Shown here: positions 1 to 64,000 of the stretch, piece by piece
How positions within the stretch are numbered: the stretch's first letter is position 1
How the letters are laid out: each line of letters begins with the position of its first letter
Source of the DNA: Dielma fastidiosa
GTDB lineage: Bacteria > Bacillota_I > Bacilli_A > Erysipelotrichales > Erysipelotrichaceae
Direction: 5' to 3'
Assembly (NCBI RefSeq): GCF_000313565.1
Contig: NZ_HE578923.1
Span: 295,619-359,618 of the forward strand
DNA length: 64,000 nucleotides
Position numbers and translations under genes: made by a program
The notes under the pieces: model-generated
Seen by the model: only the letters and a program-made list of their open reading frames with translations
Told to the model about the DNA's origin: nothing
Database searches by the model: none

Positions 1-130
1 ACTTTATGTTAAGATGCAAATTTTTATGTTTTGATGATTTAAATCAAAGATTATCCTTCCTGCAAGCTTCCTTAATTCAATCGTTTAGTTACTCTGTAAA
101 TCATTGTCAGGCTTTTATATTGAATTTTAA

Positions 131-784
131 TTATTTTAAAAGGGCACAGATTTCATCCATTGCCAGATAATCCTCAATCGTTTTGATCACACCGGGAAAA
201 TCAGCGGTATTTGATTGAGTGATAACAATGATGCCTTTTGCTTTTGCTTCATGAGCGCAGCGGATGCCGGTAATAGAGTCTTCAAAAACATAGCAGTCCT
301 GAATATCGCAGCGGATGTTCGCGGCTGCTTTTTTAAACATGGCAATTTTATTTTCATAAGTGTTATCATCATAAACGATTTTCTGCGGGTCAAACCAGCG
401 ATCTAATCTAAAAACATCAATAAAGAAATTGATATTGGCAAGTATTGACGCGCTGGCAATATTCATCGGGATATTTAAGTCATGCAGCTTGTTTAAAAAG
501 TCCTCCAAACCATCTACTAGATGATATTGAGTACCGGCTTGCAGAGCAATCTCACGATAGAGGGCTTCCTTTGCTTCAGATAACTTATTTGCTTCTTCAA
601 ATGTGACATCTGGTTTGAGATATTCGATGATTTTAACATTAGGTTTACCATGCATCATCTGCATTTCTTCATCAGTAAATGGCTCTTTGCGCAATGCCTT
701 AGAGAATTCTTTCCATGCCTGTTCATGATAAATGCCGTCAAAGACCATTGTTCCGTTAAAATCAAAAATTACTGCTGGTTTCAT
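131..784 (-). CDS. HAD-superfamily hydrolase (beta-phosphoglucomutase-like)
   Basis: Cytosolic haloacid-dehalogenase-fold phosphatase or phosphomutase of 217 residues; the substrate cannot be read from sequence. Motif I is FDFNGT near residue 8, so the nucleophile Asp is present but the usual second Asp of DxDGT is Asn. Motif II (IASAS) and motif IV (FEDSITGI) are intact, and an alpha-helical cap lies between motifs I and II. I start at the ATG at 784 because AGAGGGA precedes it at good spacing; an upstream in-frame ATG at 835 has no ribosome site. It stands alone with no operon partner. Confidence 0.85.
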   Translation of the reverse strand: MKPAVIFDFNGTMVFDGIYHEQAWKEFSKALRKEPFTDEEMQMMHGKPNVKIIEYLKPDVTFEEANKLSEAKEALYREIALQAGTQYHLVDGLEDFLNKLHDLNIPMNIASASILANINFFIDVFRLDRWFDPQKIVYDDNTYENKIAMFKKAAANIRCDIQDCYVFEDSITGIRCAHEAKAKGIIVITQSNTADFPGVIKTIEDYLAMDEICALLK

Positions 785-1025
785 GACTGTCCCTCTTTTC
801 AGATAAAGCATACCTTTTATTATTATCAATTGCAATCCTTTTTATGACATGTGTACCCCTGTTGATTCATTGTGGTATATAATAGTTACAATAAAATTCT
901 TAAACCTTTATTTCTATTAAAACTTCATGTGATGGATCAAAGCGGCAAATGGATGATAAATGCATTTACTGGCTCTGAATAAATGTTTAAACTAAAGTAT
1001 GGCGCACATTAACAATCTTTATGAC

Positions 1026-1054
1026 TTGCAAATGCCAAAGTGTGTCATTATAAT
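1026..1054 (+). promoter_or_regulatory. Sigma-A type promoter of the amidohydrolase gene
   Basis: TTGCAA (1026-1031) and a perfect TATAAT (1049-1054) are separated by 17 bp, with a GGAGG ribosome site at 1064-1068. It is the only good promoter in the 240-bp gap from 836 to 1074, which otherwise shows nothing recognisable. Confidence 0.6.
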
Positions 1055-1074
1055 TTAGACATTGGAGGCGTACT

Positions 1075-2238
1075 ATGAAAATACGTGAAACGATTGAAAA
1101 GCAATTAGAAGAAGTTAAAGCAAATCGCCGGTCTCTGCATAAGATTCCTGAAATTGGATTAAATACAGTGAAGACGGCTGCATATCTGCGGGCAAAGGGG
1201 ATTGAATACGGGGTGGACAGCATTGATGACACATTGATTGAGAATGGTCTTGTGATGCAGATCAAAGCCGCTGTGCCAACTGATAAAGGTATTGGTCTGC
1301 GTTCGGATATTGATGCTTTGCCCATGGGGGAAAAGACGGGTGTTTCTTTTCAGAGTGAGCATGAGGGCTGTATGCATGCATGCGGTCATGACGGCCATAT
1401 GGCGGCAATGCTGGGAACAGTTCAATATTTGTGTGAGCATCGTGATCAGCTGACTCAGAATGTAACGATTGTCTTTCAGCCAGGGGAAGAAAGTCCAGGC
1501 GGCGCTAAGCCGATGATCGAGCATGGTCTATTTGATAAATATAAGATTGATTGTATGATTGGCATGCATGTAGTCGGTGATCTTCCGGAAGGGAAAATCG
1601 GCTGCCGGCCGGGTCCGATGATGGCCCGCAATGGTGAATTCCAGTTTACCGTTAGAGGCTATACGGCCCATGGCGCAATGCCGCATGACGGCAAGGATGC
1701 AATCGTAGCTGCCTGTTCATTGGTTATGAATCTGCAGACGATTGTTTCAAGAAATGTAAATCCGTTAGACAGCGCCGTTATTACTGTCGGTAAGCTGAAT
1801 GCTGGCGAGGTGCGTAATGTGATTGCCGATAAAGCTGAAATCATTGGTACGATGCGTTCTTTTTCTGATGCGAATTATGAAATGATGAAACAGCGGATGC
1901 ATGCGGTTGCTGAGGCGATCGCGCAGATGTTTAATGTTGAGGTTGAGCTTGTGATTGATGATTTCTATGCGGTTGTTAATAATGATGAAAAGCTGACGGC
2001 GATGCTGGCGGAGGTTGTAGGCGAAGATTATGTAGAAATCGCACCGCGGATGATTGCCGAGGATTTCTCCTTCTATCAGCAGATCGTACCAGGTCTATTC
2101 TATTATACAAGTGTTGGTGATGCGGATCATCCTTACCAGATTCATGACAGCCGGTTTATGTATCGTGAGGAATATTTGCTGAACGCGATTGAAACGAATG
2201 TACGGCTGATGGAAAAGCTGGGTGTTTTATGCGGGTAG
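1075..2238 (+). CDS. M20 family amidohydrolase (M20D, amino-acid deacylase type)
   Basis: Metal-dependent hydrolase of 387 residues that removes an acyl group from an N-acylated amino acid or peptide in the cytosol. Family members include hippurate hydrolases, IAA-amino acid hydrolases and N-acetyldiaminopimelate deacetylases. Visible motifs are HKIPEIG near the N-terminus, RSDIDALP, the metal-binding CMHACGHDGH (about residues 100-109), FQPGEE, and the lid-domain AHGAMPHDGKD. Length is normal. It is preceded by a strong promoter and GGAGG. Its last 10 bp overlap the start of the next gene, so the two are probably translated together. The exact substrate is not inferable. Confidence 0.9.
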   Translation: MKIRETIEKQLEEVKANRRSLHKIPEIGLNTVKTAAYLRAKGIEYGVDSIDDTLIENGLVMQIKAAVPTDKGIGLRSDIDALPMGEKTGVSFQSEHEGCMHACGHDGHMAAMLGTVQYLCEHRDQLTQNVTIVFQPGEESPGGAKPMIEHGLFDKYKIDCMIGMHVVGDLPEGKIGCRPGPMMARNGEFQFTVRGYTAHGAMPHDGKDAIVAACSLVMNLQTIVSRNVNPLDSAVITVGKLNAGEVRNVIADKAEIIGTMRSFSDANYEMMKQRMHAVAEAIAQMFNVEVELVIDDFYAVVNNDEKLTAMLAEVVGEDYVEIAPRMIAEDFSFYQQIVPGLFYYTSVGDADHPYQIHDSRFMYREEYLLNAIETNVRLMEKLGVLCG

Positions 2239-2960
2239 ATTGTCATTGTCATATCCTTTATGGTGTGGATGATGCGTCGAAGCAGTGGCAGGACAGCTTG
2301 GCAATGCTTCAGATCGCGGTACAGGACGGCATCGATGTGATCCTTGCTACTTCCCATGTGCATCCTAAATTTCCTGAGAATAACAAACAGCGCTTTGATT
2401 GCGCGTTAGCTCAGGTACAGCAGCTGGTAAAAGAGTATCAGCTGCCGATTCGTATCGTAAAGGGTGGTGAAATCTTTTTTTCACATCAATGCCCAGATAT
2501 GATGAATGAAAACCGTCTAATCACTATGGGCAGCAGCCGCTGTCTGTTAACTGAGCTGCCGTGGATTGAAGATGAACAGGATCAGGATGCTGATGTAATT
2601 CTTACCGAATTGCTGAACCGCGGCTATATCCCGGTGATCGCGCATCCGGAACGTTATGCTATCGTGCATGAAAATTATGATCGATTGCGGAAATGGAAAG
2701 CTATGGGCTGTTATCTGCAGACGAATCGAACGAGTCTATTAGGTTTGGATCGAATGGCAATGGCGAATCAAACCGCTGAAAAAATGCTTGACGACGGTTT
2801 AATTGATTTGATTGCCTCGGATGCCCACCGTTCTTTTCCGCCGCGTATCCCAGTTTTATCAGATGTTCATGCGCTGATTGAACAAAAACAAGGGAAAGCA
2901 GCAGCCGATCGATTATGCGGTGAGACCGCTTATCAATTATTTCAATTAGATCAAGAATAA
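2229..2960 (+). CDS. PHP-domain phosphatase, CpsB/YwqE (tyrosine-protein phosphatase) type
   Basis: Polymerase-and-histidinol-phosphatase-fold phosphohydrolase of 243 residues. CpsB/YwqE relatives dephosphorylate tyrosine kinases that control capsule synthesis. Metal-binding motifs are visible in order: VDCHCHILYGVDD at the N-terminus, TSHVHP, GGEIFF, IAHPERY and IASDAHR. No tyrosine kinase or capsule gene lies nearby, so the target may be another phosphoprotein or a small molecule such as histidinol phosphate. It overlaps the M20 gene by 10 bp with no separate promoter, which links the two functionally by inference only. Confidence 0.85.
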   Translation: MRVDCHCHILYGVDDASKQWQDSLAMLQIAVQDGIDVILATSHVHPKFPENNKQRFDCALAQVQQLVKEYQLPIRIVKGGEIFFSHQCPDMMNENRLITMGSSRCLLTELPWIEDEQDQDADVILTELLNRGYIPVIAHPERYAIVHENYDRLRKWKAMGCYLQTNRTSLLGLDRMAMANQTAEKMLDDGLIDLIASDAHRSFPPRIPVLSDVHALIEQKQGKAAADRLCGETAYQLFQLDQE

Positions 2961-2976
2961 GCTTTGTTTAAATGAA

Positions 2977-3005
2977 TTGGAAATTAATGGTAAAACTGAT
3001 ATAAT
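2977..3005 (+). promoter_or_regulatory. Sigma-A type promoter of the binding-protein/GGDEF operon
   Basis: TTGGAA (2977-2982) and TATAAT (3000-3005) with 17-bp spacing, followed by a CGGAGG ribosome site just before the ATG at 3029. Confidence 0.6.
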
Positions 3006-3028
3006 CAGTTTATATTCGGAGGTAGTTT

Positions 3029-4465
3029 ATGAAAAAAATAGCTGCATTGCTTTGCGCCTGTCTGATCCTAGGCGGCTGTTCTTCGCAAAATCCATATGAG
3101 AAGGAACTGGACCCTAAAAATCCAATTACCTTAACCTTATGGCATTATTATAATGGTATCCAGAAAACAGCGCTTGATAATATGATTGAAGAGTTTAATA
3201 ATACAGTTGGTTCAGAGAAGGGAATTGTTGTCGAGGCAAATAATGTAGGCAGTATCCTTGAATTAACCGATAAAGTGAAAGAAGCGGCAGCCGGTAAAGT
3301 CGGCGCCTCTGAAATGCCGGAAATATTTACCGCATATGCAGATACCGCTTATGAATTAAATGCGGATGGCTATGTTGCTGATTTAAGTCAGTATCTAAGC
3401 GCGGATGAAATCAGCGAGTATGTAGATGGCTATGTGCAGGAAGGCATGTTTGATAACGAATTAAAGATTTTCCCGGCCGCGAAGGCTACGGAATGTCTGC
3501 AAATCAATAAAACGGACTGGGATCGTTTCGCAGAGGCAGCTGATGTCAGCCTGGATGATTTAAAGACTGTTGAAGGATTAAATGAAGTAGCTGAAAAATA
3601 TTATGCATATACTGACGCGCTTACGCCTGATATAAACAATGACGGAAAGCCTTTCTTTGGCCGTGATGCGGTAGCTAATTATTTTATTATCGGCTGCAAG
3701 CAATTAGGAATGGAAATCTTTGAGGTTAAAGACGGACAAGTTACACTGAATTTTGATAAGGATGTAATCAGAAAAATCTGGGATAATTATTATGTTCCTT
3801 ATGTAAAGGGCTATTATCTGGATAAGGGCCGTTTCCGCAGTGATGATGTGAAAACGGGGGATATTATTTCTTTCGTTGGTTCTACAAGCGGCATTCCTTA
3901 TTTTCCTACACAGGTAATCAAGGATGACAATACAAGTTATGATATCGATGTGATCTTCCAGCCGGTACCGGTATTTGAAGGCGGCAGTAAGGTTGCTGTT
4001 CAGCAGGGGGCTGGAATGGTTGTGTCAAAAACCAGTGAAGTCAAGGAGTATGCATCAGTTCTTTTCCTGAAATGGTTTACTGAAACTGAACGAAATATTG
4101 ATTTTACGATTAATTCAGCTTATCTGCCAGTGAAAAAGGAAGCCAATGATCTTGAAGTAATCCATACATTGATCAAAGAGAATGATATTGATATGGATGA
4201 TTCAATTTTAGCCGGTCTTGATGTAGCGATTAATACGGTTAATGATTATGAATTATTTACAAGTAAAGCCTTTGATCATGGCACTGAAGCCCGCTCGTTG
4301 CTGCAGGCCGCTTTGATTGATGATGCTAAAGCAGCCCGCCAGCAGGTGATTGAACTGATCAACTCAGGCTCATCCAGAGATGAAGCGCTAAATCAGCTGA
4401 TTAATGACCAAATTTTTGATGAATGGTATAGCAGGCTTAAAACGGAGTTAGAAAAGCTGATATAG
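3029..4465 (+). CDS. Extracellular solute-binding lipoprotein (ABC family 1-like)
   Basis: Membrane-anchored extracytoplasmic binding protein of 478 residues. The signal peptide ends in the lipobox LGGC, so Cys16 should be lipidated. After a short linker, ITLTLWHYYNGIQ is the usual beginning of a family-1 (MalE-like) binding fold. The ligand is unknown; sugars or peptides are typical for the family. No ABC permease or ATPase gene is adjacent. Instead the next gene, 13 bp downstream, is a membrane GGDEF-EAL protein, suggesting that this protein presents a ligand to a c-di-GMP sensor rather than to a transporter. Confidence 0.88.
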   Translation: MKKIAALLCACLILGGCSSQNPYEKELDPKNPITLTLWHYYNGIQKTALDNMIEEFNNTVGSEKGIVVEANNVGSILELTDKVKEAAAGKVGASEMPEIFTAYADTAYELNADGYVADLSQYLSADEISEYVDGYVQEGMFDNELKIFPAAKATECLQINKTDWDRFAEAADVSLDDLKTVEGLNEVAEKYYAYTDALTPDINNDGKPFFGRDAVANYFIIGCKQLGMEIFEVKDGQVTLNFDKDVIRKIWDNYYVPYVKGYYLDKGRFRSDDVKTGDIISFVGSTSGIPYFPTQVIKDDNTSYDIDVIFQPVPVFEGGSKVAVQQGAGMVVSKTSEVKEYASVLFLKWFTETERNIDFTINSAYLPVKKEANDLEVIHTLIKENDIDMDDSILAGLDVAINTVNDYELFTSKAFDHGTEARSLLQAALIDDAKAARQQVIELINSGSSRDEALNQLINDQIFDEWYSRLKTELEKLI

Positions 4466-4478
4466 GAAGGGTGCAGAT

Positions 4479-7436
4479 ATGCGGTTGAGAAAGTCGTCAA
4501 TTACTGACAGAACATTGTTGATGATGATAATAGTCGTACTGATTCAGTCAGTAATTTTTGCTGCGACCTTACTGAATGGTGATATTGTTGAGAAAACGAA
4601 TCAGAATGCTTTTGATACAATGAATGAAAAGGTAACCAACCGCCGTACCTATTTAGAAAATGACATGATTCAGCGCTGGAGCAATCTTGAATCTAAGTCA
4701 GTAATGATGACTGATAAAATCATCGCTTATCTTGATGAGCAGCAGTTAACCATTGATGAATTAGCGAAAAATACTTCAGCCGCAGTGCCGCTGATTGATG
4801 CTGTGAGTGAGGATATTATCAGTATCCTGCGAACCAATCAAGTAACCGGCGCATTTTTAATATTGGGCAATGACAACAGTGACAATGTCCAGACAAATGG
4901 TATCTATCTGCGGGATATGGATCCTATCGCTAACCCGAATGATAATTCAGATCTGCTTTGTCTGAGGGCTCCGGCCAGTATCACTGAAGGGTTAAATATC
5001 CCTTTAGATATTTATTGGAATCCTCAGTTTCAGTTTAATGAGGAGAATAAGAGTGATATCTTTTATTATCGCGTTTTATCAGTAGCGGCTCAAAATCTGC
5101 AGGCAGCGCATAAAGATCTGGGGTATTGGAGTTCGAGCGCCACGGACAGCAATGGTGTTGATGTCATACTGTATACACTGCCGCTCTTGGATCATGATGG
5201 CAACGTGCTCGGTATTCTTGGTGTTGATGTATCGCTTGATTATTTAAAGAGTCTGATGCCGTCCAAGGAATTAAACAGCAATGCTTCTTATCTGTTAGCT
5301 AAAATTACGAATCAAACTGCTCAATTGGAATATATCGCCGCCAGCGGGCCGCTGTATACGAATATTTTTCATAGTGAACCTACTGTCTCAATTCTTGATA
5401 AAACAAATTATATCAACGCGTTTGAATTTGAAACTGAGGAGAATAATCAGGTTTACGGCAATGTGCAATTGCTATCCTTATATAACACAAATTCACCATA
5501 TGCTGATGATTCATGGGTTTTAGTCGGCTTGATGCGCGGTCAGGATCTGAAATTTTTTACTAATGAATTATATAAATCGTGTCTGCTTGCCAGTCTGCTT
5601 TCATTTGCGGTATTATTTGGTGTTATCTTGGTATTAAGCCGTTCATTTACTCATCCGATTCGAAAATTGGCTAAAGAGGTTAAGAATTTTAATCCAAATG
5701 AACCAGTGAAACTAAATCCAACGAATATCCTCGAAATCGATAACCTAAGCAGTGCGATTGAAGAGCTGAGCCGTGATGTGGCAGAAACCGCCTCTTCCTT
5801 TGGCAGGATTATTTCGATGACCAGCTATCCATTCAGCGCTTTTGAATATTATACCGATCAGGAACGCTTCTTCTGTACTGATCAGCTATTGGCTACGATC
5901 GGCATTAGAGATGCCCAGCTGCAGATTAAGAATAAAGAAGATTTAATCTATCTGCTTGAGCTTTTGGATAAGCAATATCCGTCTACTCGTGTTGACAATC
6001 AGATTCGTATTTATCGAATTGCTGATGATATTGATCACAAACAGCGCTGGATACGCATGCATATCATGAAAGAAGCCAATCATATTTATGGTGTTGTAGA
6101 AAATGTAACCAGTGAAATGCTGGAGCTGCATAAGGCTGAATATGAGCGTGATCATGATGTGCTGACCAGCTTATTAAACCGCCGCGCATATACTGAAAAA
6201 ATGAATAAGTTATTTAAACAGCATGATCAGCTGAAAGTAGCGGCATTAGTCATGTCTGATTTAGATAATCTGAAATATATTAATGATACATTTGGTCATG
6301 ACTGCGGTGATGATTATATCCGCTTGATGGCTAATGTGCTGAAATCTTCTTATCCGCCTCAGCATTCTATTATCTCAAGAATTTCCGGTGATGAGTTCTT
6401 TGTATTCTTATATGGCTATGATTCAAAAGAAGAAATACAGAAAATACTCGGCGAGTTTGAGAAGAATATGAATGAATGTGTCTGGAAATTACCGGATGGC
6501 AGTTTTAGTAAGCTGCGGGCAACCACAGGTGTCGCGTGGTATCCGAATGATGCGATAGAGTTAACTTCATTGACGAAGTATGCGGATTTCGCAATGTATC
6601 GGATGAAGCATACTCAAAAGGGCAGTTTGTATTTCTTTGATCAGGAGGAATATGAAAATGACGCGTATCTGCTTCAGGCTAAGGAAGATTTGAATAAGCT
6701 GATTGATCAGGAAATGGTAGCTTATCAGTTCCAGCCAATCGTTGATGCTCATACAGGTGAGGTCTATGCGTATGAAGCGCTGATGCGTTCTAAATTAGCG
6801 GCCTTTATGAACCCTCTTGATATCTTGAGGATTGCCAGAGCGCAGTCGAAGCTTTATTTTATTGAACATCTGACTTTCTTTAAGGCGATGGAGGATTATG
6901 TAAAACAACCGGGTTATGAAAAGTATCGGCTGTTTATCAATACGATCGCAAATCAGGTTTTAACGGCAGAGGATATTGCGGAATTCAGCGCTAAATATTC
7001 AGATTATCTGCCTAATTTAGTGTTAGAAATTACAGAAGCGGAGAAGCTTGAGGATCGCCCGGCGAAAGAAAAGCGCCGTTTAGTCGATAAATGGCATGCG
7101 AAGATCGCGGTTGATGATTATGGAACCGGTTATAATGGTGAATCTGTCTTGCTGCAGGTTGAACCAGACTTTATTAAGATTGACCGTTCAATTGTGCATA
7201 ATATCAGTTTTGATGAGAATCGGCAGATTCTGCTTCAGAATATTATTTCATACTGCAAAGAAAATCATATTCTGATTATCGCAGAAGGAATTGAGAATGA
7301 GTTGGAGATGAAGACGCTGATTAATGCTGGTGTTGATTATATGCAGGGCTTCTATCTGGCTCAGCCTGCTTATGAATTGCAGGATATCAGTGAACAGAAG
7401 AAGCAGTTGATTCGTGAATATTATGAAACAAAATAA
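4479..7436 (+). CDS. Membrane c-di-GMP regulator: Cache sensor, PAS-like, GGDEF and EAL
   Basis: 985-residue bifunctional-looking cyclic-di-GMP enzyme. TM1 is at about residues 14-32. A large extracellular sensor follows (about 33-355, Cache-like, with LGVDVSLDYL typical of that fold), then TM2 at about 358-380, a HAMP-like linker and a PAS-like stretch. The GGDEF domain has DLDNLKYINDTFGHD and the signature SGDEF near residue 637, a variant often still active. The EAL domain keeps YEAL (about 764), LEITE, DDYGTGY (about 877), IKID and AEGIE, so phosphodiesterase activity is likely. It is co-transcribed with the upstream binding lipoprotein, and a terminator begins at its stop codon. Confidence 0.93.
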   Translation: MRLRKSSITDRTLLMMIIVVLIQSVIFAATLLNGDIVEKTNQNAFDTMNEKVTNRRTYLENDMIQRWSNLESKSVMMTDKIIAYLDEQQLTIDELAKNTSAAVPLIDAVSEDIISILRTNQVTGAFLILGNDNSDNVQTNGIYLRDMDPIANPNDNSDLLCLRAPASITEGLNIPLDIYWNPQFQFNEENKSDIFYYRVLSVAAQNLQAAHKDLGYWSSSATDSNGVDVILYTLPLLDHDGNVLGILGVDVSLDYLKSLMPSKELNSNASYLLAKITNQTAQLEYIAASGPLYTNIFHSEPTVSILDKTNYINAFEFETEENNQVYGNVQLLSLYNTNSPYADDSWVLVGLMRGQDLKFFTNELYKSCLLASLLSFAVLFGVILVLSRSFTHPIRKLAKEVKNFNPNEPVKLNPTNILEIDNLSSAIEELSRDVAETASSFGRIISMTSYPFSAFEYYTDQERFFCTDQLLATIGIRDAQLQIKNKEDLIYLLELLDKQYPSTRVDNQIRIYRIADDIDHKQRWIRMHIMKEANHIYGVVENVTSEMLELHKAEYERDHDVLTSLLNRRAYTEKMNKLFKQHDQLKVAALVMSDLDNLKYINDTFGHDCGDDYIRLMANVLKSSYPPQHSIISRISGDEFFVFLYGYDSKEEIQKILGEFEKNMNECVWKLPDGSFSKLRATTGVAWYPNDAIELTSLTKYADFAMYRMKHTQKGSLYFFDQEEYENDAYLLQAKEDLNKLIDQEMVAYQFQPIVDAHTGEVYAYEALMRSKLAAFMNPLDILRIARAQSKLYFIEHLTFFKAMEDYVKQPGYEKYRLFINTIANQVLTAEDIAEFSAKYSDYLPNLVLEITEAEKLEDRPAKEKRRLVDKWHAKIAVDDYGTGYNGESVLLQVEPDFIKIDRSIVHNISFDENRQILLQNIISYCKENHILIIAEGIENELEMKTLINAGVDYMQGFYLAQPAYELQDISEQKKQLIREYYETK

Positions 7437-7458
7437 ACCTCTGACGAGGTTTGTTTTT
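7435..7458 (+). terminator. Rho-independent terminator
   Basis: AAACCTC-TGAC-GAGGTTT hairpin followed by GTTTTT; it starts at the stop codon of the GGDEF-EAL gene and closes that operon. Confidence 0.8.
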
Positions 7459-7502
7459 GTATATGTACATTGTTTTGCTTATATGATTTATATTTTAAAT
7501 GA

Positions 7503-8207
7503 TTATTTAATGAATAAATGACAAATTAATGCATACATTATTGGGATGAACATGGCTGGTAAAAAGTTTGCGGCTTTTATTTTGGTAACTTTCAGCATAT
7601 TTAAGCCAATCCCAATCAAAAAAAGGTTACCAACGGTTGATACGGCAGCGATGATGTCAGCGCTGAGCAGCGGCTGAAGCAGGGAGGCGCCAAGTGTGAG
7701 GGTTCCCTGATAAATGAAAACAAAGAGAGCGGAAAATCCAACGCCGATACCCAGCGTCATGCTCATCATGCAGGCACTGATGCCGTCAATGATGCCTTTA
7801 GTGATCAGAATTGTATGATTTTGATTGATGCCTGCTTCAAGAGAACCGATGATTGCCATTGAACCGATACAAAATAATAATGTAGCTTCAATCAAGCCCT
7901 GAGCGAATGGTTTATCTTTTGAATGAGTAAACAAGGTCTGCAGCTTTTCCGCAAGCCGTCTGAATTTACCGTCGAGGTCAAAGAATTCACCCAGCGCTAC
8001 TCCGATGATGATGGAGGCGAGAATCAGATAGATGTGATCGAGCTGACTGCTGCCGGCAAAACCCATGGCACAGACTAATAGGCCAAAGGCTTCAAAGATA
8101 CGCTCACCGATTTTCTGTAATGTTTTTCGATTTAATAAACAGCCAATTAAGGTTCCTGCGAGAATCAGCAGACAGTTGACTGCAGCACCGGTTAATAATG
8201 ACAGCAT
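7503..8207 (-). CDS. DUF554 family membrane protein
   Basis: Integral membrane protein of 234 residues belonging to DUF554 (YdfK/YqgA-like); no biochemical role is established for the family. It is almost entirely hydrophobic, with about seven membrane segments. The N-terminal TGAAVNCLLILAGTLIGCLL and the FCIGSMAIIGSLEAG segment are characteristic. The start chosen is the ATG at 8207, preceded by AGGGGGTG; a longer frame to 8261 lacks a ribosome site and has charged residues that do not fit. It is a single-gene unit, divergent from the MarR-ABC operon. Confidence 0.85.
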   Translation of the reverse strand: MLSLLTGAAVNCLLILAGTLIGCLLNRKTLQKIGERIFEAFGLLVCAMGFAGSSQLDHIYLILASIIIGVALGEFFDLDGKFRRLAEKLQTLFTHSKDKPFAQGLIEATLLFCIGSMAIIGSLEAGINQNHTILITKGIIDGISACMMSMTLGIGVGFSALFVFIYQGTLTLGASLLQPLLSADIIAAVSTVGNLFLIGIGLNMLKVTKIKAANFLPAMFIPIMYALICHLFIK

Positions 8208-8321
8208 GGCACACCCCCTAAACTTATATTTTAATATACGCTTGCCCTTATTAACTGTCAAGGAAACCTTTTTGTGAGGGAATTTTGAATTGTGTGTTTT
8301 TGTGGTAATCTCACAAGTCTA

Positions 8322-8360
8322 TTGACTTTTTAAATTAGTTAACTATAATAATTGTTAACA
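8322..8360 (+). promoter_or_regulatory. Promoter and probable MarR operators of the first ABC exporter operon
   Basis: TTGACT (8322-8327) and TATAAT (8344-8349) are separated by 16 bp. The perfect palindrome TAGTTAACTA (8336-8345) overlaps the -10 box, and TGTTAACA (8353-8360) with further GTTAA repeats follows just downstream. GTTAAC-centred palindromes at a MarR-family promoter fit autorepression by the first gene product; binding is inferred. Confidence 0.6.
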
Positions 8361-8385
8361 TAGTTAAATATGTTAGAGGTGGACA

Positions 8386-8874
8386 ATGGAAGAGAATAAA
8401 TTGCAGAAAGAATTATTTAAGTCAATCATGCGTGTGAATAAAGCGATGGGTAAACGCCATTCTGCTTTAGGTGATTTACCGCAGGGTACTTTTGTGCTGC
8501 TTCATACAATCCTTGAAAATGGCCATCAGCTGGAATTCATTACTGATGAAGAAATGATTGGAATGACAGTTTCTGATCTTAGTGAAATTTTGTTGGTTTC
8601 ACGTCCAGCTATCAGCCGTATGATCAATGAGCTTGAAAGGAAGGGATTCATTCAGCGTGTCAGCACATGCAGCGACCGCCGTCTGGTTTATGTATGCATT
8701 GCGCCTTTAGGTAAGGAAGCATTGCAGGCGGCATGGCATCGAGCTTATGAAGGCTTAAATGCATTGATTGAAAAAATGGGAGAACAAGATATTAAAGAAT
8801 TGATTCGCATTTTAAATAAACTGCATACCGTGGTTTATGAATTAGCGAATGATGAAAGATTAGAAAGGAATTGA
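8386..8874 (+). CDS. MarR family transcriptional regulator
   Basis: Winged-helix DNA-binding regulator of 162 residues. The helix-turn-helix is visible in VSDLSEILLVSRPAISRMINELERKGFI, followed by the wing with the typical SCSDRRL(V) motif. MarR proteins usually repress their own operon and release DNA on binding a ligand. The next gene starts at or just beyond its stop codon, and the two following genes form an ABC exporter, so its likely role is inducible control of that exporter. Ribosome site AGAGGTGG precedes the ATG. Confidence 0.92.
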   Translation: MEENKLQKELFKSIMRVNKAMGKRHSALGDLPQGTFVLLHTILENGHQLEFITDEEMIGMTVSDLSEILLVSRPAISRMINELERKGFIQRVSTCSDRRLVYVCIAPLGKEALQAAWHRAYEGLNALIEKMGEQDIKELIRILNKLHTVVYELANDERLERN

Positions 8875-8879
8875 TGCTT

Positions 8880-11108
8880 ATGATGAAACTAAAAAAGTTT
8901 TATAAGCCATTTTTAGTCAGTATGCTGGCAGCTGTTGTACTGCTGTTTGGTCAGGCAATGTGTGATTTAAAATTACCGGATACAATGTCTGATATTATCA
9001 ATGTCGGTATTCAGCAGAATGGTATTGAACACGCGTCACCAGATGTAATCAGTGAACAGGGCATGACGCTAATGACATTGTTCATGAGTGAGGATGAAAA
9101 GACCTCAGTGCTGGCTGCTTATGATTTTATTGAAAAAGGCAGTGATGAGACGATTGCCAAGCATTATGCGAATGCTGCCGATATGAATGTATATCAAATT
9201 AATGAACAAGGAAAAGATGAGCGGAATGCGCTGGATGCAGTCTTTGGCAATAGCTCATGGACCTTTATTAATGTGATGAAGCAAGTATCGGCAGAGTCTG
9301 CCCAAAGTGGTGTGGCTAATGCTGGTACGGATTTCTCAGTTACGGATTTAGATTTTAATCAGGTTTATGCGATGCTGCCAATGCTTCAGGCATTGCCTCA
9401 GGAAATGATTGATGAACAGCATGCCGCGGCGATGGCATTGCCGGAGACGACGAAAACGCAGACAAGCGCGGTATTTGTGAAGCTGTTTTATGAAGAATTA
9501 GGGGCTGACGCTCAGCAGATTCAATTTATGTATATATTGAAAAAAGGCGGCTTGATGCTGTTGGTAACATTGCTTGGTGCGATGGCTACGATTGCTGTAG
9601 GCTTATTAGCCAGCCGGATTGCTGCCGGTCTTGGCCGTGATTTGCGTAAGGCCATCTTTGAAAAGGTTGAAAGCTTCTCAAATGCTGAATTTGATAAATA
9701 TTCAACTTCTTCTTTGATTACTCGTACTACGAATGATATCACTCAGGTACAGACCTTGATTGTAATGGGCATCCGTATGATATTCTATGCCCCAATCATG
9801 GGTATCGGCGGTATTGTCATGATTTCTTCAAAGAATTTATCAATGGTATGGATTTTAGCATTATCAGTTGCGGCTTTGCTGTGTCTGATTGGCTTTATCT
9901 TTGTGGTAGCAATGCCTAAGTTCAATATCATGCAGAAGCTGCTGGATAAGCTGAATCTCGTTTCTCGTGAGAATCTGACCGGTCAGCTTGTTATTCGTGC
10001 TTTTGGTTCTCAAGAGTTTGAAAAAGAACGCTTTGATAAAGCAAATAAGGATTTAACCAAGAACAGCTTATTTGTTCAGCGGGTTATGGCGATGATGATG
10101 CCATGTATGAATATCATCATGAACTTTACAACATTGCTGATTGTTTGGGTCGGCGCGCATCAGATTGCTGCCAGTAATATGCAGGTTGGTGATATGATGG
10201 CGTTTATGCAATATGGTATCCAGATTATCATGTCATTCTTAATGATCAGTATGATTTTCATTCTGATTCCAAGAGCGACAGTATCAGCAAATCGTATTTA
10301 TGAAGTATTATCAACCCAGCCTTCAATTGTTGATCCTGAAACAGAAGCAGAATTTAAGCAGGATCAAATGGGTGTTGTTGAGTTTGATAACGTCAGCTTC
10401 CACTATGCAGGGGCTGAAAAGGATGTATTGGAGAATGTATCCTTTGTCGCTAAACCGGGACAGACAACCGCATTTATCGGTTCGACAGGTTCAGGAAAAT
10501 CAACATTAATTAATCTGATTCCGCGTTTCTATGATGTAACTGACGGCTGTATTAAGGTCAATGGTACGGATATCCGTAATATTTCTCAGCATCGTCTGCA
10601 TGAACAGGTAGGCTATGTACCGCAAAAGGGTGTTCTGCTCTCAGGTACGATTGATTCCAATCTGCGTTACGGACGCCCTGATGCAAGTGATGAGGAAATC
10701 AGAGAAGCGGCGGCGGTGGCGCAAGCTACTGATTTTATTGAAAAGAAGGAAGACGGCTTTAATGCATTGATCGCCCAAGGCGGTACAAATGTATCAGGCG
10801 GTCAGAAACAGCGTTTATCAATTGCCCGCGCTTTAGCGACAAAGGCACCGATTTTAATCTTTGATGATTCTTTTTCAGCTCTTGATTTTAAAACGGATGC
10901 TACATTGCGGGCAGCTTTACACGAGCACACAAGTGACGCGACAGTATTGATTGTGGCTCAGCGTGTATCAACCATCATGCATGCAGATCAGATTTTAGTT
11001 CTGGATCATGGTAAGGTAGTCGGCAAAGGCACGCATGAAGAATTGTTGAAGAATTGCCCGACATATTATGAAATCGCGTCTTCACAATTGTCAAAGGAGG
11101 AATTGTAA
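8880..11108 (+). CDS. ABC exporter half with degenerate ATPase site and large extracytoplasmic insert
   Basis: Type IV ABC exporter subunit (membrane domain plus ATPase) of about 742 residues, longer than the usual 580. The excess is an insert of about 180 hydrophilic residues between TM1 and TM2 (roughly residues 35-215), on the outside. The ATPase part has Walker A GSTGSGKST and a canonical signature SGGQ. Walker B ends FDDSFSALD (catalytic Glu replaced by Asp) and the switch His is Gln (VAQRVST). These are marks of the degenerate half of a heterodimeric exporter. I favour the ATG at 8880 because GGAA lies 9 bp upstream; in-frame TTG/ATG codons at 8871 and 8874 are too close to it. The substrate is unknown. 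Confidence 0.9.
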   Translation: MMKLKKFYKPFLVSMLAAVVLLFGQAMCDLKLPDTMSDIINVGIQQNGIEHASPDVISEQGMTLMTLFMSEDEKTSVLAAYDFIEKGSDETIAKHYANAADMNVYQINEQGKDERNALDAVFGNSSWTFINVMKQVSAESAQSGVANAGTDFSVTDLDFNQVYAMLPMLQALPQEMIDEQHAAAMALPETTKTQTSAVFVKLFYEELGADAQQIQFMYILKKGGLMLLVTLLGAMATIAVGLLASRIAAGLGRDLRKAIFEKVESFSNAEFDKYSTSSLITRTTNDITQVQTLIVMGIRMIFYAPIMGIGGIVMISSKNLSMVWILALSVAALLCLIGFIFVVAMPKFNIMQKLLDKLNLVSRENLTGQLVIRAFGSQEFEKERFDKANKDLTKNSLFVQRVMAMMMPCMNIIMNFTTLLIVWVGAHQIAASNMQVGDMMAFMQYGIQIIMSFLMISMIFILIPRATVSANRIYEVLSTQPSIVDPETEAEFKQDQMGVVEFDNVSFHYAGAEKDVLENVSFVAKPGQTTAFIGSTGSGKSTLINLIPRFYDVTDGCIKVNGTDIRNISQHRLHEQVGYVPQKGVLLSGTIDSNLRYGRPDASDEEIREAAAVAQATDFIEKKEDGFNALIAQGGTNVSGGQKQRLSIARALATKAPILIFDDSFSALDFKTDATLRAALHEHTSDATVLIVAQRVSTIMHADQILVLDHGKVVGKGTHEELLKNCPTYYEIASSQLSKEEL

Positions 11109-11109
11109 T

Positions 11110-12978
11110 ATGGCAAACTCCAGACCTGCAGGTGCAATGGGCGGCAGAGGGCCAATGGGCGGCGGTCATGGTCCGATGCGCGGTACTGTTGTGAAAGCAA
11201 AGGATTTTAAAGGTTCAATTAAAAAGCTATTACGCTATTTGAAGCCATATGCGCTTCAGCTGATTGTAGTTGTTATTTTCGCGATTGCTTCTACGGTATT
11301 TATGATTTTAGGGCCTAGTATTTTAGGTAATATCACTACATTGATTTATGAAGGCTTAATGAATATTATCGGCGGCACCGGTATGGGCATTGATTTTGAT
11401 GCGATTCTTAAAATTATTTGTCTGCTGATTGGCTTGTATTTAGCGAGTGCATTGTTTACATTTATTCAAAGCTGGATTATGAGCGGTGTAATCATGAAGC
11501 TTGGTTACAGCTTACGAAAAGATATTGAAGATAAGATGCATAAGCTGCCATTAAATTATTATGACACACGAAATTATGGTGAAATTTTAAGTCATATCAC
11601 CAATGATGTAGATACGCTGGTAAACAGTCTGAATCAGAGTATTACCCAGGTAATCACATCTGTGACAAATGTTGTCGGTATGCTGATTATGATGCTTTTA
11701 ATCAGCTGGAAGATGTCGGTAATTGCTATTTTGGTACTGCCGCTTTCATTAATCTTGGTATTGTTTGTGGTTAAGCATACACAGAAGTATTTCCGCAGAC
11801 AGCAGGAATATTTAGGTCATGTGAATGGACATATAGAAGAAATGTATGGCAGTCATTTGATCGTAAAGGCATTTAATGGTGAAGCAGACAGTGTCGCACA
11901 GTTCAATGATTTAAATAATCAGCTGTATGATGCTGGCTGGAAAGCTCAGTTTTCAAGCTCACTGATGATGCCAATCATGAATTTTATCAATAATATCGCT
12001 TATGTTATCGTTTGTATCATGGGTGGTTATTATGCCTCCATCGGTGTGATTACGGTTGGTAATATTCAATCATTCATTCAGTATATGAAGCAGTCTACAC
12101 AGCAGGTACAGCAGGTAGCTAATATCTCGAACGTACTCCAGCAGACAGCGGCGGCAGCTGAGCGTGTGTTTGAATATCTTGAAGAAGCGGAAGAAGAGCC
12201 AGATACTGAATATCCGGTACCGGTGGATGATATTAAGGGTGAGGTTATTTTTGCGCATGTGCATTTTGGCTATAACCCTGAACAGATTATTATTAATGAT
12301 TTTACAGCGAAGGTTGAACCAGGGCAGAAAGTCGCGATCGTAGGGCCTACAGGTGCCGGCAAGACGACCATGATTAAATTGCTGATGCGTTTTTATGATG
12401 TCACACAGGGAGCCATCTGTATTGATGGCTTAGACTTGAAGCAATTCAGAAGAAATGATCTGCGTTCATTATTCGGCATGGTGCTGCAGGATACATGGCT
12501 GTATAATGCATCAATCAAGGATAATATCCGTTATGGTAAGCAGAATGCCAGTGATGAGGAAGTCATTGAGGCGGCAAAAGCGGCACAGGTCGATCACTTT
12601 GTTCGTACTTTACCTGATGGCTATGATATGGTTTTAAATGAAGAAGCCAGTAATATTTCACAGGGACAGAAGCAGCTGCTGACCATAGCGCGTGCGATTC
12701 TCTGTGATCCAAAGATTTTGATTTTGGATGAAGCTACATCATCAGTTGATACGCGTACTGAAATTTTGATTCAGAAAGCGATGGATAATCTGATGAGAGG
12801 CAGAACAAGCTTTATTATTGCTCACCGTCTGTCAACCATTAAGGATGCAGACATGATTCTGTGCATGGATCATGGTGATATTGTGGAGAAAGGAACTCAT
12901 GAGGAGCTGCTTGCTAAGGGTGGTTTCTATGCGAATCTGTATAATTCACAATTCTCTGATGGTGAGGAAGAGGAATAG
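11110..12978 (+). CDS. ABC exporter half with canonical ATPase site
   Basis: Partner subunit of 622 residues: a short Gly/Met-rich cytoplasmic leader, six membrane segments, then an ATPase. Walker A is GPTGAGKTT, Walker B is LDEATSSVD with catalytic Glu, and the switch His is present (IAHRLST), but the signature reads ISQGQ rather than LSGGQ. Combined with the preceding subunit, this gives one competent and one degenerate nucleotide site, as in TM287/288 or BmrCD type exporters. The ATG at 11110 follows AAAGGAGG and lies 1 bp beyond the previous stop. The product is probably exported in response to the MarR ligand. Confidence 0.92.
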   Translation: MANSRPAGAMGGRGPMGGGHGPMRGTVVKAKDFKGSIKKLLRYLKPYALQLIVVVIFAIASTVFMILGPSILGNITTLIYEGLMNIIGGTGMGIDFDAILKIICLLIGLYLASALFTFIQSWIMSGVIMKLGYSLRKDIEDKMHKLPLNYYDTRNYGEILSHITNDVDTLVNSLNQSITQVITSVTNVVGMLIMMLLISWKMSVIAILVLPLSLILVLFVVKHTQKYFRRQQEYLGHVNGHIEEMYGSHLIVKAFNGEADSVAQFNDLNNQLYDAGWKAQFSSSLMMPIMNFINNIAYVIVCIMGGYYASIGVITVGNIQSFIQYMKQSTQQVQQVANISNVLQQTAAAAERVFEYLEEAEEEPDTEYPVPVDDIKGEVIFAHVHFGYNPEQIIINDFTAKVEPGQKVAIVGPTGAGKTTMIKLLMRFYDVTQGAICIDGLDLKQFRRNDLRSLFGMVLQDTWLYNASIKDNIRYGKQNASDEEVIEAAKAAQVDHFVRTLPDGYDMVLNEEASNISQGQKQLLTIARAILCDPKILILDEATSSVDTRTEILIQKAMDNLMRGRTSFIIAHRLSTIKDADMILCMDHGDIVEKGTHEELLAKGGFYANLYNSQFSDGEEEE

Positions 12979-12983
12979 ATAAG

Positions 12984-13015
12984 AAAAGCCGGACATGACT
13001 GTATGTTCGGCTTTT
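12984..13015. terminator. Bidirectional terminator between the ABC operon and a small gene
   Basis: AAAAGCCGGACAT pairs with ATGTTCGGCTTTT across a short loop. The run of T follows on both strands, so it can end the exporter operon and the convergent small gene. Confidence 0.75.
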
Positions 13016-13220
13016 AATCAAGGTATGTATGAATTTCTTGTGAATCAGTTTCTTCAAGAATAAGCTGTCGCAGCTGATCAATCAAAGCTTCTGATTTATG
13101 AGCATGATATTGATCATAGAGCGCAAGTGCTTCTTGACTTGGGTTAAGATAATAGAAGCGGAATACTTTATGAATCCGCCGTGATTTCTCACTTTTTGAT
13201 ATAGTGTTGAATAAACGCAT
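13014..13220 (-). CDS. Small uncharacterised protein, 68 residues
   Basis: I do not recognise this protein. It is hydrophilic, basic at the N-terminus (SEKSRRIHK) and acidic at the C-terminus, probably helical, with no signal peptide, membrane segment or Cys motif. A clean AGGAGG site 5 bp before the ATG supports it being real. Its stop codon lies in the convergent terminator. It is divergent from the small HTH gene, about 100 bp away, which may share a regulatory region with it. Confidence 0.55.
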   Translation of the reverse strand: MRLFNTISKSEKSRRIHKVFRFYYLNPSQEALALYDQYHAHKSEALIDQLRQLILEETDSQEIHTYLD

Positions 13221-13322
13221 AATAACCTCCTATTGTATAACAAGTCTGACAAGATTAATTAGAACTTATAAATATATTCTAACATAGGTACACTATACTT
13301 GTAAATGAAATGAGGATGGCCT

Positions 13323-13559
13323 ATGGAAGATCATGGAAAAATTATCATTAAATTAGATGCTTTATTAAAAGCTTCTGGTTTGAGTAAGAATAAGTTGAGT
13401 CATCGTGCTGAAATGCAGCGTTCTCAGATTAATAATTATTGTCAAAATAGGATTACGCGCCTTGATATAGATGTGTTAGCTAGAATATGTAATACGCTTG
13501 GCTGCACTTTGAATGATTTGTTGGAGTATATTCCGCCTGAGAATGAAGAAGATAAATAA
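13323..13559 (+). CDS. Small Cro/C1-type helix-turn-helix regulator (YozG-like)
   Basis: 78-residue single-domain DNA-binding protein. The HTH spans about residues 20-60 (SGLSKNKLSHRAEMQRSQINNY... with CNTLGCTLNDLLEYIP), as in YozG-type XRE regulators, which are stand-alone repressors or activators of unknown ligand. The Shine-Dalgarno sequence is GAGGA. A hairpin terminator follows within 5 bp. Targets are unknown; the adjacent divergent small gene or the neighbouring cotJC could be candidates. Confidence 0.8.
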   Translation: MEDHGKIIIKLDALLKASGLSKNKLSHRAEMQRSQINNYCQNRITRLDIDVLARICNTLGCTLNDLLEYIPPENEEDK

Positions 13560-13562
13560 AAG

Positions 13563-13588
13563 ATACCCGCTGGCAGGCGGGTATTTGT
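13563..13588. terminator. Hairpin terminator between HTH gene and cotJC 3' part
   Basis: ATACCCGC-TGGCA-GCGGGTAT stem. The T-run is weak on the plus strand (TTGTGTT); it could serve both convergent genes. Confidence 0.55.
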
Positions 13589-13600
13589 GTTAAATAGAGG

Positions 13601-14005
13601 CTATTTATCAAATGCAGGGTTATAAGCGTAATAATTTGTGCAGTCGAGATCATTTCTGACAAATTCAAGAGCTTCACCAAAACGTTGATAGTGTACGATT
13701 TCACGCTGACGAAGGAATTCGATTGGTTTGCGTACATCTTCATCTTTAATTAAACGAAGCAGATTTTCATAAGTTGTACGTGCTTTTTGCTCGGCAGCCA
13801 TGTCTTCATGCAAATCAGTGACAGGATCACCTTTGGATTGGAAATAATGACATACAAAGGCATCTCCAGCCGCAGAAACAGGGTAAACACCTGCTGTATG
13901 ATCAACATAATAAGCTTCAAAGTCAGTGCCCTTAATGTCTTTCATTGATAAATTGCTGGTTAATTGTCTTACAATAGCGCTGATGATTTCCATGTGTGCT
14001 AGTTC
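13601..14005 (-). CDS. cotJC: cotJC, 3' part (manganese-catalase-like coat protein, separated by an inserted element)
   Basis: C-terminal two thirds of CotJC, the manganese-catalase-family protein of the inner spore coat. The frame stays open upstream of the first ATG (13993) and reads ...CAYELAHMEIISA..., whose LAHMEI matches the metal-ligand helix of CotJC. Further family motifs are YVDH, QSKGDPVTDLHEDMAAEQKA and REIVHYQRF, with the remaining Glu and His ligands. The first 65 codons are missing here and lie at 20799-20605. Joining at GAA (14003-14005 with 20605-20607) restores IGTEELAHMEI and a 198-residue protein, close to the 189 residues I recall for B. subtilis CotJC. As it stands this part has no promoter or ribosome site. 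Confidence 0.9.
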   Translation of the reverse strand, partial: ELAHMEIISAIVRQLTSNLSMKDIKGTDFEAYYVDHTAGVYPVSAAGDAFVCHYFQSKGDPVTDLHEDMAAEQKARTTYENLLRLIKDEDVRKPIEFLRQREIVHYQRFGEALEFVRNDLDCTNYYAYNPAFDK

Positions 14006-14022
14006 GTACGCACATTGAGGGT
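13985..14022. other. Attachment junction of the cotJC element (cotJC 3' side)
   Basis: On the coding strand the sequence reads TGTGCGTAC-GA-A and then CTAGCACACATGG; the part after GAA is cotJC and the part before is element. GAA at 14003-14005 is shared with the other junction. The element-side arm TGTGCGTAC is nearly the reverse complement of the arm ATACGCGCA at the other end (7 of 9), as expected for the two halves of a serine-integrase attP around a GA dinucleotide. Confidence 0.75.
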
Positions 14023-14039
14023 AGACATATGCTTAAATT

Positions 14040-15245
14040 TTAAATGTTTTTAATGTATTCTTCCAAGCTGTTTAAATCAAGCTCATACACGTTGTGTTTA
14101 CCTTCCTTTTTACAAGCAATAAATATGCTTTGCGATAGTTTTGCAATCAATGCATTCACCGTAGCAGTGCTGATCTCCATGGTTTCCGCAATGTCCCTGC
14201 GAGTGATGTGTCCTTCACCAAATAAAGCATCCTGTACTAAGATAAACAGCAGTGCTTGTTCTTTTTTGTTTAAACGTGAAGAATGCAGCAAATCATTATA
14301 GTATTTAAGTTTTATATTTAATGTATCCAACCGTTGGTAAATGTCTAAAGCCGCTTTATTAATTAGATTTAGAAACATAGCTACAAAAGGGGTAAGATCT
14401 CCTTTATCCTTTTGGTCATTGCATGTATCAAATGCATTGTAGTAATCATTTTTATTATCTTTAATAATATATGAAAGCCGTAAAGCTAATAAAATATTCA
14501 ATTCTGATTTTAGGAAATAACTGCTTATAAAACGGCTTGTTCTGCCATTGCCGTCATAGAAGGGATGAACATAACCAAATAAATAATGAAAAATAGCTGT
14601 TGATATCAATGTGGGTATTTGATCATCATCGAATAATTCCAAACCTTTATTTAGCATTTCAATAATATTAGCTTCAGGAAGAATTCCTCTATGCTTTTCT
14701 TTTTGGGTGCTTGAATAAACGGATACAGCTTCTTTACGGAATATCTGTCCATCAGGTTTGTTTATGTGATCAATTTCTGCTAAGACGATGTCATCATAGA
14801 GGTTTCTGATTTCTTGACAATTTTTAATTGATAAATGTTCATCATTCATTAACTTTACATATTTTTTCGCTAATCCTTCAAATCGAATTGCTTTATTGTT
14901 TGTCGGATTATTAGCGATGCTGATTGCTGATTCAACTTCTTTTTTTGTGCTTCTAATACCTTCAATTTCATTAGTAATCATGATTTCCTCGACTAATGCT
15001 TTATTAATGAAGTTATTGATTGCGATAGAAGGTAAGGAAGCACATTGGTTATCAATGAGTGCTGAGTGTTTGTAAATGCTGATGAGAACTTTAGTAGTTT
15101 CAGGGATATTCACAAAAAAGGCGGGATTATTATGAATTGAAAAAGGCAGCAAGATGGTAGCAGCACTTGTCAGTCTATGCTGATAATAATCATTATATTT
15201 CTCGGGTTTTTTATAATAAATAGCTGATAGCAGTTCATATTCCAT
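14040..15245 (-). CDS. Fic family protein (AMP-transferase type) with winged-helix C-terminus
   Basis: 401-residue Fic/DOC protein that probably transfers AMP (or another nucleotide part) to a target protein. The active-site loop HPFYDGNGR is complete at residues 227-235. An inhibitory motif of the (S/T)xxxE(G/N) type, TNEIEG, lies upstream at 91-96, so this is a class II Fic whose own helix restrains activity. The C-terminal 80 residues hold an HTH (RRDIAETMEISTATVNALI), suggesting DNA binding or autoregulation. The start follows AAGGAGA. It is the gene nearest to one end of the element; possible roles are host-protein control or defence. Confidence 0.9.
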   Translation of the reverse strand: MEYELLSAIYYKKPEKYNDYYQHRLTSAATILLPFSIHNNPAFFVNIPETTKVLISIYKHSALIDNQCASLPSIAINNFINKALVEEIMITNEIEGIRSTKKEVESAISIANNPTNNKAIRFEGLAKKYVKLMNDEHLSIKNCQEIRNLYDDIVLAEIDHINKPDGQIFRKEAVSVYSSTQKEKHRGILPEANIIEMLNKGLELFDDDQIPTLISTAIFHYLFGYVHPFYDGNGRTSRFISSYFLKSELNILLALRLSYIIKDNKNDYYNAFDTCNDQKDKGDLTPFVAMFLNLINKAALDIYQRLDTLNIKLKYYNDLLHSSRLNKKEQALLFILVQDALFGEGHITRRDIAETMEISTATVNALIAKLSQSIFIACKKEGKHNVYELDLNSLEEYIKNI

Positions 15246-15263
15246 AAATAATCTCTCCTTTTT

Positions 15264-15325
15264 ATAGGTAACTACCTATATTATATCCAATAACTATAAA
15301 AATAACTATAATTTTTATAGTTATT
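15264..15325. promoter_or_regulatory. Palindromic control region upstream of the Fic gene
   Basis: Two symmetric elements lie here: TAGGTAACTACCTA (15264-15277) and a 15-bp perfect inverted repeat AATAACTATAAAAAT / ATTTTTATAGTTATT (15289-15303 and 15311-15325). The DNA is very A+T rich and lies just upstream of the Fic start. A role as operator, possibly for the Fic C-terminal HTH, is inference. Confidence 0.45.
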
Positions 15326-15374
15326 AAAGAAAAAAACTATTTATAAATAAAAATATTATGATTATTTGATTAGT

Positions 15375-16928
15375 TTAATCTTTGGGCAGTATGAGAGGAT
15401 ATATCTTAAGCGTGAAATTAGCTTCTGTCTGATTTTTTTTCATGCGTGTATCTTTACTATAAGATACGTGGTCAAGGATTTCTTTTAGCAGATTATTTCT
15501 GATAGCAGGATCATCAATAGCCCAGTAGATATCAATGAGTTTTTCTACTTTTGGTAAAGCAGCTGAGCGATGTTTAATCTCTTCCTTTTCTTTCTTTATT
15601 TCTGAAGCAAGTTGTTCCTGTTGGATTTGAAGTTGCTGTATCTTATCTGACAAGGTATTGAAACGCTCTGAAAATTTCTCAATCGAATAGATGCCTTGTT
15701 CAAGTAAATCGTAGGTTTTATCCATTTGGGTGCAGGCAATTTTCAAATCATTATCAATAGCTGTAAGTTGTTTAATCTTTAATGAAAGGGTATTTGTTGG
15801 TGATACAGTAAGATTATCAGAGGTAACTTTTACATCTTTCACCCATTCTTTTAAGGCAGCTATCAGTGTTTGTTCAACAAGCTCTAAGGAAGCACCAATA
15901 TTATCGCAATCTTTCTGCCGACAGATAAGCATGCTTGGTTTATTCACATAAGGTCGGCGTACCATTTTATGTCCGCATTTGGCGCAAACAATAATTGAAG
16001 CGAGAGGATTCTGTATATTTTGTGAACGATTGACAGGCGTAGTGTAATCTGATTTTTTATTCACTTGATGAAAAAGCTGTTCATCAATAATAGCCGGATG
16101 CAGCCCTTTTACTAATAGTGGATGATGATTGCGCGGCCGTGTTTTTTTTACGGAACCATTAATTGATTTTTTTACTTGAGCGCGTGTCTGCCATTTAGTC
16201 ATGCCAATGTAGACGGGATTGATTAGAATATTGCGTATCGATGATTCTGACCAATGATTGTTCTTTCTTGGCTTGATACCAAGCTGATCAAGCCGCTGAG
16301 CAATTAAGGCAGGTCCAAGCTGTTCACCATTTTTACCTGCATACCACTCAAAAATCAATTTGACCGCTTCAGCTTCCTGTAAATCAGGCTGCAGGGTGAA
16401 GCCTTTATCATTTTCAAGTTTGATGCGCTTGTAGCCAAAGGGCGGTATACTGCCGACATATTTACCTTCATTAATTGAGGCATTGCGGCCGCGCTGAAGC
16501 CGGCGGTTAATCGTTTTATATTCTCGGCGGCTCATGAATAGACCAAACTCAAAGTATTCTTCATCAAATTCATTATTTGGATCATAGGTTTTCATGGGTG
16601 TGATAATTTTGGTATCAGAAAATTTGAAAGCTTGTGCAACTATACCTTGATCAATTGTATCACCACGTGCTAAACGTTCGACTTCCATGACTAAGACGCC
16701 TGACCAGATACCTTGTTCCACTTCGTGAAGGAGCTGCTGCATCATCGGTCTGGCAGCAAGGGTCTCACCGGATACTACCTCGCGATAAATCGTTAAGACA
16801 TTCAAATTATGCTGTTCAGCCAGTTTTAAGAGCGCTTGTTCATGTCTGGCTAGTGTTTCACCTTCGCCGCGTGCTTCAGCTTCTTGATCACTTCTTGATT
16901 TTCGAAGATATAGGCAATACTGTTCCAC
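15375..16928 (-). CDS. Large serine recombinase (phage-type integrase/excisionase)
   Basis: 517-residue site-specific recombinase that makes and reseals 2-bp staggered breaks. The resolvase domain begins YLRKSRSD with nucleophile Ser11, then has a GVLVMEVERLARGD segment with the conserved Arg. A recombinase domain follows (about 170-275), a zinc ribbon (CAKCGHKM ... CRQKDC), and a long coiled coil near 370-460 that in this class controls synapsis. Length is typical. GTG start with GGAAGTG. As the only recombinase in the element interrupting cotJC, it is the natural candidate for its excision and integration. Confidence 0.95.
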   Translation of the reverse strand: MEQYCLYLRKSRSDQEAEARGEGETLARHEQALLKLAEQHNLNVLTIYREVVSGETLAARPMMQQLLHEVEQGIWSGVLVMEVERLARGDTIDQGIVAQAFKFSDTKIITPMKTYDPNNEFDEEYFEFGLFMSRREYKTINRRLQRGRNASINEGKYVGSIPPFGYKRIKLENDKGFTLQPDLQEAEAVKLIFEWYAGKNGEQLGPALIAQRLDQLGIKPRKNNHWSESSIRNILINPVYIGMTKWQTRAQVKKSINGSVKKTRPRNHHPLLVKGLHPAIIDEQLFHQVNKKSDYTTPVNRSQNIQNPLASIIVCAKCGHKMVRRPYVNKPSMLICRQKDCDNIGASLELVEQTLIAALKEWVKDVKVTSDNLTVSPTNTLSLKIKQLTAIDNDLKIACTQMDKTYDLLEQGIYSIEKFSERFNTLSDKIQQLQIQQEQLASEIKKEKEEIKHRSAALPKVEKLIDIYWAIDDPAIRNNLLKEILDHVSYSKDTRMKKNQTEANFTLKIYPLILPKD

Positions 16929-17047
16929 ATCATCACTTCCTTATAGTATCTTATGAAATGTATTATCAGATGTTGATAATGCATTGAAGAGCTAATTGCT
17001 CCTGTCACAAGATGCAGCAAAGCCCATACAATAAAGCAGGTGATAAA

Positions 17048-17221
17048 ATGAAAGTTAAAGAATTTGATTTAGGGTCGATACATGTTGAATTTTATGATGA
17101 TAATTGTGTGGATCGCGATAAATCAGAGGCCATCTATAAAGGTTTTGCAAAATATTTATTTTATATAAATAAAGAGTGCCAGGCACTTAATACAAAAAAA
17201 GAGCAAGGTGATAATTATTAA
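17048..17221 (+). CDS. Small acidic protein next to the recombinase (57 residues)
   Basis: I do not recognise the family. It is a hydrophilic protein starting MKVKEFDLGSIHVEFYDD, probably a small beta-alpha unit, with no Cys motif or membrane segment. The start at 17048 follows GCAGGTG; the frame could extend to 17012 without a ribosome site. It is transcribed divergently from the serine recombinase and ahead of the holin. Small proteins beside large serine recombinases are sometimes recombination directionality factors, so it is a candidate by position only. Confidence 0.55.
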   Translation: MKVKEFDLGSIHVEFYDDNCVDRDKSEAIYKGFAKYLFYINKECQALNTKKEQGDNY

Positions 17222-17274
17222 TGTTGATATTGTGAATTTGTAGAAATATTTTGTATATTGTAAGGAAATAGAGA

Positions 17275-17763
17275 ATGAAAAATTTATTTGAAAAAGCAGA
17301 CCCGGTCATTGTTAAGACTGGGTTTATTGGTTTTATGACGATTATAGCAGCGCAGCTAGGAATCCTGTTTCCTGTGCTTGTGCTGCTTTTATTATGCATT
17401 ATATCACCGGTATCATATCAGTCGGCTATCACGGTAAAATCAAGTCCTCCGTGGGTTTGTGGGGGATCGTAAAGAAGCTGCTTTATGCCGTCATAGTTGC
17501 GGTAGCCATTGTCTGTGATTGGGTGATTATTAATGTAGCAGAACAAGTTGGAATCATCATACCAGCTGATACATTCTTCGGCTTGCTAGTGAGTCTTTGG
17601 CTGATCTTCAACGAACTGATCAGTATTCTGGAAAACCTGATCGAGATGGAAATGACACTGCCGGGCTTCCTGATCGCATTGGTCGATAAGTTTAAGCATC
17701 TCATTGAGATCAGGATCAGCAGCTGTTGACGCTGTAAACGTTAAGGATAAAGAAAATGAATAA
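17275..17763 (+). pseudogene. Phage holin (toxin-secretion/lysis type), frameshifted
   Basis: The first frame (from 17275, MKNLFEKADPVIV...) gives a membrane segment ending VLVLLLL near 17393. The continuation MHYITGIISVGYHGKIKSS with SVGLWGIVKKLLY and ELISILEN is in the -1 frame. MDYITG-like and SILEN-like segments are landmarks of holin family 4/phi-29-like lysis holins. The join falls at CTTTTATTATG, a natural slippage or 1-bp deletion point. Near 17700 the tail could return to the first frame and end at 17763. Either the gene is dead or it depends on frameshifting; a sequencing error is also possible. Confidence 0.65.
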
Positions 17764-17844
17764 ATCAAAACCGTGGAGTCATCCGCCGTAACCTAGAAAT
17801 ATCCTGATAATTCTCGTATACTTATAGTAACGAGGTGGGATATT

Positions 17845-18678
17845 ATGAAAAAAATACTAACAAGTTTCTTATTGATGGCAATGATAGCAGGATGTGTTCA
17901 GCAAGGCCCGACGGAGGCAGCGAAGCCAGAAGAACCGCCGGTTGTTGAACAGCCTGAAAAGCCTGTGGAACAGGAGAAGCCGGAAGAAATTAAGTATGTT
18001 AAAAAAATTGATGAAAATAAGGATTGGGTGTATTTTGATGAGCCGCTGGTTTATAACTATGAACTTTCAGATTATGAAGCAATGGCAGTTACTTACTACA
18101 ATGAAAACAACATGTTAAATATAGAAATGCCAATTATTAATATTGACTTATCTAACATCAAAACGTTAAATCAATCAATTACAAACCAATTGTACAAAGC
18201 ATATGAGACAGTATCATACTATGATAATAAAAAGACAGTTGCAACATATGCAATGTCACGCACCAGATACTATATTGCTGATGATATACTTTCAGTAGAA
18301 ACTAGAACAGTGCTCATTTATGGTGAGGAGGAAGTTCAAATTAATGTTTATAATATTGATTTGACTACTGGAGAAATTCTTAGAAATGCCGATTTATTAT
18401 CAAGATATGATTTAGATTTTGCAAAAGTTGAAAAACAGCTTGTTCAAGCATTAAGTGACCAAAACATCTCTATTTGTGAACTTCACGAAGGATACAGTCA
18501 GGTTATTGATCGCCCTTGTTATTTTGATGATGCAATCAAGATTGATGAGAAATCATTGTTGATGCTGAATAATCAAAATCAGTTAGTATGCATTATGAAA
18601 AATTATTATTGTGAAGATAACACACAAGGTTATCCTTATGCTAAAACAGAAACTGAACTAATAATCAAGTCTTTATAG
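17845..18678 (+). CDS. Lipoprotein with Pro/Glu-rich linker (RsiV/DUF3298-like C-terminus)
   Basis: 277-residue exported lipoprotein. The signal peptide ends IAGC, so lipidation at Cys17 is expected. Residues 20-50 are a flexible stretch rich in Pro, Glu and Lys, followed by a folded domain with a YAMSRTRYYIADDILSVE segment and an NVYNIDLTTGEIL segment, reminiscent of DUF3298/RsiV-like extracellular domains. It lies between the holin and lysin remnants inside the element, so it is cargo or lysogenic conversion material. Function is unknown; the family hint is weak. Confidence 0.7.
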   Translation: MKKILTSFLLMAMIAGCVQQGPTEAAKPEEPPVVEQPEKPVEQEKPEEIKYVKKIDENKDWVYFDEPLVYNYELSDYEAMAVTYYNENNMLNIEMPIINIDLSNIKTLNQSITNQLYKAYETVSYYDNKKTVATYAMSRTRYYIADDILSVETRTVLIYGEEEVQINVYNIDLTTGEILRNADLLSRYDLDFAKVEKQLVQALSDQNISICELHEGYSQVIDRPCYFDDAIKIDEKSLLMLNNQNQLVCIMKNYYCEDNTQGYPYAKTETELIIKSL

Positions 18679-18695
18679 ACTTGCGGAGGAGTAAT

Positions 18696-18833
18696 ATGAA
18701 ACATTATACAAAATTAAAAGATAGTCAAGGCAACGAAATTAGTTTGTTTCCATTAGAAGTTGCTAATATCAGTAGAGATCAGCATCCATCGCTAGTCTGT
18801 TTCCATCCAGATACTTTTACACCATTTTCGTAA
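18696..18833 (+). pseudogene. 5' fragment of a phage lysin
   Basis: GGAGG and an ATG at 18696 open a frame beginning MKHYTKLKDSQGNEISLFP. This resembles the start of the intact lysin at 61058 (KLKTARGVEVVLWP...). At 18779 the similarity ends, and the frame continues into the antisense of a cell-wall-binding domain to a stop at 18831. The catalytic part is absent. Confidence 0.6.
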
Positions 18834-19189
18834 TAATACCATTCTGAACCGTCAGCAATCCACCCATTCCATCCACCTGCGTATTCTACATAACCATAAT
18901 CAGGTGAGTTGCCTGATTCTGTATCATTTATGTAAAAAACATTATTCAATTTAATTGATCCAGTCATATAATAATAGTCATCATTATTATATTGAGAGGA
19001 TTGACCTGAAGTATTCAAGCACTCGCCAGAATTATTGAACGCATAATATTTACCATTATACAAAATTTGACAGTTTTTGGCCATCTTACCATCCGAAAGT
19101 ACATAATAAATATTTTCGATCCAAGTGCTCGTAGCCATTTGACCTGCGTTTGAACCAGAAGGTAATACAACTACATATCCAATTAAATC
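18779..19189 (-). pseudogene. Inverted cell-wall-binding (choline-binding-type repeat) fragment
   Basis: On the minus strand the frame (open from 19189, first ATG at 19138) has Trp/Tyr/Gly-rich repeats such as YYVLSDGKMAKN, NGKYYAF and GSEWYYYENGVKVSGWKQ, which are typical of choline-binding or glucan-binding domains of lysins. It lacks a ribosome site and any catalytic domain. Turning the segment around at AGAT (18776-18779 and 19187-19190) would place it in frame behind the lysin 5' fragment, so it looks like an inverted 3' part of the same gene. Confidence 0.6.
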
Positions 19190-19203
19190 TTAATCTAAAA
19201 ATT

Positions 19204-19237
19204 GGCTTACTCTCTTAATTGAGGGTAAGCCGTTTTT
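19204..19237 (+). terminator. Terminator of the lysin remnant
   Basis: GGCTTACTCTC / GAGGGTAAGCC hairpin followed by GTTTTTA. It is on the plus strand, the orientation of the original lysin gene. Confidence 0.75.
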
Positions 19238-19408
19238 ATTTTAAGTATGATCCTTATAAATTTTTGTATTAAAGGGAATATTCTGAATTGTTTGATTCTT
19301 TTGTCTCAGTCAGGTACAGAAAATCACATGTTTCAGATTTATAAACATACAAAACATTGATTAAAAAGTGTCAATATCTTATAATAAATTTAACAATCAG
19401 GGGGAAAT

Positions 19409-20464
19409 ATGAAGAAACATTGGCATTATATAGATTTTTTGCGAGTTTTAGCTTGCTTTTTAGTTATTGCTAATCATACGGTGAAGGATTCATTTATCGG
19501 GTATAATATGGATTTCTCCGCAACATTAGGAATGGCTTATCTTACCTTCAGTAAAATTGCCGTACCTATTTTTTTAATGATCAGCGGTGCTTTATTATTT
19601 GAGCGGGAAGAAGATTATCTCAGTGTATGGAAAAAAAGAATTCTGCCGTTGGCGGCTGTCATTATTTTATTTAGTCTATTTGTTTATATTTTTATTGAAA
19701 AAAGAGAATTTTCTTTAATTTCATGGGTTGCTTCAATGATTCATGAACCGGCCTTTGTGGCATATTGGTATCTGTATACCTTGATGGGGATTTATGTCAT
19801 GCTTCCCATTCTTCAAAAATTAGTGCATGCATTAAAAGAGACTGATTTTAAATATCTTCTTACGATATGGTTTGTGATTATGGCATGTCTGCCGTTTTTA
19901 GGCGCATGGCATTTATTCCCCTTTGTCTCACCCTATTTTGTGCTGCCGGTTTTAACCCCTGAGATTGGCTTTTTATTTTTAGGCTACTATTTAACACATA
20001 TCCAAGAAAATCGAAAATCAATTCGTTTCTATGCTATTGTATTATGCGTTACAATGATTCTTTGTTACTTCTACAATATATTTGAAACAAAACACTTTGG
20101 ATCTTTTACTTTACTTCTCGACAGAGCGTGTGTTTGGTCCAGCGTTATACTTGCCATCTGTGTTTTTCAAATTGTCTATCAATTATACGAAACAAAAACG
20201 TTATCCATTAAATTTAATCAGATTATGTACTATATAGGTGAAACTACCTTTGGCATTTATTTAATTCATGGTATAACCTTATGGCTATGTATCCCCATTC
20301 AAACTTACTTATTAAACATCGGAAACCGTTTACTTGGGGTGGTGCTTTACAGCTTTGTAATTTTTGCTTTTAGTTACATCTTAGTTCGCTTATTAGCTAT
20401 TATACCTTTATTTAAACGGCTTTTTCATGTTCGCGGTTCTCGAAGGTTACTTGAAAATGAGTAA
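19409..20464 (+). CDS. Acyltransferase 3 family membrane protein
   Basis: 351-residue integral membrane O-acyltransferase with about ten membrane segments. The N-terminus MKKHWHYIDFLRVLACFLVIANH contains the family signature with the catalytic His. Relatives transfer acetyl or succinyl groups to cell-wall or surface polysaccharides (OatA- or WecH-like). GGGGGA precedes the ATG. It is the last gene of the element on the cotJC 5' side and is not a phage structural function, so it is probably cargo altering the cell surface. The acceptor is unknown. Confidence 0.88.
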   Translation: MKKHWHYIDFLRVLACFLVIANHTVKDSFIGYNMDFSATLGMAYLTFSKIAVPIFLMISGALLFEREEDYLSVWKKRILPLAAVIILFSLFVYIFIEKREFSLISWVASMIHEPAFVAYWYLYTLMGIYVMLPILQKLVHALKETDFKYLLTIWFVIMACLPFLGAWHLFPFVSPYFVLPVLTPEIGFLFLGYYLTHIQENRKSIRFYAIVLCVTMILCYFYNIFETKHFGSFTLLLDRACVWSSVILAICVFQIVYQLYETKTLSIKFNQIMYYIGETTFGIYLIHGITLWLCIPIQTYLLNIGNRLLGVVLYSFVIFAFSYILVRLLAIIPLFKRLFHVRGSRRLLENE

Positions 20465-20503
20465 CTTTAAATGATTATATAGATTATCCTATTGATTAAC
20501 ACA

Positions 20504-20540
20504 GGCTCACTCCTTAACTAAGGGTGAGTCTTACTATTTT
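20504..20540 (+). terminator. Terminator of the acyltransferase gene
   Basis: GGCTCACTCCTTA pairs with TAAGGGTGAGTC, followed by a T-rich tract. The stem is imperfect. Confidence 0.55.
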
Positions 20541-20580
20541 ATAATGAACAATAATATACAGCCAGTGTATTAAGCTTATA

Positions 20581-20799
20581 TTACTTCCACCATCCATGCG
20601 CGTATTCTTCAGTACCAATGTCAGTCAGCAACGCTGCTACATTAGGATACGGCATTGCATACCGCTGATTCAGATAACGCAAAGATGCACCTAATTCACC
20701 ATCAGGTCCGCCAAGCTGCGAAATAATCATTTTTGCTAATTTAGGATCCGTATGCTTTATTTCGACCGGATACTGTAATCGTTTTTCATATCTCCACAT
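20581..20799 (-). CDS. cotJC: cotJC, 5' part (interrupted after codon 65)
   Basis: N-terminal third of CotJC. It starts MWRYEKRLQYPVEI and has GGPDGELGASLRYLNQRY with a metal-ligand Glu, then LLTDIGTEE. At codon 65 (GAA, 20605-20607) the true coding sequence ends; the element supplies YAHGWWK and a stop, so the unrearranged cell makes a 72-residue stub. The start at 20799 lies one base after the cotJB stop with AAGGA upstream, so expression is from the cotJ operon. The remaining 133 codons lie at 14002-13604. Confidence 0.92.
   Translation of the reverse strand: MWRYEKRLQYPVEIKHTDPKLAKMIISQLGGPDGELGASLRYLNQRYAMPYPNVAALLTDIGTEEYAHGWWK
20590..20625. other. Attachment junction of the cotJC element (cotJC 5' side)
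   Basis: On the coding strand: GGTACTGAA-GA-A then TACGCGCATGG. cotJC ends and element begins at the GAA (20605-20607). Combining the outer flanks gives the presumed uninterrupted site GGTACTGAAGAACTAGCACA; combining the inner flanks gives the near-palindromic TGTGCGTACGAATACGCGCA. Confidence 0.75.
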
Positions 20800-20800
20800 A

Positions 20801-21586
20801 TTACTCTTGTCCTTCCCATGGCCAAGGGCTCTGTGCCCATTCCCACTCATACTGATTTTCATTACCCTTATTGCTGATTGGTGCGCAATGTCTTTCATAT
20901 AATGCCATACACTTATCTAATTCACATTTAATGCGATGATAATATCTCAGCGCACGGCAGTCACATGGATGCATATCCAGATACAGAGTTACTTCCTGTA
21001 AGGCAAAATCTAAATGCTGAATCCGCTTTTTCAATTCACGGCAGCGGCGGCATTGTTCTTCAGAAGGCTTGCATCCGCAATCAGGACGATGTGGTCTGCG
21101 TACTTCATCATACCATGTTGAGTCGCTGTCAGCAGCATCAACATCACAGTTATATTCGTTATCACAGCTAGTTTGGCAGCCATTATTGCATCCGCAATTA
21201 TTGTTGCAGCCATTATTACAGCCACAGCTGCATCCGCAATTGTTATTGCACCCGCAGTCATTGCCGCAAGGATCACAGCAGTTGTCAGTGCATCCGCAGC
21301 CACAGTTTGAATCACAGCATTGGTTATTGCAAGGATCACAGTCGCAGCAAGGATCACAGCATTGATTATTGCAAGGATCACAATCACATCCGCAGTTTGT
21401 GTCACAGCAATTATTACAGCCATCATCACATCCGCAGCCATAATCATCATTATGATAATCGCTGCAGCCATTATTATAATCACAGCATCCGTTGTTATAG
21501 TCGCCGCCGTCACATCCGCAGCCCATCATACGATCATCCATTGTGAAATCAAACAAACGATCTTCTTTACAATTTCTATTTCCCAT
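20801..21586 (-). CDS. cotJB: CotJB fused to a Cys-rich N-terminal extension
   Basis: Spore-coat protein of 261 residues. The C-terminal 90 or so residues are CotJB: HLDFALQEVTLYLDMHP, ALRYYHRIKCELDKC, and the terminal W-x-W ... SPWPWE. The N-terminal 150 residues are unusual: Asp/Asn/Gly-rich with about 40 cysteines in CGCD, CDPCNNQCCD and NNGCNNNCGC units, and no counterpart in the CotJB I know (under 100 residues). They could cross-link the coat or bind metal near the Mn-catalase CotJC. The ATG at 21586 follows GGAGG and overlaps the cotJA 3' end by 11 bp. Confidence 0.88.
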   Translation of the reverse strand: MGNRNCKEDRLFDFTMDDRMMGCGCDGGDYNNGCCDYNNGCSDYHNDDYGCGCDDGCNNCCDTNCGCDCDPCNNQCCDPCCDCDPCNNQCCDSNCGCGCTDNCCDPCGNDCGCNNNCGCSCGCNNGCNNNCGCNNGCQTSCDNEYNCDVDAADSDSTWYDEVRRPHRPDCGCKPSEEQCRRCRELKKRIQHLDFALQEVTLYLDMHPCDCRALRYYHRIKCELDKCMALYERHCAPISNKGNENQYEWEWAQSPWPWEGQE

Positions 21587-21758
21587 TGCAGCCGCAGCCT
21601 CCAATCTTATAACCTTTAAACGGTTTATCCAAATCATTGAATAAAGTACCTCTCTGTAAAGCTACTTCGGACTTATAAATACGGCGCCAAGGTTGTTTTC
21701 TGACATAAGCCATTGCCATCGGACGTCCATCGCATACTCTACCTCGATAATTGTTCAT
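21576..21758 (-). CDS. cotJA: CotJA spore-coat-associated protein
   Basis: Small coat protein, first gene of cotJABC, about 60 residues. The CotJA landmark is the C-terminal SEVALQRGTLFNDLDKPFKG; it ends in Gly-Gly-Cys-Gly-Cys, echoing the Cys-rich CotJB. I chose the ATG at 21758 since GAAAGG lies 9 bp upstream; the in-frame ATG at 21767 is only a few bases from that site. In B. subtilis the operon is made in the mother cell under sigma E; no confident sigma E promoter could be assigned here by eye. Confidence 0.82.
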   Translation of the reverse strand: MNNYRGRVCDGRPMAMAYVRKQPWRRIYKSEVALQRGTLFNDLDKPFKGYKIGGCGCNGK

Positions 21759-21910
21759 AGTATTCATCCTTTCTGAGTCTAACCTCACTCTAACATATGG
21801 AACTCTAAGTATTGCGAATGGGGAGATACCTATATTTATCAATTTTAAGTATTTTATTTAGATGAATTTTTGCTATAATTGTAACAAAAGTGAAGACTTG
21901 GAGTGAGTGC

Positions 21911-22624
21911 ATGGAAAAGCGGAATGAATTTATATCAGGATTAAAAGATGGACTGCCTATCTGTCTGGGTTATATCTCAGTCTCCTTTGCCTTTGGGATG
22001 CTGGCGCGTCAGAGCGGGATGCCAATTTGGACAGCAGTGCTGATGTCGATGAGCAATGTTACAAGTGCCGGACAGTTTGCCGGATTAACCTTAATCTTAA
22101 ATCAGGGAACCTACCTTGAATTAGCTATGACAACGCTGATCATTAATCTTCGTTATTCATTAATGTCCTTGTCACTTTCCCAAAAAATTGGTGAGCATAT
22201 CACTACCGGGAAACGAGCTGCCATTTCCTTTGGCGTTACCGATGAAATATTTGCGGTCAGCATGCAGCGCCGTGAAAAGCTGACACCTGCTTATTTTGCC
22301 GGCGTTATTCTAATTCCTTATCTTGGCTGGGCGGCGGGAACCTTTCTGGGTGCCTATGCCAGCAACATGATGAGTCCCGCGTTATCCAGCGCCTTGGGCA
22401 TTGCTATCTACGGCATGTTTTTAGCAATTATTATACCGCCCTGTGAAAGCATGAAATCAATTCGTTACGTCTTGATTATTGCTATTGCCTTAAGCTTAGC
22501 CTTCCGCTTCCTGCCTTTCTTGAATCAGATTACCAGCGGCTGGGTGATTATCATCGTAACCATAACCGCATCGGCATTGGCAGCACTTCGTTATCCAATC
22601 AGTCAGGAGGAAGCTCATGAATAG
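21911..22624 (+). CDS. azlC: AzlC family branched-chain amino-acid permease, large subunit
   Basis: 237-residue membrane protein of about seven segments. AzlC with AzlD exports branched-chain amino acids or analogues such as azaleucine. Family features are GLKDGLPICLGYISVSFAFGML at the N-terminus and the SAGQFAG and TDEIFAV motifs. The start at 21911 follows TTGGAGTGA; a frame extension to 21890 lacks a ribosome site. It overlaps azlD by 8 bp. Confidence 0.92.
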   Translation: MEKRNEFISGLKDGLPICLGYISVSFAFGMLARQSGMPIWTAVLMSMSNVTSAGQFAGLTLILNQGTYLELAMTTLIINLRYSLMSLSLSQKIGEHITTGKRAAISFGVTDEIFAVSMQRREKLTPAYFAGVILIPYLGWAAGTFLGAYASNMMSPALSSALGIAIYGMFLAIIIPPCESMKSIRYVLIIAIALSLAFRFLPFLNQITSGWVIIIVTITASALAALRYPISQEEAHE

Positions 22625-22925
22625 AATTTTGATCAGTATTGCCATCATGGCAGTTACAACTTATCTGATCCGCATGCTGCCGATGGTCTTATGCCGGAAA
22701 AAGATTGAAAATCAATTCATTCAATCCTTCTTGTATTATGTGCCCTATGCTGTTTTAGCGGCAATGACATTCCCGGATATTTTCACCTCTACCCGCTCCT
22801 TAGCATCGGCAAGTGCCGGCTGTCTGGCGGCATTGTGGCTTGCGTATAAAAAGCGCGGTCTGCTGATCGTTGCGATTGGGGCAGTCATTACGGTATATCT
22901 TGCTGAATGGCTGATAGGAATTTAA
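22617..22925 (+). CDS. azlD: AzlD family branched-chain amino-acid transporter, small subunit
   Basis: 102-residue protein with three to four membrane segments. The YLIRMLPMVLCRKKIENQF segment and the FLYYVPYAVLAAMTFPDI segment are typical of AzlD. GGAGG inside the azlC end and the overlapping start indicate coupled translation and a shared complex. Confidence 0.92.
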   Translation: MNRILISIAIMAVTTYLIRMLPMVLCRKKIENQFIQSFLYYVPYAVLAAMTFPDIFTSTRSLASASAGCLAALWLAYKKRGLLIVAIGAVITVYLAEWLIGI

Positions 22926-22980
22926 AGAAACAAGCGCATTTCTTTAAAATATTGTATAATACTATAAAGGGGAGATTTAT

Positions 22981-23388
22981 ATGCAGCGTTTCAAAATGAA
23001 TGATGAAATTAATTTTGATGAAGTAGTTGATTTATATAAAATGGCAGGCTGGCAGGAATACTGCAAAAATCTTGAAAATCTGCGTTTTAGCTTTAATAAT
23101 TCACAGGTCAAGCTGGCCGTTTATCAGGATCATCACTGTGTGGGCTTTCTGCGGGCGTTAACGGATTATACGTCGATCTTTTTGATTCAGGATCTCTTGG
23201 TTCATCCGCTGTATCAAAACCGCGGCATCGGTTCTCAGCTGTTAGCTAAGATCGATGAAATGTATCCGCGGATTCGTCAGAAACAGCTGCTTTGTGATGC
23301 GGTAATGGAACTGAAAAAATTCTATGAAAAGAATGGCTATGTGGAAGTGGGCAGTTATAATATGTGCAGTTACATAAAGCTTAAATAA
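22981..23388 (+). CDS. GNAT family N-acetyltransferase
   Basis: 135-residue acetyl-CoA-dependent acetyltransferase. The acetyl-CoA binding loop reads LLVHPLYQNRGIGSQLL (about residues 76-92), followed by the usual helix, and the C-terminus FYEKNGYVEVG is the standard last strand-helix. A promoter with TATAAT and a GGGGAG site precede it. The acceptor amine is unknown. Confidence 0.88.
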   Translation: MQRFKMNDEINFDEVVDLYKMAGWQEYCKNLENLRFSFNNSQVKLAVYQDHHCVGFLRALTDYTSIFLIQDLLVHPLYQNRGIGSQLLAKIDEMYPRIRQKQLLCDAVMELKKFYEKNGYVEVGSYNMCSYIKLK

Positions 23389-23427
23389 ATAAAGCTGAAT
23401 GGAACCAATGATTGGAGGCAGATCATT

Positions 23428-24132
23428 ATGGGGTCATTTATTGAATTTAAGGATGTAAAGAAAATTTATAAGATGGGTGAGGTTGAAATCCCTGCCCTTG
23501 CCGGTGTTGATTTTCAGATTGAAAAAGGTGAATTTGTCGTTATTGCCGGTGCCAGCGGGGCGGGTAAATCAACGATTTTGAATATTTTAGGCGGTATGGA
23601 TTCACCTACAAGCGGTGAAATCATCGTTGATGGCGCGAAAATCAGTGATTTTAACGCGAAAAAATTAACAACCTATCGACGCTATGATATCGGTTTTGTA
23701 TTCCAATTTTATAATTTGGTACAAAATCTGACGGTTGTTGAGAATGTGGAATTAGCTACAGAAATCTGCCATGATCCGCTGGATGTATTAGAAACGGTAA
23801 CTAATGTTGGTTTGTATGACCGTCGTGACAATTTTCCGGCTCAGCTTTCCGGCGGTGAACAGCAGCGAGTTGCCATTGCCCGTGCTTTAGCGAAGAATCC
23901 AAAGCTTTTGCTTTGTGATGAGCCTACCGGCGCGCTTGATTATAATACCGGCAAAGCTATTTTAAAGCTGCTTCAGGATACGTGCAGGCAGCAGAATATG
24001 ACCGTTATTGTTATTACTCATAACTTGGCTCTCGCGCCGATGGGAGATAAAGTAATACGAGTAAAGAGCGGCCGTATCGCATCCATTACGGAAAATGAAA
24101 CGCCGACACCGGTAGAAAGCATAGAGTGGTAA
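23428..24132 (+). CDS. ABC transporter ATPase (MacB/LolD type)
   Basis: 234-residue ATPase driving a FtsX-like permease. It has Walker [11 protein letters not shown]-loop FQFYNL, signature [15 protein letters not shown], Walker [12 protein letters not shown] and the switch His (ITHN). It lies 3 bp before the permease gene, so the two make one complex. Such mechanotransmission transporters export lipids or peptides or act on the cell wall; the substrate is not evident and no two-component system is adjacent. Confidence 0.93.
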
Positions 24133-24135
24133 ACA

Positions 24136-27100
24136 ATGAGAATGCTGATTAAGGATACGCTGAGGGAAATTCGCAAGAGCCTTGGCCGTTTCTTTTCAAT
24201 CTTTGCCATAGTTGCCATCGGTGTTGCTTTTTTTGCTGGTGTAAAAGCCAGTGCGCCAATCATGAAGAGTACCGCCGACAGTTATTTTGATGACTATAAT
24301 TTGATGGATATCCGTCTTTTGTCTACCTTGGGTTTTACTGAAGATGATGTCAAGGAAATACGCGCAATTCCCGGAGTAAAGGGACTTTTTGCCACGCATA
24401 CATTAGATGTATTAGTTAAACAGAATACTCAGGAATATGTAATGAAGGTGTTGACGCTGCCGGATAATCTTGATCCCAATAATCCTGATTATATGAATCA
24501 GGCTGTATTGATTGAAGGCAGACTTCCTGAAAATGAAAATGAGTGTGTGATTGAGGCAGGCAAGATTTCGCATTTTGATGCGGATATCGGTACGGTGCTG
24601 ACTTTAAACAGCGGTAATGATGATGAACTGTCAGATAGTTTGAAGACTACGGAATTTACGGTTGTAGGTAAAGTAAATAATCCTTATTATCTCTCTTATC
24701 AAAAAGGCAGCTCCAATATCGGCAGCGGTACGATTTCAGGTTATTTGATGATACCGGAAAGTGCTTTTGATCAGGATATTTATACGGATATTTACTTAAC
24801 GATTGATAATGTTAAGGAATTGAATTCTTATGATGATGATTATTTTGATGTGATTGATCCTATTACTGATCAGTTGGAAGCATTAGGTAAAATTCGTTCT
24901 AAGATCCGCAGCGAGGATGTAAAAAACAGTGCTTATCATGCCTATGTGGATGGCTGGAATGCTTTTTATACTTCTAAGAATGAGGCGGATCAGCAGTTAG
25001 CTGAGGCACAGAAGACCTTAGACCGCAGCTTTGTGGATCTGATGCAGGGCGGGGCGGATCTTGATCAGCAGAAACGTGATTTTGATCTTCAGATTGCACA
25101 GGCAAAGCGGCAGCTTCGAGATGGCCGGATGCAGATTGCGAATGCCTGGAGCAGCTATGATCAGCAGGTGCTGGCTTTTGAAAAACAGAAAAGTGAGGCA
25201 CTGGCTCAAATTCAGGACGCGCTGGATCAGGTTGATGAGGCCAAGGCTAAGCGTCAGGAATTAGTAGGAAATCAGGAACAGCTAAAACTCGCTTTAAGTA
25301 ATCCAGCTATGTCAGAGGTTGAAAAACAGATGGCGATGGCACAGTTAGAACAGGTGGAAGCGGGAATCGCGAAAATCGATGAATCATTAGCTGATTTAGA
25401 AATTCCAGTTGATGAAGTAATGAGTCAGCTCAATGTTGGGGAGCAGCAGCTGATGGCCGGCAAGGCTGAGATTCAGCAGAATGAAGCGGCCTTGGATCAA
25501 ACGGAAAAGGATTTGAATAAACAGATTGATGACGCGAATCAGCAGTTTAGGGATGCTCAGCAAACCCTTGATGATGGCTGGGCAGCTTATGATAAGGGTG
25601 TCGATGAGCTGGCGAAAAACCGCCGCATCACGGATGAACAGCTGTTGGATGCGATGGAAGAATTGGAAAATGCGGAAGCGGATATCCTTGAAATTGAAGA
25701 CTGTGAGTGGTATGTATTGGATCGTGAATCGCATTATTCTTATATGGACTATGGCTCAGCAGCCGATCGCATGGGCGCGATTGCCGAGGTTTTCCCGTTA
25801 TTCTTCTTCTTAGTCGCCGCGTTAATCTGTCTGACAACGATGACTCGTATGGTTGATGAGCAGCGGGGAACAATTGGTACGTTAAAGGCGCTTGGTTACA
25901 GCAAAGTGAAAATCGCGGTTAAATATCTCTGTTATGCTTTCTTATCCAGCTTTGGCGGCAGTGTTGTCGGTGTATTGATTGGTTTTGCGGTTTTCCCTAC
26001 GGTTATTTATACAGCATGGAACATCATGTATGAATTGCCGCCGGTGCAGCTACAGTTTATCCCATCCTTTGCCTTGCAGGCATCTTTAGCGGCGATTTTA
26101 ATCACCTTGGGAGCGACGATTGCGGCCGTGTATAAAGAATTAATGGAAACACCAGCTTTACTGATGCGGCCTAAAGCACCAAAAAACGGCAAGCGGGTTT
26201 TCCTTGAACGTATCCCTTTAATCTGGAAGCATCTTTCTTTCTCCAAGAAGGTTACAGTGCGTAATTTAATTCGGTATAAGAAGCGTTTCTTTATGACGGT
26301 GATTGGCATCTCAGGCTGTACCGCATTATTAGTGGCCGGCTTTGGTATTCAGGATTCAATCGGTGATATCGTTCCGAAACAGTTTGAAGAAATTCAGAAT
26401 TATCAAGTTAATATTGAATTTGAAAAGAATTTAAATGTGGTTGAAAAGGAAGACATTATGAAAACCGTTGAACAATTCAGCCATGTGAGTGATACGATGG
26501 AAATCGCCCAATACAATGGTACTATAGATGTCAAAGGTAAGGAGCAAAGCGTTACGATCATTGTTCCTACCGATGTTGATAAGTTTAAGGAGTTTGTCAG
26601 CCTGCGTACAAGACGGAGCCATACCCCCGTTGAAATTACGGATGACGGAGCTGTTATCAGTGAAAAGCTGGCCAATGACTTAGGCGTAGGTATCGGCGAT
26701 TTAATTGAATGCGAAAACAGTGATGATCTAGTCAAGAAAATTAAAGTTGTCGGCATTGTAGAGAATTATGTTGGTCATTATCTTTATATGTCTGAGGCAA
26801 GTTATAAAGCAACCTATGGCTTTACCAGCAAGGCTACGAATCTGTTTGTGAAAACGGACAGTACAGAAAGTCAGGTTGAAGAAAATCTCGGCAATCATAT
26901 CACTAAAATAGATGGCGTATCGAGTGTTGTATTCTATTCCGGTACGGCTGATTCTTTTGCGGATACGATTAAGAGTCTTGGTTTTGTCGTTGTCGTGCTG
27001 GTCATTTCAGCGGCATTATTGGCCTTCGTTGTGCTTTACAATTTAACAAATGTAAATATCTCTGAGCGGATTCGCGAAATCGCGACGATTAAAGTTCTGG

Positions 27101-27378
27101 GCTTCTATGACAATGAAGTATCCTCTTATGTATTCCGTGAAAATCTGATTTTGAGTTTTATCGGCGCATTAGCCGGTTTAGCGCTGGGCACCTTGCTGCA
27201 TCGCTTGATCATGAGTATTGCGGAACTGGATTCAGTCATGTTTGGCCGAACGATTCTGCTTCAGTCCTATGTCCTTTCAGTAATTATCACGATGTTCTTC
27301 TCATGGCTGGTAGCGAAAGTCATGCATCATAAACTGAAAACAATTCCGATGGTAGAATCATTAAAATCAGTTGAATAA
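24136..27378 (+). CDS. FtsX-like ABC permease with long extracytoplasmic coiled coil
   Basis: 1080-residue permease with TM1 near residue 15, a large outer domain, three membrane segments around 550-680, a second outer domain, and three or four segments at the end. Two FtsX-type units are recognisable (VDEQRGTIGTLKALGYS, and RIREIATIKVLGFYDNE). Residues about 275-530 are a Gln/Ala/Asp-rich coiled coil (AEAQKTLDRS, AQLEQVEAGI, LNKQIDDANQQF) protruding from the membrane. It is coupled to the preceding ATPase. Relatives with this build occur in gut Bacillota; the role may be wall-related or peptide export. Confidence 0.9.
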   Translation: MRMLIKDTLREIRKSLGRFFSIFAIVAIGVAFFAGVKASAPIMKSTADSYFDDYNLMDIRLLSTLGFTEDDVKEIRAIPGVKGLFATHTLDVLVKQNTQEYVMKVLTLPDNLDPNNPDYMNQAVLIEGRLPENENECVIEAGKISHFDADIGTVLTLNSGNDDELSDSLKTTEFTVVGKVNNPYYLSYQKGSSNIGSGTISGYLMIPESAFDQDIYTDIYLTIDNVKELNSYDDDYFDVIDPITDQLEALGKIRSKIRSEDVKNSAYHAYVDGWNAFYTSKNEADQQLAEAQKTLDRSFVDLMQGGADLDQQKRDFDLQIAQAKRQLRDGRMQIANAWSSYDQQVLAFEKQKSEALAQIQDALDQVDEAKAKRQELVGNQEQLKLALSNPAMSEVEKQMAMAQLEQVEAGIAKIDESLADLEIPVDEVMSQLNVGEQQLMAGKAEIQQNEAALDQTEKDLNKQIDDANQQFRDAQQTLDDGWAAYDKGVDELAKNRRITDEQLLDAMEELENAEADILEIEDCEWYVLDRESHYSYMDYGSAADRMGAIAEVFPLFFFLVAALICLTTMTRMVDEQRGTIGTLKALGYSKVKIAVKYLCYAFLSSFGGSVVGVLIGFAVFPTVIYTAWNIMYELPPVQLQFIPSFALQASLAAILITLGATIAAVYKELMETPALLMRPKAPKNGKRVFLERIPLIWKHLSFSKKVTVRNLIRYKKRFFMTVIGISGCTALLVAGFGIQDSIGDIVPKQFEEIQNYQVNIEFEKNLNVVEKEDIMKTVEQFSHVSDTMEIAQYNGTIDVKGKEQSVTIIVPTDVDKFKEFVSLRTRRSHTPVEITDDGAVISEKLANDLGVGIGDLIECENSDDLVKKIKVVGIVENYVGHYLYMSEASYKATYGFTSKATNLFVKTDSTESQVEENLGNHITKIDGVSSVVFYSGTADSFADTIKSLGFVVVVLVISAALLAFVVLYNLTNVNISERIREIATIKVLGFYDNEVSSYVFRENLILSFIGALAGLALGTLLHRLIMSIAELDSVMFGRTILLQSYVLSVIITMFFSWLVAKVMHHKLKTIPMVESLKSVE

Positions 27379-27409
27379 TTGAAAGACGGGCAGCCGTCTT
27401 TCAATTCTT
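27378..27409 (+). terminator. Terminator of the ABC operon
   Basis: ATTGAAAGACGG-GCAG... CCGTCTTTCAAT hairpin followed by TCTTT; long and stable. Confidence 0.8.
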
Positions 27410-27474
27410 TAGGCATCAAAATGTTAACTTCATGCTAACTATGATACACTTTGCTTAAACAAGGAGGAAAGGCA

Positions 27475-28422
27475 ATGAATTATTTATTTGGCGGCTATCC
27501 AAGTGTTCCAACCACAGGTATTGTGGCAGCGGGTTTAGATCATGGCCGTTTCAGTAAGCCGCAGACGCTGATTAAGGCTGATTACACAACGTATTTTGAT
27601 TCATATAATCATGTGCTGGCTACTATTCAAAAGACAGCGGGAAAGGGCGGCATAGGTCTTTATGATCATAATGGCAAGCTGCTCCAGGAAATTCAGGAGT
27701 CAGAAAAACCAGCATGTTATCTGTGTTTCTCACATGATGGCAGACATTTGGTAACTACCAATTATCATGAGGGAACAGCCCATATTTATGCGTATGACGG
27801 ACAATTAACATTAGTAAAACGACTGGTATTTGGCGATGGGGCAAAGATGCACTGCGCTTGGTTTGATAAGGCTGATCAGCGCTTGATTTTATCGGCGCTT
27901 GGTTTGGATCAGCTGATTGTGCTGGATCATGAATTGAATGAGCTGAAACGAATTGATTTCCCTAAGGGCAGCGGTGTAAGACATCTTGTATCCGATGCAC
28001 AGGATCATTATTTATACGCGGTTAGTGAATTAAGCAATGAAATCTTTGTGATTGATTTGAGTGATTTAAGTATTGTCCAGCAGCTTTCCATGCTGATGGA
28101 TGAAACACAGTCATCAGCAGGTGCTGCCATCAGATTGTCAAAGGATGGCCGCCATCTCTATGCATCTACCCGCGGCCAGGATTTGATCGTACACTTTCAT
28201 GTGATGAAAAATGGTCAGCTGGAGCTGAATGAAATCTATCACTGCAATCATCAAACACCGCGCGATTTTCTGCTGAGTGAGGATGAAAAATATATGCTGA
28301 TCGCTTATCAGGACAGTGACTGCATCGACAGTGTAGCGCTGAATGCTGACATGGCCTTGCGGGAAACGGTGGATACGCTGAAGCTGCCTAAAATCGTATG
28401 TATTAAAGCGTTCCCTCAATAG
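27475..28422 (+). CDS. Lactonase-family seven-bladed beta-propeller protein (Pgl/YkgB-like)
   Basis: 315-residue protein of the lactonase beta-propeller family, which includes 6-phosphogluconolactonase. Repeats such as CYLCFSHDGRHLVTTNYHEG and AIRLSKDGRHLYASTRGQD are the propeller blades, and the HDGRHL/KDGRHLY motifs recur. The enzyme would open a sugar lactone in the cytosol, but specificity within this family is often unproven. The start at 27475 follows AAGGAGG; the frame could extend to 27451 without support. It stands alone with its own terminator. Confidence 0.8.
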   Translation: MNYLFGGYPSVPTTGIVAAGLDHGRFSKPQTLIKADYTTYFDSYNHVLATIQKTAGKGGIGLYDHNGKLLQEIQESEKPACYLCFSHDGRHLVTTNYHEGTAHIYAYDGQLTLVKRLVFGDGAKMHCAWFDKADQRLILSALGLDQLIVLDHELNELKRIDFPKGSGVRHLVSDAQDHYLYAVSELSNEIFVIDLSDLSIVQQLSMLMDETQSSAGAAIRLSKDGRHLYASTRGQDLIVHFHVMKNGQLELNEIYHCNHQTPRDFLLSEDEKYMLIAYQDSDCIDSVALNADMALRETVDTLKLPKIVCIKAFPQ

Positions 28423-28437
28423 GATGTAAATGGTATT

Positions 28438-28480
28438 AAAAAAGCTGAGCAATCAAGATAATTCTTGACGCTCAGTTTTT
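28438..28480. terminator. Bidirectional terminator
   Basis: AAAAAGCTGAGC ... GCTCAGTTTTTA stem with A-run and T-run at either side, between two convergent genes; the minus gene ends inside it. Confidence 0.75.
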
Positions 28481-29480
28481 ATTTGCTTTGAATCTTATTA
28501 ATATTTTTTAATTCAATGGCAATAGTGCCGTCTGGGTTATTGATGATCTCTACTAAATCTTTTTGACTCAGACATTCAATGGGAATAATTACTTCAATGC
28601 CGCTGTCAGTTTTAAAACGCTGAACCTTCATCTGCTTGGTCTGTTTCACATTTTCAACCTGAATCTTTGGCTTGATGCCCTGTTCTAAGACTTCCTGTTT
28701 AAAATCATCCTGAATCATCCGCCGTTCAGGGAATAATTCAACAGCCATTTCCTGAATATCAATTTCTACATTGCTGTCCAGTGATTCCTTAATCAGCTGT
28801 TTCATTTTAGGCAGAATTGCCACCTCATCTAATTCATATTTATCAATCATTGTTTCACATTTCTTCTGCAGCACCTTGCTTGATTCCTGATAAGACGGCA
28901 CTGCGTCACAATCCAATACTAAGCGGGTATAAAAATATACTTTTTCGGCATCTATTTCACTCTTGTTTTCAACGACTTGAATTGTCATATCCGAATATTC
29001 AATCAGCACCACCGCGTCTCTTTTCATGATATTAGTTGAAAATAATGTTTTATGACGAATGATTTCATTGACGATGCGATCCGCTTCCTGTCTGACATTA
29101 TGGGTAATGCCTTCGTTATAGCTATTATCCAAAAGGGCTAAAAAACGCCGGCCATCGATTAATACATTGGCACAGATAAAGTCGCAGGGCTGAAACAATC
29201 CGTATTTCATTTTTTTCTCAAAGATAATTTCGCCAATCAGTCTGGACAATTCCACAAAGCTGCACTGTCCGCCCAGGTAATCATCAATTCCTTGTTTAAT
29301 TGAACTGTTTGCCTTGAAATAACCATGCTGGATATTGTTGCTGGTAAAGGCCTTCTGAATTTTATTTTGCAGGAGCTTTTCAATCTCCGGTTCCATTTCC
29401 GGTATCGTTTCTTCCGCGAATACACAAAGATTCTTTTCTGTATCCAGTACATGCAGGATACATTCATTCATTTCAATCAT
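28479..29480 (-). CDS. 37-kDa nucleoid-associated protein (NdpA/YejK family)
   Basis: 333-residue cytosolic protein of the NdpA family, known as nucleoid-associated in E. coli but poorly understood in Bacillota. Visible landmarks are DIQEMAVELFP, the GIKPKIQVENVKQTKQMKVQRFKTDSGIEVIIP segment near the C-terminus, and FICANVLIDGRRFLALLDN. The start at 29480 is preceded by AGAGGGA; upstream in-frame codons to 29510 have no ribosome site. It is divergent from the EAL gene, about 180 bp apart. Confidence 0.82.
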   Translation of the reverse strand: MIEMNECILHVLDTEKNLCVFAEETIPEMEPEIEKLLQNKIQKAFTSNNIQHGYFKANSSIKQGIDDYLGGQCSFVELSRLIGEIIFEKKMKYGLFQPCDFICANVLIDGRRFLALLDNSYNEGITHNVRQEADRIVNEIIRHKTLFSTNIMKRDAVVLIEYSDMTIQVVENKSEIDAEKVYFYTRLVLDCDAVPSYQESSKVLQKKCETMIDKYELDEVAILPKMKQLIKESLDSNVEIDIQEMAVELFPERRMIQDDFKQEVLEQGIKPKIQVENVKQTKQMKVQRFKTDSGIEVIIPIECLSQKDLVEIINNPDGTIAIELKNINKIQSK

Positions 29481-29658
29481 TGGCTGTCCCTCTTTCATGC
29501 AAGTACGCATATTATATCATTTACATGCTGTCAATGTCAGTAAATAATCAAATTTGATGGCTGTTAATTATTTGACAAATCGTTAAATTGACTTCAAATA
29601 TAGTGTATAATATGCGATAATCTATATAGTGAATGCAATCGTTCATCGGAGGCAGCTT

Positions 29659-31890
29659 ATGCGGGAGAAGTCTTCTAAAATATATATTAATGTCATAGCA
29701 GCTTTGATTATCATCATTTTTTTTGCTGCTTTTTTTACTTATCAGCTGCATGAAAACGCTCAGGAAAGTATCTTCAATACAATGACGGAAATTTCCCATC
29801 AAAGTGTAAAAGTGGTTCAAAAAGAGGTTGAAAAGAATCAGCATGTCATGGCAAACATCGCGGCCTCTCTTTATGCGGATAATGAAAAAGATCCTATGCA
29901 AATAATAGCCCAATTAAGGGTGCTGGATGATCTTAATGGTTTTAAGCGTATGGGCGTCATATTAGATAATCATGAGGGTTATGCCAGTGATGACAGTCAA
30001 TTTCTTTTAAATGATGAGCAGCTGCAGCGTTTTGAAAAGGCTCAGCACGGCATCATCTCTATTTCCGATAATCTGCTTGATTTGGTTGATCAGCAGCCGG
30101 TTACCCTGTATACCGCTCCGATAGAATATAAGGACGGAACGCAGTATGTATTGTTTGGCACCTATGCTGCCCAAACCTATCAGCCGCTGCTCTCAGTTAC
30201 CACGTTTGACGGACAGGGCTTTAGTGTGATCATGAAGCAGGATGGCAGTCAAATTATTGGCTCGGCGAATCAAGAGGGAACTTGTGAGCAGAATTTTTAT
30301 GATGAGATTTTATCCTTGTCTAAGGATAATCAGTCAACGGTGGATGAATTAAAGCAGGCAATCAGTGCTGGTCAGAGCGGCTTTACAAGCTATGCGTGTA
30401 AAAAGGATATCCGTTATATCTATTATGAACCTTTAGCGGTTAATGACTGGTATTTATTGAGTATTATACCTAACGTCGTGATTACGAAAAGTATTGGCAA
30501 GACTGTCACTTTAGCTTATTCTATGCTTGCCCTTTGTCTGATTGTATTAGCCTATTCATTGCTGAGGGTTATTTTTATTGACCGCCGGCACCGCCGGATG
30601 CTTGAGCGGATCGCATGGGTTGATACGGTGACTGATTTTGATTCCTTTGAGAAATTTAAAATGGATGCGTCTAAGAAGCTGGACAATGATCCTTCATTAT
30701 ACGCGATGATTGCGTTGAATATAAATAAATTTCAATATATTAATGATTTATTTGGTTATGAAGAGGGGAATCGGGTACTGAAGAAAGTAGCGCAATGTCT
30801 CGTTCAGCGCTTGGGCAGGAATGAATATTTTGCCCGTATTCAGGCTGATCATTTTATCGTTTTACTGACGTATTCGGATACTGCGCAGCTTTCATTGCGG
30901 ATTCTTGATATCATGAACAGCATACAGGATGTTGTAAGCAGTACAGAAGGTGAGATGCAGTATCAGATTCAGATGAATGCCGGGGTTTATCTTATTACAG
31001 ATCATCATGAACAGATCAATACAATGATTGACTGCGCGGCGCTGGCTTTGCGAAAAGATTTTCAGAAGAAATATGAAGCCTGTGCTTTTTATGATGACGC
31101 GCTGCGGGAGCAGATATTTAAAAATAAGGAAATTGAGGACATGTTTTTGCCGGCGTTAAAGAATCAGCAATTCAGTGTCGTTTATCAGCCGAAATATAAT
31201 GTGCAGACACAGCGCTATGAGGGCAGTGAAGCGTTGGTACGCTGGTATTATAAGGAAGACTGTATGATTTCACCGGCATATTTTGTGCCTATTCTTGAGC
31301 GCAATGGTTCAATTATTGAGCTGGATGAATATGTTTTAACACAAGTATGCATTCAGTTAAGAAGCTGGCTGGATGCCGGCTATGAATTGACACCGGTATC
31401 AGTCAATGCTTCTCAGCTGCATCTTTATCGTGTGGATTTCTTTACGTCCTATATGGAAATCATTGACCGTTATCAAATTCCGCATGAATTAATTGAAATT
31501 GAAATGACGGAAACCGCGCTTTATGAAAATGAAGCAAAGGCTTCTGAAATTTTGAATCAATTCAGGCATGCGGGGATTAAAATCCTTTTGGATGATTTTG
31601 GTTCTGGTTATTCATCGATTACATTGCTTAGAAATATGCCGATCGATGAATTGAAAATTGATAAAAAGATGCTGAATGATTTGCTTGTCAGTGATAAGGC
31701 AAGACAGATTTTAGCGGGTGTTATAGTTTTAGCAAAGACCATTGAGCTGAAAGTAACGGTTGAAGGTGTCGAGGCATATGATGAATATGAAGCTGTCAGT
31801 TTAATGGGTATTGATAAGATTCAGGGTTTCTATTGTGCGCGGCCGATGAAGGCAGATGAATATGAAAAGCGCTATTTAATTAAAGCGTAA
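29659..31890 (+). CDS. Membrane EAL phosphodiesterase with degenerate GGDEF domain
   Basis: 743-residue c-di-GMP phosphodiesterase candidate. TM1 is at about residues 10-32, an extracellular Cache-like sensor follows to about 270, then TM2. The GGDEF-fold domain reads QADHF near residue 394 where GGDEF is expected, so it cannot make c-di-GMP by known rules and may bind GTP as a regulator. The EAL domain keeps SEAL (about 523), IEMTE, LDDFGSGYSS, LKIDKK and VEGVE, all needed for hydrolysis. Start at 29659 after CGGAGG; transcribed alone. Confidence 0.92.
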   Translation: MREKSSKIYINVIAALIIIIFFAAFFTYQLHENAQESIFNTMTEISHQSVKVVQKEVEKNQHVMANIAASLYADNEKDPMQIIAQLRVLDDLNGFKRMGVILDNHEGYASDDSQFLLNDEQLQRFEKAQHGIISISDNLLDLVDQQPVTLYTAPIEYKDGTQYVLFGTYAAQTYQPLLSVTTFDGQGFSVIMKQDGSQIIGSANQEGTCEQNFYDEILSLSKDNQSTVDELKQAISAGQSGFTSYACKKDIRYIYYEPLAVNDWYLLSIIPNVVITKSIGKTVTLAYSMLALCLIVLAYSLLRVIFIDRRHRRMLERIAWVDTVTDFDSFEKFKMDASKKLDNDPSLYAMIALNINKFQYINDLFGYEEGNRVLKKVAQCLVQRLGRNEYFARIQADHFIVLLTYSDTAQLSLRILDIMNSIQDVVSSTEGEMQYQIQMNAGVYLITDHHEQINTMIDCAALALRKDFQKKYEACAFYDDALREQIFKNKEIEDMFLPALKNQQFSVVYQPKYNVQTQRYEGSEALVRWYYKEDCMISPAYFVPILERNGSIIELDEYVLTQVCIQLRSWLDAGYELTPVSVNASQLHLYRVDFFTSYMEIIDRYQIPHELIEIEMTETALYENEAKASEILNQFRHAGIKILLDDFGSGYSSITLLRNMPIDELKIDKKMLNDLLVSDKARQILAGVIVLAKTIELKVTVEGVEAYDEYEAVSLMGIDKIQGFYCARPMKADEYEKRYLIKA

Positions 31891-32583
31891 GCCTGATTAA
31901 GGATTGCTGTTTTATTCATGGCAGGCAGATGTCCCTGAATTCCAATTTCAAAATCTAAGGCTTGCAGAAATTTTATCATCGCTTGAAGCTTGCTTTGGTC
32001 GACATTCATCTGGTGATAGTAATCTTCGCAGATGGCGTCACCGATAAACAGCACCTTGGCTTGGGGCACATAAATAAATACACTGTCATCGCTGTGGGGT
32101 GAGGGAACGTGAAACAGCTGGACATGGCTATTGCCTTGGTCTAGCGTCATGCTGGATGAAAAGGATATATCAGCCATTTTTAGCTTTATCTCATTCAGGT
32201 CGTTATATTCAATCTTTAAATGATCATCGACAAAGGGGATTTCTTCTTGGGAAATCAGTCTTTCCTGCATCTTCAGGATTCCACTGCCATTTCATCATGC
32301 GTTCAAGTTCACGGTTAGTCAGCGTATGAGCAATCGTAAGACCTTGGACGGCATGCATACCAAAAGTATGATCCCAATGCCAATGGGTAAGAATCGTGAA
32401 GGTAGGGAGCGGCAGCTGACGTTCTTTTAAGAGGGCATAGGCTTCCTTTACATGTTGAGCGCTGGTTCCGGCGTCTACCATTACTGAAAAGTTTGAACCC
32501 TTAATATAACCTAATGATGGACGATCTCTTTTCGTCTCATAGGTTGTTGAATAAATGTACTCTGAATGTTGAATAAGTTCCAT
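31872..32583 (-). pseudogene. Metallo-beta-lactamase-fold hydrolase, frameshifted
   Basis: The first 105 or so residues (from 32583) include the metal motif HWHWDH at 67-72. The remainder (MQERLISQEE... with PSPHSDD, FIGDAI and GHLPAM) lies in another frame and ends at 31872. The frames meet near 32265-32275, where one extra base would explain everything. All metal ligands of an MBL fold are present across both frames, so the lesion is a single indel: a recent pseudogene or a sequencing error. The substrate is unknown. The 3' end overlaps the convergent EAL gene end by 19 bp. Confidence 0.8.
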
Positions 32584-32716
32584 GGCAGACTCCTTAGTTT
32601 ATGATTGGTACCATTCTATCATAGAATCAATGCTTTCGCTCAATCATTTAGTAATTAAAATAATCATATCTATTTAATGAGGCAGGTGACTGCCTTTTAT
32701 GATGCAAATAGAAATT

Positions 32717-32779
32717 TAATTAGGTACCTTGACAATATTAAAGAATTGGTGTAATCTATATTCGTAAGGTACCTAATTA
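32717..32779 (+). promoter_or_regulatory. Promoter flanked by paired AGGTACCT operators
   Basis: TTGACA (32729-32734) and TAATCT (32752-32757) with 17-bp spacing. A 14-bp perfect inverted repeat, TAATTAGGTACCTT at 32717-32730 and AAGGTACCTAATTA at 32766-32779, brackets the promoter, and each copy contains the palindrome AGGTACCT. This is a very plausible double operator for the MarR-type regulator encoded next, controlling its own exporter operon. Confidence 0.75.
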
Positions 32780-32803
32780 TATAGGCGATGAAAGGAGATA
32801 TGA

Positions 32804-33397
32804 ATGAATAAAGAAAATTTAGAGAGATGTACACAATGTCCCAATGAGTGTTTAAGGGATGAATTAAAATGCGGACGAGGCAGAAAGTTTTTTAATGAGA
32901 CAAGTCAGGATGAGGGTAAGAAACACCATGATCATCACGGCCAGAAAGATCTGACGCATTTATTAATGCGCTGCGGTTATATTCTAGAACGCAAAACCAA
33001 TCGGCGCGGACAAAGCAGGATCTTAAAGCTGCTGGCAGAGAATGAACTGCTGAGCCAAAAGGAGCTGCAGCAGAAGCTTGAAATTGAAGCCGGATCATTA
33101 AGCGAAACGATTGCCAAGCTGGAAGCAAGGGGATTGATCCTTCGTGAAAAGGATGAACAGGATAAGCGGCGTATGCTGGTAAGGCTCAGTGAACAAGGTC
33201 AGCTTGCTGCCAGTCAGGAAACTATTGAAGATCCTGATGCCATCTATGATGTTTTAAGTGATGAGGAGAAAGCTGAGCTTCAGGCTATTTTAATCAAGCT
33301 GACAGATAAATGGAGTTTTGATTATCATGGAACTAAGGATCATCACCGGCATCATAAATCAAAAGAGAGAAGCGGTTTAAATGAAAGAAAAGAATAA
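32804..33397 (+). CDS. MarR family regulator with Cys-rich N-terminus and His-rich tails
   Basis: 197-residue winged-helix regulator. The N-terminus carries CTQCPNEC and KCGRGR, four cysteines suited to metal or redox sensing. His clusters follow (HHDHHG near residue 41) and recur at the C-terminus (HHRHHK). The HTH is LLSQKELQQKLEIEAGSLSETI with the wing DKRRMLVRLSEQG. It probably represses the following exporter pair through the AGGTACCT sites; the signal (metal, oxidant or drug) is inference. It overlaps the next gene by 17 bp. Confidence 0.88.
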   Translation: MNKENLERCTQCPNECLRDELKCGRGRKFFNETSQDEGKKHHDHHGQKDLTHLLMRCGYILERKTNRRGQSRILKLLAENELLSQKELQQKLEIEAGSLSETIAKLEARGLILREKDEQDKRRMLVRLSEQGQLAASQETIEDPDAIYDVLSDEEKAELQAILIKLTDKWSFDYHGTKDHHRHHKSKERSGLNERKE

Positions 33398-35132
33398 GCT
33401 GTTTGCTTATTTTAAGCCTTATTGGGGGCTGGCATTGCTTGCCCCTTTGTTGATGATCGGCGAAGTGATTATGGACTTGATTCAGCCGCAGCTGATGAGT
33501 CAGATTATTGATCAGGGCGTTCTTGGTTTAGCTAATAACCATATTCCTGATTTCAATATTATTTTAAACACCGGCTTTAAAATGATTTTATATGTAATCA
33601 TCGGCGGCTTTCTCGGTGTTATGTGCGCGGTAACAGCAAATCTATGCGCGCAGAATTTCTGTAATGATCTGCGTAAGGATGCTTTTAAAAGCATTATGTC
33701 ATTATCCTTAGAACAAAGTGAACAATTTACCTGCGGTTCATTAATCACAAGAGTTACTAATGATATTACCCAGATTCAAAATCTAGCCAATACGTTGATG
33801 CGCGGTCTGAGCCGTACCTTAGTGATGTTTATCGGCGGTATTGTCTGTATGTTTTTATTGGATGTAAAGTTTGGTTTAGTGATTACAGCGGCGCTGCCCT
33901 TAGTATTTGTTATCGTAATCGTGGTAATCAAAAAGGTAGGTCCGCTGTTTTCAATCCTGCAGAAAAAGCTGGATCGGGTGAATAACATCATACAGGAAAG
34001 TATTGCTGGTCTGCGGGTAGTAAAGGCATATGTGCGTGAAGATTATGAAAAAGAGCGCTTCGCGGCTGCGAATAATGACATGGTTGACACACAATTAAAC
34101 GTATTGTTGATTTTCTCGATTCTGAGCCCGCTGATGAATATTATTTTAAACTGTGTAGTTGTTGCGGTAATTAAGGTTGGCGGCCTGGAGGTACAGGCAG
34201 GACTTGCGTCACCCGGTAATATTGTGGCTGCGATTACCTATGTATCACAGATTTTAAATGGCATTCTGCGTTTAGTGATGATTTTTCAGACAATGACCAG
34301 AGGTGTGGCTTCAATTCATCGTGTGGAAGAAGTTTTGACATGCGAGCCAATCATCACGGACGGACAGGCACAATGCGATCTGAATGCAGGCGGCATAGAA
34401 TTCAAGCATGTATCCTTCGCATATCCCAATAGCCGGGAAATGGTGCTTCATGATCTGAATCTATGTATCCAACCGGGAGAAACCTTGGGTATTCTGGGAG
34501 CTACCGGCAGCGGCAAATCCAGCTTAGTCAACCTAATACCGCGTTTTTATGATGTGAATGAGGGCGAGGTTTTGGTTGATGGCATAAATGTGAAAGATTA
34601 TCCGCTGGATAAGCTTCGCGGCAAAGTCGCCATTGCCCTTCAGAAAAGTGAATTGTTTACAACTTCAATTAAAGAAAATATCGCATGGGGGAATCCTGAG
34701 GCCAGTGATGAAGAAATTATTCAGGCTGCGGCTGCTGCACAGGCATTTGAATTTATAGAAAATACACCGGATGGGTTTGAGACTATGGTCACTGAGCAGG
34801 GAATGAGCTTATCCGGCGGTCAGAAGCAGCGTCTTGCCATCAGCCGTGCTATTTTGAAAAATGCGCCAATTTTGATCCTTGATGATGCTACCAGTGCGCT
34901 TGATTTAAAAACCGAGGCTAATCTGTATCAGGCTTTAAATAAACATTATAACCGAATGACTAAAATCATCATTGCACAGCGTATTACTTCTGTACAGGGA
35001 GCTGACCGTATTGCGTTGATTGAAAATGGAACACTGGCAGCCTGTGATACTCATGAGAAATTGTTAAAGGAGAATCAGCTTTATCAGGATATTTATAACT
35101 CTCAGCTGAAGGGAGGCACATTTTGTGAATAA
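33381..35132 (+). CDS. ABC exporter half with degenerate ATPase site
   Basis: 583-residue exporter subunit: six membrane segments and an ATPase with Walker A GATGSGKSS and canonical signature LSGGQ. Walker B is LDDATSALD (Asp for catalytic Glu) and Gln replaces the switch His (IAQRITS). It is the same kind of degenerate half as at 8880 but without the large outer insert. It starts inside the MarR gene and its end overlaps the next subunit by 8 bp. The substrate is unknown; candidates are drugs, peptides or metal complexes, given the regulator. Confidence 0.92.
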   Translation: MKEKNKLFAYFKPYWGLALLAPLLMIGEVIMDLIQPQLMSQIIDQGVLGLANNHIPDFNIILNTGFKMILYVIIGGFLGVMCAVTANLCAQNFCNDLRKDAFKSIMSLSLEQSEQFTCGSLITRVTNDITQIQNLANTLMRGLSRTLVMFIGGIVCMFLLDVKFGLVITAALPLVFVIVIVVIKKVGPLFSILQKKLDRVNNIIQESIAGLRVVKAYVREDYEKERFAAANNDMVDTQLNVLLIFSILSPLMNIILNCVVVAVIKVGGLEVQAGLASPGNIVAAITYVSQILNGILRLVMIFQTMTRGVASIHRVEEVLTCEPIITDGQAQCDLNAGGIEFKHVSFAYPNSREMVLHDLNLCIQPGETLGILGATGSGKSSLVNLIPRFYDVNEGEVLVDGINVKDYPLDKLRGKVAIALQKSELFTTSIKENIAWGNPEASDEEIIQAAAAAQAFEFIENTPDGFETMVTEQGMSLSGGQKQRLAISRAILKNAPILILDDATSALDLKTEANLYQALNKHYNRMTKIIIAQRITSVQGADRIALIENGTLAACDTHEKLLKENQLYQDIYNSQLKGGTFCE

Positions 35133-36939
35133 AACAGAAACCAAAACCGGATTTGAGAAATTACAAAAACCGTCACGGATGCGAACGGTACTCGAGGTTG
35201 AGAAGCCAAAAGAATCAAAACAGACTTTTAAACGTTTGCTGCAATATTTTGTTGATGAGCGAAAATTATTAATTGGTTTATTACTGGCTGTAACGATGGG
35301 GGTATTATGTAATGTATATGCGCCTAAGCTGCAAAGTCAAGCCATTGATTCGATTACTCAGGGAGCTTTTGGTGTGCTTACTCAGCGTCTTGGACTGATG
35401 CTGGCTATTTATCTGATTTATGGTTTGACATCTTTATTTCAGAGCCGGCTGAGCGCACATTTGAGTCAGCGTGTAGTTAAAACGATGCGTAAAGATTTAT
35501 TTGATAAAATTATCGACTTGCCGATTAAATATGTTGATCAGCACGCGCATGGCGATCTTATGAGCCGCATGACCAATGATGTAGAAAATATTTCTGATAC
35601 CATATCGCAATCACTGAGTTCATTAGTTGCGGGGATACTGACAATCATCGGTACGGTTGTGATGATGTTCAGCTTAAGCTGGCAGCTGACATTGCTTTCC
35701 TGTACAACGGTGTTATTAACGGTTCTGGTTACCAAAAAGCTGGCTGGCTGGATGCGCCGTTTTTATCGTCAAAAACAAATTCTGCTGGGGCGTCTCAACG
35801 CGCAGATTGAGGAGCATGTCATCGGCTATCAGACAGTCGTGGCTTATAATCGTCAGCCTCAGATTGTTGAAGACTTTTCCTTAACGGCCGATGCCCTAAC
35901 TAAAACCAGTATTCGTTCGGATATTTTAAGCGGGTTAATGGGGCCGGCGATGAATGTTATCAATAATATCGGTTTTGTGATAATCGCAGTTTGCGGCGGC
36001 TATTTCGCAATTCATGGCATGATATCGATCGGTGTTATTTCCGCATTTATTGTTTATGCCCGGCAATTTGGCAGACCCATCAATGAACTGGCTCAAATCT
36101 ACGGTCAGATTGAAACAGCGCTGGCGGGAGCTGAACGGGTGTTTGCAATTCTGGATGAAACAAGTGAGTCGAGCGAAGGAAGCTGTCAAGTACCGTTATC
36201 TGAAGGCAGAATCCAATTTGAAAATGTTGATTTTTCCTATATACCAGAAAAACAAGTGCTTTATGATTTTAGCTTGGAGATTCGCTCAGGCCATAAGGTT
36301 GCTCTTGTTGGTGCTACCGGCAGCGGTAAAACAACAGTAGTGAATCTTTTAATGCGTTTTTATGATATTGACAGCGGCCGGATTTTGATTGACGGCACAG
36401 ATATCAGGGATATTGAAAGAGATACACTGCGCAAAGACATTGCCATCGTGCTGCAGGATACAGTATTATTCACTGATACGATCCGCAATAATCTTAAGTA
36501 TTCGAACCCAAGCGCTGATGATGAGCAAATGCGTAAAGCAGCCCGGCTGAGCTATTGCGACAAACTGATCAGTCAGCTGCCAAGGGGATATGATACACTG
36601 CTGAGCAGTTCAGGCAACAATCTATCCCAAGGTCAGCGGCAGCTGCTGGCAATCGGCAGGGCATTTTTGGCAGATCCCAAAATATTGATTCTTGATGAGG
36701 CAACCTCTAGTGTGGATACTCGAACTGAGAAGCATATTCAAGATGCGATGATTAATTTAATGAAGGATCGGACAAGTTTAATCATTGCGCATCGGCTGTC
36801 AACGATTCAGGATGCGGATTGCATCGTAGTAATGGATCAGGGCCGCATTGCTGAACAAGGCAGTCATGATGAGCTGCTGGCAAAGAAGGGAAAGTATTAT
36901 GAGCTTTATAATACTCAGTTTGAGGGTAAGGCAATCTGA
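35125..36939 (+). CDS. ABC exporter half with canonical ATPase site
   Basis: 604-residue partner of the preceding subunit: a 45-residue cytoplasmic leader, six membrane segments, then an ATPase with Walker A GATGSGKTT, signature LSQGQ (altered), Walker B LDEATSSVD and switch His (IAHRLST). GTG start with GGGAGG upstream, overlapping the previous stop. It matches the 11110 subunit in all site features, so the two operons are paralogous. Confidence 0.92.
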   Translation: MNKTETKTGFEKLQKPSRMRTVLEVEKPKESKQTFKRLLQYFVDERKLLIGLLLAVTMGVLCNVYAPKLQSQAIDSITQGAFGVLTQRLGLMLAIYLIYGLTSLFQSRLSAHLSQRVVKTMRKDLFDKIIDLPIKYVDQHAHGDLMSRMTNDVENISDTISQSLSSLVAGILTIIGTVVMMFSLSWQLTLLSCTTVLLTVLVTKKLAGWMRRFYRQKQILLGRLNAQIEEHVIGYQTVVAYNRQPQIVEDFSLTADALTKTSIRSDILSGLMGPAMNVINNIGFVIIAVCGGYFAIHGMISIGVISAFIVYARQFGRPINELAQIYGQIETALAGAERVFAILDETSESSEGSCQVPLSEGRIQFENVDFSYIPEKQVLYDFSLEIRSGHKVALVGATGSGKTTVVNLLMRFYDIDSGRILIDGTDIRDIERDTLRKDIAIVLQDTVLFTDTIRNNLKYSNPSADDEQMRKAARLSYCDKLISQLPRGYDTLLSSSGNNLSQGQRQLLAIGRAFLADPKILILDEATSSVDTRTEKHIQDAMINLMKDRTSLIIAHRLSTIQDADCIVVMDQGRIAEQGSHDELLAKKGKYYELYNTQFEGKAI

Positions 36940-36941
36940 TT

Positions 36942-36969
36942 AAATTTCTGTTTTCGGCAGAAATTTTTT
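36942..36969 (+). terminator. Terminator of the second exporter operon
   Basis: AAATTTCTG ... CAGAAATTT hairpin followed by TTT, directly after the stop codon. Confidence 0.75.
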
Positions 36970-37051
36970 CTATTTAACAGCAGAAAATATCATGAAGTCT
37001 CTGTATTCCTTTGGTAAAATAGAAATATCAAGGAAAGTGGAGGATTAAACA

Positions 37052-38137
37052 ATGGAACCGATAGAAACACGCACCTATAATTTACGCGGCAGCCATTATG
37101 CGATTGGCTATCAATTAGGCAAGCAGGCAGCCAGTAATGAATACTTAAAAGCAAAATATGTAGTAAAGGCAGCCGTTGATCAAAAGCAAATTCGTGAGAC
37201 AAATGCTTTGCTTGAACGCTGGTGTCCGGGTCTTACTGAAGAGATACAGGGCTTTGCCGACGCATTAAATGTTCACTTAGAAGCATTGGTTTTCTATACT
37301 ATGACTTGTTATGTGCCAAACTGCAGTCATATAGCACTGCTTTCAAATAAGACGGATATGAAGCAGCCGCTTTTAGCACGTAATTATGAATTTTCAAATG
37401 AATTAGAAGATTTTTGTCTTATGCGGACTGAAGCCGAAGGCAAGTATACACATATTGGTACATCTATGTTACAATTTGGTCGAGATGATGGCTTCAATGA
37501 GCATGGTCTTGCGGTGACAATCAGTTCATGCGGTATGCCGGTTGTGAATCTAGCGCATATGCGAAAGCCTCAGTTTAACGGTTTACAGTATTGGGTAGTT
37601 GTCCGGGCGCTGTTAGAAAACTGCAAAAATGTAGAAGAAGCATTAGCTTATATCAAAGAGATGCCAATTGTCTTTAATATGAATATGATCTTACTCGATA
37701 AAACAGATCATGCGGCGCTTGTGCAAACCATGGATGGGAAAATTGCTTATCGTCAAATTGATGCTGACAGTCATGAAGAAATGCTGCATGCGACCAATCA
37801 TACGGTTTTGCCTCAATTCATGCACATAGAAAATCAGGCGTTTCCACACAGCATCACTCGATATCACTTTATTGAAAATGAGTTAAAGGATAAGCGGCAT
37901 ATAACCAAAGCTCAATTAAAAGACATGCTGTTAACTAAATATCCCCAAGGCTTATGTTTTCATAATTATGCAGAAAATTTCGGCACAACCAAAAGTATGA
38001 TACTTGCTCCGCGGGAAGGAACGATTGAAATTTGCTGGGGAGGCCAAGCAAAGAATTGCTGGCAGATTTATGATATTGCAAAGCCTATGGCAACAACACT
38101 CACAGAGATGCAAATTGAAATTGATCCGTTGCCTTAG
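37052..38137 (+). CDS. C45 family Ntn hydrolase (acyl-coenzyme A:6-APA acyltransferase-like)
   Basis: 361-residue protein of the acyltransferase/amidohydrolase C45 family, in which an internal Cys becomes the N-terminal nucleophile after self-cleavage. The candidate is Cys91 in VPNCSHIALL, followed by the expected PLLARNYEF. GYQLGKQA near the N-terminus and NEHGLAVTISSCG (as FNEHGLAV) are also family features. It would hydrolyse or transfer an acyl amide such as a conjugated amino acid, bile-salt-like amide or N-acyl homologue; the true substrate is unknown. GGAGG lies before the ATG. An AraC-type gene follows 33 bp later. Confidence 0.85.
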   Translation: MEPIETRTYNLRGSHYAIGYQLGKQAASNEYLKAKYVVKAAVDQKQIRETNALLERWCPGLTEEIQGFADALNVHLEALVFYTMTCYVPNCSHIALLSNKTDMKQPLLARNYEFSNELEDFCLMRTEAEGKYTHIGTSMLQFGRDDGFNEHGLAVTISSCGMPVVNLAHMRKPQFNGLQYWVVVRALLENCKNVEEALAYIKEMPIVFNMNMILLDKTDHAALVQTMDGKIAYRQIDADSHEEMLHATNHTVLPQFMHIENQAFPHSITRYHFIENELKDKRHITKAQLKDMLLTKYPQGLCFHNYAENFGTTKSMILAPREGTIEICWGGQAKNCWQIYDIAKPMATTLTEMQIEIDPLP

Positions 38138-38170
38138 GGACTGATTGAAATTCGTTAGAGAGGAAACATC

Positions 38171-39046
38171 ATGGATTATCAGAAAGCACTGGAACAAGCC
38201 ATTCTTTATATTGAAAAGCATCTGCAAGAGGACATCAAAGTAGAAGACGTTGCCCGCTTTGCAGGCTATTCATATTTTCATTTGAATCGGCAGTTTAATG
38301 CAATACTTGGCGAAGGTGTGGGCAGCTATATAAAAAAGCGCCGCTTAGCCAATGCAGCCTATCAGCTTTTGGTTACCGATGATAAAATCATTGATATTGC
38401 GGTTAACAATAACTTTGAATCAGCTGAAGCATTCAGCCGCGCATTTAAAACAGCATATAAAATCAGCCCGCTTTACTACCGCAAAAACCGAATCCAGACT
38501 TTTGTCTCTAACAAGCAAAGTATAAATCATCATTTTATGAATCATTTGCTTAATCATGTAACTGTTCATCCTCAAATTGTGGAAATACCGGAAATTAAGG
38601 TTTTAGGATACCGTGAAGAAATAGAATTAAAGCCAAATCATATTAAAAAACTTTGGGAAAAGTTTGCAGATTTAAATAAACAGCTTTCCTGCGTCTCTGA
38701 TTATTCACGAAAATTTGGTATCTATGAGTCATATCAGGAGGATATTCATTTCATTGCCAATGAAGCGATGCGATGCTGGGAAGTGGTCGGCATAGAAGTT
38801 GAACATTTTGCTGATGTGAAGGCTCCTTTTGTCAGCAAAGTGCTGTCAGGCGGGAAATATGCGGTATTTACACATCATGGCAGCTTAGAAACCCTTTCTG
38901 AGACGATTGACTATATTTGGGGGACATGGCTGCTCACCACAAGGGAGGAACTGGATGCCAGGGAAACCTTTGAGCTTCAGGATGAACGATTTTTAGGTTA
39001 CACGCATCCTGATTCAAAGATGGACATCTATATTCCAATTAAATAG
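38171..39046 (+). CDS. AraC family regulator with GyrI-like effector domain
   Basis: 291-residue transcription factor. Residues 5-105 are the two AraC HTHs (VEDVARFAGYSYFHLNRQF and IIDIAVNNNFESAEAFSRAF). The C-terminal half (about 130-290) is a GyrI-like ligand-binding domain with IPEIKVLGYREE and the closing segment with DIYIPIK, as in Rob/BmrR-type drug sensors. It sits between the C45 gene and a free-standing GyrI-like gene, probably in one transcript. Confidence 0.9.
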   Translation: MDYQKALEQAILYIEKHLQEDIKVEDVARFAGYSYFHLNRQFNAILGEGVGSYIKKRRLANAAYQLLVTDDKIIDIAVNNNFESAEAFSRAFKTAYKISPLYYRKNRIQTFVSNKQSINHHFMNHLLNHVTVHPQIVEIPEIKVLGYREEIELKPNHIKKLWEKFADLNKQLSCVSDYSRKFGIYESYQEDIHFIANEAMRCWEVVGIEVEHFADVKAPFVSKVLSGGKYAVFTHHGSLETLSETIDYIWGTWLLTTREELDARETFELQDERFLGYTHPDSKMDIYIPIK

Positions 39047-39064
39047 ATAAAGGAAAGAAACACA

Positions 39065-39556
39065 ATGAATTATCGAATTCAGCATTTGGATGAATTTTTA
39101 ATTATCGGACAGGAAATTGAATTAACGAACTCACAAAAGGAAAATCTTCAAATCAGCACCTCTTTTTGGCGGCAGTTTAATATGAATTTAAAAACATACT
39201 GCTTATCACAAAATGGACATTGGGTTAAATATGCCCTTATGACAAGAAGGCAGAATCAATTATATTATTTTTGTGCCATTCCCCAAACCATGGCTATTCC
39301 TGATGGCTTTACCTCTAAACGTATAAAAGCTCATCAATATATGGTTGTAGAACATATCGGCCCGATGCATCAAATTTATCAGACATATCAAAAGATCTAC
39401 ACTCAATTGCTTCCGCAAAGTCAGTATCAGCCGGTAAATAGTGAATTTATCCATTTTGAGAAATATGATTACCGGTTTCATTGGAACAGTGATCATTCAG
39501 TGATTGAAATATGGATTCCAGTTACCGATAAACAGAAGCCAATGTACACAGTATAA
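39065..39556 (+). CDS. Stand-alone GyrI-like effector-binding protein
   Basis: 163-residue single-domain protein resembling the C-terminal half of the preceding regulator: an N-terminal strand with FLIIGQEIEL, central ...YMVVEHIGPMHQIYQTYQKIY, and the end SDHSVIEIWIPV. Such SOUL/GyrI-like proteins bind amphipathic small molecules and can act as scavengers or hydrolases. AAAGGA precedes the ATG, 18 bp after the AraC gene. Confidence 0.8.
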   Translation: MNYRIQHLDEFLIIGQEIELTNSQKENLQISTSFWRQFNMNLKTYCLSQNGHWVKYALMTRRQNQLYYFCAIPQTMAIPDGFTSKRIKAHQYMVVEHIGPMHQIYQTYQKIYTQLLPQSQYQPVNSEFIHFEKYDYRFHWNSDHSVIEIWIPVTDKQKPMYTV

Positions 39557-39582
39557 AAAAACACATCAACATGATTGATGTG
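39554..39582 (-). terminator. Terminator of tRNA-Arg(CCT)
   Basis: CACATCAA ... TTGATGTG hairpin with seven A on its left side, that is a T-run for minus-strand transcripts. Confidence 0.75.
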
Positions 39583-39598
39583 CTGCAGATTTTAAATA

Positions 39599-39673
39599 TG
39601 GCACCCCCGACCAGAATCGAACTGATAACTAAATCTTAGGAGGATCTTGTTATATCCATTTAACTACGGGGGC
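39599..39673 (-). tRNA. tRNA-Arg (anticodon CCT)
   Basis: 75-nt cloverleaf with acceptor GCCCCCG/CGGGGGT, discriminator G, encoded CCA, anticodon loop CTCCTAA and T loop TTCGATT. It reads AGG codons. Confidence 0.9.
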
Positions 39674-39770
39674 ATGTTCGCGTTTATTATTTTATCATAA
39701 AACAGCCAAAACAACAATCAATAAATTATGGCAGGGATGAAAAAGGAGAGGCAGCTAAACCTCTCCTTAA

Positions 39771-40724
39771 CTATTTTAAATGTACGGCATTAATCGGCTG
39801 TCCGTTTTCATATGCCCGAATATTTTCCGCGAGCAGCTTCAGTAAACGCTGCCGGGTTTCCAATCCCTTCCAGCCCATATGCGGTGTCACCAGGACATTC
39901 TCCATTTTAAACAATTCACTGCTGCTCTGTAATGGCTCATGTTCCTGAACATCTAAACCGGCGCCTGCCAGTTTACCTGCTTTCAGTGCTGCAATCAATG
40001 CCTGTTCATCGATCAGCGCACCGCGTGATGTATTAATGATAAAAGCGGATGGCTTCATTAAAGCTAATGTTTCAGCATTGATGAGATGATGTGTTTCATC
40101 GGTTAACGGACAATGAAGTGAGAGGTAATCACACTTGCGCAGTACGGTTTCTAAATCGGTAAATTCAATCTCGCTGTCCGTTCTTGGCGTGCGCGTATAA
40201 ACGAGGATTTTCATGCCCAATGCCTGAGCAATCTTAATCACTTCACGGCCGATGCTGCCATAACCGACAATTCCCAAAACCTTATCATTGACCTCAAAAT
40301 GATTGACCATTAAATGCTTGGTGAAGTTATCATAACAATGCCGTTCCTGCATGCGAATCTGTTTTTGAACCTCAGAGCTTAGATTTAAAAGCATCATGAT
40401 TGCTGTCTGTGCTACCCGCTGGGTACTGTAAGCAGGGATGTTGCAGACGATGATGCCTTTTTCATCTGCGGCTTTTAAATCAATATTGTTATAACCGGTA
40501 CCGGCTTCACAGATACATTTCACGGAAGCGGGGAACTGGGCGATAAGTCTGGCTGGCAGCGGCAGTTCTTTTGTCACTACAATTTCATAATCAGTAACCC
40601 GTTCAAGAATCTGATCAGCTTGACTATGACGATAAATCGTTACTTGCTCGCCAAGCGCGTGAAAATCAATCTGATTATCATAATCTACCAATTCAGAATT
40701 TAATACGACAATTTTATGCTGCAT
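39771..40724 (-). CDS. D-2-hydroxyacid dehydrogenase, NAD-dependent
   Basis: 317-residue cytosolic dehydrogenase of the phosphoglycerate/hydroxyacid type. It has the nucleotide-binding LGIVGYGSIGREV, catalytic Arg in INTSRGALID, catalytic Glu in VQEHEPL, and His in VTPHMGW. The substrate could be hydroxypyruvate/glycerate or a branched 2-keto acid. The ATG at 40724 follows AAGGAGG by 9 bp; an adjoining GTG at 40727 is less likely. It overlaps the 3' end of idi, which precedes it on this strand. Confidence 0.9.
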   Translation of the reverse strand: MQHKIVVLNSELVDYDNQIDFHALGEQVTIYRHSQADQILERVTDYEIVVTKELPLPARLIAQFPASVKCICEAGTGYNNIDLKAADEKGIIVCNIPAYSTQRVAQTAIMMLLNLSSEVQKQIRMQERHCYDNFTKHLMVNHFEVNDKVLGIVGYGSIGREVIKIAQALGMKILVYTRTPRTDSEIEFTDLETVLRKCDYLSLHCPLTDETHHLINAETLALMKPSAFIINTSRGALIDEQALIAALKAGKLAGAGLDVQEHEPLQSSSELFKMENVLVTPHMGWKGLETRQRLLKLLAENIRAYENGQPINAVHLK

Positions 40725-41244
40725 CACTTTCTGCCTCCTTCATACAAATTGCTAATACACGCGGACAGGTGATAATAAACCAGGGGGTATATTTTTCAGG
40801 ATGCTGACGTAAATCCTCTGCCAGCTCATCATAGCTGATCCATTCAATGGCTTCTGCTTCATCAGGATTCAGCTTGATTGTTTCAGCACTGTCAGCTAGA
40901 AAAACATGATCATATTCATATTCAGCGATTCCGTTGTCAAAAGCCGCGTGATAGACAAAGGAGAATAATTCCCGGCATTCAGCATCGATTCCTAATTCTT
41001 CCATTAAACGGCGATGTACGGCATCTTTAAGGTTTTCGTTATAACGCGGATGGGAACAGCAGGCGTTGCTCCAAAGCAGCGGTGTATGATATTTATCAGC
41101 CGCCCGTTTTTGGATAAGCATCTTCCCATCGTGCACAATAAATACAGAGAAAGCTCGATGCAGCAGTGCTTTCTGATGGGCTTCCATTTTAGATGCGGTG
41201 CCAATTGGCTGATCAAAGAGATTCACTAAGAGTAAGTTGTCCAT
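40714..41244 (-). CDS. idi: Isopentenyl-diphosphate delta-isomerase, type I
   Basis: 176-residue Nudix-fold enzyme converting isopentenyl to dimethylallyl diphosphate for isoprenoid synthesis. Active-site Cys lies in LWSNACCSHPR and the metal/acid Glu in EYEYDHVF; the Nudix-like helix is LKDAVHRRLMEELGI. The N-terminal LLVNLFDQPIGTASKMEAH is typical. Other isoprenoid genes are not nearby; coupling with a hydroxyacid dehydrogenase is probably incidental. A tRNA-Arg gene lies upstream on the same strand. Confidence 0.92.
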   Translation of the reverse strand: MDNLLLVNLFDQPIGTASKMEAHQKALLHRAFSVFIVHDGKMLIQKRAADKYHTPLLWSNACCSHPRYNENLKDAVHRRLMEELGIDAECRELFSFVYHAAFDNGIAEYEYDHVFLADSAETIKLNPDEAEAIEWISYDELAEDLRQHPEKYTPWFIITCPRVLAICMKEAESDAA

Positions 41245-41271
41245 AGAATCCTCACTTTCTGTTACGGATAA

Positions 41272-41297
41272 TAAAAATACCGGATGATTTCATCCGG
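41272..41297 (-). terminator. Terminator of tRNA-Arg(CCG)
   Basis: CCGGATG-ATTT-CATCCGG hairpin, with a T-run (as A on the plus strand) on the minus-strand 3' side. Confidence 0.75.
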
Positions 41298-41309
41298 CAG
41301 CAATTAATT

Positions 41310-41386
41310 TGGCGCGCCCAAAGGGACTTGAACCCCCAACCTTTTGAATCGGAATCAAATGCGCTATCCAATTGCGCCATGGGCGC
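41310..41386 (-). tRNA. tRNA-Arg (anticodon CCG)
   Basis: 77-nt cloverleaf: acceptor GCGCCCA/TGGGCGC, encoded CCA, anticodon loop TTCCGAT, T loop TTCAAGT. It reads CGG codons. Confidence 0.9.
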
Positions 41387-41494
41387 ATGGCTATTTAATA
41401 TTATATGACAGAAATGTTATTTTGAAAAGCCCTAATTTGATTGTATCTTAAAATTCTTAATGATATAATGCTGTTAAACAAAGGAGTGAGTTAA

Positions 41495-42052
41495 ATGAAT
41501 ATAGCTATCTGGGTAGTAGTAGTTATTGTTGTGCTACTGATTGTCTGGGGCATTATGACATATAATGGTCTGGTAAGGGGTTTAAATAAAGTTGAAGAAG
41601 CATTTTCAACAATGGATGTCTATTTAAAGAAAAGATATGATTTGATTCCTAATCTTGTGGAAACGATTAAGGGCTATGCCAAGCATGAATCGGAAACCTT
41701 GGAAAAAGTAATCCGTGCCAGAAATCTTGCGGTAAAAGCTAATACGATGGATGAGAAAATTTCCAGTGAAAAGAATTTCCAGTCAATGTTGGGACCGTTA
41801 TATGCGATTGGTGAACAATATCCTGACTTAAAGGCAGATAAGAATTTCCTCAGTCTGCAGAATGAGCTTCAAAATCTTGAATCAGAGATTGCTAATTCAC
41901 GTAAGTACTATAATGCTATTGTTGTTAAGTTCAATAATATGGTTATGACATTTCCTAGTAATCTTCTGGCAGGTATGTTTGGTTTTCATCGCCAGCCGAT
42001 GTATGAAATTACGGATGCAGCTCAACGTGAAAACGTTAAGGTTCAGTTTTAA
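41495..42052 (+). CDS. lemA: LemA family protein
   Basis: 185-residue membrane-anchored protein. One N-terminal membrane segment (residues 3-22) is followed by the characteristic TYNGLVRG, a helix with VEEAFSTMDVYLKKRYDLIPNLVE and KYYNAIVVKFNNMVMTFPSNL, forming a long antiparallel helical bundle. The molecular role of LemA proteins is unsettled. The next gene encodes a DUF2207 protein, a recurrent partner, suggesting a joint cell-envelope function. Confidence 0.93.
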   Translation: MNIAIWVVVVIVVLLIVWGIMTYNGLVRGLNKVEEAFSTMDVYLKKRYDLIPNLVETIKGYAKHESETLEKVIRARNLAVKANTMDEKISSEKNFQSMLGPLYAIGEQYPDLKADKNFLSLQNELQNLESEIANSRKYYNAIVVKFNNMVMTFPSNLLAGMFGFHRQPMYEITDAAQRENVKVQF

Positions 42053-42057
42053 CTGAT

Positions 42058-42079
42058 AGGGGCGCTCTGCCCCTTTTTA
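42058..42079 (+). terminator. Terminator between lemA and the DUF2207 gene
   Basis: AGGGGCG-CTCT-GCCCCT hairpin followed by TTTTT. It probably attenuates rather than fully separates the two genes. Confidence 0.7.
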
Positions 42080-42110
42080 ATTTGTGATGATTTAGAAAGG
42101 AAGTGACGAA

Positions 42111-44012
42111 ATGAATTTTAGATCATGGCTAAAAAAAGGATTGATGGTCACAGCGATGCTGATGCTGACAATCATGCCAGCTAAAGCACAGGAGGCTTTT
42201 ACCATTGATGATTATGATATTACGATCAATGTTGAAGAGAACGGAGCTTTGCATATTCAGGAAACCTTGATGCTTGATTTCAGTCAGTATCGGCATGGTT
42301 TTTATCGGAATATACCGACGTCCTATTCTATGACATGGATGATTGATGGTAAATCGGTTGAGAAGAATTATTATTTTCCGGTTACTGATATTCAATGCGG
42401 CGGGACAAAATGTTCGCTTGATTATGACAGTCAGGGTGTGATTATTCAGCTTGGCGATGCGGATCGGGAAGTGATTGGATCTCAGCTTTATACAATTTCC
42501 TATACGGTGCAGACAAAGGATCTTGATTTAAAGGATACCCAAATGCTTTATTGGAATCTTGCGGATAATTTTGATACGACAATCAAGCATTTGAGCTTCA
42601 CGATCAATATGCCAAAGTCATTCAGTGATGAGGATATTTCAGCTTATACTGGATATTACGGCGGTATTGAAAACAATATGCGTTATGAGGTTAACGGCAA
42701 TACAATCAGCGGTGAAACGTTAGTACCGCTGGATAATTATGAGGCGGCAACGATTATGGTGCGTCTGCCTTCTGATTATTTCCGCTTCCCTGAACCTAAG
42801 GACTATACTTTTTTACTGATGATTTTCAGTGCTGTTTTGCTGGTTATTTCATTAGTGCTGTTTTGGAAGTTTGGCAAGGATGATGAGGTTGTAGTTACCG
42901 TTGAATTCAGCGCGCCTAAGGATTTAAACAGTGCGGGTGTAGGTTATGTCATTGATGGTTCAGTTGAATCAAGAGATGTATTGTCTTTGATTATTGAATG
43001 GGCCAATAAGGGATATTTGAAAATTAAGGAAGAAAAAGAAGCTTTGACTTTAATCAAGCTGATGGATATTCCAAAAGATGAAAGTACCGATTATGAGCGT
43101 AAATTTTTCGATGCTATTTTTAAGAAGAAGGATGAAATGAGTGAGGATGATTTGGCCGACGGCAAGGTTGGCGAAGCACTGTACCGAGCTAAAAATCAGG
43201 TCAGCAGTTACTTTACCAGAGCCAAGGGAAGACGGGTTTTCTCACAGGCTTCTTCTGTGATGCAGTGGCTGTTTGTCATTGTGGCAGGCTTGCCTTCCAT
43301 TGTGTTTACGCTGCTGAGCGCATATTCTTATTATGAGATATTGCCATTGGCGATTCCATTTGCCATCCCTTCATTATTCTTTATGTTCTCATTGGTACTT
43401 TGGATCGTGATTATGAAAAAACGCTATGTGATGAAACGGGGATCATTAATTATGGCCTGTGTCGGAACGATTGTTTTGAATGCTATTGTTGCATCGATCA
43501 ATGTTATTATTCTGATTTTCTTTAAGGCTTCCTTGCTTTCAATTCTGTGTTATATTGCGTTGAGTGCCGCGTTGATCATCATGATGGCATTCATGGAAAA
43601 ACGTACGCCTAAGGGAAATGAATGGCTCGGACAGATTCTTGGCTTGAAGGAGTTTATCCTGTATGCTGAGAAAGATCGCATCGAGATGCTTGTTAAGGAG
43701 AATCCTTCAGCATTCTATGATATCCTGCCTTATGCGTATGTGCTGGGAATCAGTGATACATGGTCAAATAAATTTGAGAATATCATTATTGAACAGCCTG
43801 ATTGGTATGAGACGGATCGTCATTTCTCGACCTTCTCTTCAATCTATTGGTGGCATAGCTTCCACCATTGCTTCCATTCTATGTCTTCGTCAGCCAGTTA
43901 TGTGCCTGCACCAAAAGGCGGCAGCGGCGGCGGTGGTTTTGGCGGCGGCTTCTCGGGCGGCGGTGGATTTTCAGGCGGCGGCTTCGGCGGTGGCGGAGGC
44001 GGCAGCTGGTAA
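42111..44012 (+). CDS. DUF2207 family membrane protein with Gly-rich tail
   Basis: 633-residue envelope protein: signal peptide (ending AKAQEA), an extracellular DUF2207 domain (about 28-225, ITINVEENGALHIQETL...), a membrane segment near 240, a cytosolic region (ESRDVLSLIIEWANKGYLKI), two to four further membrane segments at about 390-500, and a C-terminal tail of Gly-Gly-Phe/Ser repeats (GGGFGGGFSGGGG). This layout is typical of LemA partners. Function is unknown. Confidence 0.9.
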   Translation: MNFRSWLKKGLMVTAMLMLTIMPAKAQEAFTIDDYDITINVEENGALHIQETLMLDFSQYRHGFYRNIPTSYSMTWMIDGKSVEKNYYFPVTDIQCGGTKCSLDYDSQGVIIQLGDADREVIGSQLYTISYTVQTKDLDLKDTQMLYWNLADNFDTTIKHLSFTINMPKSFSDEDISAYTGYYGGIENNMRYEVNGNTISGETLVPLDNYEAATIMVRLPSDYFRFPEPKDYTFLLMIFSAVLLVISLVLFWKFGKDDEVVVTVEFSAPKDLNSAGVGYVIDGSVESRDVLSLIIEWANKGYLKIKEEKEALTLIKLMDIPKDESTDYERKFFDAIFKKKDEMSEDDLADGKVGEALYRAKNQVSSYFTRAKGRRVFSQASSVMQWLFVIVAGLPSIVFTLLSAYSYYEILPLAIPFAIPSLFFMFSLVLWIVIMKKRYVMKRGSLIMACVGTIVLNAIVASINVIILIFFKASLLSILCYIALSAALIIMMAFMEKRTPKGNEWLGQILGLKEFILYAEKDRIEMLVKENPSAFYDILPYAYVLGISDTWSNKFENIIIEQPDWYETDRHFSTFSSIYWWHSFHHCFHSMSSSASYVPAPKGGSGGGGFGGGFSGGGGFSGGGFGGGGGGSW

Positions 44013-44025
44013 GTTTAAAGCAAAT

Positions 44026-44062
44026 AGAATCTTTAGATGTATATGCTAAGGATTCTTTTTTT
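44026..44062 (+). terminator. Terminator after the DUF2207 gene
   Basis: AGAATCTTTAG ... CTAAGGATTCT hairpin followed by TTTTTT. Confidence 0.75.
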
Positions 44063-44158
44063 GTTTTTTAGTTATAATTTTAAAAAAAAGTGCTTGCTTG
44101 TGCGTTTATCTATGATTGAATGGCTTGACAGCATAGCCTGTTTAAAGGAGGTTGTTTT

Positions 44159-44746
44159 ATGGCAATAAATATCTATGTTGATCAGGGTCATAATCCAGGT
44201 ACAATTAATGCCGGCGCAAGCGGCAACGGAATCATCGAGAGTGAGGTTACTTATTGGGTAGGCATCTACTTGGCGGGTTTTCTGTATGCTGATCCGCGTT
44301 TTGCGGTTCGGGTCGCCAGACCTTTCCCTGATACGGTAGTAGGTGAAGATACAAGCAGCAGCCTGCGTACCCGTGTAGAAGCTGCTAACCTCTGGCCGGC
44401 TGATTATTTTATCAGTATTCATGTTAATTCTAACCCAAGTCCGGCATTGAATGGGTCGGAGGTATATGTTTATCGGGCGAACTCGGCGGCGGCCGATTTA
44501 GCGGCTGAGGTGCTTGCTTCGATTGTGGAGCTAGTTGGCACTCGCTATAATATGGTTCGGTTGAATCCGTCCTTATATGTACTGCGAGCGACAGTGATGC
44601 CGGCGATATTAGTGGAACTGGGCTATCTGACTAATTTATCGGATGCGGAAAAACTGAAAAATGATCAATATTTATTTGCTTTCGCAATTTATATTGGAAT
44701 CTTAAATTATTTTGGTTTTGATTATGATGAATTTCCAAATCGCTGA
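44159..44746 (+). CDS. N-acetylmuramoyl-L-alanine amidase (Amidase_3), no signal peptide
   Basis: 195-residue zinc amidase that cuts the bond between muramic acid and the peptide stem. Motifs: IYVDQGHNPG with the first zinc His, SEVTYWVG with Glu, ISIHVNSNP with the second His, and ILVELGYLTN with the catalytic Glu. There is no signal peptide or wall-binding domain, as in mother-cell lysis enzymes of the CwlC type. It lies upstream of a spore-surface collagen-like gene, which favours a sporulation role (inference). AAAGGAGG precedes the ATG. Confidence 0.9.
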   Translation: MAINIYVDQGHNPGTINAGASGNGIIESEVTYWVGIYLAGFLYADPRFAVRVARPFPDTVVGEDTSSSLRTRVEAANLWPADYFISIHVNSNPSPALNGSEVYVYRANSAAADLAAEVLASIVELVGTRYNMVRLNPSLYVLRATVMPAILVELGYLTNLSDAEKLKNDQYLFAFAIYIGILNYFGFDYDEFPNR

Positions 44747-44843
44747 TAAATAAGGGTATAAAATAGGCAGGTATCATTAAGCCGTTCAAAGCCAAGCATA
44801 GTATGAATTGAATGAATGTTTCATTCAGAAAGCAGGCGATTTA

Positions 44844-46433
44844 ATGAATTATAATAAGCATAATTATAACCATCCGCAAGCGGACTGGTATGAGGAGAAC
44901 CGTGATTGCTGTCCAAAGCAATGTAATCCTTGTCAATGCTGTCCAGGCCCGACAGGCCCAATGGGTCCGCGCGGCTGTCCGGGTCCAGTTGGTCCGCGCG
45001 GCGCTGCCGGCAGGCAAGGGCCTTTTGGTCCGCAGGGTCCGCAAGGTGCAACAGGTCCCATTGGTCCTATTGGTCCGCGTGGTGTAACTGGTCCAACCGG
45101 TCCAATCGGTCCGACAGGCCCAAGAGGCATTCAAGGCCCGCAGGGTATTCAGGGTGTGCAGGGAGTACGCGGTGCAACTGGTGTACAAGGTCCAACCGGC
45201 AGCATCGGTCCAATCGGCCCAACGGGTATCCAGGGTATCCAAGGGATACAAGGACTACGCGGCAATACCGGTGTGACAGGTCCAATGGGTCCGACCGGTC
45301 CGCGCGGACTTCAAGGTGAACGAGGTATTCAGGGTGTGCAGGGCAATACCGGTGTGACAGGTCCGCAGGGACTGCAAGGGTTACAAGGCATTCAGGGACT
45401 GCGCGGCGCAACTGGCATTCAGGGGCCAACCGGCATTACTGGCCCAACTGGTCCAACCGGGATTCAAGGTGTGCAGGGTATTCAGGGACTGCGCGGTGTA
45501 ACGGGTGCAACCGGCCCAGCCGGCCCGCAAGGCATTCAAGGCGTAAGCGGAGAACAAGGTCTGCCGGGTGTAACCGGCCCGCAAGGCATGCAGGGAGAAC
45601 CAGGCATTCAAGGCCCACAGGGTGAAATTGGTCCGACAGGCCCAATGGGAGCTACCGGTGCAACTGGCGCGCAGGGCATTCAAGGCATTCAAGGTGCCGC
45701 TGGCAATACTGGTGCAACGGGTCCGATGGGGCCAACCGGCCCAACCGGTCTTCAGGGTGAACAGGGCATTCAAGGTCTTGTTGGCCCAACGGGTGCTACG
45801 GGTCCAATGGGTCCAGCCGGCCCAACCGGCATTCAGGGCGAGCGGGGCATTCAAGGTCTTATCGGCAATACGGGTCCAACCGGTCCAATTGGCCCGATAG
45901 GCCCAACTGGCGCACAAGGTATCCAGGGCATTCAGGGTTTGATCGGTGTAACGGGTGTAACCGGCCCAATCGGTCCAACGGGTCCGCAGGGTGAACGCGG
46001 AGCAACTGGCGCAACCGGCCCGGCCGGTACTTGTCCGGATCAAATTTTCGCATCCTTCTTTAATATTTCTTCACGCTATATGAATGGAGAAAGAATTCCG
46101 CTCCAAACCGGTATCAGTGATCCAAGCGGTACTATTGAATTAACCGGCACCGCGTCAATTACCCTGAAACCGGGGATTTATTCAATCACCTATCATATAT
46201 CAGCTTTATTGGCATGTCCAGCCTATATGCAGATAACACCATATTATAACGCTCAGGCGCATCTGGAACATGGCGTATATTTCAGAACCGCGGCGGCAAA
46301 TGTCAGCGCTGTGGGATCAGCCTCATTTATTATTGAAGCTGCCCAGGAAACGATATTCAATCTGACCTATAACAGCCCATCAGAGGCTCGTGAAGGTGAA
46401 ATTACGGTTGTGATTTTTAAGCTGCATCGATAA
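44844..46433 (+). CDS. Collagen-like exosporium glycoprotein (BclA-like)
   Basis: 529-residue surface protein: a Cys-rich leader ([12 protein letters not shown]), about 360 residues of Gly-X-Y triplets rich in GPTGP, GIQGIQG and GATG, and a C-terminal jelly-roll-like domain of about 130 residues ([17 protein letters not shown]..., ending VVIFKLHR) similar in style to the BclA/C1q-TNF trimer head. Thr-rich triplets are the usual glycosylation sites. It probably forms hair-like filaments on the spore. I use the ATG at 44844 after AGCAGG; 44808 has no ribosome site. Confidence 0.9.
44941..46030 (+). repeat. Collagen-triplet-coding tandem repeat region
   Basis: Degenerate 9-bp and 18-bp units coding Gly-X-Y, with frequent GGTCCGACAGGC-like and GGCATTCAAGGC-like blocks. 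It is prone to length variation and to spurious open frames on both strands. Confidence 0.85.
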
Positions 46434-46435
46434 AT

Positions 46436-46466
46436 AGAAAAGAACTGCAGAAGCAGTTCTTCTTTT
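46436..46466. terminator. Bidirectional terminator
   Basis: AGAACTGC-AGAA-GCAGTTCT stem between convergent genes, with A-rich left and T-rich right flanks. Confidence 0.75.
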
Positions 46467-49400
46467 AATGTTCACGATAATTATGACTCGTATCAAACAG
46501 ACTGGCGGCCACCGGCCGGCTGTAATAATAGCCCTGAATGTAAGTGCATCCCAATTCAGCTAAGATCGCAACCTGCTCCTTGATTTCTACACCCTCGGCT
46601 ACATTATAGATATCCATCTTTTTACAAAGTGCGATGATGCACTCAAGAATCCAGCGGGCATTCTCATTTTGTACGAGATAGTCGACTAAACCTTTATCAA
46701 ATTTTAAGGTATCAAATTTAAGATCGGAAATGATGGAAAGATTACTATACTTAGCTCCAAAATCATCAAGGGCCAGCCGATAACCGGCAGCTTTGATTTC
46801 CTGTCCGATTTTGATAATTGTATTTCTTTCAATTTCTCCCATGTTTTCTGTAATCTCTATCTCAATCAAATCACGGTCAATGCCATATTTCTGATTGATC
46901 TGATTCATCCGCTCTACCAGCTTATCACCCAATAAGGTAACCCTTGAGAAATTAAGTGAGATCGGAATTAATTCAATGCCCTTCTGCCGCCACATTGCCA
47001 ACAGCTTATGAACTTCTTCAAAAATAAAGAAATCAACGTAGAAGATCAAGCCGGTATTTTCTAAATAAGGAATAAACTTATCCGGTCCGACAAGCCCATG
47101 CGGCTGATCCTGATAGCGAATCAAGGCTTCAGCACCTACCACATGACCATTGGCACTGTTAACCTTTTGCTGAAGGTACATTTTTAAATACTGCATCTCT
47201 ACAGCCTGCATCAGCCTGTGATGCTCCTGTGTCCGTTCATCGTTTTTGTTCAGTAATGCATATTCGCCATAATGAATCTGTTTATCCATCGTGCGCTGAT
47301 CAACAGCACTGTTAATCAAATTATATAATGAAATTTGCTTTTCGGCCCATGCAAAGCCAATCGCTACACTGCAGATTGAATTTGCGTCATTTTTTACTGC
47401 CGCGCTCATTTCAATGAAACGCTCATAAGTAATATTCTCAAAGATAACTAAGAATTCATCACTGTCATAGCGATAAATATGCTCACAGCCAGTATTACTT
47501 AAAGCGGCTGCCAGCTCGGTGATGAGCGCGTCGCCATATGCCATGCCATATTGTTTATTTAAGTCTTTTAAACCATTGATATCAAGGGTAATTACACCTA
47601 AAGAAATTAATGCATCGACATTCAAATCCTTGCTGTACTGGAAAAAACTCATCCGGTTTTTAACCTTTGTCAAAGGATCAAAAGCCTGATAGTATTCGTT
47701 CTCCTCCTGAAAGCGCAAGAGATGCTGTTCATGAACCATGATAAAGAGAATCGCATGTAAAAACGCCAGCTGATCCTTATACTGTTTGACATTATCAATG
47801 CCGATAACGGCAATTAATTCATGATTTTCAATCATTGGTACCATTAAGGACGGATACTCATGATTAGCTGGCAGCGAATCTGTGTCACGTAATTCCTCAA
47901 GCTGCTTAAACTTAAGTAAAGCTCCCTCCTTATGCAAAGCGGCCCACTGTTTGATTTTATCAGCATTTAGTTTAAGCTGACTGTCATGTTCACAGGTAAC
48001 ATCAGTATTGACTGTAAGCTGATCGTGAATAACATCATATAAATAGGCTCTGTCGCCTTGATACAGCTTGCGTATTTCACCTAATATCTCCTGCATATTG
48101 ATCGGCAATGCGGAAGAATAATGCAGATGATTGATAAATTCTGTCAAATCAATCTGCGTCTTTTCAGATGAGACAGGCACTTCATTCATCAAATCATTTG
48201 AACCTTCAATATAGATATTCTGTGACATATCCTGCATCGCTTTTTTAGCACGGCTGTAAAGCTCATCAAATGATTTTGACGTCTGATCGATAACGGCTCC
48301 AAAAAGGATATTAATCGGCTCCTGAATCCCTGGGATGATTGAATACATCCGCATCGACTGTTTAATTTCATTGATATAGCGAAGAATGCTTTCTTCATCA
48401 AAATTACTGTATATAAATACAGCAAACTCACCGGCATATAATTTACCAACCAGCTTATTTTTAGAGAAGCAAAGCAGCAGATGGCTTGCCAGCTCCTTCA
48501 ATACTTTACTGATATTATCCTGTGTATCCGCATTAAAATTATTGGAATCGACATGGAAAAGCAAGAGTGCAAAAGGCTCATGATAAGGCGGTGCTTCAAA
48601 CAGAATTCTTTCAATCATCGCGATTAACGTCTCTTTTGAATAGACATTGGTTAAAGGATCTCTTTCAATATTTTGGTGAATCATATTTTCCAATGTCTTA
48701 TTGGCATCGATATTCTGCAGGACACCCAGCATATGCAGATCATTGCCGTTGCCGTCTAAGAATATCTTGCTTAATGCACGCACCCAAGACAGATTGCCGT
48801 TTAAATCCTTGCGGCGGTAATCACAGAAAATGAAATTCTCACCGTGTGAGTAGGCGCTGATAACCGCTTCCTTGCTGAGAACATTCTGTACTCTCAACAC
48901 ATCTTCCTGACTGGCAGAGAATACTTTCTGCAGCTCCAGCACATCATCATAGGTCAGGATTTCATAGTCATGAACCGCAATGCCTTCAATTGTATCAATC
49001 CGGTTCTTGGTAATATTGCCTTGGAAGGAGGCAATCAGATCTTTGTTTTGAATAACTTGGTAAAATAATTCCTTTTGATAATGCAGCTGAGTCTCTTTCT
49101 GTTTCGTTACATCTTCACCTATCGCAACCGCAAGTTCAGGCTGTCCGTCCTGATCATAAATCATATGGTAATTGATGCGTTCCCACCACCAGCTTTTGCC
49201 GTCTTTATCTCTGGTTAAGACATCAGCCTGAATCTGCTTGATGCCTTCATCCAGTTTTTGATAGAGCTGACGAACGATGGGAATGCTCATCGGATGAATG
49301 ATGCCTTTTTCAATTAATGTTTCAGGCATATTTCCTTCCGCAACATTCAGCGAATGCTTTTCTACAGCACTTTCAGTCAGAAATAAGGCTTTTTCTTTCA

Positions 49401-51597
49401 CATTATATTCCCAGACGTTAACGTGTGATTTCTGAAGGGCGGTGCGGTATAAGAATTCTTTATGTTCAAGCTGCATCAGCTTTTCTTTAATTTCGGTAAA
49501 TTCAGTGTACCACAGGATGATAAACGGCTGATCCTTGATTATTTGGCCTTCTGCTTTTACCCATATGGAATGCTTATCTTTACCGATTATTTGATATACA
49601 GCGTTATATTTGCCATCGTTTTTTGCTTTGGTTAAGGCTTGATAAGCAAGAGCTTGATGCTCTGGCGCAATCATATCGATAAAACTGCCGGTGCTGCTGT
49701 GCAGATACTGTGATTCATTTTCATAGCCAAGCATCTTCAGCAGCTTATTACTGATGGCTTTCAGCTGCGGCTGATCCGTTTCAAGACTGTATATACATGC
49801 TGGGAAATCGTCAAAATCAGCTGTAGGAACAACCTCTTGCCTGCTGCTGTGAGAAAGCTTTTTCAAAAGGATTGTTGAAATCAGTTCGCAGATCAATTGA
49901 ATGGTGTATTTAGATTCTTCTGTCACATCACGGGTTGCATGACAGTCCTCGATGCAAATGATTAATTGACTGCCGGCTGTCTTAGATAAAACCGCTGCCA
50001 GCGCCTGCCGCTGCTTCAGCCATGTTTTGATTGCTGATGCGTCAACGGTTTCTACATTATCATAAAAATAGATACCGCCCTGTTCATCAAACAGTGTTTC
50101 AATTATTGATGAATCGGAATCAGTGATTTCATATTCAGCCAAACGGTACCACGCATAGATTCGCTGCCGCGCCGCATAAATGGAAATCCTGTCGCAGTTG
50201 AAAACATTACCCAAATAATTTAAAAGTTCAGGAATGAGATCGCTGTGCTCAGGCTGTTTCATGATTAAATCAAGAATATATTCAATGCATTGATCACGGA
50301 ATGTTTTCTTCATGATTTTTTGCGGTGCATTAAAGAAATAATGGTTTTCCTTATACATCACAAACTGCTGCTTGCCATTCTTTTTAGCCTCATACATGGC
50401 CGCGTCAGCTTTATCAAACAGGGAAAGGAAGTCTTCGCCGTGAAGCGGATAAGCGCTTGCACCTACACTGAAGCCTAGATCGATATGATAATCAGCATAG
50501 AACTGCTGCTGGATATTGGTTTGGAATGCTAAGATTTTATTACTTAATGCTTCCTGGGTATAGGGCATCGTCGTACAGATAATGAACTCATCACCGCCGT
50601 ATCGGCCAATAATCTGATCATGAAAAGCAAGCTTCAGACTTTCCGCGACTTTATATAATACATGATCTCCCTCTAAATGACCCAGATTATCATTGATATC
50701 CTTAAAATCATCAAGATCGATCAGAATCAGCGTGAAGGCCTGTTTATCTGCCAACAGCGTATCAAACTGCTTCAAAAAGCCGCGCCGGTTGTAAAGGCCA
50801 CTCAACGCATCAAAATCAGCTTCTTTCATCGATGTTAAAATGGCCTGTTTCGTTTCATTGATATCGGTAATGATTCCAATCATATTCAAGAGGTTGCCTT
50901 GCTCATCACGGATGGCCGTCGCTTTTACCTCGACCCAGTGATAACCCTGATTGCGGTATTTTAAGCGATACTCACACTGCATTGAATTGCTGCCATTGCG
51001 CAGAGACTGAAAAGCGTTAAACAACTTATCCTTATCTTCTTCATAAATGATATCACCGGCAAACATTGAAGCGGGGAAATTATCCAGCGGGACTTTATAG
51101 CCAAATGCTTTTTCATAATTGTCAGAGTAATAGACATGGTTATTTTTCACATCCATTTCAAAAATGACATCCTGAGTCTGAGAGATGATGACTTGGAATC
51201 TTTTTTCACTTATTATTAAATTTTCATAAGCATTCTTATCCTTAGTGGTGTCATGAAAGATACAGTGAAAATAAGGACGGCTCCCCTTCATTATCTGCGC
51301 GCTGATCCAAATCCACTTTAGCTGGCCGTCTTTACATACCAGTCGGTTTTCATACATAAAAACATGTCCTTTTTTCAACTGGACATTTATTTCATTCATA
51401 ATGCTGCTGCGTTCAGTCTCATAAATAACATCCATTAAATGATCCTGAAAACGCTCATAGAATTCCTGACGCGTATAGCCAAGCAGCTGAAACAGTGAAT
51501 CGTCTGCGGATAGCAATGTAAAATGTTCATCAAATAAACATTCAAACACTCCCCCAAGAGATGGATCGATAAGTTTATTGCTCATTATTCCATCCAT
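46465..51597 (-). CDS. Giant cytosolic PAS/GAF-like, triple GGDEF, EAL protein (1710 residues)
   Basis: Multi-sensor c-di-GMP protein without clear membrane segments. Order: two PAS domains (about 15-260), a GGDEF domain with intact GGDEF near residue 332, a GAF/PAS-rich stretch, a second GGDEF-fold domain with YAGEF near 1055, a GAF-like stretch, a third with YDSDEF near 1380, and a C-terminal EAL domain (AEALIRYQ near 1489, IEITE, LDDFGAKYS, LKFDKG, AEGVE). Only the first cyclase site looks competent. EAL is nearly complete, but loop 6 reads DDFGAKYS instead of DDFGTGYS. MDG start at 51597 after AAGGGG. Confidence 0.92.
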   Translation of the reverse strand: MDGIMSNKLIDPSLGGVFECLFDEHFTLLSADDSLFQLLGYTRQEFYERFQDHLMDVIYETERSSIMNEINVQLKKGHVFMYENRLVCKDGQLKWIWISAQIMKGSRPYFHCIFHDTTKDKNAYENLIISEKRFQVIISQTQDVIFEMDVKNNHVYYSDNYEKAFGYKVPLDNFPASMFAGDIIYEEDKDKLFNAFQSLRNGSNSMQCEYRLKYRNQGYHWVEVKATAIRDEQGNLLNMIGIITDINETKQAILTSMKEADFDALSGLYNRRGFLKQFDTLLADKQAFTLILIDLDDFKDINDNLGHLEGDHVLYKVAESLKLAFHDQIIGRYGGDEFIICTTMPYTQEALSNKILAFQTNIQQQFYADYHIDLGFSVGASAYPLHGEDFLSLFDKADAAMYEAKKNGKQQFVMYKENHYFFNAPQKIMKKTFRDQCIEYILDLIMKQPEHSDLIPELLNYLGNVFNCDRISIYAARQRIYAWYRLAEYEITDSDSSIIETLFDEQGGIYFYDNVETVDASAIKTWLKQRQALAAVLSKTAGSQLIICIEDCHATRDVTEESKYTIQLICELISTILLKKLSHSSRQEVVPTADFDDFPACIYSLETDQPQLKAISNKLLKMLGYENESQYLHSSTGSFIDMIAPEHQALAYQALTKAKNDGKYNAVYQIIGKDKHSIWVKAEGQIIKDQPFIILWYTEFTEIKEKLMQLEHKEFLYRTALQKSHVNVWEYNVKEKALFLTESAVEKHSLNVAEGNMPETLIEKGIIHPMSIPIVRQLYQKLDEGIKQIQADVLTRDKDGKSWWWERINYHMIYDQDGQPELAVAIGEDVTKQKETQLHYQKELFYQVIQNKDLIASFQGNITKNRIDTIEGIAVHDYEILTYDDVLELQKVFSASQEDVLRVQNVLSKEAVISAYSHGENFIFCDYRRKDLNGNLSWVRALSKIFLDGNGNDLHMLGVLQNIDANKTLENMIHQNIERDPLTNVYSKETLIAMIERILFEAPPYHEPFALLLFHVDSNNFNADTQDNISKVLKELASHLLLCFSKNKLVGKLYAGEFAVFIYSNFDEESILRYINEIKQSMRMYSIIPGIQEPINILFGAVIDQTSKSFDELYSRAKKAMQDMSQNIYIEGSNDLMNEVPVSSEKTQIDLTEFINHLHYSSALPINMQEILGEIRKLYQGDRAYLYDVIHDQLTVNTDVTCEHDSQLKLNADKIKQWAALHKEGALLKFKQLEELRDTDSLPANHEYPSLMVPMIENHELIAVIGIDNVKQYKDQLAFLHAILFIMVHEQHLLRFQEENEYYQAFDPLTKVKNRMSFFQYSKDLNVDALISLGVITLDINGLKDLNKQYGMAYGDALITELAAALSNTGCEHIYRYDSDEFLVIFENITYERFIEMSAAVKNDANSICSVAIGFAWAEKQISLYNLINSAVDQRTMDKQIHYGEYALLNKNDERTQEHHRLMQAVEMQYLKMYLQQKVNSANGHVVGAEALIRYQDQPHGLVGPDKFIPYLENTGLIFYVDFFIFEEVHKLLAMWRQKGIELIPISLNFSRVTLLGDKLVERMNQINQKYGIDRDLIEIEITENMGEIERNTIIKIGQEIKAAGYRLALDDFGAKYSNLSIISDLKFDTLKFDKGLVDYLVQNENARWILECIIALCKKMDIYNVAEGVEIKEQVAILAELGCTYIQGYYYSRPVAASLFDTSHNYREH

Positions 51598-51680
51598 TAT
51601 GATACCCCTTTTCGAGAATTATTTTCTTTTTTATTATAACATTCTTTGTACGAAAATGAACAAAAATGATTAAATAATAT

Positions 51681-51706
51681 TAAAAAAATTTGCATCACAT
51701 GCAAAT
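51681..51706 (-). terminator. Terminator of the RHH gene
   Basis: ATTTGCAT-CAC-ATGCAAAT hairpin with a run of A on its left (a T-run for minus-strand RNA), about 135 bp downstream of the small gene. Confidence 0.6.
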
Positions 51707-51842
51707 GAATTAAAAAATAATTTTCAGAATCCTGATTCGCTGTCACTTTGATCAACAGGGGAGATTAAAAAGTATCAGATAGTTTGCCTAAATTGCTGAT
51801 TTAAATTCGCTGACCGTTTTCTTTTGAACGAGATTTAGACTG

Positions 51843-52061
51843 TTACTGCTGATCATCATCCATAAACTCGATGTTTTCAATGGCATAAGCTAATGCCATG
51901 TTCATCAATTCGTTTCTGGAACGGTTTGTTTTGCTGGCCCATAAATCATATTGCTTCTGTAATTCTTTATCAATACGGATCGTCATATTAACCGATTTAT
52001 CTTCCTTGTAGAGAGGTTTTTTAGTAACAGTGAATTTTCTTGGCTTTTTTTTCTCATACAT
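51843..52061 (-). CDS. Small ribbon-helix-helix (CopG-like) protein
   Basis: 72-residue DNA-binding protein: basic N-terminus (KKKPRKFTVTKKP), then the RHH strand VNMTIRIDKEL and helices QKQYDLWASKTNRSRNELMN. Such proteins act as antitoxins or plasmid-type repressors, but no toxin gene is adjacent. The start at 52061 follows GGAGGTG; a frame to 52103 has no support. It stands between the giant GGDEF gene and a glycosyltransferase. Confidence 0.75.
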   Translation of the reverse strand: MYEKKKPRKFTVTKKPLYKEDKSVNMTIRIDKELQKQYDLWASKTNRSRNELMNMALAYAIENIEFMDDDQQ

Positions 52062-52270
52062 TGTTATATACACCTCCGATATATATATTATAGTATGGTT
52101 CAAGAACTAAAAATATATCACAATTATGAAATGATAACTATACTATCAATATGTATTCAATAATATAATACAAAAATGCAATATAGATTTGTGATGTTCA
52201 TAGCTGTAAATCTGACGTTGAAGTAACAGGTTATAACGCAGGGCATAGGGTAAAAGGAAGGAGCTGGGGT

Positions 52271-53356
52271 ATGATTACGATTAGCTTATGTATGATCGTG
52301 AAAAATGAGGCGGATGTTTTGCATCGCTGTTTGAGCAGTGTGGAAGCGGCGGTGGATGAGATTATTATTGTCGATACCGGTTCAGAGGATGAAACCATCA
52401 CGATTGCTGAGGCGCATCAGGCGAAAGTTTATTCATTTCCTTGGTGTGATGATTTTGCGGCAGCCAGAAATTATTCCTTTGATCAGGCATCGATGGATTA
52501 TATCTTATGGCTTGATGCCGATGATGTTGTGCCGGCGGATGAACTGGCAAAACTGAACCAGCTTAAACAAACGATGGATGAAGCGTATGATATGGTTATG
52601 ATGCAGTATCATACGGCTTTTGATGAGCAGGGAAGGCCAACCTTTAGCTTTGCGCGGGAACGTTTGATCCGCCGTAAAGCAAATCTGCGCTGGGAGGGGG
52701 CTGTTCATGAAACGATTCCGCTGGCGGCTCATTGCCTTAATACGGATATTGCTGTTGAACATCACAAGCTGAAACCAAAAGATACTATGCGTAATCTGCG
52801 CATTTTGGAAAAGATCAGCAGGCATGGCGGTTTGTCGGCACGGCAGCAGTTTTACTATGCGCGGGAATTAGCGGATCACAAGCAATATGCAGAAGCGGTT
52901 GATCAATACACTGCCTTTTTGAATGCGCCGGATGGCTGGGCTGAGAATCAAATCGAAGCGTGTCTGGGATTGGCGGCATGTTATGAATCGCTTCATCATG
53001 AAACAAAAGGCGCCTTAGCCTTGCTGCAAGCCTTTCTGTATGCACCGCCGCGTGCGGAAGTCTGCTGTGCATTAGGGAACTATTTTTATCGGCAGCAGGC
53101 ATGGAATCAGGCGGTTTTTTGGTTTGATTTAGCAACCAAATGCCCAGTACCGCTGAAAAGCGGTGGTTTTATCCGCTTAGATTGTTATGGCTATATACCG
53201 TGGATTTCACTTTGCTGCTGCTATGATAAGCTGAAGGATTGGCGGCAGGCATGGCTTGCTAATGAAGCCGCGGGAAGCTTTAAGCCTGATGATGCCGCAT
53301 ATCTGTATAACCGTCAATATCTAAGTCAATCTTATGATTCATCAAAAACTGAATAA
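52271..53356 (+). CDS. Family 2 glycosyltransferase with TPR-like C-terminus
   Basis: 361-residue GT-A-fold transferase. The N-terminal 200 residues have ISLCMIVKNEADVLHRCL, IIVDTGSEDET, WCDDFAAARNYSF and the metal motif LDADD (as LWLDADDV), typical of SPBc2/SunS-like glycosyltransferases. The rest is helical and TPR-like (QFYYARELADHKQYAEAV...). It may glycosylate proteins or polysaccharides. A possible acceptor, the Thr-rich collagen-like protein 6 kb away, is speculation. AAGGAG precedes the start and a terminator follows. Confidence 0.88.
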   Translation: MITISLCMIVKNEADVLHRCLSSVEAAVDEIIIVDTGSEDETITIAEAHQAKVYSFPWCDDFAAARNYSFDQASMDYILWLDADDVVPADELAKLNQLKQTMDEAYDMVMMQYHTAFDEQGRPTFSFARERLIRRKANLRWEGAVHETIPLAAHCLNTDIAVEHHKLKPKDTMRNLRILEKISRHGGLSARQQFYYARELADHKQYAEAVDQYTAFLNAPDGWAENQIEACLGLAACYESLHHETKGALALLQAFLYAPPRAEVCCALGNYFYRQQAWNQAVFWFDLATKCPVPLKSGGFIRLDCYGYIPWISLCCCYDKLKDWRQAWLANEAAGSFKPDDAAYLYNRQYLSQSYDSSKTE

Positions 53357-53360
53357 TAAA

Positions 53361-53392
53361 AAAGAATCTTTGTTCGCAAAAGATTCTTGTTC
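53361..53392. terminator. Terminator after the glycosyltransferase gene
   Basis: AAGAATCTTT ... AAAGATTCTT hairpin, with flanking A-run and short T-tract; between convergent genes. Confidence 0.7.
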
Positions 53393-53444
53393 ATCGCAAT
53401 CAGAGCATTTAGAAAGGGTAAGGAATGTTCTGATTTGATACGGA

Positions 53445-53894
53445 TTATAATTTGAATTTAAAACAGAGCTTGTCAACCGTTTCAAGTGATGGATTGATTT
53501 TAGCCATATGGGCGTCCTCGGCGAAGAAGACGGCAGCCATTTGTTGGTTTAAACAGCAAAGCGTCAACGGTGAGCCAGAACCATGAACGATGTCTCTGTC
53601 TGGATCATAATCATCACATAGCTTAATATCGGCCAGCGGGGTATAACCCATATATTCACAGCCAATTAAGCTGATCTGCACATCACCATAGAGGCGGTGC
53701 GCTTCAAAGCGGCATTCTGCCTGCGGCTTTGTCTGATAAGTCATTCGATTCACCCAGCATAAATCTTCTTCGATGATGGTTTTTCCCATCGGCAGCTGAC
53801 TTAAGTCATGCGTTTGTATCATTTCGATGACGCGGTCAAGATTGGGGTGAATACCTTTATATAAATGCATATTATTTAATGTGTCGTAGATCAT
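53445..53894 (-). CDS. YhcH/YjgK/YiaL family protein
   Basis: 149-residue cupin-like protein of the YhcH family, seen with sialic acid and other sugar operons and proposed as a sugar mutarotase or isomerase. Landmarks: RMTYQTKPQAECRFEAHRLYGDVQ and the metal-binding-type GEE/FFAEDAHM segment. No sialic-acid genes are nearby. GGAGG precedes the ATG at 53894. Confidence 0.85.
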   Translation of the reverse strand: MIYDTLNNMHLYKGIHPNLDRVIEMIQTHDLSQLPMGKTIIEEDLCWVNRMTYQTKPQAECRFEAHRLYGDVQISLIGCEYMGYTPLADIKLCDDYDPDRDIVHGSGSPLTLCCLNQQMAAVFFAEDAHMAKINPSLETVDKLCFKFKL

Positions 53895-53997
53895 AAACAG
53901 CCTCCGTATCTAAGCCTATTATAAAGGAATGGCATGCGGCTGAATAGTTCAAGTTTTGTCTGCTGTTCAAACTAAAAGTAAACGGATGTATGTCTGC

Positions 53998-54615
53998 TTA
54001 TAAGCATTGTTTCAATTCAGCGGCAGCCTGAGTGATATTTGGCTGATCGAGGATCGCGGATATGACAGCTATGCTGTCAATGCCGGTTTGTTTCAGCAAT
54101 TCAAGATTCGTTTTGTTTATGCCGCCGATGCCCATGATGGGGATGGTGACCGCTTTTTTTATATTTTTAAGTTCTTGCAGTGTTACATGCGCGGCATCTT
54201 TTTTAGTGTTAGTAGGGAAGAGGGCACCGACACCCAGATAGTCAGCGCCTTCCTTTTCTGCCTGCAATGCTTCCTTTACGGAGGTAACTGAAACACCTAG
54301 CAAAGCATCGCTGCCAATCATGCTTCTGATGACGTATGCCGGTAAATCGCTTTGTCCGACATGCACACCTGCCGCCCTGATCGCTATGGCAATGTCTGTG
54401 CGGTCATTGATAATCAGCGGCACATGATAAGTGTCAGTAATACTTTTGATTCTTTTGGCTAGTTCATAAAATGCTTTTGCGCTGCAGTTTTTTTCTCGCA
54501 GCTGAATCATTGTACAGCCGCCGCATATTGCCTGTTCAACAGCTTCTTCAAGTCTGATGCCGTGTAAAAGGGAACGGTCGGTGACGAGACAGAGACGATA
54601 ATCAATCTTCATCAT
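53998..54615 (-). CDS. thiE: Thiamine-phosphate synthase
   Basis: 205-residue TIM-barrel enzyme joining hydroxymethylpyrimidine diphosphate and thiazole phosphate to thiamine phosphate. Motifs: YRLCLVTDRSLL, GCTMIQLREKN, IINDRTDIAI, GVHVGQSDLP, GVGALFPTNTKKDA and MGIGGIN. It is the last gene of the TPP-controlled operon tenA-thiD-thiE and overlaps thiD by 14 bp. thiC, thiG and thiM are not in the window, so only salvage steps are seen here. Confidence 0.95.
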   Translation of the reverse strand: MMKIDYRLCLVTDRSLLHGIRLEEAVEQAICGGCTMIQLREKNCSAKAFYELAKRIKSITDTYHVPLIINDRTDIAIAIRAAGVHVGQSDLPAYVIRSMIGSDALLGVSVTSVKEALQAEKEGADYLGVGALFPTNTKKDAAHVTLQELKNIKKAVTIPIMGIGGINKTNLELLKQTGIDSIAVISAILDQPNITQAAAELKQCL

Positions 54616-55411
54616 AAGTCACCTTCCCCCTATACAGATCGTAGAAGTGATGGGTTGGACCGTTGCCCTTGCCGATATTCAGGCTGTGTTCAATTGCGGT
54701 AGTTACATATGCTTTCGCATCAGATACGGCATCGATTAATTCTTTGTCCTTAGCGAGCTGTGCTGCTATTGCGGATGAAAAGGTGCAGCCGGTGCCATGC
54801 GTATTTTTCGTGTTGATCCGTTTTGCTTTGAAAGGATAAAACTGTTTTCCATCATAAAACAGATCAACGGCATCCCCATTGGCATGACCGCCCTTTATGA
54901 CTACGCTTCTGCAGCCCAGAGTCATGATACGTTTGGCTGCCTCGGCCATATCTGAAAGTGAATGGATCTTCATGCCAGTCATGATTTCAGCTTCAGGTAT
55001 ATTAGGGGTTACAACATCTGCCAGCGGTACGATCTCTGTCAGCAGCGGTTTTACTGATTCTGCGTTCATTAATGGACAGCCGTTTTTAGCCGTCATCACT
55101 GGATCAATGACAACATTTTTTGGCTGATATACCAACAGCTTTTCGCTGACCGCCTGCATGCATGCCGGTGTAGAAAGCATACCGATTTTAACCGCGTCTG
55201 GGGTGATATCTTCAAATACGGCATCTAACTGTCGGCGGATCATGGCGGGAGATATATCCTCAATGGCAAGCACCCGGCATGTGTTTTCGGCTACCACGGA
55301 AACAATGACACTCATGCCAAAGACACCTAGAGCTGAAAATGTTTTTAAATCAGCCTGAATACCGGCACCGCCGCTGCAGTCTGAACCGGCAATGCTTAGA
55401 ACCTTTTTCAT
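54602..55411 (-). CDS. thiD: Hydroxymethylpyrimidine (phosphate) kinase
   Basis: 269-residue ribokinase-fold enzyme phosphorylating HMP and HMP-P. Motifs: SIAGSDCSGGAGIQADLKTF at the N-terminus, VIDPVMTAKNG, and the catalytic KNTHGTGCTFSSAIAA. The ATG at 55411 follows AGGAGG and overlaps the tenA stop (ATGA type), so translation is coupled. It supplies ThiE with pyrimidine diphosphate. Confidence 0.95.
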   Translation of the reverse strand: MKKVLSIAGSDCSGGAGIQADLKTFSALGVFGMSVIVSVVAENTCRVLAIEDISPAMIRRQLDAVFEDITPDAVKIGMLSTPACMQAVSEKLLVYQPKNVVIDPVMTAKNGCPLMNAESVKPLLTEIVPLADVVTPNIPEAEIMTGMKIHSLSDMAEAAKRIMTLGCRSVVIKGGHANGDAVDLFYDGKQFYPFKAKRINTKNTHGTGCTFSSAIAAQLAKDKELIDAVSDAKAYVTTAIEHSLNIGKGNGPTHHFYDLYRGKVTYDED

Positions 55412-56064
55412 TTTGTATCCTCCTTGTATGCCATTTCCCAAAAAGCCAGCTCAAATTTGCTTGCTTTTTCAAAGATTGCCGACAGCTCTTTTTTCTTCAA
55501 AGCATTAACCGTTTCACATTTGGCATCTGCAAATTCACACCAAAGCTTGAACTCCTCATTAATATTCTCCTCAGCATAGCCTTTGATAAAATCGCTGTAA
55601 GGGGATTGAGACACGGTATCTGCTGCCAGTTTATGAAAAATATAAGCATAGCTCAGCATGCAAGGCAGTATCCCCATCAAGATTTGCGCACTGTCATTCG
55701 TCTTTGCCAGCTCAAGCAGAAAATGGGTATACTGCTTATTCACCGCTGTCTCTTCGGCTGTTTCAAGGATGTTTTCGGCCATCTTCAGCTGGTGCAGATA
55801 ATCATGTCTTACCTTCGCTTCGGTATCTGTGACAAAGCTGAGTATTAAAGTGTAAAGCTGAATTTCGTTTAAATTTTCGGCAAGATAAATCGCTTTGCCT
55901 AAAACCTTGGCATAGCTGTTCAAATAAAGAGTATCCTGAATCAAATAGAATGCAAATTTTTCCATCGGCAATGTGCCTGCCAGCATTTCTTTGATAAATT
56001 TTGTTTGCAGACAGGCATCCCAGACTGCCAATGAATTATGAATCGTTTCTTCCATGAATGTCAT
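55408..56064 (-). CDS. tenA: Thiaminase II / aminopyrimidine aminohydrolase
   Basis: 218-residue helical enzyme that salvages pyrimidines from degraded thiamine. TenA features: FAFYLIQDTLYLNSYAKVLGKAI, the DSAQILMGILPCMLSYAYIF segment with catalytic Cys, and the YAEENINEEF end. First gene after the TPP riboswitch; AAAGGAGG precedes the ATG at 56064 (a second in-frame ATG is at 56055). Confidence 0.94.
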   Translation of the reverse strand: MTFMEETIHNSLAVWDACLQTKFIKEMLAGTLPMEKFAFYLIQDTLYLNSYAKVLGKAIYLAENLNEIQLYTLILSFVTDTEAKVRHDYLHQLKMAENILETAEETAVNKQYTHFLLELAKTNDSAQILMGILPCMLSYAYIFHKLAADTVSQSPYSDFIKGYAEENINEEFKLWCEFADAKCETVNALKKKELSAIFEKASKFELAFWEMAYKEDTK

Positions 56065-56083
56065 TGATAAGCTTCCTCCTTTA

Positions 56084-56113
56084 AATAAAAAGAGCCTCTA
56101 AGTTAGAAGCTCT
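56084..56113 (-). terminator. Riboswitch-linked terminator upstream of tenA
   Basis: AGAGCTTCTAACTTAGAGGCTCT hairpin followed by TTTTTA on the minus strand, between aptamer and tenA. With TPP bound, transcription should stop here. Confidence 0.8.
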
Positions 56114-56139
56114 TTCAGACGCAAAACGGCGTAAGAAAT

Positions 56140-56216
56140 TGCTTCCCTACGCCGGTATTAACCGACAGGTCCAGAGGTCAGGTCTTAACCTTTTTCAACT
56201 TTTCAGTTCCCTCGCA
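56140..56216 (-). ncRNA. TPP riboswitch (thi box)
   Basis: On the minus strand the aptamer contains the 5' GAGGGAACTGAAA element and the conserved 3' block ACCTG ... TAATACCGGCGTAGGGAAG. It lies ahead of tenA-thiD-thiE with an attached terminator, so the operon is turned off by thiamine diphosphate. Confidence 0.93.
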
Positions 56217-56345
56217 AACACAGTACATATTTAATTGGTAATAATAAGTAAACTTATTAGGCTCATATATGTTATAAACGCAAGAACAAGTATTGTCAAG
56301 CTCATTAGACAAAAAAAGCCTTATTTCTAAGGCTTTACAGTCAAA

Positions 56346-56431
56346 TGGTGCGAACGATGAGACTTGAACTCACACGAGCATACGCCCACTACCCCCTCAA
56401 AGTAGCGTGTCTGCCATTCCACCACGTTCGC
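56346..56431 (-). tRNA. tRNA-Leu (anticodon GAG)
   Basis: 86-nt class II cloverleaf with long variable arm; acceptor GCGAACG/CGTTCGC, encoded CCA, anticodon loop TTGAGGG, T loop TTCAAGT. Confidence 0.9.
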
Positions 56432-56554
56432 ATGGAATATCTGCTGCTTAAATATAATAACGTATTTTGCTGAACTTTTCAACTGCTTTCTTTAAGATTT
56501 GCCTATACATACTGCTAATAAAACCATAGTCTAAAGTGTCAAAGGTGATTAAAT

Positions 56555-57277
56555 ATGAACATTCAAATCTGTAAATTCGGCGGTACATCGCTCAGTAATG
56601 ATGAACGTTGTCAATATGCACTCAATATATGTAAAGAAAAAGCAAAACAAGGCAAGGTCATTGTCGTTGTCAGTGCGATGGGACGTTATGGCGATCCCTA
56701 TGCGACAGATACATTGGCATCCTTGGGTAATGAATACTTGTCGGAACAGGAAACTGCCCGGCTGTTAAGCATGGGAGAACTTGTGTCAAGCATCCGCTTC
56801 TGTTCAAAACTGCGCGCGTGCGGGATCAATGCCTATGCTCTCAGCTTTAAAGAAACCGGAATCCTGACCGATGATAACTATCTTTGCGCCAATGTCGTGT
56901 CGATGGATTCCCATGATTTTAAACAAATGCTGGACGCCTATGATGTACTGGTAGTCTGCGGTTTTATAGGGATGAATTCAATAGGTGAAATTACGACATT
57001 AGGCCGGGGCGGGAGCGATTATACGGCAGTCTTGGTAGCAAAAATGCTGGATGTCAGTGAGGTTGAAATCTATACTGATGTTGACGGGGTCTATGACAGT
57101 GATCCTAAGATCAATAAAAATGCAAAGAAATATAAAGAGATCACATATCATCATATGCTGGCTTTGCATTGCCGGGTGATTCATGACCGCTGTATTGATT
57201 TTGCCGCTCAAAACCATATTCGAATCTTTTTGAAGGGAACCTTCAGCGATGATGTAGGAACGATTATCAAACGATAA
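56555..57277 (+). CDS. Aspartokinase catalytic domain without ACT domains
   Basis: 240-residue amino-acid-kinase-fold enzyme. CKFGGTSLSNDER at the N-terminus, TTLGRGGSDYTAV and YTDVDGVYDSDPKI are aspartokinase motifs. Standard aspartokinases have about 400 residues with two C-terminal ACT domains for feedback inhibition by lysine or threonine; these are missing and the gene ends cleanly, so it is not a frameshift. It would make aspartyl phosphate without classical feedback control, or have drifted to another carboxylate. A 64-residue gene follows 50 bp later. Confidence 0.85.
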   Translation: MNIQICKFGGTSLSNDERCQYALNICKEKAKQGKVIVVVSAMGRYGDPYATDTLASLGNEYLSEQETARLLSMGELVSSIRFCSKLRACGINAYALSFKETGILTDDNYLCANVVSMDSHDFKQMLDAYDVLVVCGFIGMNSIGEITTLGRGGSDYTAVLVAKMLDVSEVEIYTDVDGVYDSDPKINKNAKKYKEITYHHMLALHCRVIHDRCIDFAAQNHIRIFLKGTFSDDVGTIIKR

Positions 57278-57327
57278 AATAATTGTTTCTTTTTGTGTTT
57301 TGAGTATAATAAGGGTGAGGTGTTCTG

Positions 57328-57522
57328 ATGCGAAAAATACTGATTCTTACAAATATGAAAACTGATGAGGATGTCCGTGAAATAGATTCTATCATGAGCA
57401 GTTTTCTGGCTGCTTATGAAATTAATCTATATAATCATTCCCTGACGATTGACAATGCCGGCAATGATCAGCTGGCCGCTATTCGCAGGGCATTGATGGA
57501 AAATGGTTATATCGTAATGTAA
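57328..57522 (+). CDS. Small ferredoxin-like-fold protein (HMA/ACT-like, no CxxC)
   Basis: 64-residue protein I do not recognise with certainty. The pattern strand (RKILILTNMKT), helix (DVREIDSIMSSFLAAYEI), strand (LYNHSLTIDNA), helix (QLAAIRRALMENGY) fits a beta-alpha-beta-beta-alpha-beta unit like heavy-metal-associated or ACT domains. There is no CxxC, so metal carriage is unlikely. Because it follows an ACT-less aspartokinase, a regulatory partnership is conceivable. GGGTGAGG precedes the ATG. Confidence 0.6.
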   Translation: MRKILILTNMKTDEDVREIDSIMSSFLAAYEINLYNHSLTIDNAGNDQLAAIRRALMENGYIVM

Positions 57523-57547
57523 ATTACTCTTTGGAGTAATTTTTTTC
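57523..57547 (+). terminator. Terminator after the small protein gene
   Basis: ATTACTC-TTTG-GAGTAAT hairpin followed by TTTTTTC. Confidence 0.8.
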
Positions 57548-57613
57548 TTTTTCATAAAGTCATGTTTATTCACGAAGCTGCATAAGTTGTAGGGAAAGTG
57601 AAGGGAGATCAAT

Positions 57614-58606
57614 ATGAAAAAGAAAGGTATTATAGCCGCAGTAGTTGTCCTCTGCATCGGCGTTGCGTGTTTCTTTGCGTTTAAACCTAAGTCATTCACA
57701 AAAGAATGTGACAAGATAATGAGCAATCTTACATCGTATACTCTGCAGGGTGAAATGGAATTAAATAAAGGAGAGGATATTAAGAGTTATCTGATTGAAG
57801 TGAATTATAAAAAGGCTGAAACAGATGAATATTACCGGGTAAGTCTTTTTGATAAGAATTTGAATCAGGAACAGATTTTACTTAGAAATGCGGATGGTGT
57901 TTTTGTGATTACACCGAGCTTAAATCAGATTTTTAAATTTGAAGGTGAATGGCCGATGAATTCTCCGAAGCCTTATCTGATTCAGACAATGTTTGAGGTT
58001 ATGAAGAGTGAAGAAGCCGTCATTGAACAAAACAAGAACGGCGCTCATATTACCGCTCCGGTCAGCTATCCGAATAATAAGAATTATATCCGTCAGGAAA
58101 TGGATTTTGACGGTGAAGCAAAACCGCAGGCAATTCAGATATTTGATGAAGATAATACCGTGCAGCTGAAAATGGTATTTGAGAAGGTTGAATATAATAA
58201 TGATGTGAAAGATGATGTATTTGCGGCACCTAAGGAACTGGATTCATCTGTAGCTTCATTACCGCTGGCTCAGGAAGATCTGCCGCTATATCCGGTAAGC
58301 ACCTATGATTCCAGATTGGTTTCTAATAATGTGATGCAGGTGAATGGCCAGACCCGTCATGTGCTTGAGTTTACCGGTGAAAAGAATTTTACGATTGTGG
58401 AAACCGTGAAAGCGGCGAGCGATGAACTGCAGACTGTCTTCATGCCAGGTGAAATGATTGATACGCTGGATGTGATTGGTTTCTATGATGGTGCCAGCAT
58501 GAGCGCGTATCAGCAAAATGTGGAACTGACGGTTTTCTCACAGGATCTGACACCGGAAGAAATGATGAGTGTGCTGTCCAGCATGCAAGTGGCAGTGATG
58601 AAATAA
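57614..58606 (+). CDS. LolA-like exported lipid-binding-fold protein (YdcC-like)
   Basis: 330-residue envelope protein: N-terminal membrane anchor (residues 5-24), then an incomplete-beta-barrel LolA/RseB-like domain (SYTLQGEMELNKGEDIKSY, ILLRNADGVFVITPSLNQIFKFEGEW, YIRQEMDFDGEAKPQAIQIFD), then a C-terminal domain ending in the LTPEEMMSVLSSMQ helix. B. subtilis YdcC, a sporulation protein, has the same build and also lies near mazF (ndoA). The stop abuts the next ATG with no gap. Confidence 0.82.
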   Translation: MKKKGIIAAVVVLCIGVACFFAFKPKSFTKECDKIMSNLTSYTLQGEMELNKGEDIKSYLIEVNYKKAETDEYYRVSLFDKNLNQEQILLRNADGVFVITPSLNQIFKFEGEWPMNSPKPYLIQTMFEVMKSEEAVIEQNKNGAHITAPVSYPNNKNYIRQEMDFDGEAKPQAIQIFDEDNTVQLKMVFEKVEYNNDVKDDVFAAPKELDSSVASLPLAQEDLPLYPVSTYDSRLVSNNVMQVNGQTRHVLEFTGEKNFTIVETVKAASDELQTVFMPGEMIDTLDVIGFYDGASMSAYQQNVELTVFSQDLTPEEMMSVLSSMQVAVMK

Positions 58607-58939
58607 ATGATACGCCGCGGTGATGTCTATTACGCTGATTTAAGCGGGGTGGTTGGCAGCGAGCAGGGTGGTGTACGGCCTGTGGTGGTTGTTCAAAATG
58701 ATAAAGGAAATAAATATTCTACCACACTCATCGTTGCTCCGATATCAAAAAAAATGAGCAAACCGCCGCTTCCGACACACGTGATATTTTCGGTGTCACA
58801 GCTGAATTATGTATCGATGATCTTGTTGGAACAGCTGCGGACGATTGATAAGAAGCGGCTGGGGCAATGGATCTGCACACTGGATCAGTCAACGATTGAG
58901 AAAATCAATGCTGCATTGCGTATCAGTTTGGAATTGTAA
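58607..58939 (+). CDS. mazF: MazF/PemK family endoribonuclease toxin
   Basis: 110-residue RNA-cleaving toxin of the EndoA type. Motifs: IRRGDVYYADLSGVVGSEQGG, RPVVVVQND, TLIVAPISKK and the C-terminal RTIDKKRL ... LDQSTIEKINAALRISL. Length and sequence look intact. The expected antitoxin (MazE/NdoAI) is not adjacent: the gene starts directly after the stop of the LolA-like gene, and downstream is an ECF transporter gene. In Bacilli the order is ydcC, alr, ndoAI, ndoA, so alr and antitoxin may have been lost or moved. Confidence 0.92.
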   Translation: MIRRGDVYYADLSGVVGSEQGGVRPVVVVQNDKGNKYSTTLIVAPISKKMSKPPLPTHVIFSVSQLNYVSMILLEQLRTIDKKRLGQWICTLDQSTIEKINAALRISLEL

Positions 58940-58982
58940 ACAATATATGATATAATCACCCTATCAAAAGAGGGTGATTTTT

Positions 58983-59495
58983 ATGAATTCAAAAACAAAA
59001 AGATTAGTAATGACAGCCTTATTTATCGCACTGGGAACAATCGTACCGCAGGCCTTTCATATGCTGGGGTTAGGGCCGAGCCAAGTATTTTTGCCGATGC
59101 ATCTGCCAGTGATGATCTGCGGCAGTCTTTTAGGACCGATTGCCGGCTTGATCTGTGGTTTGATAACACCATTGCTTTCCTCTGTGTTAACCGGCATGCC
59201 GCCATTGATGCCTGTGGGTCTGGCAATGGCTGTGGAGCTGGGTACTTATGGTTTGGTAATTGGCTATCTGATTAAAAAAAGCAATATTTGGATTGCTTTA
59301 ATTGTTTCTATGCTGGCGGGAAGATTAGTAAATGGCATTGTCAATGCGTTAATAGCTGGATTCAGTGCTTCTGCGTTTGGTATTACAGCTTATCTGACAA
59401 CCGTATTTGTGACTGCTTTGCCGGGTTTGGTGATTCAGCTGATACTGGTACCGCTTTGTTATAAGCTTTTAGTTAAGACGCGTTTATTTGAATAA
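58983..59495 (+). CDS. ECF transporter substrate-binding (S) component
   Basis: 170-residue membrane protein of five or six segments; the N-terminal KRLVMTALFIALGTIVPQAFHML and LPMHLPVMICGSLLGPIAGLICG segments are typical of S-components that bind a vitamin or cofactor precursor and share the EcfA/A'/T module. The ligand is not clear; the fold class includes folate, pantothenate and thiamine-precursor transporters. GAGGGTGA precedes the ATG at 58983. No riboswitch is apparent and no ECF module is in the window. Confidence 0.85.
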   Translation: MNSKTKRLVMTALFIALGTIVPQAFHMLGLGPSQVFLPMHLPVMICGSLLGPIAGLICGLITPLLSSVLTGMPPLMPVGLAMAVELGTYGLVIGYLIKKSNIWIALIVSMLAGRLVNGIVNALIAGFSASAFGITAYLTTVFVTALPGLVIQLILVPLCYKLLVKTRLFE

Positions 59496-59501
59496 GCAGT
59501 G

Positions 59502-59530
59502 CTGCTTTGATGAAAATCAAGGCAGTTTTT
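59502..59530 (+). terminator. Terminator after the ECF gene
   Basis: CTGCTTTGAT-GAAA-ATCAAGGCAG hairpin followed by TTTTT. Confidence 0.8.
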
Positions 59531-59589
59531 CAATTTTTACTAAAAATTATTGATGTTGGATGGTATAATAAATTAAAGGGGGAGTATTT

Positions 59590-59886
59590 ATGGATAAACA
59601 GCGTCTGATAAAGGTGGGAGGCTATCTTGTTTATTGTATTATTGTGATTTGTATAGGTAAATATGAGAGCATGCAGGGATATGATTGGTGGCCATTTTGG
59701 ACAGCGGGAATCGTATTATTAGCGCTGCTTTGTATGTCGGCAGGCGGTTTGCTTTCTAAGTCTAATTATGTCAATGATTCAATGCGTTATCGTCAGTATC
59801 AGAAGTATAATGCTCATCAAGGCGGGATTGGGGAAGTGATTTTTTATATCCTTTTAATGCTGCCGCTGATCTATAATATGATGTAA
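59590..59886 (+). CDS. Small membrane protein, 98 residues
   Basis: Unrecognised protein with two strong membrane segments near the N-terminus (about 8-24 and 34-54), a polar loop (SNYVNDSMRYRQYQKYN) and a third segment near the C-terminus. AGGGGGAG precedes the ATG, so expression is likely. It is a lone gene upstream of a tRNA cluster; no function can be proposed. Confidence 0.7.
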   Translation: MDKQRLIKVGGYLVYCIIVICIGKYESMQGYDWWPFWTAGIVLLALLCMSAGGLLSKSNYVNDSMRYRQYQKYNAHQGGIGEVIFYILLMLPLIYNMM

Positions 59887-59988
59887 TTTAGGCTGTATCT
59901 AATTTTTTTCATTTTTTTGAAATTTATGCTTGCAATTTAATTCTGATTCATGTATTATATTAGGGCAGTCACATAAAATACATCGAAT

Positions 59989-60064
59989 GGTCCAGTGGTG
60001 TAGTGGTTAACATGCCTCCCTGTCACGGAGGAGATCGTGGGTTCGAGTCCCATCTGGACCGCCA
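59989..60064 (+). tRNA. tRNA-Asp (anticodon GTC), copy 1
   Basis: 76-nt cloverleaf with acceptor GGTCCAG/CTGGACC, encoded CCA, anticodon loop CTGTCAC and T loop TTCGAGT. An identical copy lies inverted at 62138-62213. Confidence 0.95.
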
Positions 60065-60070
60065 TTTATT

Positions 60071-60144
60071 GCAGATGTAGTTTAATGGTAGAACACAACC
60101 TTGCCAAGGTTGATACGGGAGTTCGATTCTCCTCATCTGCTCCA
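60071..60144 (+). tRNA. tRNA-Gly (anticodon GCC), copy 1
   Basis: 74-nt cloverleaf with acceptor GCAGATG/CATCTGC, encoded CCA, anticodon loop TTGCCAA. An identical copy is at 62058-62131 on the other strand. Confidence 0.95.
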
Positions 60145-60153
60145 TTGATTAAT

Positions 60154-60176
60154 AAACACCTTCGGGTGTTTTTTTT
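60154..60176 (+). terminator. Terminator of the tRNA pair, copy 1
   Basis: AAACACC-TTCG-GGTGTTT hairpin followed by a long T-run. Confidence 0.85.
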
Positions 60177-60289
60177 ATTATATAGGAAGCTGCACTTTAT
60201 TTAATAAAATATCATAATGGCATGAAAAAAAGACGGACTGACAGCTTTATATACAAAATCTATTATTGATCAGGCAATATTTTAATGGG

Positions 60290-60895
60290 TTATTCATTTT
60301 CTTTAGCACCGTTTATTTTTCTGATTACTTTACATGGATTTCCAACCGCTACACAATTAGCCGGGATATCCTTGGTCACGACACTGCCGGCACCAATTAC
60401 ACTGCCGTTGCCAATCGTTACACCTGGCAGAATGATTACACCGCCGCCAATCCAGCAGCCATTACCGATTTTTACTGGCAAAGCGTAGGTACGGCAGAAG
60501 TATTCACTGCTTTCAGGCTGCCAGTTAGGTGTTAGGCGGTCAGCTAATTCGACTGGGTGAGCCGCGGTATAAATCTGTACATTAGAAGCTATTAAAACGT
60601 TATCGCCGATTTCAATTTTATTACAGTCAACAAAAGTACAATTCATGTTTATCGACACATTTGTACCTAATTGTATATTCTTGCCATAATCGCATAAAAA
60701 AGGTGTGCCTACGGAAACGTTGCTGCCTATACTGCCAAATAATTGTTTAAGGATTTCGGTTTTCTCAGCCTTTTGATGATAGGCGAGCGCATGATATTGG
60801 GCTAATAAAGCTCTTGCGTTATTTTTATATTCTAAGAATATTTCATCATGACAATCATACCATTCACCTGCCATGCATTTTTCTAATTCGTTCAT
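60290..60895 (-). CDS. Hexapeptide-repeat sugar O-acetyltransferase (Maa/NodL-like)
   Basis: 201-residue left-handed beta-helix enzyme. The N-terminal helical part (MAGEWYDCHDEIFLEYKNNARAL) is the maltose/galactoside acetyltransferase domain. Catalytic His is in YTAAHPVE, and hexapeptide turns run through IGGGVIILPGVTIGNGSVIGAGSVVTKDIP. It acetylates a sugar hydroxyl with acetyl-CoA. AAGGAGA precedes the ATG. It lies inside the tRNA inverted duplication, pointing away from the adjacent lysin. Confidence 0.92.
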   Translation of the reverse strand: MNELEKCMAGEWYDCHDEIFLEYKNNARALLAQYHALAYHQKAEKTEILKQLFGSIGSNVSVGTPFLCDYGKNIQLGTNVSINMNCTFVDCNKIEIGDNVLIASNVQIYTAAHPVELADRLTPNWQPESSEYFCRTYALPVKIGNGCWIGGGVIILPGVTIGNGSVIGAGSVVTKDIPANCVAVGNPCKVIRKINGAKENE

Positions 60896-61057
60896 GTGCT
60901 GTCTCCTTTACTTGGTTATGCGTACATATTAACTATTTTCATTCTAATAGTGGTGATTAGAAATGTCAAATGGCTGAAACTTGTTATAAGTTTCGTCAGC
61001 CGATGTCTGTCACCTTTGATTCATCATTGAATACTATGAAATAGAAAGGTGGCAATT

Positions 61058-61915
61058 ATGCTTGCAGATGAAAAATTAAAAACCGCCAGAGGTGTTGAAG
61101 TTGTCCTTTGGCCGCAGACAATCATAGATTTAACACAGGGCAGTGGTGAGGATTTAGGGCATACATGGCTCTCTCATGAAGGAACGTGGGCATTGGATAA
61201 TGTGGATTGGGAGAATCGTAAAATCTATGCGCCGGTTACGATGCGCTGTATGGGGAAATACAGCATTGATAATGGCAATGAGGTAATCTGGGAATCGGTG
61301 GATGAGGTTTTGTTTGCGGACGGTTCGATTGATACGCTGACCCTCGATTTCTGGCATGATGATGATATCTCACATCTGTCGGTGGGGGATGTTGTCAAAC
61401 AAGGTGAACATGCGCAAACGGCCGGCAGCTCAGGTGCGGCAACCGCTGTTCATATGCATGTGGAGGCAGGCAGAGGCAAGCTGAAGCTAACACCGGGAAA
61501 AAGCCCGCTGATTCCATCAACTGGCTGGACACATTATCCAAATGGACATAATGTACATCCGTATACATTGCCTAATGCAGTAGATCCGCGGCATGTTTTC
61601 TTTATGAATGGCACACAGGTCATGAATACGTTTGGCATGAGCTTTAAATTTTACGAAACTAATTCAGGCTGGAAATGGGACCCACAGCTTGGTGAACAGA
61701 CCTATTACCGTGACGGCAAGATGGTTAAGGATGAATGGATTTGGGATCGTGATTATCAATCCTGGTATTATATTAAACCGGATGGCCGGATGGCTAGAAA
61801 TTACTGGGTAATGAATAACAAGAAATGGTGTTACTTAAAGGTATCGGGAAAAATGGCTAAAAATGAAGAACTTACCTGGTATTTTAATAACTCGGGGTAT
61901 GGTGAACTGCGCTGA
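61058..61915 (+). CDS. Phage-type lysin: M23-like peptidase plus choline-binding-type repeats
   Basis: 285-residue cell-wall hydrolase without signal peptide, as phage endolysins are. The N-terminal half resembles a LytM/M23 endopeptidase: GHTWLSHEGTWALD (His and Asp ligands), GDVVKQGEHAQTAGSSGAA and the HMHVEAG zinc motif. The last 85 residues are Trp/Tyr-rich wall-binding repeats (TYYRDGKMVKDEWIW, WYYIKPDGRMARNYW). The start at 61058 follows AAAGGTGG. Its N-terminus resembles the broken lysin inside the cotJC element, hinting at related prophages. No holin is adjacent. Confidence 0.85.
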   Translation: MLADEKLKTARGVEVVLWPQTIIDLTQGSGEDLGHTWLSHEGTWALDNVDWENRKIYAPVTMRCMGKYSIDNGNEVIWESVDEVLFADGSIDTLTLDFWHDDDISHLSVGDVVKQGEHAQTAGSSGAATAVHMHVEAGRGKLKLTPGKSPLIPSTGWTHYPNGHNVHPYTLPNAVDPRHVFFMNGTQVMNTFGMSFKFYETNSGWKWDPQLGEQTYYRDGKMVKDEWIWDRDYQSWYYIKPDGRMARNYWVMNNKKWCYLKVSGKMAKNEELTWYFNNSGYGELR

Positions 61916-62023
61916 TATTAATAAAAGTGCCCTTTAAAGATGCACTGTCATAGACGCATTTACTTTTAGAAAGAATTGATAAATAGGCTGAAACGCTTTT
62001 GCTTCTTGTGCCGGTGTTTTTAT

Positions 62024-62048
62024 ATAAAAAAAACACCTGAAGGTGTTT
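62024..62048 (-). terminator. Terminator of the tRNA pair, copy 2
   Basis: AAACACC-TGAA-GGTGTTT with an A-run on the left, giving a T-run on the minus strand; differs from copy 1 by one loop base. Confidence 0.85.
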
Positions 62049-62057
62049 ATTAATCAA

Positions 62058-62131
62058 TGGAGCAGATGAGGAGAATCGAACTCCCGTATCAACCTTGGCA
62101 AGGTTGTGTTCTACCATTAAACTACATCTGC
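62058..62131 (-). tRNA. tRNA-Gly (anticodon GCC), copy 2
   Basis: Identical in sequence to 60071-60144, on the opposite strand, with encoded CCA. Confidence 0.95.
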
Positions 62132-62137
62132 AATAAA

Positions 62138-62213
62138 TGGCGGTCCAGATGGGACTCGAACCCACGATCTCCTCCGTGACAGGGAGGCATGTTAACCACT
62201 ACACCACTGGACC
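62138..62213 (-). tRNA. tRNA-Asp (anticodon GTC), copy 2
   Basis: Identical in sequence to 59989-60064, on the opposite strand, with encoded CCA. Confidence 0.95.
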
Positions 62214-62232
62214 AAATTTACCATTTTATAAA

Positions 62233-62323
62233 TGGCGGAGAAGGAGGGATTTGAACCCTCGCGCCAGTATCCCGACCTATACCCTTAGCAGGGGCACCTC
62301 TTCAGCCTCTTGAGTACTTCTCC
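62233..62323 (-). tRNA. tRNA-Ser (anticodon GCT)
   Basis: 91-nt class II cloverleaf with acceptor GGAGAAG/CTTCTCC, encoded CCA, anticodon loop CTGCTAA, long variable arm, T loop TTCAAAT. It is first in a three-tRNA unit with Asp and Gly on the minus strand. Confidence 0.92.
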
Positions 62324-62544
62324 ATGCTGAACTATTTAACGCTTGTATATAATATCATGAGATTTTGAGTTTGACAAGACCCTTTTTTAGAATTTATGCA
62401 AAAAATACGGGAAGTAAATGGAAGCAGTTGCAATTCCTGCAAAGAAATTAAATTAAAGGCATTCATTGTCAGTTTGAATGAAAATAATTCTGTATGCTTT
62501 ATTCCTTATAAATATAATTCAGAGTAAGAATTGCCCGTTTAAAA

Positions 62545-62558
62545 TGCAAACGCTTGCA
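62545..62558. promoter_or_regulatory. Catabolite-responsive element (cre)
   Basis: TGCAAACGCTTGCA fits the cre consensus TGnAAnCGnTnnCA and is almost symmetrical. It lies about 20 bp ahead of the PTS promoter, where CcpA binding would adjust expression to sugar supply. Confidence 0.65.
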
Positions 62559-62576
62559 AAAAAATCATAAATTCTC

Positions 62577-62605
62577 TTGAAATCAAAAAAACTTTGTGTT
62601 AACAT
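62577..62605 (+). promoter_or_regulatory. Probable promoter of the beta-glucoside PTS gene
   Basis: TTGAAA (62577-62582) and TAACAT (62600-62605) with 17-bp spacing. The rest of the gap from 62324 to 62576 shows only A+T-rich DNA and the cre site. Confidence 0.5.
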
Positions 62606-62631
62606 ACTACTAGATTGATAGATTAATCAGC

Positions 62632-62729
62632 GACGTGTTACTGGTAAGCAGGCAAGATCGCATCAGATTATAATTCTTGACTTCTCTTTAGGAGGAGCAG
62701 AGTGTTATGGGCTGATGGGATCTTTTTTT
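62632..62729 (+). promoter_or_regulatory. Antiterminator target (RAT) and leader terminator of the PTS gene
   Basis: GTTACTG-GTAA-GCAGGCAA (within 62632-62659) matches the RNA target of BglG/LicT antiterminators. Its 3' end overlaps the left arm GATCGCATCAG (62656-62666) of a terminator whose right arm CTGATGGGATC (62712-62722) is followed by seven T. Binding of an antiterminator would free the downstream PTS gene when the sugar is present. The antiterminator gene is not in the window. Confidence 0.85.
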
Positions 62730-62788
62730 GCGTCTGTCAACTGTCATATGGCCAATGACTTATAAAAAAATGAAAAGGAGAAATGAAA

Positions 62789-64000
62789 ATGGATTATAAG
62801 AAAATCGCGGGAGACATTCTTGAAAATGTCGGCGGCAAGTCAAATATCAAAAGCGTTACACATTGTTTTACTCGTTTGCGTTTTGTTTTAAAAGATGAAA
62901 AGAAAGCAAATAAGGAAGTTGTTGAGCATCTTGAGGGCGTTATTTCAGTTGTAGTGGCAGGCGGTCAATTTCAGGTAGTCTGCGGTGCTAAGGTTACTAA
63001 AATCTATGATGCGGTCATTGAAATCATCGGTGATGCTTATGCCGGCGGGGATGTTGATGTGCCGGAAGAAAAGCAGAGCATCGGTAATTTGATCCTTCAA
63101 AAGGTTACGGAAATATTTACACCCTTAGTTCCTGCTATCGCGGCCGCTGGTTTAATCAAGGGTCTGCTGACGGCGGCTAAGCTTTTACTGAGCAACTATG
63201 GTTATGATTTAGCAGCTACGGATACTTATAATATTCTCTATAATGCAAGTCAGGTTATTTTCTACTTTATGCCTATCTTCCTTGCATATACAACAGCAAA
63301 AGCATTAAAATGTAATCAGGTAATTGCGATGGCAATCGGCGGTACATTAGTTTATCCAGCCATCGATGCAATGATTCAAAATACGGAGGTTGCTTCAACG
63401 ATCTTTGGTTTGCCGATCATGAAGGGTGCATGGCAGATTGGTGAATCCGTTAAGATTTTCTCTTACACTGAATCAGTAATTCCAATCATTTTGGCGGTAA
63501 TCGTAATGGCGGTGCTGGAAAAATATCTGAAAAAGTTCATTCCTGAGATTCTTCAAATTATCTTAGTTCCGGGTCTTGAGCTGTTAATTATGCTGCCGCT
63601 GGTATTTGTTGTATTAGGCCCAATCGGTATTTATGTTGGTAACGGCGTACAATTTATCTATGATTCAATTATGAATGTCAGTGCTGTGCTTGGCGGCGCG
63701 CTGATCGGCGGTCTGTGGGGCGTATGTGTTATTTTTGGTGCTCACCGTGCCTTGCTGCCAATTGGTTTAAATGATGTTGCGGTTAATGGTCATCAGAATT
63801 TATTAGCTTTTGCCGGTTCTGCAAACTTTGCACAGGGCGGCGCGGCTTTAGGTGTTATGCTTAAAACAAAGAGCAAGGATCTGAAACAAGTTGCGGCTTC
63901 TTCAGCCATTGCGGCAACCTTAGTGGGTATCACTGAACCTGCCATCTACGGCTGTAACCTGCGTCTGAAAAAACCGATGGTTTATGCGGTAATCTGCGGT
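62789..64000 (+). CDS. Beta-glucoside PTS transporter, EIIBC(A) (5' part, runs off the window)
   Basis: Sugar-specific PTS permease that imports and phosphorylates a beta-glucoside; about 404 residues are seen. The EIIB domain contains the phospho-Cys motif SVTHCFTRLRF (Cys near residue 26), followed by EIIC beginning FTPLVPAIAAAGLIKG. The C-terminal motifs GAHRALLPIGLND and GITEPAIYG indicate the glucose/beta-glucoside superfamily. The start at 62789 has AAAAGGAG 8 bp upstream; the in-frame ATG at 62783 is too close. Controlled by the RAT/terminator and cre site just upstream. Confidence 0.93.
   Translation, partial: MDYKKIAGDILENVGGKSNIKSVTHCFTRLRFVLKDEKKANKEVVEHLEGVISVVVAGGQFQVVCGAKVTKIYDAVIEIIGDAYAGGDVDVPEEKQSIGNLILQKVTEIFTPLVPAIAAAGLIKGLLTAAKLLLSNYGYDLAATDTYNILYNASQVIFYFMPIFLAYTTAKALKCNQVIAMAIGGTLVYPAIDAMIQNTEVASTIFGLPIMKGAWQIGESVKIFSYTESVIPIILAVIVMAVLEKYLKKFIPEILQIILVPGLELLIMLPLVFVVLGPIGIYVGNGVQFIYDSIMNVSAVLGGALIGGLWGVCVIFGAHRALLPIGLNDVAVNGHQNLLAFAGSANFAQGGAALGVMLKTKSKDLKQVAASSAIAATLVGITEPAIYGCNLRLKKPMVYAVICG

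What the first reader, a model, noticed from the sequence alone, without database searches (positions are those of the whole stretch)
3029..7436. Binding lipoprotein paired with a Cache-GGDEF-EAL protein, no transporter
The two genes share a promoter and terminator and are 13 bp apart, and no ABC permease is present. This suggests that a ligand captured outside by the lipoprotein is sensed by the 320-residue outer domain to set c-di-GMP levels, a direct solute-to-second-messenger circuit in a Gram-positive.
Basis: partly seen in the sequence, partly recalled or inferred. Interest (0 to 1): 0.5.

Follow-up and report, generated by a model that had tools for sequence, protein, structure and literature searches.

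The report
Lipoprotein-receptor pair with interchangeable output
A surface lipoprotein that looks built to capture a sugar-like molecule is encoded, in the close relatives whose next gene could be read, directly before a membrane receptor instead of a transporter, and related receptors carry different inner parts (c-di-GMP enzymes, kinases or DNA-binding domains), which points to a dedicated chemical sensor of gut bacteria.

Summary
In detail: a 478-aa SBP_bac_8 lipoprotein (3029-4465) and a 985-aa Cache-GGDEF-EAL receptor (4479-7436), 13 bp apart, with a plausible promoter, a good terminator and no importer permease. Comparison shows more. Of 74 SBP loci found in a collection of 84,980 species genomes, 62 are of this kind with a readable next gene, and in 62 of 62 that gene is a receptor with the same outer domain. 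No sugar-permease motif occurs in 644 ORFs around them. In 294 genomes of the window's order, 16 have the SBP, 16 of 16 beside the receptor; two further receptors lack it. The outer domain is modelled as a double Cache (Z 19). Outputs differ: GGDEF-EAL 25, histidine kinase 16, LuxR-type 20, unclear 2. The GGDEF signature is intact in 25 of 25 GGDEF-EAL members. Best reading: the loaded lipoprotein docks on the Cache domain and switches the output, as in NspS-MbaA. Ligand, docking and sign of the response are inferred. The mechanism class is known; ten searches of open-access papers found no account of this Gram-positive family.

The parts
2977..3005 (+). promoter-like site TTGGAA-17-TATAAT with TG before the second hexamer, in the 68-bp gap upstream of the lipoprotein gene
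   Evidence: site density is at chance level, so suggestive only
3029..4465 (+). solute-binding lipoprotein, 478 aa, SBP_bac_8
   Evidence: model pLDDT 95.3; Z 31 to 35 to UgpB/oligosaccharide/dinucleotide-binding SBPs
3068..3079 (+). lipobox LGGC, Cys17 to be acylated
   Evidence: read from the translation; a script rule found a lipobox in 53 of 62 relatives
4464..4471 (+). ribosome-binding-like AGGAAGGG before the receptor start
   Evidence: read directly
4479..7436 (+). receptor, 985 aa: TM - double Cache - TM - linker - GGDEF - EAL
4578..5552 (+). extracellular domain (residues about 34-358), double-Cache fold, shared by the paired receptors
   Evidence: homology across 62 loci
6150..6620 (+). 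GGDEF domain (residues 558-714), motif SGDEF
6684..7367 (+). EAL domain (residues 736-963), catalytic residues present
7428..7460 (+). terminator hairpin with T-rich 3' side
   Evidence: -13.7 kcal/mol, z -4.61

Best explanation
The lipoprotein is the dedicated sensing subunit of the receptor encoded 13 bp downstream, not the binding protein of a transporter. It binds a small molecule (probably an oligosaccharide or another polar compound of the UgpB/maltose-binding class) outside the membrane, then docks on the receptor's double-Cache domain. This shifts the dimeric receptor between diguanylate-cyclase and phosphodiesterase states and so sets c-di-GMP. Shown: gene pairing, absence of an importer nearby, folds by prediction, intact active-site residues, conserved pairing with three alternative outputs. 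Inferred: ligand binding, docking, dimer, direction of the response, transcription as one unit.
For: 62 of 62 evaluable relatives have the same receptor type next downstream on the same strand, median 46.5 bp from SBP stop to start of receptor homology, range -23 to 361. In 294 genomes of the order 16 have the SBP and 18 the receptor domain, 16 of 16 SBPs adjacent (hypergeometric 1.6e-24, which ignores shared ancestry). No permease motif in 644 ORFs around the 62 pairs. In this genome 5 of 6 SBP_bac_8 hits have permease hits within about 3 kb, this one none. SBP and receptor-domain distances correlate, r 0.934, and 35 of 60 tree splits are shared. GGDEF signature intact in 25 of 25; EAL residues nearly so. 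The R-x-W pattern of dCache domains that bind amino acids or AI-2 directly is absent in 63 of 63 by a sequence pattern. Precedents seen in passages: NspS-MbaA (PMC8967002) and CuaD-CuaS (PMC10384115).
Against: No physical interaction, ligand or c-di-GMP measurement. The distance correlation is largely expected from linkage and shared descent. Two receptors of this kind (G012, G020) have no matching SBP, so the domain can occur without it. In one of the 62 loci (L090) the SBP frame is broken by a stop. 19 of the 29 permease hits of the genome are not near an SBP_bac_8 hit and only two of these (C11) were looked at, so a distant importer is not excluded. Neither of the c-di-GMP effector kinds sought was found (0 PilZ; riboswitch searches uninformative). 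The 35 GGDEF hits in the genome could make this one redundant.
Confidence: 0.72

Rival explanations
1. The double-Cache domain binds its own small ligand directly, as many dCache receptors do; the lipoprotein is an accessory that only concentrates ligand or tunes sensitivity.
For: The fold is that of directly binding chemoreceptor domains. Two receptors of the family lack the SBP. PMC12503165 passages say some dCache domains without the full motif still bind AI-2.
Against: R-x-W pattern absent in 63 of 63. The SBP is more conserved than the receptor domain (mean column identity 50% of 50 rows vs 34% of 54 rows), and none of the 62 readable loci or 16 genomes has it away from the receptor.
Confidence: 0.13
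2. The lipoprotein is an orphan binding protein of an ABC importer encoded elsewhere, and the receptor is a neighbour that regulates unrelated behaviour.
For: SBP_bac_8 proteins usually serve importers (general knowledge); the genome has 29 BPD_transp_1 hits, 19 of them not near an SBP_bac_8 hit, of which 17 were not inspected.
Against: 62 of 62 relatives in Bacillota, Actinomycetota and Spirochaetota keep the receptor, with no permease motif nearby. The other five SBP_bac_8 hits have permeases of their own. The two C11 permease hits sit in a locus that reads as phosphate import (by eye, recalled identification).
Confidence: 0.06
3. The lipoprotein senses something other than a free solute, such as a cell-wall or host polysaccharide or envelope state, or it acts on the receptor in its empty form.
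For: Many of the top structural relatives bind oligosaccharides; in NspS-MbaA a fitted model suggests that empty NspS can also act on the receptor (PMC8967002 passages). Many record titles name gut or rumen samples.
Against: Nothing here points to an envelope ligand; neighbouring genes of the Lachnospiraceae GGDEF-EAL class look like housekeeping genes (by eye).
Confidence: 0.09

Closest known systems
NspS-MbaA of Vibrio cholerae (passages of PMC8967002 seen)
   Same: Extracytoplasmic solute-binding protein controls a transmembrane GGDEF-EAL receptor; MbaA also has SGDEF.
   Different: Gram-negative periplasm and polyamine ligand; here a lipoprotein in a Gram-positive family, an SBP matching UgpB/maltose-type structures best, and relatives with kinase or LuxR output. 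Sequences not compared.
XylFII-LytS and CuaD-CuaS(-CuaR) of clostridia (passages of PMC10384115 seen)
   Same: Gram-positive solute-binding protein (CuaD a predicted lipoprotein) encoded with a sensor whose outer domain it binds.
   Different: Output is a histidine kinase, and the Cua sensor genes lie beside an ABC operon. Whether the outer domains share a fold with this one was not examined.
ScrB-ScrC of Vibrio parahaemolyticus (recalled; only a reference title seen)
   Same: SBP-linked GGDEF-EAL receptor.
   Different: Gram-negative, quorum-sensing operon; not compared by sequence.
dCache receptors for amino acids or AI-2, e.g. PctA (PMC12503165 passages)
   Same: Fold of the outer domain.
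   Different: R-x-W binding pattern absent; a dedicated lipoprotein partner is present.

Membership tests
SBP-controlled GGDEF-EAL receptor (NspS-MbaA kind) | SBP gene directly beside the receptor gene | tested here: met
   13 bp in the window; 62 of 62 evaluable relatives
SBP-controlled GGDEF-EAL receptor (NspS-MbaA kind) | transmembrane receptor with extracytoplasmic domain and both GGDEF and EAL with catalytic residues | tested here: met
   window intact; GGDEF signature 25 of 25; among the EAL columns one member has D880R, one R770H, two have E936 changed, two have L or M for A767
SBP-controlled GGDEF-EAL receptor (NspS-MbaA kind) | SBP binds receptor and its ligand switches DGC/PDE activity | not testable with these tools
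   needs protein; no complex prediction was offered
SBP-controlled GGDEF-EAL receptor (NspS-MbaA kind) | PotD-type polyamine-binding SBP | tested here: inconclusive
   PDB profile search at E 0.001 lists 25 sequences named UgpB, UspB, maltose-, sugar- or oligosaccharide-binding and the like, no polyamine binder by name; no direct comparison with NspS
Three-component SBP-histidine kinase system (XylFII-LytS, CuaDSR) | histidine-kinase output | tested here: not met
   window output is GGDEF-EAL; 16 of 63 pairs do have a kinase
ABC importer (SBP_bac_8 with BPD_transp_1 permeases) | permease genes beside the SBP | tested here: not met
   none on contig C1; 0 of 644 ORFs in 62 loci by motif; the motif was found beside distant SBPs L096, L097, L102
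dCache_1 double Cache domain | fold and Pfam profile | tested here: inconclusive
   fold matches (Z 19.4) but Pfam score 22.6 is below the cut-off 45
AI-2/amino-acid-binding dCache | R126 and W128 of PctA (R-x-W) | tested here: not met
   0 of 63 with R.W[YFW] in residues 90-260 of the receptor segment; sequence pattern, not a structure alignment; other motif residues not tested

The most novel reading that the evidence does not exclude
One conserved lipoprotein-Cache input module, reading the same or a closely related extracellular cue, is shared across Bacillota, Actinomycetota and Spirochaetota of the gut, and evolution has exchanged only the inner output: c-di-GMP turnover, phosphorelay, or direct DNA binding by a membrane-tethered LuxR-type domain. 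The lipoprotein stays better conserved than its receptor because the cue stays the same.
Probability: 0.35. Interest if true: 0.75.

Novelty: new variant of a known kind. Interest (0 to 1): 0.56.

Why it matters
Few signals that control c-di-GMP in Gram-positive gut bacteria are known (general knowledge). Here the receptor brings its own candidate ligand catcher, a soluble protein on which ligands can be screened directly, with relatives in cultured genera such as Faecalibacterium and Blautia (GGDEF-EAL class) and Hungatella (kinase class). Because the same input module is joined to three output types, it also offers a natural set of domain swaps for asking how a Cache domain passes a signal inward. 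It gives a likely function to proteins that would otherwise be called sugar ABC transporter binding proteins.

Tried and rejected
Considered and rejected: plain ABC importer part (no permease); chance neighbours (62 of 62 and 16 of 16 pairing); a c-di-GMP-only device (three outputs). Tried without result: downstream effectors, PilZ 0 hits with 5 of 14 control genomes ringing, c-di-GMP-II and c-di-GMP-I riboswitches 0 hits but no control rang either, so uninformative. Sequence search of solved structures with the receptor domain gave only weak hits (best E 0.034), most to ion channels through the first helix, some to chemoreceptor and kinase sensor domains. A phylum-wide sample of 392 genomes gave six receptors, all already seen in the order sample. 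Ligand prediction: the top fold matches (dinucleotide-, glycerophosphodiester- and oligosaccharide-binding proteins) are close in Z and do not decide; neighbouring genes gave no hint. NspS, MbaA, LuxPQ and ScrBC were not compared by sequence. LuxPQ's domain was not in the 50 rows shown, which excludes nothing. Literature: ten searches listed no paper whose title or abstract describes this family; the library holds open-access PMC papers only, and only passages of six papers were seen. A review of SBPs in signalling that I tried by DOI is not held.

Rows left out: of 74 loci, 12 are not counted as pairs: L051 (contig ends 83 aa into the receptor), L068 and L084 (contig ends inside the SBP), L094 (deletion remnant), L095-L102 (distant SBPs). 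The next gene was taken as the first + strand frame of at least 150 aa starting between 450 bp before and 1500 bp after the SBP end; in L079 an overlapping 159-aa frame was passed over for the receptor frame. Alignments A2 and A3 used 50 and 54 of the 63 pairs. Some pairs are near-copies (L088/L089, L077/L078, L060/L061). Output class was set by phmmer against one example of each domain, checked by Pfam on 10 proteins. Three receptors (G070, G180, G196) have no output class because they were not read.
Full report
What is in the window. ORFs 3029-4465 (478 aa) and 4479-7436 (985 aa) lie on the + strand 13 bp apart. The first has a signal peptide with lipobox LGGC (read) and matches SBP_bac_8 (E 3.4e-31); the second matches GGDEF (4.5e-28) and EAL (9.1e-44), with a sub-threshold dCache_1 match (22.6 bits, cut-off 45). 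Upstream on the same strand are an M20 peptidase and a CpsB/CapC-like gene. A promoter-like site sits in the gap at 2977-3005, although such sites are at chance density in the region. A terminator hairpin follows at 7428-7460. The structure model of the receptor's first 441 residues (pLDDT 90.8) has helices at 8-33 and 359-402 around a domain that matches double-Cache ligand-binding domains (Z 19.4, 3.8 A over 248 residues to 9hvj). The lipoprotein model (pLDDT 95.3) matches SBPs for oligosaccharides, glycerophosphodiesters and dinucleotides with Z of 31 to 35.

Pairing in other genomes. The lipoprotein profile scanned against a collection with one genome for each of 84,980 species gave 74 loci. 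In 62 the SBP is of this kind and the next gene could be read; in 62 of 62 the next gene on the same strand carries the same receptor domain. The other 12: three end at a contig edge (one of them, L051, 83 aa into the receptor), one is a deletion remnant (L094), eight are distant SBPs. In one of the 62, L090, the SBP frame is broken by a stop. Median distance from SBP stop to receptor homology is 46.5 bp. Record titles and the tree listing place them in Lachnospiraceae, Oscillospiraceae (Faecalibacterium), Coprobacillaceae, Coriobacteriaceae and relatives, and Spirochaetota, among others. In a sample of 294 genomes of the window's order, the SBP (E up to 1e-60) is in 16 and the receptor domain (E up to 1e-15) in 18; 16 of 16 SBPs are next to the receptor, and two receptors (G012, G020) stand alone. 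Thirteen of the 16 pairs, the window's included, were also read as sequence; G070, G180 and G196 were judged from coordinates only. So the pair is rare in the order (16 of 294) but stays together where it occurs.

No transporter. A motif for sugar-type permeases was found in 0 of 644 ORFs around the 62 pairs (flanks of up to 8 kb, shorter where contigs end); the same motif rings beside the distant SBPs of L096, L097 and L102. In the window's genome SBP_bac_8 has six hits; five lie within about 3 kb of BPD_transp_1 hits, and the window's lipoprotein lies on a 609-kb contig with none. Of the 29 permease hits, 19 are not near an SBP_bac_8 hit; the two on C11 sit in a locus that reads as phosphate import (by eye, recalled identification) and the other 17 were not inspected, so a distant importer is unlikely but not excluded. 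Exporter-type ABC genes lie downstream in the window (8871-12978, by eye).

Interchangeable outputs. Of 63 pairs (62 plus the window), 25 receptors end in GGDEF-EAL, 16 in a histidine kinase (15 with a receiver domain; L042 ends at its contig edge), 20 in a LuxR-type GerE domain, and 2 are cut or unclear (L032, L075) (Pfam on ten examples). In the GGDEF-EAL class the GDEF residues and the metal-binding residues are intact in 25 of 25; of the EAL columns checked, one member has D880R, one R770H, two have E936 changed and two have L or M for A767. Several kinase-class receptors have an extra GGDEF-like domain; in the 11 proteins aligned (10 of the kinase class and L032) its motif departs from [GSA]GDEF in 11 of 11. 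On the SBP tree, built without any output sequence, a starred branch separates 42 rows (GGDEF-EAL, kinase and L032) from the LuxR class, and the three outputs need 4 changes (3 on the receptor-domain tree; the least possible for three states is 2). So outputs were exchanged a few times, not often. Both trees are quick searches with some long branches, and the window's own place is unsure.

Co-evolution. SBP and receptor-domain distances correlate at r 0.934, and 0.93 to 0.96 within each class; the best of 2000 shuffles reached 0.11. Linked genes with shared history would show much of this anyway, so it is consistent with interaction and does not prove it. The SBP is better conserved than the receptor domain (mean column identity 50% of 50 rows against 34% of 54 rows).

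Mechanism. The best reading is an SBP-controlled receptor: lipoprotein plus ligand docks on the double Cache and shifts the output between states. In NspS-MbaA, norspermidine-loaded NspS is thought to associate with MbaA and favour cyclase activity, and without that association MbaA acts as phosphodiesterase (passages of PMC8967002); CuaD binds the outer domain of kinase CuaS in a two-hybrid assay, with or without its sugar (passages of PMC10384115). The R-x-W pattern of dCache domains that bind AI-2 (residues named in passages of PMC12503165; also recalled for amino acids) is absent in 63 of 63, which weakens direct binding but does not exclude it. Ligand, docking and sign of response are inferred.

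Novelty. The SBP-receptor mechanism is known and described as general and widespread, c-di-GMP receptors included (passages of PMC9602780). A review of c-di-GMP sensing states that of the PBP-clan domains found in GGDEF, EAL or HD-GYP proteins only SBP_bac_3 had been studied (PMC8846402, section 10). Ten searches of the open-access library listed no account of this family. I rate it a new variant of a known kind: without transporter genes, lipoprotein-based, in Gram-positive bacteria, with three outputs. That the window's organism is Gram-positive is inferred from kinship: G010, of the same family, has a contig of the same length as a record titled Erysipelotrichaceae.

Noticed in passing
window 47389-50820 (minus strand): Three separate GGDEF matches (121.5, 55.4 and 33.9 bits), all reported with an open frame of 1717 aa, so probably one protein with three GGDEF-like domains (converted coordinates).
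   Followed up: no
L026 10791-12848 and upstream of L086, L088, L089, L090, L092: LuxR-output pairs often have divergent small zinc-ribbon-like genes upstream (one such cluster in 5 loci; by eye), possible targets of the regulator.
   Followed up: no
L082, L085, L086, L088, L089, L090, L092, directly after the receptor: A gene of about 84 aa that looks like an XRE-type HTH protein (by eye) ends 215-311 bp after the LuxR-output receptor in 7 loci.
   Followed up: no
L094 7923-10054 (Fusicatenibacter saccharivorans): Remnant in which the start of the lipoprotein gene runs into the GGDEF-EAL end of the receptor, with the SBP end and Cache domain missing: parts of both partners lost together.
   Followed up: partly
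L027 6683-9667 (G012) and L028 115-3051 (G020): Receptors with the same outer domain and GGDEF-EAL but no matching lipoprotein gene; further GGDEF or EAL genes lie beside them.
   Followed up: partly
whole genome G000: 35 GGDEF matches but no PilZ match; the c-di-GMP effectors of this organism are unclear.
   Followed up: partly

Follow-up and report, generated by a model that had tools for sequence, protein, structure and literature searches.

CotJB is a small protein of the spore coat whose normal role is to hold a manganese-catalase layer. Standard CotJB (PF12652) is about 80-100 aa long, contains few cysteines and is encoded in the order cotJA-cotJB-cotJC. CotJB and CotJC co-purify with the exosporium in C. 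sporogenes (PMC4942563). Spore-surface assemblies that depend on disulfides are built by three unrelated Cys-rich proteins, CsxA, ExsY and CdeC (PMC7333573, PMC7677010). Sporulation genes split by serine recombinase elements form a further group of described systems, comprising skin (sigK), SPbeta (spsM), gin (gerE), vfbin (spoVFB) and vrin (spoVR). None of the three, Cys-rich coat proteins, CotJ or elements that split sporulation genes, is itself new; the locus described here lies in a stretch of 64,000 nucleotides from Dielma fastidiosa (hereafter the window).

The cysteine-rich arm of CotJB and its translation

The cotJB gene (20801..21586, minus strand) was identified by translation and Pfam and encodes 261 aa with 50 Cys. 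Like standard CotJB, it has a complete C-terminal domain (20813..21037, minus strand; residues 184-258; E=2.7e-25), which covers positions 2-76 of the 76 in PF12652 at 88.8 bits against a curated cut-off of 29, and it lies between cotJA and cotJC, with a PF11007 gene upstream and a PF05067 half downstream. Unlike the standard protein, it carries a 176-residue Cys-rich N-terminal arm (21059..21586, minus strand; residues 1-176) composed of 43 Cys, 29 Asn, 29 Asp and 21 Gly among others, the remaining 7 Cys falling in the intact CotJB part. The original prediction, of a Cys/Asn/Asp-rich extension with about 40 cysteines ahead of a complete CotJB domain, was borne out on each count, with 40 Cys per 129 residues between residues 22 and 150. 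The densest 150 residues in cotJB hold 42 Cys; the runner-up among the 88 six-frame open frames of at least 100 aa in the window holds 14 and is the opposite strand of the cotJB repeat. The arm contains 12 CxC and 6 CC pairs, and Cys at i,i+4 occur 20 times against 11.8 expected, a preference that is absent from some relatives and so implies no common lattice. At the DNA level the extension contains imperfect tandem repeats of 15-42 nt. PF12652 was the sole Pfam match for the full protein, with no metallothionein or other metal-domain match at E up to 0.01 and no match to PF10612 (CotY/CotZ/ExsY); a PDB search gave no meaningful match, and no homologue of the arm was found elsewhere in the same genome.

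The cotJB ATG (21586) lies within the 3' end of cotJA, as does, upstream of it at 11-base spacing, a GGAGG ribosome-binding site (21598..21602, minus strand). The cotJA gene (21576..21758, minus strand; 60 aa; PF11007, E=1.1e-14) encodes a plain CotJA with the C-terminus GGCGCNGK, so the Cys-Gly-Cys previously noted at the end of CotJA is present near the C-terminus; since the Gly-Gly codons double as the cotJB GGAGG, the gene overlap accounts in part for this tail. Upstream of cotJA, in both the window and Traorella, CATATGTTA / CATATTCTA resembles a sigma-K-like -10. No -35 to match it was found in either, and a sigma-E/sigma-K promoter for cotJA was not taken as evidence.

A homologous CotJB extension was recovered in 5/5 species of the sister genus Traorella, so the fusion, for which homologues had been sought, occurs outside this genome too. 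The Traorella cotJB frames span 213-312 codons with 28-37 Cys each (5 genomes; the L041 frame is cut by the contig start). Their gene layout is that of the window and their apparent start is GTG; an ATG-only counting rule scores the L044 frame at 0 Cys, its actual content being 33. Two features are common to the extensions of window CotJB and Traorella: an FDF motif close to the start, and a linker of the form D-A-A-x-S-x-x-x-W, identified by alignment and represented in the window by DAADSDSTWYD (21107..21139, minus strand; residues 150-160; alignment and model). The frame and several Cys positions are kept between the two genera, and the window CotJ sequences group with Traorella. A scan of genome contigs with full-length CotJB returned no relative, whereas alignment of the domain did find relatives.

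The possibility that the Cys-rich stretch is an annotation artefact, with translation beginning inside the frame near the CotJB domain, had been named as what would overturn the prediction. Only one internal start, TTG at codon 185 (21034), would give the bare domain. It has no ribosome site ahead of it, and the corresponding Traorella codons are TTA, TTA, TTG, CTA and CTG, so that it is not conserved as a start; this candidate was rejected. When two Traorella extensions were compared, 69/119 substitutions fell at third codon positions (P=3e-8). Because of the GGAGG-preceded ATG, the Traorella frames, the third-position bias and the poor internal TTG, we conclude that the sequence data give good support to synthesis of the arm from the upstream ATG, and an internal start is highly improbable.

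The split cotJC gene and its intervening element

The operon had also been predicted to be developmentally split, and the break was located in cotJC. The 5' half (20581..20799, minus strand) has 72 codons, matches PF05067 positions 1-69 and stops inside an intervening element; the 3' half (13601..14005, minus strand) matches positions 96-196. Junction analysis, which also placed the 3' half, delimited the element to 14003..20607 (about 6.6 kb), with GAA cores at its ends. It encodes a large serine recombinase of 517 aa (15375..16928, minus strand; Pfam Resolvase + Recombinase + Zn_ribbon_recom), and its reconstructed site, GCGTAC-GAA-TACGCG, forms an almost perfect inverted repeat. The N-half of cotJC ends after TDIGTEEYAHGWWK and the C-half restarts at ELAHMEI; joining at the shared GAA yields TDIGTEELAHMEI and an uninterrupted 198-residue CotJC that matches intact relatives. 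Alternative joins on 2-4 shared bases were in frame, but gave extra or altered junction residues or no family match. An internal serine recombinase and a predicted excision join that precisely restores the reading frame are features shared with skin, SPbeta, gin, vfbin and vrin; the difference from those elements is the target, cotJC, which is not mentioned as a target of gene-intervening elements in PMC5595907 or PMC4191935. A second, intact Mn-catalase family gene is present on another contig.

The element also carries a Fic-domain protein (14040-15245), a holin-like protein (17394-17729), a choline-binding-repeat fragment (18779-19138) and an acyltransferase-3 membrane protein (19409-20464); judging from this cargo, it looks like a reduced prophage. 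Recombinase relatives are encoded at 14 other cotJ loci and directly adjoin truncated cotJC in the cases checked. Truncated cotJC is present in many spore formers and was observed in the window and at L069, L055, L030, L170, L144, L146, L107, L115, L156 and L078, often with a recombinase relative directly beside the break; L069, for example, has cotJC halves at 8724-9164 and 2175-2501 and a recombinase at 7085-8668. The breaks fall at about three recurrent sites: after GG near residue 33, at DIGTEE near residue 65 and at EDMAA near residue 136. From these sequences, cotJC appears to be a recurrent target of gene-splitting elements.

Other lineages with cysteine-rich arms on CotJA or CotJC

In the family survey, CotJB was detected in 33/273 genomes, and the Cys arm on CotJB was limited to one clade, the window and Traorella. 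Among related Erysipelotrichaceae, genera g35, g21, g30, g38 and g27 encode a plain CotJB, and their CotJA core is preceded by a Cys-rich arm of about 7-39 Cys, to which g38 and g27 add a C-terminal Cys-rich arm on CotJC (10 and 20 Cys, respectively). Such CotJC tails were seen at L063 (9023-9757; 10 Cys beyond the core) and L064 (9447-10346; 20 Cys), in genomes that also have the CotJA arm. A weaker CotJA arm occurs in g68, with 6-8 Cys in 4/6 species and 1 in the remainder. More distant are the CotJA arms of Clostridium sp. 12(A) and HBUAS56010, with 50 and 32 Cys in C-x5-C repeats; that of Clostridium sp. 12(A) (L098, 1143-2423) extends over 381 residues at the N-terminus and contains about 50 Cys in CPEKPSCVMPAK-type repeats. 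In 119/171 records, a set in which some loci are represented more than once, the sequence outside the cores contains fewer than 4 Cys. At L010, L012 and L017, from the neighbouring family f2, one open frame contains both CotJB and a CotJA-like segment, which suggests a cotJA-cotJB fusion.

The filler of the arms differs by lineage (Asn/Asp/Gly; Asp/Arg/Glu; Gly/Asp/His; Arg/Asn; Pro/Lys/Val), as does their net charge (-0.16 to +0.09 per residue); their Cys content is 15-24% throughout. The Lacrimispora-like CotJA arm, for instance, has Pro/Lys/Val filler, C-x5-C spacing and no His. Cys density is the only trait common to the arms; filler, charge and His/Asp content vary. In the CotJB+CotJC tree, arms on CotJA, CotJB and CotJC fall in separate well-supported groups, and the number of independent origins is uncertain because the deep nodes are weak (24-38).

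Other spore-surface genes were sought in the same genome. SpoIVA is encoded, and no match to the CotZ/CotY family (PF10612) was found anywhere in the genome. No comparable Cys-rich coat protein was found among 22/30 Cys-codon pattern matches in the genome, a weak negative. The window also encodes a collagen-like (BclA-type) protein (44808-46433) with a Cys-rich N-terminus holding a 12-residue segment; through this N-terminus the protein may be anchored by disulfides to a Cys-rich layer of the spore.

A cross-linking model and its alternatives

In the AlphaFold2 model of CotJB, residues 1-153 have low confidence and are predicted to be disordered, a short helix is predicted at residues 157-161, overlapping the linker, and the CotJB domain is a confident helical hairpin whose pLDDT exceeds 90 across most of residues 181-230. 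CotJB would have two parts: a helical hairpin at the C-terminus and, ahead of it, a disordered arm that holds the 43 Cys. In the proposed mechanism, the hairpin would be incorporated into the CotJA-CotJB-CotJC assembly while still in the mother cell; after deposition of CotJ in the coat, the arms of adjacent molecules would oxidise to form many inter-chain disulfides, and the CotJ layer, including its Mn-catalase subunit CotJC, would be locked into an insoluble network. The frame, its conservation, the disorder prediction and the recurrence of arms on CotJA, CotJB or CotJC are direct results; the coat location, oxidation state and cross-linking of CotJB are inferred. Taking sequence, structural modelling and analogy together, we give a probability of roughly 0.55 to the arm being a disulfide cross-linker of the CotJ layer. 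The analogy is with CsxA (25 Cys), CdeC (37 Cys) and ExsY/CotY/CotZ, which likewise have very high Cys content, a presumed spore-surface location and likely disulfide networks; CsxA and CdeC were compared with window CotJB by composition and published descriptions. Unlike those stand-alone proteins, the Cys-rich part here is an arm on a CotJ subunit.

The original prediction had offered a disulfide-linked or a metal-loaded scaffold, and of the two the former fits the comparative data better, the latter having found no specific support. As a store of Mn, Zn, Fe or Cu, the arm might load CotJC or retain metal in the coat, and its 29 Asp and its CxC and CC pairs, together with a Mn-catalase family protein encoded in the same operon, would be in keeping with such a role; the CxC motifs would suit metal thiolates as well as disulfides and weigh against the cross-linking model. 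The Pfam searches, however, gave the protein no metal-binding domain, Asp and His contents are not conserved between arms (the Lacrimispora-like CotJA arm being His-free), and Mn normally favours O/N ligands over thiolates. Disulfide cross-linking is favoured since Cys density is kept while other residue types change between lineages, and we regard a metal store as unlikely.

Less probable still, and about equally so, are two readings in which the thiols would act otherwise or not at all. Dense thiols adjoining a Mn-catalase family subunit could serve as a sacrificial buffer that scavenges peroxide beside the catalase, but we know of no route by which oxidised thiols would be re-reduced in a dormant coat; sequence cannot tell such a buffer from a cross-linker. 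Near-neutral growth of Cys-codon-rich, low-complexity repeats, with the chemistry unselected, would account for the imperfect tandem repeats and for the wide variation in filler and length. It sits poorly with a frame and Cys positions kept between genera, with the excess of third-position substitutions and with the repeated origin of arms on three CotJ subunits.

Cross-linking by the arm thus remains the preferred reading, and the fact that arms change subunit and keep their Cys density suggests that cross-linking of the CotJ layer itself is selected. More tentatively, and with somewhat less than even odds, an interchangeable Cys-rich arm may have appeared on, or switched among, the three CotJ subunits in various lineages of gut spore formers, making the Mn-catalase layer a self-stapling scaffold able to replace missing CotY/CdeC-type proteins. 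Full-text searches of literature outside subscription journals yielded few papers, none of whose titles or abstracts describes a Cys-armed CotJA or CotJB or a cotJC split by a recombinase or prophage, and the novelty of the Cys-armed CotJ and of the split cotJC is provisional. Because the arm can be cleanly deleted with the conserved domain untouched, the cross-linking idea is directly testable. The finding bears on the role of CotJ in the coat, which is currently poorly defined, and on disulfide-hardened coats in anaerobic gut spore formers that lack CotY/CotZ.
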